This document shows positions 1 to 42,585 of a stretch of DNA of 42,585 nucleotides, one piece after another. The translations under genes and the position numbers were made by a program. The stretch comes from Caldithrix sp. (GTDB taxonomy: Bacteria; Spirochaetota; Leptospiria; Turneriellales; Turneriellaceae). Location: contig DYKF01000003.1 in assembly GCA_020722745.1 (NCBI GenBank), positions 1 through 42,585 of the forward strand. The letters run 5' to 3'. The notes beneath the pieces were generated by a model. The model was given only the letters and a program-made list of their open reading frames with translations, was not told the origin of the DNA and ran no database searches. Each line of letters starts with the position of its first letter. Positions within the stretch are counted from its first letter, which is position 1.

Positions 1-16
1 GTAGCAAGCCGCAGGC

Positions 17-40
17 AAAAAGTCCACGGAGGGACTTTTT
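17..40 (+). terminator. Rho-independent terminator of an upstream gene
   Basis: A perfect 9-bp inverted repeat, AAAAAGTCC and GGACTTTTT, flanks a 6-base loop and ends in five T residues. Because the stem also starts with five A residues it could work in both directions. It probably ends a transcription unit lying left of the window and insulates corA. Confidence 0.75.
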
Positions 41-142
41 CAGAGGATACTTAGAAGCATGATAGGGCAGAGAATTATCGTAAAACAGACGCGGCTGCTT
101 TTTGGGATATACGCGCCACGCAGAATTTTTATTCTCTGCTCT

Positions 143-1042
143 ATGATAGAAGTCGTTCTCCAAACAGAATCGTGCCACTGGATTGACATTATTGACCAGA
201 CAGAAGAAGATGCTCAGGAAATTTCCAAAATATTTAAGCTTCACCCTCTTGCCCTGCAGGATGCACTCGACCCAAAACATTTACCCAAAATAGAAAAGTT
301 TGAGGATATTATTTTTATGGTGCTGCGCCACTTTGACGAGGACTGCCATTACACGGGCACCAATGTTCGCGAACTTACCCGCAAGGTTTCTATCTTTATG
401 GGAAAAGATTTTTTGATCACTATGCACCGCAAAGAAAACTCCATCACGCGTAGAATCAAATCGATGGTTTTATCTGGACTCGACTCGCCGCAAGAAATTG
501 TTATGGAACTGATAGACAGCGTCATTAAATCATACGAAGATGCCGTAGAAAACGAGCAGGACTCCATTGACACAATAGAGGAAAAAATATTCAAGAATAG
601 AGGGAATACAGAAATTCTCGAAGATCTTTATGAGATCAAACAAAAGGCTTATGTGTACAAACGCATGCTGGCCCAGCACAAAGAAATTCTCATCAGCCGT
701 GAAATTAAATCCATTATCCAGAATTCGGCAGATCTCCAGGATTCCGTGGAAATGGCATCTCACATGCTTTACAACGCGGATGAACTGCAGGAAGCAACAA
801 GCCATCTTCTTGCCGTTCATCTTTCCATTGCATCTTTTAAGACGGGAGAGGTAATGCGCCTGCTCACTATCTTCTCTCTCTTTTTTATGCCTCTCACATT
901 TCTTGCCGGCATATATGGCATGAATTTTGAGCACATGCCGGAACTCACCTGGCCGCTGGGGTACCCCATTGCTCTGGGATTTATGGCCGTCATTTCGTTA
1001 GGGTTGTATATCTGGTTTCGCAAATCCGGCTGGCTAAAATAA
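143..1042 (+). CDS. corA: CorA-family magnesium/cobalt transporter
   Basis: CorA proteins are pentameric inner-membrane channels for Mg2+ (and Co2+/Ni2+). The product is acidic and helical in its N-terminal cytoplasmic part. It ends with two membrane helices, the first running into the family signature GMN (in YGMNFEHMPE), the second followed by a short basic tail (FRKSGWLK). From the ATG at 143 it has 299 residues and begins about ten residues before the WIDI motif, as in short-N-terminus CorA proteins. A longer in-frame start at 59 adds 28 residues that look non-coding; it has a weak AGAGGA element 11 bases upstream, whereas 143 has no clear ribosome binding site, so the start is uncertain. 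No operon partner follows; the next plus-strand gene starts about 600 bases away. Confidence 0.9.
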   Translation: MIEVVLQTESCHWIDIIDQTEEDAQEISKIFKLHPLALQDALDPKHLPKIEKFEDIIFMVLRHFDEDCHYTGTNVRELTRKVSIFMGKDFLITMHRKENSITRRIKSMVLSGLDSPQEIVMELIDSVIKSYEDAVENEQDSIDTIEEKIFKNRGNTEILEDLYEIKQKAYVYKRMLAQHKEILISREIKSIIQNSADLQDSVEMASHMLYNADELQEATSHLLAVHLSIASFKTGEVMRLLTIFSLFFMPLTFLAGIYGMNFEHMPELTWPLGYPIALGFMAVISLGLYIWFRKSGWLK

Positions 1043-1067
1043 GCTCTGTTCGCCGGGCTATCGCTTT

Positions 1068-1727
1068 TCAATAGCCACTTAATTCTTTTGGCAAAGAACG
1101 AGTTGGAGCGTAAACTTCAATCGCCGATAAACTCTTGGTGCCATTTTCCCAGTAATAAGAAACACCACGAGAATATATGTGCACAGAGTCGGGCAAGGCC
1201 AATACCTGTGTAGTTTTATAGTGCCGGATAAAGTCTTCGGCTATGGGCTTCATGGTTGCGGGAAACACGCCAAGCGCACTCTCCAGATCCCTAGTTTCCA
1301 GAGGAAACAATTTTAGCCTTCTAACTACTCCACCCTGGCAAGTCGCCACAATGCGCCAGCCGTCTACCATGTACTCCAGCGTTTCTGGGTAGGCATAGTT
1401 TCTGTGAATGGGCTCTCCCAGGCGAGCTGCAGCAGCAAACTCATCTTCGCCCAGCAGAACATGGTGAAGACCAAGTCCCTCTGCAAAAAAATAGCGCTCT
1501 GTGCGAATGCGCGATACAACCAAAGAAGTCTGTGGTGGCTGCCAGGTGCGGGCCCTGTTGGTTCGCACCCCAGAATCTTCGGCAAATCCATTTCCGGTCA
1601 AGGGGGGATAAATTTGACTTTGGCCCTGTGCAAAATATGCCGTACTTAAGAGTATGAAAAGAAACAAGGGAAATCCGATCGCTTTTGAAAACGCTGAATT
1701 TATAGAATCCAAGGATGCCCGCCCCAT
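1068..1727 (-). CDS. Secreted protein of unknown function
   Basis: The family is not recognised. The 219-residue product begins with a long basic n-region followed by a hydrophobic stretch (FPLFLFILLSTAYF) and a likely signal peptidase site after AQG, so it is probably periplasmic or exported. The mature part is mixed, with no clear repeats, membrane segments or known motif. The ATG at 1727 lies inside the divergently transcribed LOG gene, so the 5' ends overlap by 74 bp. No internal ATG gives a signal peptide; an internal TTG would give one with no positive charge. It runs convergent to corA, 25 bp away. Confidence 0.6.
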   Translation of the reverse strand: MGRASLDSINSAFSKAIGFPLFLFILLSTAYFAQGQSQIYPPLTGNGFAEDSGVRTNRARTWQPPQTSLVVSRIRTERYFFAEGLGLHHVLLGEDEFAAAARLGEPIHRNYAYPETLEYMVDGWRIVATCQGGVVRRLKLFPLETRDLESALGVFPATMKPIAEDFIRHYKTTQVLALPDSVHIYSRGVSYYWENGTKSLSAIEVYAPTRSLPKELSGY

Positions 1728-2481
1728 ACGCCTACTATCGGAATATATTTTTCCAGATCAAGAATTTAAAGAAATGCGCGTGCAGGACACCATCGTCTTT
1801 TTTGGTTCAGCCCGTTCTTTGTCTCCCTCTGGCATACGCAGGCTGGAGAGAGATCTAAAAGCGAAAGGTGCAGGCGCGGACGAATGGAAACGCTTTGAAT
1901 TGCAAAAGAAAATATCTGGCTATTACCGCGATGCATCGCGCCTTGCCTGTAAACTCACTAAATGGTCTAAAGAGCTTAACCGAACCAAGACCAGCAATCG
2001 CAGATTCCTGATTTGCTCTGGCGGAGGCCCCGGTATGATGGAAGCGGCAAACAGAGGAGCCTCCCTCGCCAAAGGTCTCTCTGTGGGACTCAATATATCG
2101 TTGCCATTTGAGCAGGAACCTAATCCCTATATCACACCCTCTTTGAGTTTCAACTTTCATTACTTTTTTATGAGAAAATACTGGCTCATGAATCTTGCTA
2201 AAGCCCTCGTTGTTTTTCCGGGAGGTTTTGGCACCATGGACGAACTCTTTGAACTGCTAACTCTCATCCAGACGCACAAATTATCCAAACCTCTGCCAAT
2301 AGTAATTTACGGAACGGAATACTGGAAAAAGCTGATCCACTTTGAAACGTTTGTCGAGTGGGGTATGATTCATGAAAACGATCTCAACTATCTGCACTTT
2401 TCGGACGATGTCGACGAAGCTTACGAATACCTCGTCGACAGACTCAGCGAAATTCATCTTTCTGCGGATAAAGATAAATAA
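1654..2481 (+). CDS. LOG-family nucleotide 5'-monophosphate phosphoribohydrolase
   Basis: LOG-family enzymes (TIGR00730, once called lysine decarboxylase-like) hydrolyse the N-glycosidic bond of nucleoside monophosphates, including cytokinin ribotides. The signatures are visible: FFGSAR near residue 50, the nucleotide-binding segment SGGGPGMMEAANRGA near residue 125, and the catalytic segment PGGFGTMDELFE near residue 190. The 275-residue length fits the longer bacterial subgroup, which has an N-terminal extension. That extension contains the conserved-looking segment ESKDARPIRLLSEY, which supports the ATG at 1654 over the methionine at residue 41. Consequently the gene overlaps the 5' end of the divergent secreted-protein gene. 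The true substrate cannot be read from sequence. Confidence 0.88.
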   Translation: MKRNKGNPIAFENAEFIESKDARPIRLLSEYIFPDQEFKEMRVQDTIVFFGSARSLSPSGIRRLERDLKAKGAGADEWKRFELQKKISGYYRDASRLACKLTKWSKELNRTKTSNRRFLICSGGGPGMMEAANRGASLAKGLSVGLNISLPFEQEPNPYITPSLSFNFHYFFMRKYWLMNLAKALVVFPGGFGTMDELFELLTLIQTHKLSKPLPIVIYGTEYWKKLIHFETFVEWGMIHENDLNYLHFSDDVDEAYEYLVDRLSEIHLSADKDK

Positions 2482-2548
2482 GGGGTGGTTGGATTTTTTG
2501 CCAGTGTCCTGTATTGCCGGGTATCATCAAATCGGGCGTGCCGTTAAA

Positions 2549-3577
2549 ATGGCAACCGCCCGCGTGATTTTTGCTGTCAGCTTAGCATTGTGGCCCGTAT
2601 GGAACAGCCATGCTGATTTCCGCCCATATGGAACAACGTTTCATGGAGCGGGCGCCGGCGCCGGCAATACAGGTACGTCGTGGTCTCAAGATATATCCGC
2701 GCTTTCTTACAATCCATCGTTTGCAGCCAATGCCATCCATGGAGGCGCTGCGCTCAGCGTGCTCGGTTCTACGCGGGTGGACAATTTCAATGCGCAAAAA
2801 GCTGTATCGGCATCAGAACTCCCACTGCTCGCCGTTCTTATGCCATTTTGGAGCAATTACTCTACTGGCCTGCTTATTCATTCACCCTTTATGAGAGGCT
2901 ATCCAGATGGGAGCTATCGGTATTATGCCATAGAGCCAGTGCTTGCCGTTTCGCTATCGCGGCACTGGAACGCGGGTTTCACTGCTGGCCTCGGCGTAGC
3001 CAACCAGTCCGACCTGTATTTTGGCTACGCCTTCAGCTCCTCTGTTTCTGTCTCTTGGACGGGAGAGCAGTTTTCCTGGGGGGCCCTCTTCCGGCCAGGG
3101 GCATCGTATTTGCTGCCATCGCCCATATCTCTGAGTCCCATACAGGAAACCCACCCGGGTCTGTTTCGCACCGGAGTAGCTTGGAGAAGCAAAGAAATCA
3201 TCCTCGCCCTTGAAACCGAATATACAGACTGGAGAAACGCTCTGTACATAGAAAACAACGTGAATCTGGTTCCATCTATGGAAAGTGGATTTCTGGATTA
3301 TTTCACACTTCATGCAGGAGGCACTTTTCCTATCGCATTCTGGAAAGGTTTGTTATTTCGCAGCGGTGTGCTCACCGAAAACTACTATTCAGCAGACGGG
3401 AAAAACGATAGACAATGGCTGATTACAGCAGGACTTGGCGGATACGCCGGAAGCGAATTCTGGGGGGAAAAATTGAAGATAGATTTTTCTGTCGTCTCTT
3501 CGTATCTCTCTTCTTTTTTCAGGAAAGAATCCCACCAGATAGAAAGGGTTATTGCCACCTTTGAATTTCGGTACTGA
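2549..3577 (+). CDS. Probable outer membrane beta-barrel protein
   Basis: From the ATG at 2549 the product has 342 residues and a Sec signal peptide (MATARVIFAVSLALWPVWNSHA). The mature part has alternating hydrophobic and polar strands rich in Gly, Tyr, Trp and Ser. It ends in FEFRY, a C-terminal aromatic residue typical of outer membrane barrels recognised by BamA. The style resembles FadL/PorV-like or DUF5723-type barrels, but no family can be assigned. The open frame extends upstream into the LOG gene. A TTG at 2489 with AGGGG just before it is an alternative start, which would add 20 residues ahead of the signal peptide. The gene follows LOG by 67 bp and precedes the HEAT lipoprotein by one base, so the three are probably cotranscribed. 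Confidence 0.72.
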   Translation: MATARVIFAVSLALWPVWNSHADFRPYGTTFHGAGAGAGNTGTSWSQDISALSYNPSFAANAIHGGAALSVLGSTRVDNFNAQKAVSASELPLLAVLMPFWSNYSTGLLIHSPFMRGYPDGSYRYYAIEPVLAVSLSRHWNAGFTAGLGVANQSDLYFGYAFSSSVSVSWTGEQFSWGALFRPGASYLLPSPISLSPIQETHPGLFRTGVAWRSKEIILALETEYTDWRNALYIENNVNLVPSMESGFLDYFTLHAGGTFPIAFWKGLLFRSGVLTENYYSADGKNDRQWLITAGLGGYAGSEFWGEKLKIDFSVVSSYLSSFFRKESHQIERVIATFEFRY

Positions 3578-3578
3578 C

Positions 3579-4325
3579 ATGAAACATTACGCACTATTAC
3601 TCCTTGCCATTTTTGCCGTCAGTTGTACCGGCCCCAATAAAAGAGAAGCCTCTCTAACCAATCCCACAATTACGCTCGAAGAATATAAATCGAAGAACTG
3701 GCAGGAGAAAGTAGAGATCCTTTCCGCTTTTCAGATTGCGCCCTCTACGCTCAAAGAGCACGAAATTATTCTGGCCGGCCTTTTAACGCAGCACGAAAGA
3801 GTCCAGATAGAAGCCCTCAAAATAACAGAAAGATTTTCCCTGGCAAACAATTTAAGCTATATTCCACCCATGCTCAAAACTAACAGCGCCATGCTGCGCT
3901 ACCATGCGCTCAGCGCTCTGGTTTCTTTTGCCAACGACGACCAGGAGCTGAAGTCATCTGGCGAAATGCTTCGCGATCCTGAATGGATGATCCGCGAAAT
4001 TGCATTGCGCAACATACGCAACTTCCCAAGTGAACGCAGCAAAAAAATTTACTTCTCCAGAATTCTCCTTATGCTTAAAGAGAAAAATATAAATGTCTTG
4101 CGGGAAGTGTACGATACGCTCATCTGGTACCAGGATCCCCGCGCCTATACGTATCTCATTAAACGTAGTTATGTTTACGAAGACCCCATGGAAATTATCG
4201 TAATTATGGATCAGCTCATCAAAATACCTGACCCTCGCGCAAAGCAGAGAATACAGTCCATTTCAAGAACCGATAAGGATCCCATCGTTGTTCGCGAAGC
4301 CAGATTTTTATTGGGATATAAATAG
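3579..4325 (+). CDS. HEAT-repeat lipoprotein
   Basis: The 248-residue product begins with MKHYALLLLAIFAVSC, a lipoprotein signal peptide whose cysteine at position 16 would be acylated; the relaxed lipobox FAVSC is acceptable in spirochaetes. The rest is predicted to be all helical with HEAT/PBS-lyase-like repeats of about 30 residues, for example the segments starting near HERVQIEALKI, AMLRYHALSAL and EWMIREIALRN. Such repeats act as protein-binding scaffolds. The ATG at 3579 is one base after the stop of the upstream barrel gene, which suggests translational coupling and a shared envelope role. A longer frame starting at 3552 lies inside the upstream gene and lacks a direct signal peptide start. 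Confidence 0.75.
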   Translation: MKHYALLLLAIFAVSCTGPNKREASLTNPTITLEEYKSKNWQEKVEILSAFQIAPSTLKEHEIILAGLLTQHERVQIEALKITERFSLANNLSYIPPMLKTNSAMLRYHALSALVSFANDDQELKSSGEMLRDPEWMIREIALRNIRNFPSERSKKIYFSRILLMLKEKNINVLREVYDTLIWYQDPRAYTYLIKRSYVYEDPMEIIVIMDQLIKIPDPRAKQRIQSISRTDKDPIVVREARFLLGYK

Positions 4326-4417
4326 CATAATTTTGGCCGAGGTAGAAAAATTTATTTTTAGGGCACCTCCGAAGAAATCCTTCCGTAGACTTTTTCAGAC
4401 CTTACCTGGAAACTGGA

Positions 4418-5272
4418 TTAACTGCCGTGCTCTGCAAAAAGGGGCCTCTGTGGCGTGCCGCCTTTTCTTACTTCAAAATGCAGATGAGGACCTGTCGATC
4501 TACCCGTATCGCCGGAAAGGGCTATTTTGCTTCCCTGCTTTACTTTAGCACCTTTTGCAATAGAGTAATTGCTCAAATGCCCATAAAGTGTTTTATATCC
4601 GTTCCCATGGTCTATGATCACCGTTTTTCCATAGCCGCTTTTCCACCCGACAAATTCTATAGTTCCAGAAGCAGCCGCTACAACGGGAGTTCCAATTTCG
4701 CAGGCAATGTCTATTCCCTTATGAAACTTTTCCTTGTGGGTAAAGGGATCGGCTCTTTTTCCAAAGGGAGAAGTCACTTTGCCAGAGACGGGTCTAATAA
4801 ATGCTGTTAAGTTCAAGAAGGCCTTTTGCTCCACTGCAAGTTTTGCACCGGCAATAAAATAAAATCCGGGATGGCCCGGTACGCTGAACACGGCAGAAAG
4901 AGGTACCTTATATTTTAATGCAATCTCTGCAACATCGCCACGCATGGCCACACCTCTGGCATTGGGAATGATCCATTCATCGCCGGGAGAATGCGACCAC
5001 AGTGTTTCAAGGTTGTTGACAGTAGAAAGGGTATCGTGATCGAGCATTGTTTTTGCCATCACTGTAAAAAAGTTGTCCTCTTTTTTAAGGCGGTACAAAC
5101 GAAAGCGCAGGGAAGGAATTTCCCCGCTTGCAATTCTGCGAAGATTTTCGGCAGTTTCTTTTCTCTGTTCCTGGATTTGCACATCGGAATACTCTAGGGA
5201 TTGTATGCGCGGAATTCCGCTGCTCGCATGAATAAACGCTGGCAAAACTATAATAATCAACAGTCGAAGCAC
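4418..5272 (-). CDS. M23-family metallopeptidase (LytM/NlpD type) with signal peptide
   Basis: The 284-residue product has a Sec signal (residues 1-17), a central region with LysM-like character (a segment ending PGDEWIIPNARG near residue 105, then ALKYKVPLSAVF), and a C-terminal Zn-dependent M23 domain from about residue 165. The zinc and catalytic motifs HKGIDIA, GHLSNY and GPHLHFEV are all intact, so an active peptidoglycan endopeptidase is expected in the periplasm. The start is a GTG at 5272; an in-frame TAA lies three codons upstream and no later start keeps the signal peptide. A perfect sigma-28 -10 octamer ends six bases before this GTG, so the transcript may be leaderless and flagellum-linked. 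The 3' end is convergent with the HEAT lipoprotein gene. Confidence 0.88.
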   Translation of the reverse strand: MLRLLIIIVLPAFIHASSGIPRIQSLEYSDVQIQEQRKETAENLRRIASGEIPSLRFRLYRLKKEDNFFTVMAKTMLDHDTLSTVNNLETLWSHSPGDEWIIPNARGVAMRGDVAEIALKYKVPLSAVFSVPGHPGFYFIAGAKLAVEQKAFLNLTAFIRPVSGKVTSPFGKRADPFTHKEKFHKGIDIACEIGTPVVAAASGTIEFVGWKSGYGKTVIIDHGNGYKTLYGHLSNYSIAKGAKVKQGSKIALSGDTGRSTGPHLHFEVRKGGTPQRPLFAEHGS

Positions 5273-5278
5273 AGTATG

Positions 5279-5305
5279 TTATCGGCGGATTAAAAAAGTT
5301 CTTGA
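5279..5305 (-). promoter_or_regulatory. Sigma-28-like promoter of the M23 peptidase gene
   Basis: On the minus strand the sequence reads TCAA-N15-GCCGATAA. The -10 octamer matches the FliA/SigD consensus GCCGATAA at all eight positions and the -35 matches TAAA at three of four with the standard 15-base spacer. The -10 ends six bases before the GTG start codon at 5272, so transcription would begin at or next to the start codon. Confidence 0.6.
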
Positions 5306-5317
5306 GGATATAACAGA

Positions 5318-6484
5318 CTATAGCAGTCTGCGGGCGACGGGAGTTTTGTCTCCAGAAATTTCGTAATGCGTTATACTTGTTCGGCCGGCCCTTTCTTCCA
5401 GAAAGTCTTCCATTCCAGTTACATCCGTGGTTGTGACAATAGCCTGTCCGGTTTTATGGAGAAACTGAATAAACTGCTTTCGACGGGAAAGATCTAACTC
5501 ATTGAGTACATCGTCTATTAAAAGCACCGGGATCTGGCGGGTAATTCTGGTATAGTAAGCATACTGGGCCATTTTAAGGGATAGAGCAGCCGTGCGCTTT
5601 TGACCCTGCGATGCAATATCAGAAAGATCCTGTCCACTCTGCGGGTTTTCTATTTTCCAGAGGTCCCTCTGTACTCCGGCTGTGTTCTGCTTCACGACAA
5701 AATCTTTTCCACGCCGACTCTGCAGAGCCGCTCTAAACAACTCTGTTTGCTCGCCACCCTCTACCGAAGGCCGAAACACGAGCTTCCATGAATCTTTCCC
5801 ACCGGAAATTTGCTCAATATACTCACCAAAAGGCTGGCTGTACTTTTCAGCGAACTCCAGTCGGTAGTTCTGTAATGCAGCGCCATGAATTGCCATTTCT
5901 GATTCAATGGCGTCAAACACATCTGCTCTTTTTTCCCCTGATTTCAATAATGAAGATCTCATATCTAAAGACTTATGATAATGCCGCAGGGAACTGAAGT
6001 ATGCCGGATACATAGTTGATAAAACGAGATCAAAAAATTTTCTTCGCACCCCCGGAGCAGAATCCACGATAGAAATATCATCGGGAGAAAAAACAACCGA
6101 ACGGAATCTGCCCAGCAAATCCGCCGACTTAATTACCTGTTCCCGATTGAGAGTAATTTTTCTCTGCATGGGCCCGGAGGTTCCCGGATTCTTTCCATAA
6201 GCAAGCCGAACTTCTTCCTCTCCAGCGGCCATGCGATACCGCAATTGAATGGAATAAAAGTCCTCGCTCCATTGAACCATGGTTTGGTCTTTGGCGCCCC
6301 GAAACGATTTGAGAGAGGAAATAACAGAAACCGCTTCGAGAATAGACGTTTTGCCAGCGCCGTTGTGGCCCGTAATCAAAACGAGATCACTGTCCAGTGA
6401 AATTTCCAGAGAGGGATAACACCGGAAATTTGTAAGCTTGACGGCAAGAGCCCGCAAAGCTGTTAAACCGGTTTCTGCAAACAT
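5318..6484 (-). CDS. recF: DNA replication and repair protein RecF
   Basis: RecF is an SMC/Rad50-like ATPase that helps load RecA at single-strand gaps. Visible motifs are the Walker A loop GHNGAGKTS near residue 40, the ABC-type signature region ASQGQKRTAALSLKMAQ near residue 300, and Walker B PVLLIDDVLNELD near residue 325. The segment LTNFRCYPSLEISL near the start is the usual N-terminal RecF strand. The 388-residue length is slightly above the usual 360-370; the first 16 residues before VKLTNFRC are probably extra or a late start was missed. It lies about 100 bp downstream of dnaN, the common dnaN-recF pairing, but without dnaA or gyrB nearby. Confidence 0.93.
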   Translation of the reverse strand: MFAETGLTALRALAVKLTNFRCYPSLEISLDSDLVLITGHNGAGKTSILEAVSVISSLKSFRGAKDQTMVQWSEDFYSIQLRYRMAAGEEEVRLAYGKNPGTSGPMQRKITLNREQVIKSADLLGRFRSVVFSPDDISIVDSAPGVRRKFFDLVLSTMYPAYFSSLRHYHKSLDMRSSLLKSGEKRADVFDAIESEMAIHGAALQNYRLEFAEKYSQPFGEYIEQISGGKDSWKLVFRPSVEGGEQTELFRAALQSRRGKDFVVKQNTAGVQRDLWKIENPQSGQDLSDIASQGQKRTAALSLKMAQYAYYTRITRQIPVLLIDDVLNELDLSRRKQFIQFLHKTGQAIVTTTDVTGMEDFLEERAGRTSITHYEISGDKTPVARRLL

Positions 6485-6502
6485 TAAAGGGAACCTCTAC
6501 GA

Positions 6503-6529
6503 ATTAAAAATTTGATTAAAATTTTTAAT
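6503..6529. other. AT-only hairpin between dnaN and recF
   Basis: An 11-bp perfect inverted repeat, ATTAAAAATTT and AAATTTTTAAT, separated by five bases, sits in the 98-bp gap between the dnaN stop and the recF start. It contains no G or C in the stem, so it is a weak RNA hairpin; it may be a modest terminator or attenuator, or an easily melted DNA site. Confidence 0.4.
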
Positions 6530-6582
6530 AGATCACCCTTAATACACACCGGCAGGAATTCTTTTAGAAAAATTTAACTTCC

Positions 6583-7737
6583 TTAAATTTTCATGGGCAT
6601 GACAAGCGCAAGAAAGTCCGCATCGTCAGTATCAAAAACAACAATCGGACGCGCTGAATCGTTAAATCCAAGTTTTACCGTTTCACAGCTCAATGACCGA
6701 AGAATGTCTATCATATAGGTTGCGTTAAAACCGATCTGAAGCTTTTCACCTGTATAGCCAATGGGCAGAGTCATCTCTGCCGTACCAACCTGGGGAGTAT
6801 TCGCAACGAGGTGGAGTTCTCCTCCCTCAAGGGTTAAGCGAACCTGAAACGAAGGCGGCTCTGTCATTACCTTTACCTGAGACAAAGCATTGAGAAGATC
6901 TTCCCGATTCAGCGTAAACTCGATAGAAAGGCTCTCTGGAATCACGCGTCTGTAATCAGGAAATTTGCCTTCTACCAGGCGGCTCACGAGCTCTGCGTCT
7001 CCAATCTTAAAAAATATGTCGCGCTGTTCTACTCCCAGTTTTACAACTGGGGCAGAGTCTATGAGCTTTTGCAACTCGCGGATGGCTTTGGAATGCACAA
7101 CCGTATCGGCTGCTGCATCGGGCGAAAGCGTTACGGGATTCTCTAATGTACGACTGATAGCAGCAAGGCGGCGCCCGTCTGTACCCACAATAGTAAGTTT
7201 GTTGCCGTCAGCCTGAAAAGCAAGGCCATTGTAAATATAGCGATTATCTTCCTGTGTAATGGAGTAGATTGTTTTTTTAACCATTTCGTCAAGTACGGCA
7301 GACGGAACATTAGAAAGCCTGTCTTCGGAGACCTGGTTAATGGCAGGAAAAAGAGATCGATCTTTGCCAGACATTTTATAGCGGGCAGAGCTTTTTCCAG
7401 AACCTTCTATTAACACGTCATATAGGGTTTCATCAGATTCTACGGATTCTGCATTCTCGGGTTCTACAGTCTTAAATACAATCTGATCGGAACGGAGCTG
7501 GCGTGCAATTTCTGAAAACTTTTTTGCCCGCACAATAATTTCGCCCTGCTCTGTATTTTCTGCCGGCACGGCTATGCGCACGGTACTTTCCATATCCGAG
7601 GCAGTAATGCTCACCGAGTCTTTCTCAATGGTAATAAAAACATTCGACAGAAGCGTAGTTGTTTCGCGGGCCGGCACAATTGTATCAATGCGAGCCATTG
7701 CTTTTTCGATGAGATCTTTACCAGTTTGAAATTTCAT
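6583..7737 (-). CDS. dnaN: DNA polymerase III beta subunit (sliding clamp)
   Basis: The beta clamp is a ring-shaped homodimer that tethers polymerase III and many repair proteins to DNA. The 384-residue product shows the typical three-fold repeated clamp fold. Recognisable segments include YKMSGKDRSLFPAI in the middle, FKIGDAELVSRLVEGKFPDYRRVIP around residue 255, FNATYMIDILRSL near residue 340, and the conserved C-terminal MPMKI. The ATG at 7737 gives MKFQTGKDL, the normal beta-clamp N-terminus, and has GGAG 12 bases upstream; a longer frame to 7770 lacks support. It precedes recF and is divergent from the small gene at 7861. No dnaA is adjacent and no cluster of DnaA boxes was seen upstream. 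Confidence 0.95.
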   Translation of the reverse strand: MKFQTGKDLIEKAMARIDTIVPARETTTLLSNVFITIEKDSVSITASDMESTVRIAVPAENTEQGEIIVRAKKFSEIARQLRSDQIVFKTVEPENAESVESDETLYDVLIEGSGKSSARYKMSGKDRSLFPAINQVSEDRLSNVPSAVLDEMVKKTIYSITQEDNRYIYNGLAFQADGNKLTIVGTDGRRLAAISRTLENPVTLSPDAAADTVVHSKAIRELQKLIDSAPVVKLGVEQRDIFFKIGDAELVSRLVEGKFPDYRRVIPESLSIEFTLNREDLLNALSQVKVMTEPPSFQVRLTLEGGELHLVANTPQVGTAEMTLPIGYTGEKLQIGFNATYMIDILRSLSCETVKLGFNDSARPIVVFDTDDADFLALVMPMKI

Positions 7738-7860
7738 ATATTCTTTTACTCCAGAAATGCGGGCACTCAATTGTCGTTTTTAAATGCCATAGTACCTGTG
7801 CGCTCTGTAAAAGAAAGCAAAAAATCTTGACCATGCGTACCATTATCCCTGAAAGGTATA

Positions 7861-8157
7861 ATGGACTGGGAAACATTACTATCGCGCGGATTAACCGATG
7901 GCAAAATCCGCGAACTCCACCTGTACAAAGTACCCGTGCTGAAAACGTGCGACAACTGGTCTGCCGTAAAAGAACTGGGGCGGGTAGATTTCAAGGGAAA
8001 ACATTCCGATTACCATGGGGCTCTTGTGAAATATGCAGAGAAATTCTACTTTGTCACGGACGCCCGCATAGAAGCACTTGCTCCGTACAGAAAGTGGGAT
8101 CTCAAGAAAAAAATTTCTGTCATCCCGGAAGCAGAAGCCAAAAAGCCTTCTAAATAA
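7861..8157 (+). CDS. Small conserved-looking protein of unknown function
   Basis: The 98-residue product (MDWETLLSRGLTDGKIRE...) is soluble, mixed alpha/beta, with a basic Lys-rich C-terminal tail and no signal peptide. No family is recognised. The ATG at 7861 has GAAAGG six bases upstream, a good ribosome binding site, and codon use looks normal, so the gene is likely real. It is divergent from dnaN and ends next to the stop of the minus-strand STAS/zinc-ribbon gene (convergent, no gap). A competing minus-strand frame in the same DNA has poor composition and was dismissed. Confidence 0.7.
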   Translation: MDWETLLSRGLTDGKIRELHLYKVPVLKTCDNWSAVKELGRVDFKGKHSDYHGALVKYAEKFYFVTDARIEALAPYRKWDLKKKISVIPEAEAKKPSK

Positions 8158-8823
8158 TCACCCGCCGTACGTAAACTTAAGTCTGCAGGAAGGGCATATA
8201 TATTTGCCCGGTTTTGTTACTTTTAATTTTGTGCCACAATTCTGGCAGAATATTTCGCGAACACCAAACGCAACAGAAACTTCTACCGGTTTCTCAGGAA
8301 CCTCTTCGTCTGATTGTGCAGTCTGTTCTGCAGGTTTCTCTGCCACAGACTGAATCTGGGGGGCGGCTGGCAAAGGTGGCGTTTTCTCCAGATTCTCTTC
8401 TGAACTGGAAAGCTCAAGAACCCCCGAAGATTTTTCGGATTCTATAGCTTCACTTTTCACTATTTGTGGAGCCGTGATTTCTACTCCCTGAAAATAGGCT
8501 GCTGCCTCGCTTTTTCCACTTAATACCTTGATCTTATCGGTTATATGAAAGAATCGGAGCAAACGGGAGATTTCATCATTCACATGAATGAGAACGGCTT
8601 CGCCTCTCATTTTGCGCAAAATAGTCTGCACTTCCAGAAGAACAGCAATTCCACGGGAAGACAAATACTCAAGGTCAGCTAAATTGAGAGAGAGATAGCG
8701 GTATCCATCGAGAATTTTTTCTTCTACCCACGATTTAAAATCAGAGCTCGTCTGTGAATCGAGAGCCCCGGAAAGATCGACGACAAGAATTTTGTTATCT
8801 TTCACTGTATTCATTTCCAGCAT
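8158..8823 (-). CDS. STAS-domain protein with C-terminal zinc ribbon
   Basis: The first 105 residues form a STAS (anti-anti-sigma factor type) domain: LVVDLSGALDSQTSS, then LSLNLADLEYLSSRGIAVLLEV, where the canonical DSSG site reads LSSRG, keeping the serines but losing the aspartate and the usual SG pair. A Pro/Glu/Ser-rich linker of about 80 residues follows. The C-terminus is a treble-cysteine-pair zinc ribbon, FCQNCGTKLK...ICPSC, two CxxC pairs 13 residues apart. The start chosen at 8823 (MLEMNTV) has AAAGG six bases upstream; an ATG at 8838 would overlap the upstream sensor gene. STAS domains are switched by serine kinases or bind partners, so this protein probably acts with the membrane sensor encoded immediately before it. 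Confidence 0.8.
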   Translation of the reverse strand: MLEMNTVKDNKILVVDLSGALDSQTSSDFKSWVEEKILDGYRYLSLNLADLEYLSSRGIAVLLEVQTILRKMRGEAVLIHVNDEISRLLRFFHITDKIKVLSGKSEAAAYFQGVEITAPQIVKSEAIESEKSSGVLELSSSEENLEKTPPLPAAPQIQSVAEKPAEQTAQSDEEVPEKPVEVSVAFGVREIFCQNCGTKLKVTKPGKYICPSCRLKFTYGG

Positions 8824-8824
8824 A

Positions 8825-9748
8825 TCAGGCCTTTTCATCCTCGATAAAAATTGCCTCTACAGCTTCCTGCTTTCTGGGAGGCACCGGAGAAGCAATTGTC
8901 TTTCTCTCTAACTCTGTGATTTTATTCTGGAGACCTTGTACATCGCGCGAAAAAGCATCTTTCATGTATTCATTTTCAAGCCTGTATCGAATAGCCTCTT
9001 CCCATGTTCTTTGAACATACAAAAATCTTCCGTGAACTGCTACAATCAGCAAAGCGCTTAACAAGAGGGCAAACACAACGGAAACCAGCAGAATCTGCCC
9101 CAGTGAATGCAGAAGTTTTTCGGCCTGGGCCTGCAGCAGCGTATCTTCCATGGCAACATGGATCGATGCCATCACTTCACCTTTTGCATTGAATAGCGGC
9201 GCTGAATACAGATGCACCCGTTTCAATGAGGCAAGGTAGCCTGCCTGCAGTGTATTGTTTGTTGCCGGTATTTCAAAGGGCCAGGGGGAAACCTGAATTT
9301 CGCCGCGTGGAATCGTAAGAGCTTTCTGGAAAGCCTCTTTGTTGTACCGATCCGAAATCATATTTACGGAATCACCGCGCGGGCTCACTTTTGTAAAATC
9401 ATTGTGCGAAAGCACCTCGCCCTTTTTGCCAAGAATAAATACTTCGTGAATTCTTATTCCATGTGTTTTTTCACTCATGACAATCCCTGCAAATATTCCT
9501 GACAGTTCCATGCTCGTTTTATTGTCGAGTGGATAGGCAGATGCCACGCCAAAAAGTGTTCGCGCAAGCTGGTAATTTCTATCCATTGAGTACACCTGGA
9601 GATCACGTACCTGGCTTTTGCCGAACATGAGTCCTCCAGCCAGCACTGCTGCAATAGTAATAGTTAGTATGGCTAAGGTCAGCAATACTGCAAAAGACAG
9701 GGAAATACCCACCCTGTAGACTGGTTCCACGGAAGTCGCTGGTTTCAT
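8825..9748 (-). CDS. Membrane sensor protein, two TM helices, Cache-like periplasmic domain, no output enzyme
   Basis: The 307-residue product has a membrane helix at about 14-41, a periplasmic domain at 42-215, a second helix at about 217-239 and a cytoplasmic tail with a coiled coil at about 250-283. The periplasmic segment (for example IHEVFILGKKGEVLSHND and LYSAPLFNAKGEVMASIHV) has the two-strand sensory pattern of Cache/PAS-like ligand-binding domains of chemoreceptors and kinases. No kinase, cyclase or methyl-accepting domain follows, so signal output probably passes through the coiled coil or a partner. The STAS/zinc-ribbon gene follows directly. A near-consensus sigma-28 promoter ends seven bases before the ATG, implying coexpression with flagellar genes. 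Codon GTG at 9712 is an alternative start. Confidence 0.8.
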   Translation of the reverse strand: MKPATSVEPVYRVGISLSFAVLLTLAILTITIAAVLAGGLMFGKSQVRDLQVYSMDRNYQLARTLFGVASAYPLDNKTSMELSGIFAGIVMSEKTHGIRIHEVFILGKKGEVLSHNDFTKVSPRGDSVNMISDRYNKEAFQKALTIPRGEIQVSPWPFEIPATNNTLQAGYLASLKRVHLYSAPLFNAKGEVMASIHVAMEDTLLQAQAEKLLHSLGQILLVSVVFALLLSALLIVAVHGRFLYVQRTWEEAIRYRLENEYMKDAFSRDVQGLQNKITELERKTIASPVPPRKQEAVEAIFIEDEKA

Positions 9749-9755
9749 AGCTTCA

Positions 9756-9782
9756 GTATCGGCTGTTTTAAGAAAAGTTTTA
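9756..9782 (-). promoter_or_regulatory. Sigma-28-like promoter of the sensor/STAS operon
   Basis: The minus strand reads TAAA-N15-GCCGATAC: the -35 matches the FliA/SigD consensus completely, the spacer is the standard 15 bases and the -10 matches seven of eight positions. The -10 ends seven bases before the ATG at 9748, so the start point of transcription should fall at or near the start codon. Confidence 0.65.
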
Positions 9783-9798
9783 CTTTTCTATCAGCCGA
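9759..9798. other. Two-tier inverted repeat overlapping the sensor promoter
   Basis: TCGGCTG (9759-9765) pairs with CAGCCGA (9792-9798), and inside it AGAAAAG (9771-9777) pairs with CTTTTCT (9783-9789). The element overlaps the sigma-28-like promoter and lies after the mnmC stop, so it may be an mnmC terminator (without a T run), an operator, or both. Confidence 0.45.
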
Positions 9799-9834
9799 CC
9801 GTTCACGTATTTATGAGTTTTGCAGCATGCACGA

Positions 9835-11712
9835 TCAAAAGAATATTTTTTCCGAAGGCTGGCGGCGGAGATTCCGAATTAGAAACCTGCCAGGATTCAA
9901 GAAAGCATAATCGGCCGGAAGAATATAATATGGCTCGCCGGCAATGTCGGCGGCAAGCTGCTCTGCCAGCAATGGTCCATAGACAAGTCCCCTGGCACCA
10001 AGCCCGCTTAAAATATAGAGATCCGGAAAGTAACTCTCCGGCGAGTCCGGATACTCCGCTGGGCGGCGCGCTTTTAGATTGGCCACATACTCTCTGGAAT
10101 ACGAATCTTCCCTGGGAAGCCTGCCAACCAGAGGAAGCCTGTCATAGGTAACCGCGCGAAAACCGACGCGCCCCGGCAGAGAAGCTAAATCGGGCGAATC
10201 GGTTTGCGACTTATAGTCTTCCTCCAGCTTTTCCCATAACTCAAAATTCTTCTGCTCGTCGTAATCGCGGTGTTCAAATTCTTTTTCGAAGGTGGCTCCA
10301 AGCAAAACTTCTGAACCCAGCGGAATTGTGTATACCCTGGAAGACACCGGAAAGCCGGCAAGATTCTGAAAAGAGTGCGAGGGAACATAGACTACCTGCC
10401 CTTTAATTTCTCGCAGTGGCAGCCACGAAAAATCCTTCCCCCGTCTGGCCGCAGCAGCATTCGCTAAAATTAATATCTCTGCTCGCCCCAGAATGCCGTT
10501 CGCTCCTGCAAGCTCCCATTCCCCGCTGCGATACTCAAAGTTCTCCACGCGCTCTCCCAAATGAATCGATATCCCGGGATGGCTCATAACCGATTCACAA
10601 AAACAGGACGGCTGTACAAATCCAGAAAACCCCAGCCAAGAGTTGCGCCCGTCTGCCTCTATAAACGCTGCCGGGAAATTATAGCGGGCAATCGCCTTAT
10701 GCATGCGAACCTCTTCTTGCTCTGTCTGGATGTTCAGCAAACCAGTCTGATGAAATTCGTGGCAACCGTATATATCTCTCAGATGATTCACCGTAAATGA
10801 ATAGCCGCTGGCATTCAGCCGCGTCATCACAGAATCGTCGCCACTCATATGCGGATGAACCATCCCGGCTCTGTTTCCCGAACCCTCGGCAGCAAGCTCC
10901 CAACGGGACTCAAAAAGATGCACGTGGTATCCCCTGCGTTCAAGTGCCAGCGCAGAAAGACAACCAGCAATGCCGCCGCCAATAATGGCTACAGTCTGGG
11001 GCTTGCGCATGGCGTGGGGTGGAATGCCCTCCCGGCGGGCTACCAGCATTTCTTTTTTTCTGCCAAAGCCGGGAACCTTCTCTGTTATAAATCCCTGGGA
11101 TCGAAGCCTTTCGCGCACCATGGCAGAAACGGTATAAGTAGCCACCGTGGCATTTGGCCTCGACAGCTTGCCCACTGTCTTAAAAACAGATTCTGACCAC
11201 ATTTCTGGATTCTTTTGTGGAGAAAATCCATCGAGATACCAGGCATCTACCGGTCCATTCCATAGTTGCATTCTCTCTGCCTCCCCCACCAGCAACCGCA
11301 GCTCTATGCGGCCATCGTCAAAGAATATACTGTGCAGGCCATTGGGCAAAAGCGTATAGCGGCCCAGAAAGGTCTCGGCAAACGGTATGGCGCAGGCATC
11401 GAGAACCTGCAACAGTATGTGTCTTGGTAGAAGTTTTTTTTCGACAGACATGAAAACCAGCCGGGAAGGCCTTTGCTGGTGTGGCAGCGATAGATATAAA
11501 TCGGCTGTTAGAATAAAATTTAAACCCGTGCCAAAGCCCAGCTCTGCTATAACAAATAGATCGGGAGCAGCACTCCAGCGACTCACGAGAGCATTGCCTT
11601 CCATAAAAACGTGCCGCTTCTCTGCGCAACCACCCTCGCGAGAATAATAGATATCCCCAAATTCTTCGGAATAGAGAGAGTTGCCAGAAAAATAAAATTC
11701 GGAATTGTTCAT
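9835..11712 (-). CDS. mnmC: Bifunctional tRNA wobble-uridine modification enzyme MnmC
   Basis: MnmC completes 5-methylaminomethyl-2-thiouridine at the wobble position of certain tRNAs: the FAD domain removes the carboxymethyl group and the SAM domain methylates the amine. The N-terminal methyltransferase domain (about residues 1-240) shows VIAELGFGTGLNF and DAWYLDGFSPQKNPEMW. The FAD oxidoreductase domain begins with VAIIGGGIAGCLSALALERRG near residue 245 and ends with LSGLGARGLVYGPLLAE. About 625 residues matches the fused form. The start at 11712 (MNNSEFYF) is preferred; an ATG at 11751 adds 13 poorly conserved-looking residues, and neither has a clear ribosome binding site. It stands alone upstream of the sensor operon. 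Confidence 0.92.
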   Translation of the reverse strand: MNNSEFYFSGNSLYSEEFGDIYYSREGGCAEKRHVFMEGNALVSRWSAAPDLFVIAELGFGTGLNFILTADLYLSLPHQQRPSRLVFMSVEKKLLPRHILLQVLDACAIPFAETFLGRYTLLPNGLHSIFFDDGRIELRLLVGEAERMQLWNGPVDAWYLDGFSPQKNPEMWSESVFKTVGKLSRPNATVATYTVSAMVRERLRSQGFITEKVPGFGRKKEMLVARREGIPPHAMRKPQTVAIIGGGIAGCLSALALERRGYHVHLFESRWELAAEGSGNRAGMVHPHMSGDDSVMTRLNASGYSFTVNHLRDIYGCHEFHQTGLLNIQTEQEEVRMHKAIARYNFPAAFIEADGRNSWLGFSGFVQPSCFCESVMSHPGISIHLGERVENFEYRSGEWELAGANGILGRAEILILANAAAARRGKDFSWLPLREIKGQVVYVPSHSFQNLAGFPVSSRVYTIPLGSEVLLGATFEKEFEHRDYDEQKNFELWEKLEEDYKSQTDSPDLASLPGRVGFRAVTYDRLPLVGRLPREDSYSREYVANLKARRPAEYPDSPESYFPDLYILSGLGARGLVYGPLLAEQLAADIAGEPYYILPADYAFLNPGRFLIRNLRRQPSEKIFF

Positions 11713-11831
11713 AGCCAAGGAAAACTCAAAGCCACAAAAAGATGAGTACATTCCTTTGGTAGAAAAAAAATGGTTGCACCGTTATCTAAAAGAATTACTC
11801 TCTGTCAGTAATTTATAAAAGGGAGATGAAT

Positions 11832-11969
11832 ATGGAAATATTTGCAGCATTTAACAACAGCTTTGACTTACAGCCAATCCTCTGGTCCGCACTCACTGTG
11901 GCCTTTCTCGTTGGAATGGGCGGGTTCGCGTTTTGGTACTATGCAAACCAGAACAACAAAAAAGGCTAA
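11832..11969 (+). CDS. 45-residue single-pass membrane microprotein
   Basis: The frame encodes MEIFAAFNNSFDLQPILW, a membrane helix of about 22 residues (SALTVAFLVGMGGFAFWYY) and a short tail ANQNNKKG. GGGAG lies six bases before the ATG, a strong ribosome binding site; a second in-frame ATG at 11826 overlaps that site and is less likely. The topology (acidic/neutral N-terminus outside, Lys-rich tail inside) resembles small accessory subunits of respiratory complexes, such as CcoQ-like proteins, but there is no sequence signature and no oxidase gene nearby, so the function is unknown. Its stop codon lies in a strong hairpin at 11965-11998. Confidence 0.65.
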   Translation: MEIFAAFNNSFDLQPILWSALTVAFLVGMGGFAFWYYANQNNKKG

Positions 11970-12892
11970 TCCCGGTATCGACTTCACCGGTTATTAGCTT
12001 TGGGAAGAAGTACCTGGTAATTCTGGTGCTTCTTCTTTTTTCCGTCCCTGTATCCACCACTACAATCCATCGACTTCGCACGGTTCATCTCACCGAGTCC
12101 GGCTTTTCTGCTCTGGACGCCTACCAGAAGATCTATTTTTCATCAGATACAGTTTTCTTTTTCCGGGAACAGCGCCTTACGCTTCCCGTTACAGACTCCA
12201 TGGAAATGGAGATTAATGTCCCCATGTTTGAGACCATTGGCAATAATCCGCAATCGGGTCTCGGCGATATTTCTCTGTATTTCTCTCGTGCCGTTTTCAG
12301 CAGGGACCAGAACTTAATCAATGCCATGATAGAATTAAGCCCGGGCAATGGCTTACAATTTTCAGAAAAGGGTGTAATTCCCGTTGAACATTACGGTTAC
12401 CCCGAATGGAAGCTGGGGGCTGCTTTTTTTTCACGGTTTGGGCTAATCGATGTTCAGTCAAACCTGTGGTATGCGGGCCGGATGCACAAGGGGGAGGGAC
12501 AAGAACCCGGCATTTTCAGTGGACTGGATCTTAATATATTCAGCGAAAGTGCGTGGAATCGCTGGCTTGGCTTTCATCCCGACAAACCAGAAAACTTTTT
12601 CTATAAGAACAATTTTGCAAACGATGCCTTTGAAGCCTCTTTAGTATTGAATTCGGACATTCTTTTCCCCTGGATTCCCTTTGTCTCATGGTCATCTATC
12701 TTTCCATTTCATGGAGAACGGGAAAAAGTACAATCTTTTGCGGGAATAACGCATCCACTGCACGAAATTTCGGCGGGCATTAAACTTCTCGTTTTATCTG
12801 CCGGGATCAGTATTGTCGTCACCGTTTTCTATTCTCCCACTATAGAAGATTATTCTACAGGAATGGGAGCAGGGCTGCGCGCAGAATTTTAA
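11933..12892 (+). CDS. Exported beta-barrel-like protein of unknown function (start unclear)
   Basis: The product has a hydrophobic signal segment (KKYLVILVLLLFSVPVS) and a mature part of alternating strands ending in GAGLRAEF, consistent with an outer membrane barrel of the MetA-pathway/transporter type seen in DUF3187-like proteins, though no family is certain. The start is a problem: the only conventional start upstream of the signal segment is a TTG at 11933, inside the microprotein gene, which would put about 24 residues ahead of the signal. An in-frame ATT at 11993 would give the clean N-terminus SFGKKYLVIL. It overlaps or closely follows the microprotein, so translation may be coupled. 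It converges on the minus-strand gene ending at 13010. Confidence 0.65.
   Translation: MVLCKPEQQKRLIPVSTSPVISFGKKYLVILVLLLFSVPVSTTTIHRLRTVHLTESGFSALDAYQKIYFSSDTVFFFREQRLTLPVTDSMEMEINVPMFETIGNNPQSGLGDISLYFSRAVFSRDQNLINAMIELSPGNGLQFSEKGVIPVEHYGYPEWKLGAAFFSRFGLIDVQSNLWYAGRMHKGEGQEPGIFSGLDLNIFSESAWNRWLGFHPDKPENFFYKNNFANDAFEASLVLNSDILFPWIPFVSWSSIFPFHGEREKVQSFAGITHPLHEISAGIKLLVLSAGISIVVTVFYSPTIEDYSTGMGAGLRAEF
11965..11998 (+). terminator. Hairpin after the microprotein (attenuator or weak terminator)
   Basis: GCTAAT plus CCGGT pair with ACCGG plus ATTAGC around a 9-base loop, with a small internal bulge. The stem contains the microprotein stop codon and is followed by only three T residues, so it may stabilise the short mRNA, partly terminate, or control access to the start of the downstream barrel gene. 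Confidence 0.5.
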
Positions 12893-12956
12893 GGAAACCT
12901 CTAAAAATCAATTTTTTAAGCTTTCCTTGCGCAAAGTATAAGGATCTAAATTTATA

Positions 12957-12980
12957 ATTTTTCCAAAATTTTGAAAAAAT
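12957..12980. terminator. Weak AT-rich hairpin between convergent genes
   Basis: ATTTTTC and GAAAAAAT form an imperfect 6-7 bp stem with T-rich and A-rich flanks. It lies between the barrel-like gene and the convergent gene ending at 13010 and may be a weak bidirectional terminator. Confidence 0.3.
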
Positions 12981-13009
12981 AGCGGCTCCCTTAACTAAAC
13001 TCTAAAAAG

Positions 13010-13756
13010 TTAGACGAACTCATCTGCAAAATCTTCTTCAATGTTAGAAAACGCCTGCTCCAGATATATATCCTTCAAAATATAAAAGCGTTCGGTTTCT
13101 CTTTGGCCAAGCTGCTCCATTGCGCGCAAATGGCGTGTTATAAGATACTCCACTGTTGGGTCTTCCAGCGCTATTTCAATACTGCGTTCGTTAAAATAGC
13201 GCACAAACCAGTTCAGGTTAAACGTGGTATAATCGCCCAGCAATTCCAATGACGGAAGTGTAGGTTCATATTTCCGCAGCACTTCGGTTAAGTACATTGC
13301 TCGCCGCACAGACGCGGGTAGGTCTTCGTTGAGACCTGTCTGGAGCTCTCTGGAAAGAAGTTCATGGATGTGCATGATGGGACTTAAATAGTGAAGAATT
13401 GCGGCCAGGTATTGCGGAAACACGTTCATCACTTCTACCATGTCAATTGGCTGCTTTTTTTCCAGAAAGTACTCAGCAACGCGACGCTGGTCGTCATTCT
13501 TTGGAATGGGATCGTGCAACGGAATGTAAAGGTTCTTTACTTCGTAGGCAAAACGGCTTTCTTTGGGAATGTAGTATTCAATGGTTACAGGCTCTCTGTA
13601 AGAATTGATTTTATCGACTTCTGGAATTTCCGGATCTGTCGTAAGACCCTTGAGCTTATTGATATCGTCCGTAACAATGCGCGCTCCACCAATGCGCATT
13701 TTTTTACGTTCAATCTGCTTCATTAATGTTTTCGATAAAAAGCCAGGACTTGCCAT
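13010..13756 (-). CDS. Cytoplasmic protein of unknown function
   Basis: The family is not recognised. The 248-residue product begins MASPGFLSKTLMKQIERKKMRIGG, a basic amphipathic helix, then a proline-rich segment with KESRFAYEVKNLYIPLHDPIPKND. A helical second half (EYFLEKKQPIDMVEVMNVFPQYLAAILHYL, LEDPTVEYLITRHLRAMEQLGQRETERFY) ends in an acidic tail EEDFADEFV. There is no signal peptide or membrane segment. No ribosome binding site precedes the ATG at 13756; instead CCCGATAA ends six bases before it, resembling the other sigma-28-type -10 boxes here but with a poor -35. It stands alone, divergent from atpZ. Confidence 0.7.
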   Translation of the reverse strand: MASPGFLSKTLMKQIERKKMRIGGARIVTDDINKLKGLTTDPEIPEVDKINSYREPVTIEYYIPKESRFAYEVKNLYIPLHDPIPKNDDQRRVAEYFLEKKQPIDMVEVMNVFPQYLAAILHYLSPIMHIHELLSRELQTGLNEDLPASVRRAMYLTEVLRKYEPTLPSLELLGDYTTFNLNWFVRYFNERSIEIALEDPTVEYLITRHLRAMEQLGQRETERFYILKDIYLEQAFSNIEEDFADEFV

Positions 13757-13886
13757 AATACATTATCGGGTTGTTACCATGCTTAACTTTTGCTCGACTA
13801 CAGGGAACGCGGAGGTCCCTGGGCCAGTGCGACCAGTATCAAATAAGCATTGATTGACAGGGCGCCCTTGAGTCCCGTTTTGAACC

Positions 13887-14216
13887 ATGTTATCGCGAGA
13901 GGAAATTGAAAAATTGCGGTCGGACCTCGACTCGCTGCAGGCTTCGGAATCACGGGCGCGTAAACATCACGAAATCAAAAACCCATCAGCCAGATCCGGC
14001 GGAAAGCTCCAAAGCATCGGAAAAGTAAGCCAGATTGGATTTGAGTTTCTTACATTTTTAATAATTTTCTCATTCGGTGGTTTTTATCTCGACAAGCTCT
14101 GGAAAGCAAAGCCCGTCTTCTTTTTTATTGGAACCATGCTTGGGTTTGGGTTGGGATTATACCGCGTTATCCGTGGAGCAATATCCATAGGTGGTGAGAG
14201 CGATAATGAATCTTAA
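13887..14216 (+). CDS. atpZ: AtpZ/AtpI-family protein
   Basis: AtpZ/AtpI proteins are small membrane proteins that help assemble the c-ring of F0F1 ATP synthase and may conduct Mg2+. The 109-residue product has a charged N-terminal coiled region and two membrane helices (FEFLTFLIIFSFGGFYLDKLW and VFFFIGTMLGFGLGLYRVIR), the typical AtpZ pattern with the GxxxDxxW-like turn between them. In most genomes it opens the atp operon; here ispE follows with an 11-bp overlap, so it is detached from ATP synthase genes. The start at 13887 is the only reasonable one; the upstream 130 bp contain a CAGGGA/TCCCTG hairpin but no clear promoter. Confidence 0.75.
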   Translation: MLSREEIEKLRSDLDSLQASESRARKHHEIKNPSARSGGKLQSIGKVSQIGFEFLTFLIIFSFGGFYLDKLWKAKPVFFFIGTMLGFGLGLYRVIRGAISIGGESDNES

Positions 14217-15282
14217 TTTTTCCTCTCGCGCTACTATTGCATCGCCTGCGAAAATAAATTTTGGTTTGTGGATTCCCTTCAGAAAGCCAAACGGATTTCA
14301 CCATATAGTAAGCCTGTTCCTGCCTGTTTCCCTGCAAGACACCCTCCACCTTGAACGGGGCCACGGGAAGTTGCATTTTATTTCCAGACTGCCCACGCAC
14401 TTTGAGGAAAAGCTCAAGCCTGCTTTTTCCTCCGATCAGCTTTCAGAAAACCTGATTGGAAAAGCACTCTCTCTCTTTTCAGAAATTCTGCGCGAACACA
14501 ATTTGCCTCCGCTTCCGAAACTGGACGTAACCATTGAAAAAAGAATACCGTCTCCTGCAGGGCTCGGAGGCGGCAGCTCTAATGCCGGAGCCATTTTGAG
14601 ACACTTGGCCAGCATGCTCCCTCCGGACGATTATGAAAGAATATATCCAGCCATTCAGGAAAGGAGTCTTTCGCTGGGATCCGATATTCCGTTCTTTTTA
14701 AATCCCGTTCCTTCTCTTGTGAGCGGCCAAGGAGAAGTGATTGGACACATCCATTTTCCGTCTTTTACCGGCATTATTGGAATTCCTGGTTTTGGTTTTT
14801 CTACCAGAGTTATGTTTGGAGAGTTGAAAAAGACTTTACAAAGTGATGCGAAAAACAAGTCTGTACTTGCACATTCTTTCAGAGAATGCGCCAGTTTATT
14901 GAAAAGAGTCTGGAAGGATAGCGGTTCGAACGGTCTATCCCTGCCATTCGCAGAACAGCGCAGCAAAGAATCAAAAGAATTTCTTTCCCAATGGGGACAG
15001 GCTATTCCTGCAGATTCTACGCTTGCTTTTAATGAGTTTCTTGATGTAGCTGTACGGTTATTTCCAGAAAGCGGCATGATTCTGCAAAGTGGAATGGATG
15101 CCCTTAGTCGCACTCTTTCACTGGAAACCGGGCAGGATGTCTTTTACGGGATGAGCGGAAGTGGTTCATCTTTTTATGCCATCGCCCCTGGTGACTCCGA
15201 TTCGGCAAATACTACTCGTGCACTGGAAACATTGCAAAGGGATTTTTCGCAGATAAACTGGTATTCAATTCAAAGCTTCTGA
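14206..15282 (+). CDS. ispE: 4-diphosphocytidyl-2-C-methyl-D-erythritol kinase
   Basis: IspE is a GHMP kinase of the non-mevalonate (MEP) isoprenoid pathway that phosphorylates CDP-methylerythritol at the 2-hydroxyl. The 358-residue product has the N-terminal ASPAKINFGLWI strand, the GHMP glycine-rich ATP loop PSPAGLGGGSSNAGA near residue 115, the segment LGSDIPFFL near residue 155, and the C-terminal GMSGSGSSFYAI motif. It is longer than the usual 280-310 residues because of an insertion in the middle (about residues 200-270). The ATG at 14206 overlaps the end of atpZ by 11 bp; a GTG at 14191 is less likely. Confidence 0.9.
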   Translation: MNLNFSSRATIASPAKINFGLWIPFRKPNGFHHIVSLFLPVSLQDTLHLERGHGKLHFISRLPTHFEEKLKPAFSSDQLSENLIGKALSLFSEILREHNLPPLPKLDVTIEKRIPSPAGLGGGSSNAGAILRHLASMLPPDDYERIYPAIQERSLSLGSDIPFFLNPVPSLVSGQGEVIGHIHFPSFTGIIGIPGFGFSTRVMFGELKKTLQSDAKNKSVLAHSFRECASLLKRVWKDSGSNGLSLPFAEQRSKESKEFLSQWGQAIPADSTLAFNEFLDVAVRLFPESGMILQSGMDALSRTLSLETGQDVFYGMSGSGSSFYAIAPGDSDSANTTRALETLQRDFSQINWYSIQSF

Positions 15283-15318
15283 AGGGTTTTCATGTAAAGC
15301 TTTTCAGTCGCTAAACAC

Positions 15319-15390
15319 TGGGCCGTCGCCAAGCGGTAAGGCAGCGGTTTTTGGTACCGCCATACGGAGGTTCGAATCCTCCCGGCCCAG
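15319..15390 (+). tRNA. tRNA-Gln (anticodon UUG)
   Basis: A complete cloverleaf is visible. The acceptor stem is TGGGCCG with CGGCCCA, the D-arm is in GCCAAGCGGTAAGGC, the anticodon stem GCGGT/ACCGC encloses the loop TTTTGGT with anticodon TTG, and the T-arm is GGAGG-TTCGAAT-CCTCC. The discriminator is G and the CCA end is not encoded (CAA follows). It sits 36 bp after ispE and 20 bp before glmU and may be processed from a common transcript. Confidence 0.96.
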
Positions 15391-15410
15391 CAAAAACGCC
15401 GGAAGTAAAA

Positions 15411-16196
15411 ATGCTGAAAACAAGTCCAGACATGACAAAATTGCAGGCAATTGTTTTGGCGGCAGGTAAGGGCACTAGGATGAAAAGTCCACTCCCGAAG
15501 GTTTTACACCCACTCGCGGGCAAGCCAATGATTCTGCACGTACTCAACAATCTCTCCAAGTCTCAAATACAAAAAGCAATCGTCATTATTGGTTATGGCA
15601 AAGACGAAGTTCGCAACATCGTTGGTTCGTATATCCAGGAATCTCAATTTGCTTCAGAAATATCATTTGCCGTACAGGAAGAACAAAACGGAACAGGTCA
15701 TGCTGTAGCTGTCGCAGAGCCATACCTCAGCAGCAGTGCAGATTTTGCCATTGTTTTGTATGGCGATGTTCCTCTCATAACTCCCGAAACCATGAAAAAA
15801 AGCTACGATATGCTTTTGGAGCAAAACGCAGATGGCCTTGTGATAAGTATGCATCTTGCTGATCCAACCGGATATGGTAGAATTATTCGAAATAACAAAA
15901 ATGAACTGCTAAAAATTATAGAAGAAAAAGATGCGTCTGCGGAAGAAAAAGCAGTACGAGAAGTAAACACAGGAGTCTTTGTTTTCCGCATTTCGGTCCT
16001 GCGTTCCCAGATTCATCGCATCGAAAATAATAATGCACAAGGTGAGTTTTACTTGACAGATATTGTAGAATTGATGAAAAACAACGGAAACAAATTTGTT
16101 GTTTTTCGTTCAGAGGATCCGGATGAATTTCTTGGTGTGAATTCACCTGAACAACTTGCTTATCTTGAATCGCGCCTCGCGCAGGGAGTTTTCTAA
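15411..16196 (+). CDS. glmU: GlmU-like UDP-GlcNAc pyrophosphorylase (uridylyltransferase domain only)
   Basis: GlmU makes UDP-N-acetylglucosamine for peptidoglycan and LPS. The 261-residue product contains the nucleotidyltransferase domain with LAAGKGTRMKSPLPKVLHPLAGKPM near its start, EEQNGTGHAVA near residue 90, the metal-binding YGDVPL near residue 115, EVNTGVFVF near residue 185 and GVNSPEQLAYLE at the end. The left-handed beta-helix acetyltransferase domain of the standard 450-residue bifunctional enzyme is absent, so GlcN-1-P acetylation must be done elsewhere. GGAAG lies five bases before the ATG at 15411. The stop overlaps the first base of the prs start (TAATG), and the order glmU-prs-rplY-pth resembles Bacillus. 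Confidence 0.85.
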   Translation: MLKTSPDMTKLQAIVLAAGKGTRMKSPLPKVLHPLAGKPMILHVLNNLSKSQIQKAIVIIGYGKDEVRNIVGSYIQESQFASEISFAVQEEQNGTGHAVAVAEPYLSSSADFAIVLYGDVPLITPETMKKSYDMLLEQNADGLVISMHLADPTGYGRIIRNNKNELLKIIEEKDASAEEKAVREVNTGVFVFRISVLRSQIHRIENNNAQGEFYLTDIVELMKNNGNKFVVFRSEDPDEFLGVNSPEQLAYLESRLAQGVF

Positions 16197-17137
16197 TGGT
16201 AGAAGCCGAAATGAAAATTCTTGCGGGAACCTCCAATCTGGAGCTCTCCCGTGAAATAGCCCGGTATATGGGTGTGGACCTTAGCCCCATTGAAATCAAG
16301 CGGTTCTCTGACGACGAGATCTCGGTCAAAATTACGGATAACGTGCGCGGGGCAGATGTTTTTGTGATTCAATCTACGGGAGCACCGGCTAATGATAACA
16401 TAATGGAGCTGCTTCTGATTGTTGACGCTCTTCGCCGAGCATCTACCCGGCGCATTACCGTCGTAATTCCCTACTATGGATATGGCCGCCAGGACAGAAA
16501 AGTACAACCTCGCGTGCCCATTTCTGCGAAGCTTGTAGCGACTGTGTTAGAAGCAGTCGGCGTGAGACGCGTTATTTCCATGGACCTCCATGCCGATCAG
16601 ATTCAAGGCTTTTTTGAAATCCCGGTAGATCATCTTTCTTCTTCTCCTGTCCTTGTTAAATACTTTAAGGAGCTTAACCTTCAAGATCTCGTCATTGTTT
16701 CGCCGGATTCTGGCGGCGCAGAGAGAGCCCGCTTTTTTGCAAAGCATCTCGATGCCGGCCTTGCCATAATTGATAAACGCCGCGAGCGAGCAAATGAGTC
16801 CGAAGTCATGAACATTGTCGGGAATGTGGCCGGTAAAAACACTCTGCTTATAGACGACATGATCGATACTGCGGGAACAATAGCAAAAGCCGCCATAGCT
16901 CTGAAGGCACAGGGAGCCAAAAAAGTTCTGGCGGCTGCCACGCATGGGGTTCTGTCCGGGCCCGCAATTGAAAGATTGCGCGAAGCTCCCATAGATGAAA
17001 TTATCGTAACTAATACGCTGGTGCTCCCACCGCAAAAAAGGCTGGATAATTTAAAAATTCTCTCGGTTGCGCCCCTCATTGGAGAAGCAATTCTGAGGAT
17101 ACACGAAGAGAGATCTGTAAGCTCGCTCTTCCTGTGA
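16196..17137 (+). CDS. prs: Ribose-phosphate pyrophosphokinase
   Basis: PRPP synthetase transfers diphosphate from ATP to ribose 5-phosphate, feeding nucleotide, histidine and tryptophan synthesis. The 313-residue product is full length. It shows the N-terminal FSDDEISVKITDNVRGADVFVIQST, the class I motif YYGYGRQDRK, the DLHADQIQGFF loop, the KRR-containing flexible loop (IIDKRRERANE) and the PRPP-binding segment LLIDDMIDTAGTI. The ATG at 16196 overlaps the glmU stop; a methionine at residue 6 (16211) with AGAAG upstream is equally possible and is closer to the usual N-terminus (MKILAGTSN). Confidence 0.95.
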   Translation: MVEAEMKILAGTSNLELSREIARYMGVDLSPIEIKRFSDDEISVKITDNVRGADVFVIQSTGAPANDNIMELLLIVDALRRASTRRITVVIPYYGYGRQDRKVQPRVPISAKLVATVLEAVGVRRVISMDLHADQIQGFFEIPVDHLSSSPVLVKYFKELNLQDLVIVSPDSGGAERARFFAKHLDAGLAIIDKRRERANESEVMNIVGNVAGKNTLLIDDMIDTAGTIAKAAIALKAQGAKKVLAAATHGVLSGPAIERLREAPIDEIIVTNTLVLPPQKRLDNLKILSVAPLIGEAILRIHEERSVSSLFL

Positions 17138-17161
17138 CGAGTATTAATTTAAGGAGATAAA

Positions 17162-17734
17162 ATGGAACGTATAGTAATCAAAGCGAAAAATCGCGACCTC
17201 AAAACAAAATCTGCAAAACTCAGAGCATCTGGTTTTGTACCGGCAGTAATTTACAACCATGGCAAAACGGATCATATCGAAGTCCTTTCTGATGATATCC
17301 GCAAACTGTTTGTTCATGGAATTTCTGAATCGCAACTGTACGATCTTGATATTGACGGGAAGACAGAGACAGCATTTGTAAAAGACTTTCAAATGCATCC
17401 TGTAACAGAACAGGTTCTGCACATAGATTTTTACCGTGTCACATTCGGAGAAAAAATCAAAACGCATATTCCAATTCACCTTGAAGGCAAGCCAGCGGGC
17501 TTAATTGCGGGTGGCGTTCTGGAAACATTCCTGCACGAAGTAGAGATTGAAACCTTCCCAAGATACCTGACCCCAGCACTCAATATGGATATTTCGCACC
17601 TCCAGATAGGCGAAGCTATCCACACAGATGACCTTCCCCTCCCGCCAGATACTAAAATTCTGATAGAAGGTAACCCAATTGTTTGCCATATTGCCAAACC
17701 AGCTAAACTGGAAGTTACAGAGGAAACTGCCTGA
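17162..17734 (+). CDS. rplY: Ribosomal protein bL25 (CTC form)
   Basis: bL25 binds 5S rRNA; the long CTC-type form has an N-terminal L25 domain (about 1-90) and a C-terminal beta domain. The 190-residue product shows GFVPAVIYNHGK near residue 22, the L25 segment FQMHPVTEQVLHIDFYRV near residue 75 and the TL5 C-domain segments GVLETFLHEVEIETFP and ALNMDISHLQIGEAIHTDDLPLP. AAGGAG lies directly upstream of the ATG at 17162. It follows prs by 24 bp and precedes pth by 17 bp, as in the Bacillus prs-ctc-spoVC cluster. Confidence 0.95.
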   Translation: MERIVIKAKNRDLKTKSAKLRASGFVPAVIYNHGKTDHIEVLSDDIRKLFVHGISESQLYDLDIDGKTETAFVKDFQMHPVTEQVLHIDFYRVTFGEKIKTHIPIHLEGKPAGLIAGGVLETFLHEVEIETFPRYLTPALNMDISHLQIGEAIHTDDLPLPPDTKILIEGNPIVCHIAKPAKLEVTEETA

Positions 17735-17751
17735 TAGCAGAAGGAAACACC

Positions 17752-18339
17752 ATGAAATTAGTTATTGGTCTCGGGAATCCAGGCGATAGATACATGAACA
17801 ATCGCCGAAATATTGGCTTTAAGATTGTGGATGTAATCGCAAACAACACCAGTATCCAGATCAAAACTAAAAAAAAGAAATCTCTTCTGGGGCAGGGGGA
17901 TTTTGAGGGCCACAAAATTGTCCTTCTAAAACCGCAGACCTTTATGAACCTTTCCGGGGAGGCTGTACTTTATATAGCCTCCTTTTTACGCGTTCCTGTG
18001 GAAAATATTATTGTTGTTTATGACGATTATAAAATCCTCTATGGCGAAGTTCAGGTTGGAAGAGGCGCGGTAGAAATCAATCACGAAGGAATTCTATCCA
18101 TTGCCAAGGAGCTGAAATCGGATAAATTTATTCGTATTCGCATTGGTGTTGGTCCCCTTCCAGAAGAAGACATGCCAGAAGCCAAAATAGAAAAGTTTGT
18201 ACTCTCGGATTTTCAACCTAAAGAAAATTTAAAAATTATTAATGTTATCAATGATGCAGAAGCTGCATTGCGCTCCATTCTAACCCAGGATATCAAAGAC
18301 GTTCTAAGCCGCTATGAACTTGGAAGCGCTATCAAATAA
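17752..18339 (+). CDS. pth: Peptidyl-tRNA hydrolase homologue with altered active site
   Basis: Pth releases peptides from peptidyl-tRNA lost by stalled ribosomes. The 195-residue product keeps the fold signatures VIGLGNPGDRY, LLKPQTFMNLSGEAV and VVYDDYKI, and it occupies the conserved slot after rplY. However the catalytic motif TRHN reads NRRN: residue 19, the position of E. coli His20, is arginine (codon CGA at 17806-17808). The usual GGHNG loop reads INHEG, replacing the substrate-binding Asn with Glu at residue 112. Asn9, Asn66 and Asp91 remain. The enzyme may be inactive, have a changed mechanism, or be backed up by another Pth. AGAAGGA precedes the ATG. Confidence 0.88.
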   Translation: MKLVIGLGNPGDRYMNNRRNIGFKIVDVIANNTSIQIKTKKKKSLLGQGDFEGHKIVLLKPQTFMNLSGEAVLYIASFLRVPVENIIVVYDDYKILYGEVQVGRGAVEINHEGILSIAKELKSDKFIRIRIGVGPLPEEDMPEAKIEKFVLSDFQPKENLKIINVINDAEAALRSILTQDIKDVLSRYELGSAIK

Positions 18340-19579
18340 TCTTTCCAGCGTCTTTAAAAAACACCACCTGCAATCAACTGACTGGTTCCTGTTTACATCG
18401 GGTGGCGCAGATTCTTCTGTGACCTTGCTGCTGCTCGTCCAGGCTGCCAAAGCCATCTCTCCGCGTCCTAATATAACTCTCGTCTGTGTTGATCATTCTA
18501 TTCCCTACCCGGAGTCGGTGCAGGAAGATAGAAAATCGATATTAAGAGAACACCTGCTTTTTCTCAAGAAGAATGGCTTTGAGGAGCCCCAACTTATCTG
18601 CTACAAAAAAAATGTCCCCAGAATCGCTCGCATGATGAAGACCTCCTTTGAACGGTCAGGTTCTCTCGTTCGCCGGAGACTTGCCTGCCGGTTAGCATCT
18701 CCTCATGGCATTGCTTTTTGGGGGCATAATTTAAATGACTGGTACGAAACTCTTGTCTTAAAAATAAACCGTGGAGCGTCTCCGTCTGCTCTTGCGCCCC
18801 TGCCACTTTTTACCAATGAATACGGAATTGTCGAAGTTCGTCCTCTCGCCCTGACTGACAGGGCCTCTATTCGGAAATTAGCAGAAGAGAATAAGCTGCC
18901 CTGGTGGGAGGATCCTGAAAATGAATCAAAGAAAATCAGAAGAGTTGTATTGCGATCTGCATTACCCATCTGGAATCTGGATGGTATACGCCAAAGTGCT
19001 CTCCTTTTCCTGTCAGAGCGGGAGGCCCGCGAAAATAGAATCCTCAAGATTCTTTCTCCATTGCAAATGGTGGTCCAGAATAGAGAATATATTTATTCCT
19101 TAAAAAAGTATCTTCTGCTACCAGAGGAGGACAGAGAATTGTTGCTTGGTCGTGCAATGCGCAAGCTTGGGTTAGGCGTACTTAACACATCGCATCGAAA
19201 GCATTTTCTGAAACAGACATTTTTCAGCTATGGACCGTATGTTGCAGAAATAGAAAAACAGGCAAATTTAGTTTTTATCGTTTTCCGCAAAGGCAGATCT
19301 ATATGTCTTCCTCCCAAAACCATCCAGGGCCCTGTAAAACGATTTAATGAGCTTACTAAAAAAGACGTTATCAGGCTCCACTACGGGCACAAAAGTGTTC
19401 GAAAATTAATTAACGAACAAAAACTATCTATTCGACAGAAAAATTCCATTCTATTTGAGTTGGAACACACCCACTCTCACAGGGTGCTGCATATTTGGGG
19501 CAGCCATTGTGGCTGGAAAGACATCAGCGAAGTTTCGCAATCAGAGCAGCGTGCAGAGAGCGAAAAAAGAATTGTGTAA
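18314..19579 (+). CDS. tilS: tRNA(Ile)-lysidine synthetase-like protein
   Basis: TilS attaches lysine to C34 of tRNA-Ile(CAU), changing its decoding from AUG to AUA. The 421-residue product has the PP-loop ATPase motif TSGGADSS near residue 30, the conserved-position segment WGHNLNDWYETLVLKINRGAS near residue 135 (usually GHHxDDQxET), and IRKLAEENKLPWWEDPEN near residue 187 with the downstream basic IRRVVLR helix. The C-terminal part has no strong signature. The ATG at 18314 lies 26 bp inside pth, suggesting coupling. The 3' end overlaps the convergent DUF4416-like gene by 56 bp. The changes in the second motif make it a divergent TilS. Confidence 0.82.
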   Translation: MNLEALSNNLSSVFKKHHLQSTDWFLFTSGGADSSVTLLLLVQAAKAISPRPNITLVCVDHSIPYPESVQEDRKSILREHLLFLKKNGFEEPQLICYKKNVPRIARMMKTSFERSGSLVRRRLACRLASPHGIAFWGHNLNDWYETLVLKINRGASPSALAPLPLFTNEYGIVEVRPLALTDRASIRKLAEENKLPWWEDPENESKKIRRVVLRSALPIWNLDGIRQSALLFLSEREARENRILKILSPLQMVVQNREYIYSLKKYLLLPEEDRELLLGRAMRKLGLGVLNTSHRKHFLKQTFFSYGPYVAEIEKQANLVFIVFRKGRSICLPPKTIQGPVKRFNELTKKDVIRLHYGHKSVRKLINEQKLSIRQKNSILFELEHTHSHRVLHIWGSHCGWKDISEVSQSEQRAESEKRIV

Positions 19580-19985
19580 CTTTCTGTTTATACTCGCTGC
19601 CAGCATGAGCGAGCGGCAAAAATGCTTCTCCGTTCCACATCATTTCCTGTTTTAGGTAGTATCCCTTGTTGCAGAATATTCTGTCTGGCTGATAAATAGT
19701 CCACGCCGACACTACCTGCTGCATTGAAATATATCCGGCTGAAAACCACAGGGCCACCGAACTGTTCGGTATAGCTCGCTCAATGCGTTCCAAATACCGG
19801 AATAGATCTGCCCGGTTCGTGAGTTTTGAATAGCCTATGAACCGCGTCTTTTCGTCGCCTGCAGGTATGTCTGCGGAAAAATAATCATACCTGCCGATTC
19901 TCTTTTCTATAGTTTTTAAGGATTCGATTAATAGGTCCTGGTGAGTAAAGTGTATAGAGTAGAATGGAATAACTTTTTCCTGCAT
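19524..19985 (-). CDS. DUF4416-like protein
   Basis: The 153-residue product contains segments that fit the DUF4416 family by pattern: RYDYFSADIPAGDEKTRFIGYSKL, then SAGYISMQQVVSAWTIYQPDRIFCNKGYYLKQEMMW, and an aromatic C-terminal helix YKQKVTQFFFRSLH. DUF4416 proteins are small, cytoplasmic and of unknown function, common in deep-branching bacteria. The assignment is from memory of the family pattern and is moderate. It begins one base inside the end of the HEAT gene upstream (ATG at 19985 overlapping the TAA), so the two are translationally coupled, and its 3' end overlaps convergent tilS by 56 bp. Confidence 0.65.
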   Translation of the reverse strand: MQEKVIPFYSIHFTHQDLLIESLKTIEKRIGRYDYFSADIPAGDEKTRFIGYSKLTNRADLFRYLERIERAIPNSSVALWFSAGYISMQQVVSAWTIYQPDRIFCNKGYYLKQEMMWNGEAFLPLAHAGSEYKQKVTQFFFRSLHAALIAKLR

Positions 19986-21337
19986 TATTCAAACCTCTTC
20001 TTGAGAAGATCTCCAAGAATTTCTCCTGCCCTCTCTCGAATGGCCATGTCTTCATGCTCTCTTGAGAGAACAAACAGATCATGATAAGAATCGGTTGTAT
20101 CTATCCATCGGATCGCTTCTAATGCGGCTGATTTAACATAGTAGTCTTCGTCTTTATCGCGAAGTATAGCCAGTAAGTCGTTCGCAGATTCTCTTTTTCC
20201 ATAGCGGCCAAGTGCGAGTGCGGTTTCTGCCCGAATAATAGCGTTTTTATGCTTCAGATTTTTATGCACGGTTTCAAAGCCTCTAAAATCTGCGAGAACC
20301 CCTGATGTATAAATTGCCCACACGATAAGTTCTTCATTGTCATCATTTTCAATAATGCTTTGGAGACCCGCCATTCCCCCGCTAGATTTCAAGTGGAGAA
20401 GAGCCTGAATGCCAAGCAGTTTTAAGTGATCTTTCTTCTCTTGTGCGAGTTGCATTGAAATCGGATAGGCAGTATCAGAACTGTTAAATTCCATTAATGA
20501 ACGCAATGCTGCCTCTCTCACGGATGGATCCGGATCTGGCAGGGTGCGAACAATCACCTGAATTGCCTGTCTCGCCTTCATGGACGTTAGCACTTCTATT
20601 GCCTTAACCCGTACTTCGTTATTCTCATCGTTAGTGACAATTTTAATGAAGTGAGGAACAACCTCCAGGCGCTGCATTTCATCCAGCGTTCTAAGGGCAA
20701 AGAATCGTACAGATTTATTTTCATCACTCAAGGATTTAATAAGCAAAGGAACCGTTCTATCATCCTTAATAAAATACAGAGCATCCAAGGCATAAATTCG
20801 TTCTATGGGATTATCAGAAGTAGCCATGTCCATTATAATGGGATACATGCGGTCGTCCTTAAGAACTGCAAGTGTCTGGTAAGCACGCCTGCGGATATCG
20901 GTAAGCGGGTACGCAGTAAAGGGTATAACGTCGTAGAAATTACCAGAGAGTTTTTTCTGATCAATAATGGTCAACAGATTTAGAATAGCCTCTATGTCCT
21001 GAGCATCGTGGGCCTCTTTTTTGGCGAGCAATGTCTTTGTCTCCAGACTAACGATGACGCTAAATGTCTCCGGGGAAAAATTTATTTTGTGCTCGGCAAC
21101 GAGAGCTTCGTGCATCACGTGCCGCCGCAACAACGAATGGCCATCCTTTTTCAGCAGCTCGTCGAGATATACCCACAACTCATCTCGCTGCTCCAGCACA
21201 GCCTTCCAGTCTTCAATAATTTTTGCATCGTGGCCCTCGTTGATTGCTTCACGAATTTTTTCGGGATTAGCCTGCAGAGAGAGTAAGCTCGACAAGAATA
21301 ATGCAAGAATGCCGAAAAACCGCCGCAGCGAGAACAT
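19985..21337 (-). CDS. Exported HEAT-repeat protein
   Basis: The 450-residue product has a Sec signal peptide (MFSLRRFFGILALFLSSLLSLQA) and then about ten HEAT repeats of 30-35 residues. Clear repeat starts include YPLTDIRRRAYQTLAVL, NPIERIYALDALYFI, KSVRFFALRTLDEM, NEVRVKAIEVLTSM, PSVREAALRSLMEF, AIIRAETALALGRYG and YYVKSAALEAIRWI. It should form a periplasmic helical solenoid used for protein binding. It is divergent from the STAS gene at 21525 with a 187-bp shared upstream region, and coupled to the DUF4416-like gene. Confidence 0.85.
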   Translation of the reverse strand: MFSLRRFFGILALFLSSLLSLQANPEKIREAINEGHDAKIIEDWKAVLEQRDELWVYLDELLKKDGHSLLRRHVMHEALVAEHKINFSPETFSVIVSLETKTLLAKKEAHDAQDIEAILNLLTIIDQKKLSGNFYDVIPFTAYPLTDIRRRAYQTLAVLKDDRMYPIIMDMATSDNPIERIYALDALYFIKDDRTVPLLIKSLSDENKSVRFFALRTLDEMQRLEVVPHFIKIVTNDENNEVRVKAIEVLTSMKARQAIQVIVRTLPDPDPSVREAALRSLMEFNSSDTAYPISMQLAQEKKDHLKLLGIQALLHLKSSGGMAGLQSIIENDDNEELIVWAIYTSGVLADFRGFETVHKNLKHKNAIIRAETALALGRYGKRESANDLLAILRDKDEDYYVKSAALEAIRWIDTTDSYHDLFVLSREHEDMAIRERAGEILGDLLKKRFE

Positions 21338-21381
21338 GTAATATATTCCCGGTTTTCTATTTTTGGCGTAAAGTGATTTTT

Positions 21382-21401
21382 AGATTCTTACATACGAATC
21401 T
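21382..21401. promoter_or_regulatory. Inverted repeat in a divergent promoter region
   Basis: AGATTC and GAATCT, eight bases apart, lie in the 187-bp region between the HEAT gene and the STAS gene. This could be an operator for either gene; no good -35/-10 pair was seen around it. Confidence 0.3.
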
Positions 21402-21524
21402 TTGAGAATTTACATTCTGGCCGATGGGGTGCAGGTTTGCTGTTTTTGTGGAAACAGATTGACGCTTTCATTCAGGGTTACACACTATCAGGGCTCCCAA
21501 ATCTATTCTTATCAGGACTCAGTT

Positions 21525-21890
21525 ATGAACTTTGAAATAATCCACCGAACTAATGCATTGGAAGTAATTCTCTCTGGCAGAATCGATATAATCCAGGCCG
21601 AAAGCTTTGAAATTAACTTTGTGAAAATTCTGAAGGGTAATTCCGAAAAAACAGTAGGAATCAATTTATCGAGTGTTGAATACGTAGATTCTTCGGGGCT
21701 GGGGGTCTTGATTAAAGTACTGGATGAAGCTAAAAACCAGGGGAAGACAACGATGCTTTTCGGAGCCCCACCAAAAATACAAAACGTATTTCAACTGGCC
21801 AGGCTCGAAAAGTTTTTTCATTTTGTCTCCCCTTCCGAATTCGATTTAAAGCATCCGGACCAGAAAGACCACAAGGTAGAAGAGTTTTAA
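21525..21890 (+). CDS. STAS-domain anti-anti-sigma factor-like protein
   Basis: The 121-residue product is a single STAS domain: LEVILSGRIDIIQAESFEINF, then the canonical NLSSVEYVDSSGLGVLIKVLDEA containing the DSSG phosphoserine site, and PKIQNVFQLARLEKFFHF. Such proteins bind and inhibit serine-kinase anti-sigma factors when unphosphorylated. Unlike the STAS protein at 8158 it has a canonical site and no zinc ribbon. The ATG at 21525 has AGGA seven bases upstream; a longer frame to 21402 has a Cys-rich non-coding look. It is monocistronic and ends four bases before the convergent rplT stop, in an AAGAGTT/AACTCTT palindrome. Confidence 0.88.
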   Translation: MNFEIIHRTNALEVILSGRIDIIQAESFEINFVKILKGNSEKTVGINLSSVEYVDSSGLGVLIKVLDEAKNQGKTTMLFGAPPKIQNVFQLARLEKFFHFVSPSEFDLKHPDQKDHKVEEF

Positions 21891-21893
21891 CTC

Positions 21894-22244
21894 TTACAGG
21901 GCGGCTTTTGCTTTGGCAACGACCTGCTTAAAGGCATCCGGGTTATGAATCGCCATTTCGCTGAGAACCTTGCGGTTTAAGTCGATATTCGCTTTCTTGA
22001 GTCCGTTGATGAAACGAGAGTAGCTGAGTCCCTCAGGACGAACGGCTGCATTGAGGCGAACAATCCAGAGTGAGCGAAAATCTCTCTTTTTGAGTCTACG
22101 GTCGCGGAAAGCGTTGAGTCCGGCTTTCATTACGGAGTCTTTGGCAGTACGAAAAAGTACACCGCGACCCGCACGGAAGCCCTTGGCACGTTTTAAAAGC
22201 TTAATTCTTCTGTTTTTACGAATAGTTCCGTTTACGGCACGCAT
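21894..22244 (-). CDS. rplT: Ribosomal protein bL20
   Basis: bL20 is an early-assembly 50S protein and often a repressor of its own operon. The 116-residue product shows the basic N-terminal helix ([22 protein letters not shown]) and the globular part [29 protein letters not shown] with the family ending [18 protein letters not shown]. It follows rpmI by 16 bp with AGGAGA before its ATG. infC, the usual first gene of this operon, is absent. Confidence 0.97.
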
Positions 22245-22260
22245 GGTTATCTCCTGTTCA

Positions 22261-22458
22261 TTACCGCATTACGAGCAGCCGCTGCATGCGCTTCTCATCG
22301 GATTCATGAACCATAACTGACTGTGCCAGATCAGCTTTGCGCTTTGCGCGCTTTTTAGTCAGGATGTGATTTTTGAATGCCTTGCTGCGCTTGAGACGGC
22401 CACTACTGCTAACTTTAAAGCGTTTGGCGGCAGAACGATTTGTTTTGATCTTTGGCAT
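22261..22458 (-). CDS. rpmI: Ribosomal protein bL35
   Basis: The 65-residue product is very basic and begins [36 protein letters not shown] when read through, the typical bL35 N-terminus ending KRKADL; its length is standard. It precedes rplT. The GATGTGGATTT before the ATG at 22458 gives a GTGG-type ribosome binding site only. The 150-bp region upstream holds hairpins that may be a leader. Confidence 0.95.
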
Positions 22459-22540
22459 AAATCCACATCGGGATAGTGAGTCATGGTGTCAATAGCATAC
22501 CAGTCTATTGTTTTTGGAGTTGCAGCATGCGAGGGACAGC

Positions 22541-22583
22541 CTTACCCCCTTAGATACATGACTCCGTCATTACTCAGGGTAAG
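22541..22583. other. Two-tier hairpin upstream of rpmI-rplT
   Basis: CTTACCC (22541-22547) pairs with GGGTAAG (22577-22583), and inside it ATGAC pairs with GTCAT around a three-base loop. A second small hairpin, CAATAG/CTATTG, lies closer to rpmI near 22490-22510. They could form an L20-responsive leader or be a dispersed palindromic repeat, because neighbouring bases recur at 42475-42540. Confidence 0.4.
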
Positions 22584-22609
22584 ATAGGCAGAGCTTACTG
22601 CCAAAGGGA

Positions 22610-22900
22610 TTATTCTATCGCTAGGTCGGAAACGGAATTTAATGACATCTTTTGTTCAATAAGACTTTTCTTCTCTCGCCGGGAAAGCTTTTGGAGGGCT
22701 TTTTCCCTGCGCAAGGCGGCATTGTAATCTTCCAGTATTTCGGAATACACAAGACGGACGGGAAGACGCGCGCGAGTATATTTAGCTCCCTTTCCCTCAT
22801 TATGCACCTGAATTCTTTTTTCCAAATTTTTTGTGGCTCCCGTGTAGAAACTGCCATCGGCGCATTCTACAATGTAAACAACTGCATCAGTGGTATTCAT
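22610..22900 (-). CDS. GIY-YIG nuclease-superfamily protein (UPF0213/YhbQ type)
   Basis: The 96-residue product shows the GIY-YIG pattern as VVYIVECADGSFYTGATKNLEKRIQVHNEGKGAKYTRARLPVRLVY, the YhbQ/SLX1-like subgroup, with the catalytic Tyr, Arg and the expected downstream Glu (EKALQKL region). These small proteins are believed to act on DNA ends or junctions. The ATG at 22900 overlaps the end of the folK-panB gene by 14 bp; a longer frame to 22993 runs through that gene and was not used. It is the last gene of the long operon that starts at aroF/G. Confidence 0.85.
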   Translation of the reverse strand: MNTTDAVVYIVECADGSFYTGATKNLEKRIQVHNEGKGAKYTRARLPVRLVYSEILEDYNAALRREKALQKLSRREKKSLIEQKMSLNSVSDLAIE

Positions 22901-24131
22901 CTTTAGAAGGGAAACGACCCGTGCGTACGTCCTCGCAATACTTTTCTGTTGCGACGTGAATTCTCTCTGCAAGGTTATCATACGCGCGCGCAAAGGAAGG
23001 GCGAAAGTCGCTTATGAACCCCAGATAATCGTGAAACACGAGCACCTGGCCATCTGTATCTGGTCCTGCTCCAATCCCAATCACAGGTATGGAAAGACTT
23101 TGGGCCACTTCTTTGGCCAATTCTGCGGGAACCATTTCCAGCACAAGAGCAAAAGCTCCAGCCTTTTCTATTTCTTTTGCATCTGTAATAATCCGCGACC
23201 GAGCCTCCTCTGTCTTTCCCTGCATTCGGTAGCCCCCCAATTGATGAACAGATTGAGGGGTTAAGCCCAAGTGTCCCATAACCGGAATGCCGGTTTCAGT
23301 TAAAAGTTGGATTGTTTTCACAAATCGACCAGCACCTTCCAGCTTTACTGCATCTGCTCCTGTTTTGGCGAGCAATAGCCCCGCATTGCGAACGGCTTCT
23401 TCGTTACTTATCTGGTATGTTAAGAAAGGCATGTCTATGGTAATGAACTTATCTGGTATAGCCCGGCGAACAGCCCTGCCATGGTAAACCATATCCTCCA
23501 ATGTTACGGAAAGGGTATCAGCATTTCCCTGAATTACGTTTCCGAGCGAGTCTCCCACCAGAATTGTATCAACACTCGTACGCCCGAGAAGTCTGGCCAT
23601 GCTGTAATCGTATACGGTAAGCATAGAAATCTTTTCGCATGCTTTTTTCTTTTTTTCAAAGTCTGTGATTTTTTGAATACTCATGCGCGATACATTCCTG
23701 TATAAAATTCCTGTAACCGGATCAGTTTTTTCCGGAGCAAGGGTGGAAAGAATTTTTCTGACCCAGAAACGTGCGCTGTTTTCTGGATGAGGGATAGTTA
23801 AATTCTGAGAAGCAAAATGCCCCTTGCTCCACCATACTATATCTATGTCAATTTCACGCGGGCCATAGCGAAATCGCTTTTTTCTTCCCAGGAGAGATTC
23901 TATCTCCTGCGTAAGTTGCATTAATTGCATGGGATCCAAATCTGTCTGAACCAACACTCCCGCGTTCATAAAAATTGGCTGGTCGTGCACAAGTATCGGA
24001 GAGGTAGAAAAGGGAGGGACATCGGCCAAAATGGAAACGCCCGCAGAAGCAATTAATTCCGTCGCTGTGCGAATATTCTCCAGCCTGTTCCCCAGGTTGC
24101 TTCCTAGAACGAGAACATATTCCTGTTTCAC
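22887..24131 (-). CDS. FolK-PanB fusion: HPPK joined to ketopantoate hydroxymethyltransferase
   Basis: One uninterrupted 414-residue frame encodes two full enzymes. Residues 1-145 are HPPK (FolK), which pyrophosphorylates hydroxymethyl-dihydropterin in folate synthesis; LGSNLGNRLENI, RYGPREIDIDIVWW and IPHPENSARFWV are its motifs. Residues 150-414 are PanB, which makes ketopantoate for coenzyme A using methylene-tetrahydrofolate; the Mg2+ ligands (VGDSLGN, IDMPF) and catalytic Glu (LEMVP) are present. Methionine 150 (ATG at 23684) is the usual PanB start, so internal initiation could also yield free PanB, but no stop separates the parts. It overlaps the upstream gene by four bases and coaC is in the same operon. 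Confidence 0.9.
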   Translation of the reverse strand: MKQEYVLVLGSNLGNRLENIRTATELIASAGVSILADVPPFSTSPILVHDQPIFMNAGVLVQTDLDPMQLMQLTQEIESLLGRKKRFRYGPREIDIDIVWWSKGHFASQNLTIPHPENSARFWVRKILSTLAPEKTDPVTGILYRNVSRMSIQKITDFEKKKKACEKISMLTVYDYSMARLLGRTSVDTILVGDSLGNVIQGNADTLSVTLEDMVYHGRAVRRAIPDKFITIDMPFLTYQISNEEAVRNAGLLLAKTGADAVKLEGAGRFVKTIQLLTETGIPVMGHLGLTPQSVHQLGGYRMQGKTEEARSRIITDAKEIEKAGAFALVLEMVPAELAKEVAQSLSIPVIGIGAGPDTDGQVLVFHDYLGFISDFRPSFARAYDNLAERIHVATEKYCEDVRTGRFPSKDEYH

Positions 24132-24805
24132 GGATTCATTTCCTGCAAAAATGCATCGACGGCTTCTTGTTTTTCTTTCAGCTTTTCGAGATGGTTCGCC
24201 GTATATTCAGAAAAATCAATATCTCCGGTCATTATCTCGTAGCGGATTGATTCCAGCGGTCCCATGTCCAGCTCAAAATTATATTCGGACGCTTCCTCCG
24301 CATATTCAACCGCCTTCAACCAGTAAGGAATCGATTTTTTATAGTATGCCTCTGCTATGGCAAAAGACTCTTTCAATTCATCTGCAAAATCGAGATTATA
24401 AAAATATAAATGCCGCTTATCGTAAAGAGATCCAAGTCTAAGGTAAGAGCGCATAATCTTCAGGTTTATATGCATGAATATCATCAGCCTGTATTTGTGA
24501 TACTCCTCGGGTGTTTCAATTTTTACAAGCGCCTGTGATGGGTGACGAAATCTTTTCTGGAGAGCAATTTCTAAAAAATATATATTCCGAAGTAAATCCT
24601 GTTCGCCATACATTTGATTGAGGCTGTATAACAAAAAAAAATCTTCTACATGCTGGGGGTGCCATTGATGCAGACGCTTAGGTATCCAGTCAGAAAACTT
24701 AGTATACATTTCCGATTGATCATAATAGTAATCGAGCCGCAGCTGAGCGTGCGCTCCACCGGAAAGCAAAAATAAAAGAACAGTCAACTGAAGACTCTTG
24801 CGCAT
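24128..24805 (-). CDS. Exported helical protein of unknown function
   Basis: No family is recognised. From the ATG at 24805 the product has 225 residues with a Sec signal peptide (MRKSLQLTVLLFLLSGGAHAQ) and a Tyr/Leu/Glu-rich, all-helical mature part (EDFFLLYSLNQMYGEQDLLRNIYFLEIAL; AEAYYKKSIPYWLKAVEYAEEA), which has TPR-like spacing. It ends in a charged coiled segment. A longer frame to 24859 overlaps the upstream acyltransferase gene. GCCGATAC, a sigma-28-like -10, ends eight bases before this ATG but without a matching -35. The 3' end overlaps folK-panB by four bases. Confidence 0.75.
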   Translation of the reverse strand: MRKSLQLTVLLFLLSGGAHAQLRLDYYYDQSEMYTKFSDWIPKRLHQWHPQHVEDFFLLYSLNQMYGEQDLLRNIYFLEIALQKRFRHPSQALVKIETPEEYHKYRLMIFMHINLKIMRSYLRLGSLYDKRHLYFYNLDFADELKESFAIAEAYYKKSIPYWLKAVEYAEEASEYNFELDMGPLESIRYEIMTGDIDFSEYTANHLEKLKEKQEAVDAFLQEMNP

Positions 24806-24843
24806 TCGTTTGAGTATCGGCCATGCCAGCCCTCGAGAAAAGT

Positions 24844-25518
24844 CTATTTTGCATTCCACATGGAATCGATGCGGATAGATTGTTCCAGCATGGTCGATTC
24901 TGTCTGCTTCCGAATATTTTCAAAATTCTCCAGCGTTAAGTCTCTATCTACGCGGATGGGTGGCAAAAATGAAACATATATTTTTGAAAATGGTTTGGGG
25001 ATAATAAAGGAATCCCAGGACCGCAGCTGCCAGTATTTTTCTGCCGAAAACGTAACCGGAATGATTTCTATCCCCGTCATCTGAGCCAGGGCGATGGTTC
25101 CCTGCTGAAATTGATATTTGGGACCGCGCGGTCCATCCGGGGTTGTCACCACAGAATATCCTTCTTTGCGAATGGCACGAGCCATCTGCAACATTGCTTC
25201 TTTCCCGCCTTTGGAAGTAGATCCACGGGCAACCTTGCCCCCCCACAGCTCCACAACGCGCGCAATCAGCATTCCATCTTTAGACTGGCTGATGAGGGCC
25301 ATGAGCGGGTATCCTTTGCGAAATAATCTGCTATAAATAAAATGCGCTGCATAAAAAATACGATTATGCCAAAAAGAAAAAATTACGCTGCGACGGTTGG
25401 CAAGCAAATCTTTGTAAACATCCTCTCCTTCCACGATCACAGGGCGGACAGTGCTGCCAATAGAACCGATCAGAAATTTTATAAAGCGTGGGGCCAGCCA
25501 GGCGAGCAGCGGTTTCAA
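24844..25518 (-). CDS. DUF374-family lysophospholipid-type acyltransferase
   Basis: DUF374 proteins belong to the LPLAT acyltransferase superfamily and are linked to lipid A or phospholipid acylation at the inner membrane. The 224-residue product has an N-terminal membrane-associated helix, VIFSFWHNRIFYAA (the H-x4-D/E-like acyltransferase block I, here HNRIF), ISQSKDGMLIARVVELWGGKVARGSTSKGGKEAM and VTTPDGPRGPKYQFQQGTIALAQMTG, the DUF374 hallmark. Its start overlaps the lpxL stop by four bases, so the two acyltransferases are coupled. Confidence 0.9.
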   Translation of the reverse strand: MKPLLAWLAPRFIKFLIGSIGSTVRPVIVEGEDVYKDLLANRRSVIFSFWHNRIFYAAHFIYSRLFRKGYPLMALISQSKDGMLIARVVELWGGKVARGSTSKGGKEAMLQMARAIRKEGYSVVTTPDGPRGPKYQFQQGTIALAQMTGIEIIPVTFSAEKYWQLRSWDSFIIPKPFSKIYVSFLPPIRVDRDLTLENFENIRKQTESTMLEQSIRIDSMWNAK

Positions 25519-26441
25519 GACTTTTCTCCCGGCGGTCTCGTTTTCCAGCGCCTGTGCACCCAGAAATACTGTTCAGGGTTTTTGCGAACTTCTTCTTCGA
25601 GAATGGCAACCCATTTTTGCGTTATGGCCTTTGTGGCGGTTTCAATATCGGGAAATTCTTCGCGGGCCAGACCTTGGTAAACAATTCTGGAGCTAAAGCG
25701 ATACCGGCCTTGGCCCTCGTAAATACTGGTAACGAGAATCACATCTGCATTCGTGGAATACGCAAGAGAGCCCGGACCCGCAAACGTGGAAGCCTGTCTT
25801 CCAAAGAATGGAACGAACACTCCATTTCTTCCCGCATCCTGATCTGCCACCAGACCAATCGTTCCATTCCCCTTGAGTGCTCGCATCAATTGCAGAGACT
25901 GTTCCAGATAAATGAGTTCGCCACCATAATTTTCGCGCAGCCTGGAAGTGAACGCATCGACGTATGGATTGCGCATGTGCTTGGCCGCAAACTTCACAAA
26001 CGCACCCCGGGCAGATACAAATGCTACTGGAATCTCCCAGTTTCCAAAATGTCCTTCTATCACAATGAGAGGTCGGCTCCTGTTTAGAAATATTTCTATG
26101 GAGCTTTCCTGGTCAGGGTAGACATGTTTAAGTGTAAACTCGCGATTGCTGAATTTTTTTGCTTGGCTTACTTCCAGAAATACACGGAAATTATGCACAA
26201 GATTATTGCGGATAAACTGTTTCCTTTCTGATCCCTGTAAATCTGGATAGGCAAAAGCAAGGTTATCCTGAATTCTTTTTTTCTGGGCATTTAGCAGAGG
26301 CCCAAGCACAAAAACAAGAAACAGCGCTACACCATCCAAAGATGAAAAAGGGAACAAAGAAATCTTTATGTAGAGAATTTTAACCAGAATATATTCCAAT
26401 ATATGGGACAGCTTTTTAGATTTTTTTTTTGTTTTAGCCAT
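25515..26441 (-). CDS. lpxL: Lipid A acyltransferase (LpxL/HtrB family)
   Basis: LpxL-type enzymes add secondary acyl chains to Kdo-lipid A at the inner membrane. The 308-residue product has a basic N-terminus, membrane helices around ILYIKISLFPFSSLDGVALFLVFVLG, the catalytic HxxxxE in IEGHFGNWEIP near residue 130, GTIGLVADQDAGRNGVFVPFFGR near residue 200 and the C-terminal YFWVHRRWKTRPPGE. This supports LPS synthesis and hence a Leptospirales affiliation. The ATG at 26441 is preferred; GAGGA lies 11 bases upstream. A TTG at 26450 is the alternative. It overlaps coaC by eight bases. Confidence 0.92.
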   Translation of the reverse strand: MAKTKKKSKKLSHILEYILVKILYIKISLFPFSSLDGVALFLVFVLGPLLNAQKKRIQDNLAFAYPDLQGSERKQFIRNNLVHNFRVFLEVSQAKKFSNREFTLKHVYPDQESSIEIFLNRSRPLIVIEGHFGNWEIPVAFVSARGAFVKFAAKHMRNPYVDAFTSRLRENYGGELIYLEQSLQLMRALKGNGTIGLVADQDAGRNGVFVPFFGRQASTFAGPGSLAYSTNADVILVTSIYEGQGRYRFSSRIVYQGLAREEFPDIETATKAITQKWVAILEEEVRKNPEQYFWVHRRWKTRPPGEKS

Positions 26442-26973
26442 GCGCTGCAAAATCCTCTATTGCTGATACAATATCCTGAACCGGCATCATCTTACCTTCG
26501 CCTTTATCGCCACACACGGCTTCTCCGTCAGCTGGCGAAAGGATTTTGTAGCCATAGCTTTCCAGCATGTCAATATTCTTTTGCGTTGCCGGATGCCTGA
26601 ACATATTGGGATTCATTGAAGGAGCAATCCATCGGGGGCCACTATAAGATAACAGGGTTGCGGTTAAAAGATCGTCAGCATGACCTGCAGCCGCACGCGA
26701 AATAAAATCTGCTGTAGCCGGGGCCGTAATAAACAGATCCAGATTATCCCGAATCACTATATGAGGCATTCCGTCCTCTTTATGATTATCCTCGGTATAA
26801 ACAGAATGCGAAGACAGGGCAGAAAAAATAACAGGAGACATCCATAAAGCTGCGGTTCTCGTCATGGCCACCCGTACAGAATGGCCGCGCTTGGAGAGTT
26901 CGCGGACTAATTCTGCGGAACGGTAGATTGCAATGGAGGCAGTTACGCCGACGAGGATTGTCAATTTTTTCAT
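26434..26973 (-). CDS. coaC: Phosphopantothenoylcysteine decarboxylase-type flavoprotein (CoaC)
   Basis: CoaC decarboxylates phosphopantothenoylcysteine to phosphopantetheine, a step in coenzyme A synthesis, using FMN. The 179-residue product has GVTASIAIYRSAELVREL, the catalytic histidine in PHIVIRD near residue 72, APATADFISRAAAG, the substrate motif PSMNPNMFRHPATQKNI and the C-terminal GEAVCGDKGEGKM with its conserved cysteine. It is a stand-alone CoaC, not the bacterial CoaBC fusion, so CoaB must be encoded elsewhere. It shares the operon with panB, the first enzyme of pantothenate synthesis. Confidence 0.85.
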   Translation of the reverse strand: MKKLTILVGVTASIAIYRSAELVRELSKRGHSVRVAMTRTAALWMSPVIFSALSSHSVYTEDNHKEDGMPHIVIRDNLDLFITAPATADFISRAAAGHADDLLTATLLSYSGPRWIAPSMNPNMFRHPATQKNIDMLESYGYKILSPADGEAVCGDKGEGKMMPVQDIVSAIEDFAAHG

Positions 26974-28031
26974 GGAATTCTGCCTTCAAAGCTTACTGGT
27001 TGAAAGTGCTTCATGGCATCAACTGGAATTTTGGAGCGACCATTATTTAACGATAGATCCTTGAGCAACACTGCAGAAGTCGGGAGGCTTTGTCCGCTTA
27101 TCACAAGATTAAATTCGCGCATCATCTGCAGGGCCAACCTGTATGCGCTTTTGTATGCACTTCCAAAATTTATGGATCGGGTTTCTCCCAAAACGGGATC
27201 TACATAGGAAGTAACTTTTTCTGGCAAAAAAGAACCCGGCAGAAGCGAATAATCGCGATATAACAGATTTGGATAAAACATGGCTAAATCGCCATGTAAT
27301 GATGGCGGCAGCATTCTTTTAACGTACTTGTTTATCGAATCTGCATTTATCTGGCTAAAAAGCCAGCTGTAAAATTTCATTTTTGAAAGCGCGGTCCTGG
27401 CGGTTTGCACCCACTTTTCCATGAATTTTTTTTCTTCTTCGCCACGCACACCTGCGAAACCCGCAAGCGATGCTGCATAATACCGCAGCAGAAACGATTT
27501 GTCTTTATTTTTTGGGTAACGAATCTCCCTGCGGATAAACTCGCGCGGCTTTTCCTTGCTGCCCAGAACAAACAGATCGAGGGCGGTCTCTATAAGGCGA
27601 TGTCTCATGACAGCCTGCCGCCGCTGTTCCATATTGGAATCATAATAATTTCCACTCAAGGAATATATGGCTGGGTGCAAAGTAATGTCCAACGCTGCAT
27701 GGAAAATATAGCCTGCCAGCCATGCCTTAGCCAGAGACTTTTCTCTCTCTGAAAACATGTGGCCAAAAATGCGCAGCTGTTCTTGCCGTGAGCCCAGAAT
27801 TCCGGCTGCAGTGCGAATGAATACAAATACGGGATCTCCGTTTTTTCCATGCAAGGCGTCTGCCATGCTCACTCCCGGAGGATTCGATGCGGGAATATCA
27901 TAGTAAAGAAGGTCTGGCAGCAGCGAGCCAACTACCGCAGAGTGCAGGAATTCGCCTGCACAATCCGAGCTAAGCAACCCATGCTGACAGAGTCGTTTGG
28001 CGAACAGAGCATGAGCTATTTCTCTGGGCAT
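26970..28031 (-). CDS. Zinc-dependent phospholipase C-like protein
   Basis: The N-terminal part has the PF00882-type pattern: MPREIAHALFAKRL, then LHSAVVGSLLPDLLYYD near residue 30 and the histidine/aspartate helix GHMFSEREKSLAKAWLAGYIFHAALDITLHPAIY near residue 110. His and Asp residues at these places are the usual zinc ligands. The 353-residue length leaves a helical C-terminal half without a known motif. There is no signal peptide, unlike secreted phospholipases, so the substrate is open; cytoplasmic members of this family are common but uncharacterised. It directly follows aroF/G and overlaps coaC by four bases. Confidence 0.75.
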   Translation of the reverse strand: MPREIAHALFAKRLCQHGLLSSDCAGEFLHSAVVGSLLPDLLYYDIPASNPPGVSMADALHGKNGDPVFVFIRTAAGILGSRQEQLRIFGHMFSEREKSLAKAWLAGYIFHAALDITLHPAIYSLSGNYYDSNMEQRRQAVMRHRLIETALDLFVLGSKEKPREFIRREIRYPKNKDKSFLLRYYAASLAGFAGVRGEEEKKFMEKWVQTARTALSKMKFYSWLFSQINADSINKYVKRMLPPSLHGDLAMFYPNLLYRDYSLLPGSFLPEKVTSYVDPVLGETRSINFGSAYKSAYRLALQMMREFNLVISGQSLPTSAVLLKDLSLNNGRSKIPVDAMKHFQPVSFEGRIP

Positions 28032-29099
28032 TTAGAAAACTGTTTTGAGTTTTTTATCTGCGGTGCGCAGCAGTTCTTCTGTAGTTTCCCATCCAACGCA
28101 GGCGTCTGTTATGGACACTCCATATTTGAGTTCGTTGAGCACATTCGAGTGAAGCTCCGGTGGCAGGGACTGATTTCCTGGAAATAAGTTTGATTCGAGC
28201 ATCATGCCTATCAGGTTTTTATTCCCGGCAAGGCGCTGCTCAATGATATTGTTCCAGACATCTTCCTGCTTTTCGTATTTTTTTCGCGAATTGGCATGCG
28301 AACAATCCACCATGATATAAGGATCCAGATTGGCCTTGCGCAAAGCATCAGCAGCTTCTTCTATCGATTCTGGATGATAATTAGTAAGATTGTGACCTCC
28401 GCGCAGAATCAAATGTCCGTAAGGATTTCCCTTCGTGCGAATGACCGCTGTTCGGCCAGAATGATCAATGCCCAGAAAGCTGTGCTCGGCGCGGGAAGAA
28501 ATCATGGCATCAATGGCTACCTGGGTATTGCCGTCGGTAGAATTTTTGTATCCCACCGGCATGGAAAGTCCGCTCGCCATTTGTCTGTGCGTCTGCGATT
28601 CTGTGGTACGCGCTCCAATAGCGGCCCAGGAAACGAGGTCAGAGATATATTGCGGTACTATCGGATCGAGAAATTCAGTTGCAGAGGGCAGACCAATCTC
28701 TGCAATATGGAGCAGGAGCTTGCGTGCCACCCTTAAACCAGTAGCAATATCGTCGCGGCCATCTATCTGAGGATCAGTTATAAGTCCCTTCCAGCCAATC
28801 GTAGTGCGCGGTTTTTCAAAGTATACGCGCATAACTATAAAGACAGTGTCTTTAACTTCGTCCGATATTTTCTTCAGTTTTTGAGCATACTCAACAGCTG
28901 CCGTAGTATCATGGATAGAACACGGTCCTACGATGACGAGAAGTCTGGTATCATTGCCCCGGAGAATATTTTTTATAGTTTCCCGGCTCTGGAAAATCTG
29001 GTTGGCGATTGCGTCTGGCAGGGGATATTCTGCCAGAATATCTGCCGGGGAAAGCAGTGGCTCAATACTCTTCACGTTCACCTCGGATAATTGTTTCAT
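28032..29099 (-). CDS. 3-deoxy-7-phosphoheptulonate synthase (class I DAHP synthase)
   Basis: This enzyme condenses phosphoenolpyruvate and erythrose 4-phosphate, the first step of the shikimate pathway. The 355-residue product has the AroF/G/H form: LLVIVGPCSIHD near residue 55, MRVYFEKPRTTIGWKGLI, ATEFLDPIVPQYISDLVSWAAIGARTTESQTHRQMASGL, and MVDCSHANSRKKYE. Which feedback type (Phe, Tyr or Trp) cannot be read reliably. GAGGAAA lies 10-15 bases before the ATG. It heads an operon of at least eight genes and is divergent from the GH31 gene. Confidence 0.95.
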   Translation of the reverse strand: MKQLSEVNVKSIEPLLSPADILAEYPLPDAIANQIFQSRETIKNILRGNDTRLLVIVGPCSIHDTTAAVEYAQKLKKISDEVKDTVFIVMRVYFEKPRTTIGWKGLITDPQIDGRDDIATGLRVARKLLLHIAEIGLPSATEFLDPIVPQYISDLVSWAAIGARTTESQTHRQMASGLSMPVGYKNSTDGNTQVAIDAMISSRAEHSFLGIDHSGRTAVIRTKGNPYGHLILRGGHNLTNYHPESIEEAADALRKANLDPYIMVDCSHANSRKKYEKQEDVWNNIIEQRLAGNKNLIGMMLESNLFPGNQSLPPELHSNVLNELKYGVSITDACVGWETTEELLRTADKKLKTVF

Positions 29100-29190
29100 A
29101 GCGACCTGTTTCCTCTTTAAGATGTGTCGTAAACTAAATTACATTGTCCAAAGCGTTGACATACTGTGGCGAAATGCAATACCCAACCGT

Positions 29191-31497
29191 ATGCAGCAAA
29201 AGCAGCTCTTATTATCGGCTCAGAAAAATTCTGCTCTCAGACTGGCCGTCAATATTCAGAACATTCCCTATTTTTTATCTCATGAATCCTTATTGCCAGA
29301 CAGCAATCCGGCCCCTGTTAAATCTACATCTTTACACAAAATGCTTCGGTATCGCCAAAACGGCTGGCTATTTGGCAAAGAAGAAAATTCCAGAAACTTC
29401 AGCATCCAGCACAAGACAAGCAGTATTTTGCAGGGCGAGATTATTCTGACAGACGGAGCCGTTACCGGTATCACTTTTGCCCTGTTACCGGGCGATGAAC
29501 TTCTTGGTTTGGGAGCAACGCCGGGTGGCGCGCTTCGCAACCAAAGTTCGGTAAATCTGATGAATCTTGACACATTGTTTTACAGCATACCAGAATCTGT
29601 GTATGCCTCCTTTCCTGGCGTTATGCTTAAAAGAGGAAAAGACCTCTTTTACTTTTTTCTTCCCTCCAGTTATCCTTCCCGCTTTGAGTCTACTGGCAGT
29701 GCATTCTCTTTTACATGTATTACCGATGAACCCGTTTCTCTGGATCTCATTTTGCTGCAGGAATCCGGGGAGGGAAGCTTCGGTAGAATTCTGGCAAATT
29801 ACACGGCTCTAACGGGTAGACCGACTCTTCCACCCGTCTGGTCACTGGGCTTTCACCAGTCGCGATATTCCTACAAATCGGAGACAGAAGTTTACGGCGT
29901 CGCAGAGCGCATGAGAAGGGAAAATATCCCCTGTGATAGTATCTGGCTCGACATTGATTACATGGATGCATTTAAAGTATTCACCTGGAATCGATATAAC
30001 TTCCCAGATCCAGAAACAATGAACGCCACATTAAAACAGGAAGGCTTTCGCACGGTAGCGATTGTAGATCCCGGCGTAAAAGTAGACAACTCGTGGCCGG
30101 TATACCAGGACGGATTAGAGCGCGATGTTTTTCTAAAAACAAGTCAGGGCAGTATTTTTGAAGGAAAAGTCTGGCCGGGAAAAACAGTCTTTCCCGATTT
30201 TTCCAGAGAAGATGTGCGCGAGTGGTGGGCTCATCTACACTCCGAACTGCTCCAGAACGGCGTTTCTGGAATCTGGAATGATATGAACGATCCCGTACTC
30301 TGGCTCAACAAAAAGTATAATCCCCTCACTGAAAATATTCAACATGAATTTGGCAGCCATGCCAGATACAGAAATCTATATGCCATTCAAATGGCCCGCA
30401 GCACGGTAGATGCCCTCAAAAAAATGCAACCAGAGGAGAGACCTTTTGTACTCACGCGTTCTGGGTCTCCGGGAATACAACGATACTCATTTTTATGGAC
30501 GGGGGACAATATAACGAGCTGGAAACATCTTTCTGAAAACCTTCACCATGTAATCCATCTTGGAATTAACGGAGCGCCGTTTACGGGAGCGGATGTCGGT
30601 GGATTTGGCAGCCGAAATCCTTTTATGCGTATGGTAAAACTGATTCGAGACAAGGAACTTTTTATCCGTTGGAATGAACTCGGCTCTCTCATGCCATTCT
30701 ACCGCATCCACACAGTAAAGAATTCCTATTCGCAGGATCCCTGGTCCTTTGGGGAAGAAACTCTGCGCCTGACGCGAATGCAGATTTTCCGGCGCTATAC
30801 TCTTCTGCCATATTATTACTGGCTAGCTCGCGAGAGCACTCAAACAGGGATTCCAATCATACGGCCCATTTTTTCCGTGTTTCCCGAATTGTCGCATTCT
30901 GAGCACCAGGATAAATTTATGATTGGGAAATCAATTCTAGTGGCTCCGGTTCTCCAGAAGGGGCAAAAAGAAAAAAGGGTGCGACTTCCCCCAGGCAACT
31001 GGTATTCTTACTCCTCTCTACAACTCATGGCTGGAAATACAGAAATCACCGAGACAACTCCTCCCGGGCGCTATCCCATGTTTGTCAAGTCTGGCAGTAT
31101 ATTACCCAAAGCCATTCCCGGTCGCAATGCGCCAGAAACACTCCAGGGATCGCTGATCCTGGAAATTTATCCGGATGCAAAAATGTACGGGGAATACTAT
31201 CTGGACGATGCTATCAGCAATTCTCATTTGCAATTGAAATTCCTTCTGTTAATTATAGAAGGCCGCATGGATAAGTCGGGCAAAATCCAGCTAAACCTGC
31301 TTCTCAAGAATAAAAAATTCACTCCTGCATTCACATATATTACGGTGCGCCTGCCCAGGGAATATACTATCGCTAAATCCGGCAGAAAAGACTTTAGAAG
31401 GGAAACCGTTTCCCTGGCAGAAGAGGGCAGGGACATAATCGTGTCAGATTTTTTACTCCCAGTCGGCATTCGATCAGTTTTTTTCGCAAAAAGATAA
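29191..31497 (+). CDS. Glycoside hydrolase family 31 alpha-glucosidase-like enzyme
   Basis: GH31 enzymes cleave terminal alpha-glucosidic bonds by a retaining mechanism. The product (768 residues from 29191) has PTLPPVWSLGFHQSRYSYKSE near residue 210, the substrate-pocket segment IWLDIDYMDAFKVFTW, the nucleophile motif GIWNDMNDP (usually WxDMNE) and the acid/base segment TRSGSPGIQRYSFLWTGDN, so both catalytic aspartates are present. There is no signal peptide, so it should act in the cytoplasm on glucans or maltodextrins. The frame is open to 28933 but that part overlaps divergent aroF/G; ATG 29122 is an alternative start. A TTGACA at 29156 fits a promoter just upstream of 29191. Confidence 0.9.
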   Translation: MQQKQLLLSAQKNSALRLAVNIQNIPYFLSHESLLPDSNPAPVKSTSLHKMLRYRQNGWLFGKEENSRNFSIQHKTSSILQGEIILTDGAVTGITFALLPGDELLGLGATPGGALRNQSSVNLMNLDTLFYSIPESVYASFPGVMLKRGKDLFYFFLPSSYPSRFESTGSAFSFTCITDEPVSLDLILLQESGEGSFGRILANYTALTGRPTLPPVWSLGFHQSRYSYKSETEVYGVAERMRRENIPCDSIWLDIDYMDAFKVFTWNRYNFPDPETMNATLKQEGFRTVAIVDPGVKVDNSWPVYQDGLERDVFLKTSQGSIFEGKVWPGKTVFPDFSREDVREWWAHLHSELLQNGVSGIWNDMNDPVLWLNKKYNPLTENIQHEFGSHARYRNLYAIQMARSTVDALKKMQPEERPFVLTRSGSPGIQRYSFLWTGDNITSWKHLSENLHHVIHLGINGAPFTGADVGGFGSRNPFMRMVKLIRDKELFIRWNELGSLMPFYRIHTVKNSYSQDPWSFGEETLRLTRMQIFRRYTLLPYYYWLARESTQTGIPIIRPIFSVFPELSHSEHQDKFMIGKSILVAPVLQKGQKEKRVRLPPGNWYSYSSLQLMAGNTEITETTPPGRYPMFVKSGSILPKAIPGRNAPETLQGSLILEIYPDAKMYGEYYLDDAISNSHLQLKFLLLIIEGRMDKSGKIQLNLLLKNKKFTPAFTYITVRLPREYTIAKSGRKDFRRETVSLAEEGRDIIVSDFLLPVGIRSVFFAKR

Positions 31498-31508
31498 ACT
31501 TTTTGATA

Positions 31509-31537
31509 TTTGTCCACATTACTATAATATGGACAAA
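31509..31537. promoter_or_regulatory. Perfect inverted repeat overlapping a start codon (probable operator)
   Basis: TTTGTCCA (31509-31516) and TGGACAAA (31530-31537) are exact inverted repeats 13 bases apart. The right half covers the second and third bases of the ATG at 31529, and the spacer contains TATAAT (31523-31528). A dimeric regulator bound here would block both the promoter region and the ribosome. Confidence 0.5.
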
Positions 31538-31882
31538 GAAAAAATACTTATCCCCGTGCGGCTTTCCGTTGTAGGACAAACTAAACTTAAGAAAATCATG
31601 GCAGAAGATTCTATGGATCTCGCCCTTACACTGTTTTCGGATGCTGTCTTTGGCAACCGATACCGCAGTTTTCTATACGCTCCGCCATTTCATATTTCCC
31701 CGCATGGAATCCGCTATACAACCCCCGTACTGCCACCGGGGCAAACGCGAAAGACCCATCTCGTTATTCGCAGGGATACTCTTCGCTCCCTGCGCAGGCT
31801 CACGCGCATTGGCTTTTCCGTATCGTGGATAGCAGAGGAAGCTTTGTACTTTTACTGCCAGTCTCAAAGCGGTGCAGCATGA
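31529..31882 (+). CDS. Small protein with two ribbon-helix-helix-like halves (putative autorepressor)
   Basis: The 117-residue product is basic. Residues 6-43 (ILIPVRLSVVGQTKLKKIM, then DLALTLFSDAVFG) fit a beta strand, helix, turn, helix pattern. Residues 76-110 (THLVIRRDTLRSLRRLTRIG, then SVSWIAEEALYFYC) fit the MetJ/Arc ribbon-helix-helix pattern more strongly. The two are joined by a Pro-rich linker. If right, a single chain would carry both ribbons, which normally come from two subunits. No ribosome binding site is seen; the ATG is inside an inverted repeat. The stop overlaps an ATGA, and the Hpt gene follows. This is a pattern reading, not a database match. Confidence 0.6.
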   Translation: MDKEKILIPVRLSVVGQTKLKKIMAEDSMDLALTLFSDAVFGNRYRSFLYAPPFHISPHGIRYTTPVLPPGQTRKTHLVIRRDTLRSLRRLTRIGFSVSWIAEEALYFYCQSQSGAA

Positions 31883-31894
31883 TTACAAATTTTC

Positions 31895-31922
31895 TTGACA
31901 AAGCGGATAGACTTGTTAGAAT
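31895..31922 (+). promoter_or_regulatory. Sigma-70-type promoter for the Hpt gene
   Basis: A perfect -35 TTGACA (31895-31900) is followed after 16 bases by TAGAAT (31917-31922), one mismatch from TATAAT. Transcription would start near 31929, practically on the GTG codon at 31928. Confidence 0.55.
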
Positions 31923-31927
31923 TCTAT

Positions 31928-32227
31928 GTGTCCGAAAAAATTATTATTAAAGCCGATCCTGACCTGATCGATCTGATCCCAGGATATCTCGATAAACGGC
32001 GTGAGGATATTGGCACCATTCATGCCCTTCTTGCAGACGGTAACTTTGAAGGAATTAGAATTTTAGCCCACCGGATGAAAGGCTCAGGCGGGGGCTACGG
32101 ATTCGATAGAATTACAGAAATTGGAGCTGCGATGGAAATTGCAGCCAAAGATCAGTCTAAAGAGAGAATCACCCACGAGCTGGAACAGCTTAGCGAGTTT
32201 CTCTCCAGGGTTGAAGTTGTCGAGTAA
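31928..32227 (+). CDS. Stand-alone Hpt (histidine phosphotransfer) domain protein
   Basis: Hpt proteins shuttle phosphate between histidine kinases and response regulators in phosphorelays. The 99-residue product is one four-helix Hpt domain with the phosphorylation site RILAHRMKGSGGGYGFDRI (His48) and the conserved Lys and Gly after it. No kinase or response regulator is adjacent. Start choice: the GTG at 31928 gives MSEKIIIKADPDL; a TTG at 31895 would add 11 residues but is the -35 TTGACA of the promoter described above. The transcript may be leaderless. The upstream neighbour is the ribbon-helix-helix-like gene; pheA converges from the right. Confidence 0.88.
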   Translation: MSEKIIIKADPDLIDLIPGYLDKRREDIGTIHALLADGNFEGIRILAHRMKGSGGGYGFDRITEIGAAMEIAAKDQSKERITHELEQLSEFLSRVEVVE

Positions 32228-32248
32228 GCTCAAAGAAAATTTGCAGGC

Positions 32249-33337
32249 CTAAAACTCCGATTTGTCTACAGGATAAGAACCCAGAACGCGGAGATTGCTC
32301 ACTTTGGGCCGCAAATCAGATAGAACAGACAGACTTGGCCCGCTGTCCGAATGCCCGTCAAAATCGACAAAGAATACATAGCTCCATATCCCGGACTTTT
32401 GGGGCCGTGATTCTATGGATGTCATGTTTATGCCGTACCTCTTAAAAGGCTCCAGAGCATCGTAAAGAGCGCCGGCAGTGTCGGGCAATGTAAACGAAAT
32501 AATCGTTTTATCTTTTCCCGAGGGCAGTGCCTTTTCAAAAGAGATTATGATAAATCTTGTAAAGTTCCTGTTATAGTCTGTAATGTTCTTTCGTAGAACT
32601 GGAACGTTATACACGGTAGAAGCAGAAAAAGGTCCCACAGCCGCATTTTCCGGATTTGGATTGTCGGACACTGTGCGTACACCGGCAGAAGTGGAACCCG
32701 TGGGAATGTATTCTGCATGGGGTATATTTGCCTCTACCCATTTTTTTACCTGGGCGTAGGCGTGTGGGTGGGTATAGATCTTTTTTATCTCTGCAACGTC
32801 GTTGGCAAAAGTTAACAGGGATTGCTCAATTGGCAACAATACTTCGCTGTAAATATTTAAATCAAAGGCAAGCAGTGAATCCAGAGTACTGTTTACCATT
32901 CCCTCTGTAGAATTTTCTATAGGCACAACCCCATACCGGATTTCATTTTTTTGCACAGCATCAAAAACTCGTTCGCTTGTTTTGTAAGGCCGAAAATCAT
33001 ACGAACCGCCAAACTTTTTAATGGCAGCGGCATGTGTAAAAGAACCAGGATCCCCAAAATAGCCAACACGAAACTGGCCCTGCATATTTAGCGAAGCACC
33101 AATCAGTTCTCTATACACGGGAATTAAAAATCTGTCTGGGATTCGCGAACCATTAATGGTAGAAATACGTTCAAAAATTTGTTGTTCTCTGTCCGGCCTG
33201 TACAGTGGAGAATTGTCCAGACTTTTGGCGCGCGCCACATCGGCAGAAAGAGCAAGCCTTTCTACGAGGAGTTCTATTATGTCAGAGTCCAGTTCATTGA
33301 TTTTTTTTCGTACTTCTTCGAGCGTCTTGTTACTCAT
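32249..33337 (-). CDS. pheA: Chorismate mutase / prephenate dehydratase (P-protein)
   Basis: The 362-residue fusion converts chorismate to phenylpyruvate in phenylalanine synthesis. Residues 1-85 form an AroQ chorismate mutase helix bundle (LEEVRKKINELDSDIIELLVERLALSADVARAKS). Residues 90-270 are the dehydratase (GYFGDPGSFTHAAAIKKF; RYGVVPIENSTEGMVNSTLD; FTRFIIIS). The last 85 are an ACT regulatory domain (ISFTLPDTAGALYDALEPFKRYGINMTSIESRPQK), with the Phe-binding ESRP motif intact, so feedback inhibition by phenylalanine is likely. Its start overlaps the scpB stop by four bases. Confidence 0.95.
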   Translation of the reverse strand: MSNKTLEEVRKKINELDSDIIELLVERLALSADVARAKSLDNSPLYRPDREQQIFERISTINGSRIPDRFLIPVYRELIGASLNMQGQFRVGYFGDPGSFTHAAAIKKFGGSYDFRPYKTSERVFDAVQKNEIRYGVVPIENSTEGMVNSTLDSLLAFDLNIYSEVLLPIEQSLLTFANDVAEIKKIYTHPHAYAQVKKWVEANIPHAEYIPTGSTSAGVRTVSDNPNPENAAVGPFSASTVYNVPVLRKNITDYNRNFTRFIIISFEKALPSGKDKTIISFTLPDTAGALYDALEPFKRYGINMTSIESRPQKSGIWSYVFFVDFDGHSDSGPSLSVLSDLRPKVSNLRVLGSYPVDKSEF

Positions 33338-33873
33338 AATTCCTCAAAATTTAAAGCTTTTACTTCTTCTGGAGGTGGCAACTCCTCCAGACTATTCAAA
33401 TTAAAATATTCTAAAAATGCGCGCGTTGTGCCGTACAGAGAAGGCCGCCCAGGCACCTCTTTTTGTCCAACAACCTTGATCAGATTGCGCGATACAAGGC
33501 TGGTTACCTGTGAGCGAGAACTTGTGCCGCGAATTTCATCGATCTCGTACAATGTGACGGGCTGTTTATAGGTAATAATGGCGAGAACTTCCATCATGGT
33601 GCGTGACAGTGTTTCTTTTTTTTTCTCTTTTAGAAAATTCTGAATGTACGGAAACACAGATCCGCGCGTCGTAAAGCGATACACGCCGCCGCCTTCGGAA
33701 ATAACAATTCCGCCGTTTCTTTCGAGGTAGTCGTCTACCAGTGAATCCAGTGCTATTTGAATTTCCACAAGATCAGCAGACAGACCAGAGGCAATTTCGC
33801 GCGCCGTCAATCCAGTCCCGGAAATAAAAAGGAGAGCCTCAACAGCAGAACGCAGTTCAACGGCGTCAGACAT
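33334..33873 (-). CDS. scpB: Segregation and condensation protein B
   Basis: ScpB is a winged-helix dimer that binds ScpA in the SMC-ScpAB condensin complex needed for chromosome organisation. The 179-residue product shows VEALLFISGTGLTAREIA at the start, LSRTMMEVLAIITYKQPVTLYEIDEIRGTSS near residue 85 and LVSRNLIKVVGQKEVPGRPSLYGTT near residue 125, the family hallmarks. It overlaps scpA by eight bases and pheA by four, so the genes are translationally coupled. Confidence 0.95.
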   Translation of the reverse strand: MSDAVELRSAVEALLFISGTGLTAREIASGLSADLVEIQIALDSLVDDYLERNGGIVISEGGGVYRFTTRGSVFPYIQNFLKEKKKETLSRTMMEVLAIITYKQPVTLYEIDEIRGTSSRSQVTSLVSRNLIKVVGQKEVPGRPSLYGTTRAFLEYFNLNSLEELPPPEEVKALNFEEL

Positions 33874-34615
33874 ACACTGCCTCCTTTCTGTTTTCCGGAA
33901 TTTCCATGAGTAGTATATCGGTATATTGTTCGTCCTGCGTTAAGAAACAACGCTTTAATCTTGCCAGTTCCAGAATTGCAAGAAAGGACGCAACAATCCG
34001 CATCCGGGAAAAGGTAACCAGTTCCGCAAAAAAGGATAATTGAGATCCTTTTTGATCAAACAGGGAATCCCAGTACAGCATCATTTCCTGAACGGTTACC
34101 TCCTCCTCTTTGATTTTTAATGGTTGCTTTTTTTGTTCCCGTTCCAGAAACCCGCGAAAGGCTTTCAAGAAAGATATGAGGTCCACTTCCAAAAAGTCAA
34201 GATCTTCCTCGTATTGGGACCAGGTCTGCTCCCTGGGAAATGAAAACTGAGTTGCCGCTTCCAGACTAGAAAGCTTTTCTGCAGCAGCCTGAAAACGCTT
34301 ATATTCGAGCAATTGCTCTACAAGTTCCAATGGTAGGAAATCATTTTCATCATCTTCTTCGAATCCAGGATTTGGCAGAAGCAGGCGGGATTTGTAATAG
34401 ATCAGCCTTGCCGCCATAAATACAAAGTCAAACTGCTCTTCGAGAGTAATGGAACCGCTTTTCATGTAGGCAATAAAATCATCGGTTATGCGGAAAAGCG
34501 ATACCTCAAAAATGTCAACTTCGTAGCTTTCTATCAGCTTCCACAGATATTCCAATGGGGCATTTTCTGTATTCCCGTCCTTCGTAATATAAGCTACTTG
34601 AAATGCGTTATCCAT
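33866..34615 (-). CDS. scpA: Segregation and condensation protein A
   Basis: ScpA is the kleisin that bridges the SMC heads. The 249-residue product has the typical N-terminal segment PLEYLWKLIESYEVDIFEVSLFRITDDFIAYM, FDFVFMAARLIYYKSRLLLP near residue 65, and the C-terminal winged helix IVASFLAILELARLKRCFLTQDEQYTDILL. Acidic linker residues in the middle are normal for the family. It starts two bases after the trpS stop and overlaps scpB. Confidence 0.94.
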   Translation of the reverse strand: MDNAFQVAYITKDGNTENAPLEYLWKLIESYEVDIFEVSLFRITDDFIAYMKSGSITLEEQFDFVFMAARLIYYKSRLLLPNPGFEEDDENDFLPLELVEQLLEYKRFQAAAEKLSSLEAATQFSFPREQTWSQYEEDLDFLEVDLISFLKAFRGFLEREQKKQPLKIKEEEVTVQEMMLYWDSLFDQKGSQLSFFAELVTFSRMRIVASFLAILELARLKRCFLTQDEQYTDILLMEIPENRKEAVYV

Positions 34616-34617
34616 AC

Positions 34618-35622
34618 TTAAAGAGTGTAATTTTTTACCATGCCCATAGCATTCGAAAGATTGTCCATGGTCTCCTGGGCGACACCCTTAGCCTTATCTG
34701 CTCCCGCTGAGAGAATTTCGTTAATTCGTTCTGGATTACTTTGGCATTTATGGCGCTGCGCTCTGAAGGGTTCTAATGCTTGGAGCAATTGCTCTAAAAT
34801 CTTTTGTTTGCAGTCTTTACAGCCAATGGCTGCAGTTCTGCACGACGCGGCAACTTCTTCTTTCTCTGCGGGCAGAAAAAAATCATAGAATGAATAAACA
34901 GGGCAGTTTTCCGGTATCCCGGGATCATTTCTACGCACTCTGTTTGTATCTGTCTTCATTCCTTTAAGCTTCTGCGAAAGCTCTTCTGTACTGTCCGCCA
35001 GGTTAATTACATTTCCATAACTCTTAGACATTTTTCTACCATCAGTTCCAGTGACCTTGGGAAATTCGGAAAGAAGAGGTTTTGGTTCCGGTAGCAGCGG
35101 GCCACCGTCGGCATTGTAATAATTGAACCGGCGCGCTATTTCGCGCGTTAGTTCCAAATGCGGCAACTGGTCCTCCCCGATTGGCACAAACTCAGGGCGA
35201 TACAAAAGAATATCTGCCGCCTGCAAAACAGGATAGCCAAGAAACCCATGCGAGTCTATATCTTTGTCTATGTTTTCTTGTTTTTCTTTATAGGTAGGAT
35301 TTCGCATTAACCAGGAAACAGGCGTATACATGGACAGTATTGTATAGAGCTCGCTGTGGGCGGGTACATCGCTTTGCACAAACAAAACTGCTTTTTCGGG
35401 ATCCAGGCCGGCAGCAAGCCAGTCAGATATGAGAGGCGCTATAAAGGCATGCGCCTTTTTATATTCTGGATAAAAAACAGTGAGCGAATGCAAGTTTGCC
35501 ACCATAAAATAGGCAGAATAATCCTCCTGCAATTTGACATAATTTTTTAAAACACCCAGGTAGTGCCCAATGTGCAGAGGGCCTGTGGGTTGCATTCCGC
35601 TTAGTACACGTTGCTTGTTCAT
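34618..35622 (-). CDS. trpS: Tryptophanyl-tRNA synthetase
   Basis: A class I aminoacyl-tRNA synthetase. The 334-residue product starts MNKQRVLSGMQPTGPLHIGHYLGVLKNYV, containing the HIGH-type motif HIGH, and has GRKMSKSYGNVINLAD, the KMSKS motif, near residue 205, with VGEDQL-like QIGEDQLPHLELTREIA pattern read as IGEDQLPHLELTREIA before it. The tryptophan-pocket region follows the bacterial type. The C-terminal tRNA-binding part is complete. The trpS - scpA - scpB neighbourhood is widespread in bacteria, normally with an M50 protease gene upstream. Confidence 0.96.
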   Translation of the reverse strand: MNKQRVLSGMQPTGPLHIGHYLGVLKNYVKLQEDYSAYFMVANLHSLTVFYPEYKKAHAFIAPLISDWLAAGLDPEKAVLFVQSDVPAHSELYTILSMYTPVSWLMRNPTYKEKQENIDKDIDSHGFLGYPVLQAADILLYRPEFVPIGEDQLPHLELTREIARRFNYYNADGGPLLPEPKPLLSEFPKVTGTDGRKMSKSYGNVINLADSTEELSQKLKGMKTDTNRVRRNDPGIPENCPVYSFYDFFLPAEKEEVAASCRTAAIGCKDCKQKILEQLLQALEPFRAQRHKCQSNPERINEILSAGADKAKGVAQETMDNLSNAMGMVKNYTL

Positions 35623-35628
35623 GGGTAT

Positions 35629-36165
35629 CTATTGAATCAGAAAGTCTCCCGTCAACCAGCCGGGAAGTCTATCGGCAAAAAAAACAGCAATGGCTATAAG
35701 TAGCAGTTTTGATGCTGTAAATAAGAATCGCAGCACTATGTTGCGGGGAAATAGCTTCACAAGAAGATAAGAGGCATCGAAAGGGGGTACCGGTACTAAG
35801 TTGATCAGAAATAATGTATAGCTGAGCTGCATTGCATACCGAAGAAGTTCATACAAATATCCAATTGCCTGGTTTCCTTTCAGCAAAAAATAAACAAAGA
35901 GGGCTGCAGCAATGAATGCAAAAAACATCTGCGAAAGCAGATAACTCAGTCGGTTATCCATGCGCTCCCTGTGTACCATCCCGCCCCAAGAAAGCGGAAA
36001 TAGCGCAGCAGTGCCCACAGCCCAAATGTCGAGGTAATACAGGGGATGATTCTGCTGTTTGCCCGTTAAAGAATGCAAAAGATAATTTCTGAAAATCTCT
36101 CTTCCGGTATAAACGGCAAGGGCCGCCGGAAAAGAAATCATCAGGGAAACCAGATCCTGGTACAT
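35629..36165 (-). CDS. M50 (site-2 protease)-like membrane protein lacking the HExxH histidines
   Basis: The 178-residue product has about five membrane helices and follows the layout of the small M50B proteases of the FwdFmdC/YwhC type. The C-terminal metal-binding segment survives as INLVPVPPFDASYLL (residues 121-135, the NxxPxPPxD motif with Asp130). At the N-terminal metal site, where HExxH is expected, the sequence is GREIFRN (residues 21-27): the glutamate remains but both histidines are arginine. It sits upstream of trpS-scpA-scpB, where M50 genes are commonly found, which supports homology. It is probably not a protease. It overlaps thiS by one base. Confidence 0.7.
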   Translation of the reverse strand: MYQDLVSLMISFPAALAVYTGREIFRNYLLHSLTGKQQNHPLYYLDIWAVGTAALFPLSWGGMVHRERMDNRLSYLLSQMFFAFIAAALFVYFLLKGNQAIGYLYELLRYAMQLSYTLFLINLVPVPPFDASYLLVKLFPRNIVLRFLFTASKLLLIAIAVFFADRLPGWLTGDFLIQ

Positions 36166-36359
36166 CAGCCGCCTCCGGTAAATTCAATGAGCTCTATGAC
36201 ATCAGAAGAAGAAATTGGAGTACTGGCAAACTGTTCAGCCTGCAGAATGATTCCGTTTTTGTCTACCGCAACGGGCCGGTCGGTAAGTTGAAAATGTTGC
36301 AGTAAATCGGATACGGTTTTTACACCGGGCAAATCGTGAACTTCGCCATTAACAATCAT
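36165..36359 (-). CDS. thiS: Sulfur carrier protein ThiS
   Basis: ThiS is a ubiquitin-fold protein whose C-terminal Gly-Gly is thiocarboxylated to deliver sulfur for thiazole (thiamine) synthesis. The 64-residue product starts MIVNGEVHDLPGVKTVSDLLQHF, has RPVAVDKNGIIL in the middle and ends FTGGG, with an extra terminal glycine. The partner genes thiG, thiF and thiH are not in the window. MoaD-like or other sulfur-carrier roles are possible alternatives. Confidence 0.8.
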   Translation of the reverse strand: MIVNGEVHDLPGVKTVSDLLQHFQLTDRPVAVDKNGIILQAEQFASTPISSSDVIELIEFTGGG

Positions 36360-36371
36360 GGGAGAGAGTTT

Positions 36372-37085
36372 TCAAGATTTCTGGGTTGTCAATTGCTTTA
36401 ACACAACAATACCCGCAAGGGCGGCTGTTTCCGATCGCAATACCGTTTCTCCAAAAGACAGAGCCGCATAGTTCTTCAGGGTTTCTTTTTCTCGAGGACT
36501 CCAACCACCTTCCGGCCCATTGATAAAATAATAGTTTTCTGCGTTTTGCTTTAGGGGGCCGCACTCAGTTGCGTTTCTCCATTCTCCCCAAAACATGGCC
36601 ATATCAGGGTGAATGTAATTTTCCCAGCGTTCGGAGAACTCCAATTTTGGCAAAAACGGATTTCTCGACTGCATGGCAGCGCTTTCAGCAATTTTCTGGA
36701 GTCTATCCAGCCGTGCTTCGTGCACCACCGAATAATCGGATACGACAAAACGAATGGACATCACTCCCAGCTCCGTGCCGTGCCGCACTACGTCTTCCAT
36801 GGGGCCGGGCTTTATGTATGCATTTATAATGTGGTATGCCGGGCGCGGCTGAGGAAGCTGGCCCATTTGTTCTACCAATAGAAGGGTATCGCCATGCATG
36901 TGAGCAAGATACAGTAATCCTTTGCCATTGCCAATAAGAACCGGCTCCTGTTTTTTTTTAAGTACTTTTCCATAGTGTACCCTGTGGCGACTAGGCACAG
37001 CTATGGCAAGCGCCGAAGCGAAGGGTGGCCATTCTTCCTCTTTTAAAAGCAGATAGGGATGTGTTGTCCCGATGAGCGGATTCAT
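36372..37085 (-). CDS. rsmE: 16S rRNA (uracil-1498-N3) methyltransferase RsmE
   Basis: RsmE is a SPOUT-family enzyme that methylates U1498 of 16S rRNA. The 237-residue product has an N-terminal PUA-like region, then VRHGTELGVMSIRFVVSDYSVVHE near residue 105, the knot motifs YFINGPEGGWSPREKETLK near residue 185 and FGETVLRSETAALAGIVVL at the end; these bind S-adenosylmethionine. The start ATG at 37085 touches the stop of the LolA-like gene. Residues RNPFLPKLEF replace the usual SQRxxxPxI but keep the spacing. Confidence 0.9.
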   Translation of the reverse strand: MNPLIGTTHPYLLLKEEEWPPFASALAIAVPSRHRVHYGKVLKKKQEPVLIGNGKGLLYLAHMHGDTLLLVEQMGQLPQPRPAYHIINAYIKPGPMEDVVRHGTELGVMSIRFVVSDYSVVHEARLDRLQKIAESAAMQSRNPFLPKLEFSERWENYIHPDMAMFWGEWRNATECGPLKQNAENYYFINGPEGGWSPREKETLKNYAALSFGETVLRSETAALAGIVVLKQLTTQKS

Positions 37086-37898
37086 TTATTTTTCAATGTT
37101 CTCTGGCTTAAAGAGAGACTCATCGAGCCTGGCTGTTTTGTCCGTGATCAGAAGTTCAAAGGTGGAGATTGTTCCCGTATTCATGTCGACCATGCTGCGC
37201 ACGGAAATAAATTTGGAAACAGATTCACTCCCCTGGGCGGTTTTTACCGGATAGAGCTTTTGCTCTACTTCCATACTCTTAATGATTATACCGACGCGAT
37301 CGTAGTAATCCATTCGATAAATGCTGTAATCGGTAGAGGGATCGACGAGAATATTCAGTTTACTGTAAAGACCCTTGTCCAATGGAATATTTTCTATGCG
37401 AAGAAATTGCTTTCCTTCGGCCTCTTCGTACCCATTGATCCTGGGCGTAAAGTTATCTAAAAGCGACAAATTTCCAAGATCCTGGTAGTTAAAGGAAGAG
37501 TACAATACAGATTCAAACCTGTCGTTATCCCGCTTATGATACAGCTTTTTATCGTGGAAGAAATAGGCATACGTGTTAAAACCGCGATCGGTGTATAGAA
37601 GCTTTAGTTCCCTGCCACGGCTAATGCTGTCAAAAAGAAATAAACTGCTGTCCTCTTTCTGGTACAGGGAACCTTTGGTAACAGAGGTAGAACCGTTCCT
37701 GGCCGTGATGGTAATTTGAAACTTGGAAAGGCCGTCAGGATATTTTAAGCGCGCATCTACCTTATCCATGATTTCATAGGCAGATAAAGTTTCCTGCGCG
37801 CTCAATCCGGCGCCAGCCGAGAGTAACAGCAGGACAAGGACTCTCTTAAACAAGAGAGCCGGATTTATCGACAGCTTTGCGAATTGAAAGTATTTCAA
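37086..37898 (-). CDS. LolA-like outer membrane lipoprotein-sorting family protein
   Basis: The product is exported (signal segment LLFKRVLVLLLLSAGAGLSAQE). Its mature part has the beta-rich pattern of the LolA-like family PF17131: SAYEIMDKVDARLKYPDGLSKFQITITAR, then SRGRELKLLYTDRGFNTYAYFF and the long strands around DPSTDYSIYRMDYYDRVGIIIKSMEV. Such proteins carry lipoproteins or lipids through the periplasm. The start is uncertain: a TTG at 37898 has AGGAG seven bases upstream, but this lies inside the end of greA; a TTG at 37853 gives a cleaner signal peptide (FKRVLVLLLL) and overlaps greA by eight bases. Confidence 0.75.
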   Translation of the reverse strand: MKYFQFAKLSINPALLFKRVLVLLLLSAGAGLSAQETLSAYEIMDKVDARLKYPDGLSKFQITITARNGSTSVTKGSLYQKEDSSLFLFDSISRGRELKLLYTDRGFNTYAYFFHDKKLYHKRDNDRFESVLYSSFNYQDLGNLSLLDNFTPRINGYEEAEGKQFLRIENIPLDKGLYSKLNILVDPSTDYSIYRMDYYDRVGIIIKSMEVEQKLYPVKTAQGSESVSKFISVRSMVDMNTGTISTFELLITDKTARLDESLFKPENIEK

Positions 37899-40674
37899 GT
37901 TTCATCTCCTGCTTTCCACCGCTCTGGAAGACCGCTGTCTCGCCCACTTTGTGGTTAAGAAGGGACTGGCCCAAAGGCGAACGGAACGAAATAATTCCTT
38001 TGTCTACATCGGCATCCCACTGGTCCATTACAGTATATACAAACACGTCCCCTGCGGTAGTATCCTTTAGACGTACTTTGGTGCCTGGAAGCACAGAATT
38101 TTCGTCTATCATATCGCCCGTCAATATCACAGAATTTTTAATTTCGGATTCCAGCCTCACAACCTGAGCCTGGAGAATAGCTTGGTGTTCCATGGCTGCT
38201 TTGTATTCCGCATTCTCGCGCAAGTCACCTTTTTCCTGAGCCAACCCAATTTCCCTGGAGTTTGCTGGCATTTCTACAGAGAGAATATGCTCGAGTTCTT
38301 TTTTCTTCTGGTCGAGTCCGTCTACCGATGTTAGAATTTTATCGGATCCACGAATGAGATCGAGAACGTTCTCTTTGCGAACATCAGCTCCAGTTGTTTC
38401 TTCCTGTTCAAATGCGTCTGGATTAATCTTAATTAACGCTGCAATAAATTTGTTCACGGAATCAACGGGCAGAAAATGAACATCCTTAAGCAGACCTGCA
38501 ATTTTTCGCGTGGAGTCCGGCGTAAGGCTCGCTATGGATTCAAGCAAATCTTCGGACGTATTTCCAAATAGAATATCCGCCGCAGCATTTTTTAATTTAT
38601 TGCCTTTAAGCTCTTTCTTTTGGATTGTTTTGAGTTGTCTAAAGAATGCCATCAACACATTTTCATTGAGGAGATCTTTGCCTTCCAAACCACCGGAAAT
38701 CAGGTTCTTTACGATCCACAGAAATACTTCAAGGTTATCTTTTGCATCTCTCCGTACTTTATTGACAAGTTCATGGATCTGCTCTGTTTTTCCGGCCTCA
38801 ACAAGAGAAGACAGCATAACCTTGTGGTGTTTAATAGGAGTATCGAGAAGCAGTTCGGAAAATACAGCAGCCCAATCCGGATATATATCTTCAATCCACG
38901 CTATGAACTCTTTTTTAAGATCCTGAGATTTGATGGAGCGAAAAATCTCAATGAGGCGCCCCACAGGGAGCTTCTGCACTTTGTGCTTAATTTCTTCAAC
39001 AGTTGCAATATCGCTGGTGTCTTCTTCGTCGAGGCTTAATAACTCGCCTGCCTTCCGCTGTGCGAGCAATGCCTGTACCGCAACTTCTACTTCCAACGCT
39101 TTCAAGGAATCAGAAAAATATGGCATCATATACTCAATGGCTTCTTCGTTTTCTTCTGGATCTTTGAATGCGCTCAACAGAACATCAAGCTTATCGTCAA
39201 AGCCAATTGCGTTCTGGAATTTTTCTGTTTCTCTTTCCGCAGAAGATACAGGGGTTTCCTGAAGTTCAATAACATCCTTTTTGCGTGAAGACACATGGAG
39301 CATGCTGTCTTTGAGAATAATCTGGCGCGTTTTAGCCCACCACTTGGTCCAATCACCGGCAGGAATGAACGTGCCGGCAATTTCTGACTTAATATCATTT
39401 ACCGAAATGGAGTTATCAAAAGATTGAATCAGAATTTTGAAAAATGAAACAATATCTTCCTGGAGGAGGCTTTTTAGCTCGTCCATTCTTTCGTATTTAT
39501 AAACCCAGAAATGATCTTCTTTTAGCGGTTTTAATGATTTAAGGGCAAGCTGCATATCCATGGTGTGGCTTTCTTTGTTGGAAAAATCCACCACGAATTT
39601 TTCGTTCGTAATTTCACGAACTTTGCCTACTCCCCACGAACGGTGAAAAACGTAATTTCCGGAGTCAAAGACAATATTTGTCTCAAAGTTTTGAATGGCT
39701 GTAATCAGACTTTTCTTAGATGCTTCTGGATCGCTATGATCAGAACCTTTTTTTGCGGCGACAAGACCGGAAAGCTCAAGGAATCTTTCGAGAAGAGAAT
39801 GCTCTTTATATTTTTCTCGGTAGGCCTTGATGAGTTCGTTGCGAAACTTTGTAAAATTGGGATTATACTCCAGGATTTTTTTACTGATCTGAATAATCTG
39901 CTCGTTGTCTCCGGATTTAATAAAATGCTGTGCCAACTGCGTATACAGTTCACTGATTAATTCTTTTTGGCGATAGCCGGCAAGGATGCGCTCAATCTTT
40001 CTGTAAAAGTTAAAATCTTCCGGGCTGAATTGAATCAGCTTGGTCCATACGATTTTTAATTTATCGTACTTGTGAGATTTAACAAAGGCTTCTGCTGCCT
40101 GCTTGTAAAACTGCACAGCCTTTGACGGGTCTTCACCTGCAATGGCATCTGCATAGCGAAGTGCTATCTCTGGATTTTTTTTATCGAGACGGGCAAGCTT
40201 TTCATAAATTTCTGTAGTCTCTTTTGTTTTCCCAAGTTTTTCCAGAGCCGTTGCGCGTGCCCTTAAAATGGTTCGGTTCTCTGTTACCTTGAGCATTTTC
40301 TCGGAAAGGTAATCTACTACCGCCCATTTAGCGTGATCTTGGAAAGAGTCGAGAAGATTTTTAAGATTGACTATTTCTTCCGGAGAATTTACGGATAGAC
40401 CGTGCATTCCAATAAAATACGGGGCAGAAACAGTTTCAGGATATTCACTAAGCTGTGTCTGAGAAAGATTAATTAAAAGATCGAGCTTGCCAGTTTCCCT
40501 GGCTTCTGCATAAATATCGTCGAGGATTTTAAAGCGGGAAATGGATACATCCTTAGCTGTCATGCGGGTCCATTTTTCCTCGTTAAATTGACCCTGAATT
40601 TTTGAGACAATAATGTCCTCCGGAGTCTGCTCAGTTGATGTATTTTCTGAAATGTTTTCCATTGTCTCTTCCAT
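37846..40674 (-). CDS. greA: GreA-type transcription elongation factor with very long N-terminal extension
   Basis: Gre factors rescue backtracked RNA polymerase by stimulating transcript cleavage. In this 942-residue protein the Gre part is confined to the last 160 residues: a coiled coil with LAQEKGDLRENAEYKAAMEHQAIL, whose tip acidic residues (Asp and Glu) are intact, and an FKBP-like domain ending KQEMKLEILSIRK. The first 780 residues are helical, TPR-like (KLGKTKETTEIYEKLARLDKKNPEIALRYADAI). Around residues 338-395 they contain a Tudor/CarD-like segment, VFHRSWGVGKVREI...VVDF, that could touch polymerase. Long GreA is a spirochaete trait. The ATG at 40674 has GGGAG seven bases upstream; a TTG at 40692 is unlikely. 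Confidence 0.92.
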   Translation of the reverse strand: MEETMENISENTSTEQTPEDIIVSKIQGQFNEEKWTRMTAKDVSISRFKILDDIYAEARETGKLDLLINLSQTQLSEYPETVSAPYFIGMHGLSVNSPEEIVNLKNLLDSFQDHAKWAVVDYLSEKMLKVTENRTILRARATALEKLGKTKETTEIYEKLARLDKKNPEIALRYADAIAGEDPSKAVQFYKQAAEAFVKSHKYDKLKIVWTKLIQFSPEDFNFYRKIERILAGYRQKELISELYTQLAQHFIKSGDNEQIIQISKKILEYNPNFTKFRNELIKAYREKYKEHSLLERFLELSGLVAAKKGSDHSDPEASKKSLITAIQNFETNIVFDSGNYVFHRSWGVGKVREITNEKFVVDFSNKESHTMDMQLALKSLKPLKEDHFWVYKYERMDELKSLLQEDIVSFFKILIQSFDNSISVNDIKSEIAGTFIPAGDWTKWWAKTRQIILKDSMLHVSSRKKDVIELQETPVSSAERETEKFQNAIGFDDKLDVLLSAFKDPEENEEAIEYMMPYFSDSLKALEVEVAVQALLAQRKAGELLSLDEEDTSDIATVEEIKHKVQKLPVGRLIEIFRSIKSQDLKKEFIAWIEDIYPDWAAVFSELLLDTPIKHHKVMLSSLVEAGKTEQIHELVNKVRRDAKDNLEVFLWIVKNLISGGLEGKDLLNENVLMAFFRQLKTIQKKELKGNKLKNAAADILFGNTSEDLLESIASLTPDSTRKIAGLLKDVHFLPVDSVNKFIAALIKINPDAFEQEETTGADVRKENVLDLIRGSDKILTSVDGLDQKKKELEHILSVEMPANSREIGLAQEKGDLRENAEYKAAMEHQAILQAQVVRLESEIKNSVILTGDMIDENSVLPGTKVRLKDTTAGDVFVYTVMDQWDADVDKGIISFRSPLGQSLLNHKVGETAVFQSGGKQEMKLEILSIRKAVDKSGSLV

Positions 40675-40693
40675 TGTATTCTCCCGATTCAAA

Positions 40694-40724
40694 TAAAAAA
40701 AGCAGTAGCAATCGCTACTGCTTT
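40694..40724 (-). terminator. Rho-independent terminator of the flaA operon
   Basis: An 11-bp perfect stem, AAAGCAGTAGC and GCTACTGCTTT, with a four-base loop is followed, on the minus strand, by seven T residues. It lies between flaA1 and greA, so it ends the flaA2-flaA1 transcript and separates it from greA. Confidence 0.88.
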
Positions 40725-40770
40725 GCTCCCAATGCTTAACATTTAGATTGTAACGTCAAGCAATTTTCAA

Positions 40771-41610
40771 TTACTCAGATTTGCCTTCGTAATTGCCTTT
40801 CAACTGATCCTGGTAAGCTTTCATGCGTTCTTTGTCCTGCTTATCTTTATCGTCAAAATGCATTTCTGCACCATCAAAGTACAGATCAAACATATCTGTT
40901 AATACCTTTAGAGTATCAAAGAAGAAGACCACTTCTTCTTGCGATGTTTGTGGCGTTGAACGAATCACAAACTTCTTAAACACGAGGGTTTTCGTCTGTG
41001 GGTAAGACTCTACATCCTGCGGTACGGATACAGGGATATCAATTGTAAGGGGTCTCCAGCCAATAAAATCGAGAGAACCAAAATCGTAAATGTGTGTATC
41101 GCCCTTCCAGTCTTCTATCCAGCCTTCGAGGTTATATTCATTTCCACGGCCAAGCACCCAGACAGAAACAGCGACTACGCGACCAGGGAGTTCAATCCCG
41201 GCTGTCTCATAAAATTTAGGTTCGTTATTTTCATCTAACTGACCACTGAATCTTTTTACCTTTCTGGATTCTGGAGGTGTTAACGTTACCACGTTATTTC
41301 CCGGATACACAAAGCGGTAACGCAGACCCATAGAGTTTTTATTGTGCTCATCAAAAGAAAGATTCTTTGGACGGCCCTCTACAATGTTAGCCTCTATTTT
41401 GCTTTCGGGTGCGGCTGGATTCGCTTCTACAACCCAAGCCTCTTTTTCCCAACCCTCTACAATGATGGAACGCAGTTCCTGAGAATCTACGTCCTCACCA
41501 TTCAGTGTTGTTAACTTTGCAGCCTTTGCCGTAAGAACCGAAGCCATCGCTCCAGCTACCGTAACGATAGCGACTGCTGCTATAAGTTTCCAGTTATTTT
41601 TAATGCTCAT
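40771..41610 (-). CDS. flaA1: Flagellar filament sheath protein FlaA1
   Basis: FlaA proteins coat the periplasmic flagellar filament of spirochaetes. The 279-residue product has a Sec signal peptide (MSIKNNWKLIAAVAIVTVAGAMASVLTAKA) and the FlaA core: EGWEKEAWVVEANP at the N-terminus, LPGRVVAVSVWVLGRGNEYNLEGWIEDWKGDTHIYDFGSLDFIGWRPLTIDIP in the middle and VFFFDTLKVLTDMFDLYFDGAEM near the end, followed by a charged tail rich in Lys and Asp. It follows flaA2 by 16 bp and is assigned FlaA1 because in Leptospira the two genes are contiguous with flaA2 first. GGGGG lies upstream of the ATG. Confidence 0.92.
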   Translation of the reverse strand: MSIKNNWKLIAAVAIVTVAGAMASVLTAKAAKLTTLNGEDVDSQELRSIIVEGWEKEAWVVEANPAAPESKIEANIVEGRPKNLSFDEHNKNSMGLRYRFVYPGNNVVTLTPPESRKVKRFSGQLDENNEPKFYETAGIELPGRVVAVSVWVLGRGNEYNLEGWIEDWKGDTHIYDFGSLDFIGWRPLTIDIPVSVPQDVESYPQTKTLVFKKFVIRSTPQTSQEEVVFFFDTLKVLTDMFDLYFDGAEMHFDDKDKQDKERMKAYQDQLKGNYEGKSE

Positions 41611-41626
41611 AGTATACCCCCGCGGA

Positions 41627-42358
41627 TTACCATGTATCCTTGATCAAAGATCCAGGGTACATCATTTCTGTTTTATCGGCTTTTATGCGCAAGTCATCCA
41701 CATAAAAATAGAAGTCTCCGCCAGCTTCATGAACGTCGCTTTCTACGAACAGGGAAACAAAGTGGAGATTTTTATCGAGAAGAGAATATCTTGTACTTTG
41801 AGGCAACCAGCCGGGAATCGTAACGGTCAGCTTTCTCCAGCCAAGGTAATCGAGTCTGCCAAGTCTGAGTTTGTGGATGTTACCTTTGTAGTCTCTTAGT
41901 TTAACGTACAGAGTATGGCGGTAGTTACGACCCAGCGCCCATACAGAAAGCTGGCGACCTGTTCCCTTGATCACATATTCGTGGGGGGGACGCGCTTCTA
42001 CGCGGTCAAATCCGCGATCCTTAAAGAAACTTTTCACGCCAAGAACATGGTTCACGCCGGGCTTGAAACGTTCTTTCTCTTCTGCAGAAAGTTCAGCCGG
42101 ATTGAAAACATCTTCGATGGGTCCCTGCTGCACAACTTTTTTAATGCGTGTATCTCCAAGGGGTGATGTAGCAAAAGCGCGCCAGTCTTCTGAGTTTTCA
42201 AAATCGTTGAGTAGAATATCTTCGAGGGTAGCCTGTGCTTTCGTACCGGCATCGTTTGTTTCCGCTGTTGCCTGGGCATAAGAACCACTGGCGAAAACGA
42301 TCCCAAACATGACAGCAATGGCCAGGTTAAATCCTTTTATTTTGTGTACACGGTTCAT
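41627..42358 (-). CDS. flaA2: Flagellar filament sheath protein FlaA2
   Basis: The 243-residue product has a signal peptide (MNRVHKIKGFNLAIAVMFGIVFASGSYAQ) and the FlaA core: LEDILLNDFENSEDWRAFAT, GVKSFFKDRGFDRVEARPPHEYVIKGTGRQLSVWALGRNYRHTLYVKLRDYKGNIHKLRLGRLDYLGWRKLTVTIPGWLPQ split over residues 105-185, and FYFYVDDLRIKADKTEM near the end. It is paralogous to FlaA1, sharing the VWxLGRxxxxxL...L.YLGWR.LT..IP pattern. AAGGAGA precedes the ATG. A sigma-28-like promoter lies 57 bases upstream, so this gene heads the flaA operon. Confidence 0.92.
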   Translation of the reverse strand: MNRVHKIKGFNLAIAVMFGIVFASGSYAQATAETNDAGTKAQATLEDILLNDFENSEDWRAFATSPLGDTRIKKVVQQGPIEDVFNPAELSAEEKERFKPGVNHVLGVKSFFKDRGFDRVEARPPHEYVIKGTGRQLSVWALGRNYRHTLYVKLRDYKGNIHKLRLGRLDYLGWRKLTVTIPGWLPQSTRYSLLDKNLHFVSLFVESDVHEAGGDFYFYVDDLRIKADKTEMMYPGSLIKDTW

Positions 42359-42390
42359 TTTGATCTCCTTATCAAAACCATTCAGTAATG

Positions 42391-42404
42391 GAAGTATATA
42401 CTTC
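42391..42404. promoter_or_regulatory. 14-bp perfect palindrome at the flaA2 transcription start region
   Basis: GAAGTATATACTTC is its own reverse complement. It lies between the flaA2 ribosome binding site and the sigma-28-like promoter, about where transcription would begin, so it may be an operator or a small 5' hairpin; it also contains TATACT, a possible sigma-70 -10 element. Confidence 0.4.
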
Positions 42405-42414
42405 TATGCTTTTT

Positions 42415-42441
42415 TTATCGGAGTTGGCAACCGTTTTCTTA
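42415..42441 (-). promoter_or_regulatory. Sigma-28-like promoter of flaA2-flaA1
   Basis: The minus strand reads TAAG-N15-TCCGATAA. Compared with the FliA/SigD consensus TAAA-N15-GCCGATAA there is one mismatch in each element and the spacer is exact. Its position 57 bases upstream of flaA2, a late flagellar gene, is as expected for this regulon. Confidence 0.6.
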
Positions 42442-42474
42442 ACCGGAGGTCTGGCTGAATTTCAAAATTTATTA

Positions 42475-42585
42475 AGTAAGCTCTAAAAAAGGTTCAGAGC
42501 TTACTGCCGGTCCATGGACCCTTCGACTCTGCTCAGGGTAAATTCACCGGCATTTTGCGAAGAAAACGCACGTTTTCGCAGCAAA
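42475..42585. repeat. Palindromic repeat region (REP-like) at the window edge
   Basis: Several nested inverted repeats occur without a gene. AGTAAGCTCT (42475) pairs with AGAGCTTACT (ending 42505). GGTCCATGGACC is a perfect palindrome. GCCGGT and ACCGGC bracket CCCTTCGACTCTGCTCAGGG, and GAAAACG/CGTTTTC lie at the end. Parts (CAGAGCTTACTGCC and CTCAGGGTAA) recur at 22575-22602, which points to a dispersed repeat. Confidence 0.55.

Follow-up and report, generated by a model that had tools for sequence, protein, structure and literature searches.

The window, by which we mean the entire 42,585-nucleotide stretch of DNA that was analyzed, is one contig of a source assembly of 3.05 Mb in 430 contigs, and it carries on its minus strand two adjoining genes preceded by a promoter-like element. 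Based on the open reading frame listing and its translation, the first gene (9748..8825, minus strand) encodes a sensor protein of 307 residues, and the second (8838..8158, minus strand) encodes a protein of 226 residues as listed, made up of a STAS domain, a linker, and a zinc ribbon. The two frames overlap as listed; the true start of the STAS gene is probably at 8823 (MLEMNT, 221 residues), directly past the sensor stop codon, because the ATG at the M6 column is conserved in 90% or more of the orthologues. Upstream, the −35 element TAAA (9779..9782, minus strand) and the −10 octamer GCCGATAC (9756..9763, minus strand; consensus GCCGATAA) have the form of a FliA-type promoter, with 7 nucleotides (nt) between the end of the octamer and the ATG at 9748. 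A 40-nt inverted repeat (9759..9798; TCGGCTG...AGAAAAGT / ACTTTTCT...CAGCCGA) has one of its arms overlapping the −10 box. An mnmC-like gene (9835-11751) lies upstream of the sensor gene, and on the other side a small open reading frame (7861-8157, plus strand) is convergent with the pair and is followed by dnaN and recF, as assigned by their domains. An earlier note on this DNA had placed both reading frames and the promoter-like motif at these positions, and our rereading of the sequence agrees with it.

What kind of receptor does the first gene encode? An AlphaFold2 model built on 25 orthologues (mean pLDDT, 78.3) predicts a helix at residues 17 to 70 with the first transmembrane span, a Cache/PAS-like domain at about residues 76 to 202 (with the PAS-like sheet at about 98 to 202), a long helix at residues 203 to 286 comprising the second transmembrane span and a cytoplasmic coiled coil, and a disordered tail at residues 287 to 307; the membrane spans and the coiled coil were assigned by eye. 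The top structural match of the model in VIA-align is WalK (9a5d; Z 15.2, rmsd 3.0, 199 aligned residues). Other matches are DctB (Z 12.9), Tlp3 (Z 12.8), CitA (Z 11.6), and the isolated S. aureus WalK domain (5is1; Z 12.3, rmsd 2.5, 135 aligned residues), with the proviso that Z values below about 13 can, for long helices, reflect a common arrangement. Because isolated Cache domains without membrane helices are also among the matches, we regard the Cache fold as probably real, that is, as a predicted single-Cache fold between two transmembrane helices that is over no Pfam cut-off. The near equality of the matches to the isolated WalK, DctB, Tlp3, and CitA domains (Z 11.6 to 12.9) would point to no particular ligand. 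In Pfam, the window sensor (P0002) has no significant match (best E value, 0.26), and 5 of the 25 orthologues weakly match sCache_3_2 (best E value, 0.0089). The earlier description of the sensor as “Cache-like” is thus supported by the predicted model, which matches Cache/PAS sensor domains, but not by Pfam. The same note had described a sensor with no output domain, and this holds: the Pfam scan of P0002 finds no methyl-accepting chemotaxis protein (MCP) signaling domain, and the Pfam and NCBIfam scans recognize no output enzyme or domain of any kind. What the sensor shares with WalK, DctB, CitA, and the chemoreceptors is a PAS/Cache domain that is flanked by two membrane helices and predicted to be extracytoplasmic; those proteins have kinase or MCP outputs, whereas the window sensor has nothing in that place but its coiled coil and peptide tail.

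The second protein matches the STAS family (PF01740; 53.6 bits versus a cut-off of 22.6) and, at 54.3 bits versus a cut-off of 53.45, the anti-sigma factor antagonist family TIGR00377. Its C-terminal CxxC...CxxC zinc ribbon (residues 194 to 219; 8182..8259, minus strand) contains the four cysteines C198/C201/C215/C218, which, with the PF01740 match, confirms the earlier reading of a STAS domain fused to such a ribbon; in the predicted model the two are separated by a low-confidence linker, described as long and disordered. In Foldseek, the STAS model is closest to SpoIIAA (1tid_B; E value, 7.4e-10; TM-score, 0.86 by target), and the best profile match is also SpoIIAA, in which the phosphorylated serine is presumably Ser58. 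The earlier note had considered the STAS site to be altered, so that switching might bypass the usual serine phosphorylation, but the site had been misaligned. When aligned with SpoIIAA, the sequence D-S-S-G pairs with S-S61-R-G, and the serine is kept (Ser61, codon 8656..8658, minus strand, aligned to the phosphorylated serine of SpoIIAA), the changes being D to S and S to R. Of 42 aligned loci, 36 have Ser at this position, 2 have Asn, and 4 have Gly; the six loci without Ser all belong to one family, f6. A phosphorylation-dead site is ruled out for the window protein by the SpoIIAA alignment and may hold for those 6 of 42 relatives. The first 28 sequences aligned (alignment A1, from which L088, L089, L095, and L100 were omitted out of 32 open reading frames) showed an invariant serine with the divergent loci left out, and the 42-locus count is the fairer one. 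Because Asn or Gly replaces the serine in 6 of 42 loci, phosphorylation is not common to the whole family. Of the 42 aligned loci, 40 have the four ribbon cysteines, and in the remaining two (L095 and L228) the frame runs off the end of a contig; L225 has the cysteines as well. In total, the window protein shares with SpoIIAA/RsbV, its closest solved structures, the STAS fold and a serine at the phosphorylation position; it differs in its linker and zinc ribbon, in its constant membrane-receptor neighbor, and in the two substitutions at the site, and no kinase was recognized next to its gene.

The earlier note had proposed conservation as a check on the pair, and the pair is conserved. In what follows, “order” and “class” refer to groups that we take to correspond to the Turneriellales and the Leptospirae of GTDB. 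A profile search with the sensor matches 42 of the 48 class genomes, one per genome (in two genomes with two sensor pieces, the gene is split between contigs), and the sensor is present in 29 of the 30 class genomes that are 90% or more complete and no more than 5% contaminated. By script, a STAS-ribbon gene neighbors the sensor on the same strand at 42 of 45 sensor loci; the remaining three are two 5′ halves of split genes, whose 3′ halves (L075 and L078) have the neighbor, and L225, where the STAS frame overlaps. The partner is thus found in 43 of 43 sensor genomes, that is, adjoining the sensor in all 42 of the class and also in G085. Within the order, the sensor occurs in 17 genomes from nine genera, an 18th genome (G002, 54% complete) has no sensor match, and the small convergent downstream open reading frame recurs in 9 of the 17; the sensor of the sister genome (G001) is 96% identical to that of the window. 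From the sensor alignment (A2), L069, which contains a run of unknown bases, was omitted out of 26 sequences. Later counts restore every row omitted from either alignment except L100, which has no adjoining sensor.

Close to its C terminus, the window sensor carries the peptide VEAIFIE (residues 297 to 303; codons 8840..8860, minus strand). The pattern [DE]A[IVLYQ]x[LIV], which was picked after viewing the alignment, is present within the last 40 residues of 42 of the 43 complete sensor tails (2 of the 45 sensor loci stop at contig edges before the tail), and the sole miss, L099 (DPIPA), is a locus outside the class. Of the 307 sensor columns, the eleven best conserved include three from the peptide, namely, A299 (24 of 25 sequences), D298 (23 sequences, the window having E), and I300 (22 sequences); the rest of the cytoplasmic tail is variable in both length and sequence. 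A comparable tail, with DAIPV at its end, is also seen in L183, another spirochaete record. The peptide was overlooked in the earlier note, and the four-cysteine ribbon is its match on the partner side.

The window motif, TAAA-N15-GCCGATAC, agrees with the FliA-type consensus at 11 of 12 positions. In the first set of order-level genes, 15 of 15 have TAAA-N13-15-GCCGATAA with at least 9 of 12 matches and the end of the octamer 6 to 8 nt before the ATG; the −35 variants among them are TAAA, TAAG, CAAA, TCAA, or GAAA, and for L082 the second ATG was used as the start. Two further 5′ halves at contig ends agree, L079 with 12 of 12 and L086 with the octamer ACCGATAA at 6 nt and a best total of 9, and the octamer ends 6 to 8 nt before the ATG in all 17 order-level sensor genomes. 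At this geometry, a score of at least 9 of 12 is found at a frequency of 0.0071, and one of at least 11 of 12 at 0.00096, among 7,291 ATGs taken from the same loci with the true sites included. The mean best motif score in the order is 10.47, versus 8.31 for shuffled sequences (highest of 60 shuffles, 8.87). The ATG frequencies and the shuffles both speak against a chance promoter in the order. The same geometry is found in 0 of 11 genes outside the order, so the earlier proposal to look for the motif in orthologues succeeds within the order and fails beyond it. Elsewhere in the class, the best motif within 200 nt has a mean score of 8.56 (25 genes) versus 8.12 (highest of 60 shuffles, 8.40). 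A −10-like octamer at most 40 nt from the ATG reaches at least 6 of 8 in 12 of 24 genes and at least 7 of 8 in 6 of 24 (L087, with no clear ATG, was dropped), compared with 14.0% and 3.6%, respectively, of 222 control open reading frame starts. These looser FliA-like signals near the ATG, somewhat above controls, are suggestive only. As proof of a FliA regulon, the genome-wide motif count is weak: the strict motif is not enriched in the source genome (2 matches versus 7 for reversed-pattern controls) and shows little enrichment across 21 genomes (70 versus 44).

An octamer ending 6 to 8 nt from the ATG would put the transcription start no more than about 3 nt away from the ATG, if not on the ATG itself, and from this spacing the sensor mRNA should be leaderless or nearly so. 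For comparison, at the sigma-28 promoter of E. coli aer the distance from the −10 octamer down to the transcription start is 6 bp, and the sigma-28 consensus printed with it is TAAAGTTT-n11-GCCGATAA (PMC2859248), while T. denticola flaB2 is reported with a −10 of CCGATAA and a −35 of TTAA (PMC9481697). Leaderless mRNAs are reported as common in L. interrogans (about 440), and at 37°C the cell-motility category is under-represented among leaderless genes (PMC5243855).

Can the source genome supply the sigma factor? No FliA over the cut-off was found in the source assembly, and the sister genome has fliA. This absence is no evidence that the source genome has lost the gene, as its position is an assembly gap between contigs C164 and C43: the sister stretch with fliA in its middle (L104) maps to C164 until query base 966 (match end at 19996 of 20463) and resumes on C43 from query base 3196 (match start at 212), and fliA falls between. 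The source genome has six Flagellin_N matches. Upstream of 28 flagellin genes (L154 and L165 were dropped from 30 loci, no start being recognized), a FliA-like motif has a mean score of 8.07, versus 6.18 in shuffled sequences, for which the highest of 100 shuffles is 7.18; the flagellin genes of the source genome have long leaders and Shine-Dalgarno sites, unlike the sensor operon. The genome further encodes FlgM (E value, 2.0e-9), 18 STAS domains, 10 HATPase_c_2 (RsbW-type) domains, and 16 SpoIIE domains. None of the HATPase_c_2 matches could be linked to the window STAS protein. Because STAS, HATPase_c_2, and SpoIIE occur together in at least two separate clusters (contigs C399 and C82), canonical partner switching has STAS proteins of its own. 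Beside the pair, no anti-sigma kinase, PP2C phosphatase, or FlgM was recognized in the ten window proteins scanned or, by eye, in the open reading frames of 11 loci.

Known STAS switches use phosphatase sensors or stressosomes and also response regulators. A STAS protein tied to flagellar sigma control is PA3347 of Pseudomonas aeruginosa, which we take to be HsbA; for the window pair, such a tie is predicted only. PA3347 binds FlgM, affects sigma-28, and is controlled by the response regulator PA3346 (PMC8256260), whereas the neighbor of the window STAS protein is a Cache receptor without a recognized catalytic domain. On the sensor side, the Leptospira family LIC_12071 (NCBIfam NF047550) matches a Leptospira-type orthologue of the sensor, L090 (272 bits; E value, 7.4e-81), although L090 is below the family cut-off (272 versus 350) and P0002 has no match, so that the homology of the window sensor with L090 rests on the A2 profile. 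L090 likewise adjoins a STAS-ribbon gene, but its promoter geometry and neighbors differ from those in the window. LIC12071 is listed in one expression table as a hypothetical protein whose expression rises 2.08-fold in dialysis chambers (PMC3953431); under the tags searched, the accessible text of the open-access literature has no other mention of it. In the open-access literature searched, we came upon no account of a Cache receptor that lacks an output domain and has a STAS-ribbon protein as its partner; the accessible portion of a STAS review (PMC8256260) contains no occurrence of “zinc,” and that of a Leptospira sigma-factor review (PMC12655853) contains none of “STAS.” Thus, what we have here looks like an apparently undescribed signaling pair that is a single-copy module of the class.

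We posit that the two proteins form a receptor-adaptor pair in which a receptor without an output enzyme docks a STAS adaptor via its tail peptide and so feeds partner switching, a reading to which we assign a probability of roughly 0.42. The receptor would span the inner membrane, exposing a single Cache domain on the outer side; on the cytoplasmic side, the coiled coil would lead into a flexible tail with the peptide at or near its end. FliA-RNA polymerase would transcribe the operon as a leaderless or near-leaderless mRNA, and the pair would consequently be made while the late flagellar genes are on. The tail peptide would dock the STAS protein, most likely via the zinc ribbon; we favor contact between tail and ribbon because these two elements rank among the best conserved in proteins that otherwise diverge, and we propose that the tail docks the adaptor because complete class members share the tail peptide and the ribbon but not the STAS serine. 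A ligand on the Cache domain would alter docking and thereby free the STAS domain or hold it. Once free, the STAS domain may act by partner switching, with an RsbW-type anti-sigma kinase or FlgM as its predicted first-choice target and MurJ or a protein of the motor as the chief alternatives. The serine would serve as the reset site where it is kept.

Could the promoter instead be a chance or sigma-70 site, the operon constitutive, and the pair an ordinary conserved regulator? The meager genome-wide enrichment of the strict motif would fit such an account, as would the loss of the geometry outside the order and the position of the −10 box within the inverted repeat in the genus of the window, where the repeat is near-identical in the sister genome (L010/L068). 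However, the distance is fixed in all 17 order-level genomes and across nine genera, each instance having a chance probability of about 0.007 or less, and the repeat is genus-specific, as it was not seen by eye in the inspected upstream regions of other genera and for that reason does not explain the motif; we consider a chance or sigma-70 site highly improbable. It is also conceivable that the FliA-type promoter in the order marks an accessory of chemotaxis or of the motor, in which a receptor-gated STAS-ribbon protein targets the chemosensory array or the flagellar motor instead of a sigma factor. Chemoreceptors account for many of the Cache domains matched by the receptor model, and in genus g5 all 7 genomes have cheA upstream of the pair in divergent orientation (CheA identity for two of them by NF007835, E values of 3.7e-117 and 1.1e-105, below the model cut-off), an arrangement that fits the receptor-adaptor reading as well. 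That adjacency is seen in g5 only, though, the sensor is without an MCP signaling domain, and STAS domains are classically regulators of sigma factors or transporters, all of which makes an action on the array or the motor distinctly unlikely in our judgment.

Outside the order, the neighborhood is a different one. Of the 25 genomes in the two other class families, 17 have murJ downstream of the pair and on its strand (two of the eight murJ-negative genomes hold too little DNA to judge; TIGR01695 is over its cut-off for both MurJ proteins tested). This neighborhood points elsewhere than motility and is not visible from the window alone. One may picture an envelope-growth module, in which the receptor senses a wall or periplasmic signal, the STAS-ribbon protein has MurJ or some other membrane protein as its target, and flagellar co-expression in the order matches wall remodeling to the periplasmic flagella. 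There is precedent for the parts, since the STAS domains of MlaB and SulP act on transporters and WalK, the best structural match of the receptor model, is a wall-sensing kinase; the loss of the STAS serine in some lineages also fits. Yet the DNA fetched around each locus shows murJ beside the pair in 0 of the 17 order-level genomes, the MlaB model scores poorly (20.8 bits versus a cut-off of 90), and the isolated WalK, DctB, Tlp3, and CitA domains match about equally, so that the fold names no ligand. On balance, we hold an envelope-growth role to be unlikely.

Returning to the receptor-adaptor pair that we prefer, the proposal can be carried further, to a form that we offer tentatively and regard as somewhat doubtful when taken whole. 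A Cache receptor without catalytic output would pass an extracellular signal via a docking peptide to a STAS-zinc-ribbon adaptor, which would provide a phosphatase-free input to the switch and, with leaderless FliA transcripts, a flagellar feedback sensor; the phosphoserine would be optional, and the tail-ribbon contact would be the ancestral core.

The pair is kept in single copy in nearly all of the class genomes examined, Leptospira relatives included, and its tail peptide and ribbon are more constant than the phosphorylation site. The constancy of these two parts suggests a way to couple a Cache receptor to a STAS switch. For sigma-28 control in spirochaetes, and for the matching of wall growth to periplasmic flagella, the pair would seem to offer two genes and one short peptide as handles.

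fliA was not found in the assembly of the window's genome (G000), which is 98.9% complete, and contigs C164 and C43 of that assembly break on either side of the position that fliA occupies in the sister genome. The FliA-type promoter of the sensor/STAS pair is overlapped by a 40-nt inverted repeat (9759-9798), which, among the upstream regions inspected by eye, was seen only in the window's genus and could be a terminator or an operator. Elsewhere in the genome, TAAA-N14/15-GCCGATA occurs at a single further site (locus L102; G000:C113:19686-19710). Read by eye, this site lies upstream of a short ORF for a coiled-coil protein, which has a leader and what resembles a Shine-Dalgarno site.

STAS domains are also present outside the pair. 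Domain scans identified a second STAS-domain protein of 162 aa in the window (21402-21890, plus strand), whose gene adjoins one for a HEAT-repeat protein (19985-21337, minus strand). Beyond the window, profile matches place STAS, HATPase_c_2, and SpoIIE together in two clusters (G000:C399:4653-6058 and G000:C82:256-3732), the same grouping as in Rsb-type partner-switching clusters. Among orthologues of the STAS partner, those at L093 and L099 carry tandem zinc ribbons, two per protein; loci L182 and L056 contain the same genes as these two.

Outside the order, same-strand murJ follows the pair in 17 of 25 class genomes (loci L085, L087, L091, and 14 more). In the window, a small plus-strand ORF (7861-8157; 98 aa) is convergent to the pair, and comparison of loci places homologues in this arrangement in 9/17 order-level genomes. 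Pfam and NCBIfam scans of its product returned no match; the product is a conserved, undescribed protein.
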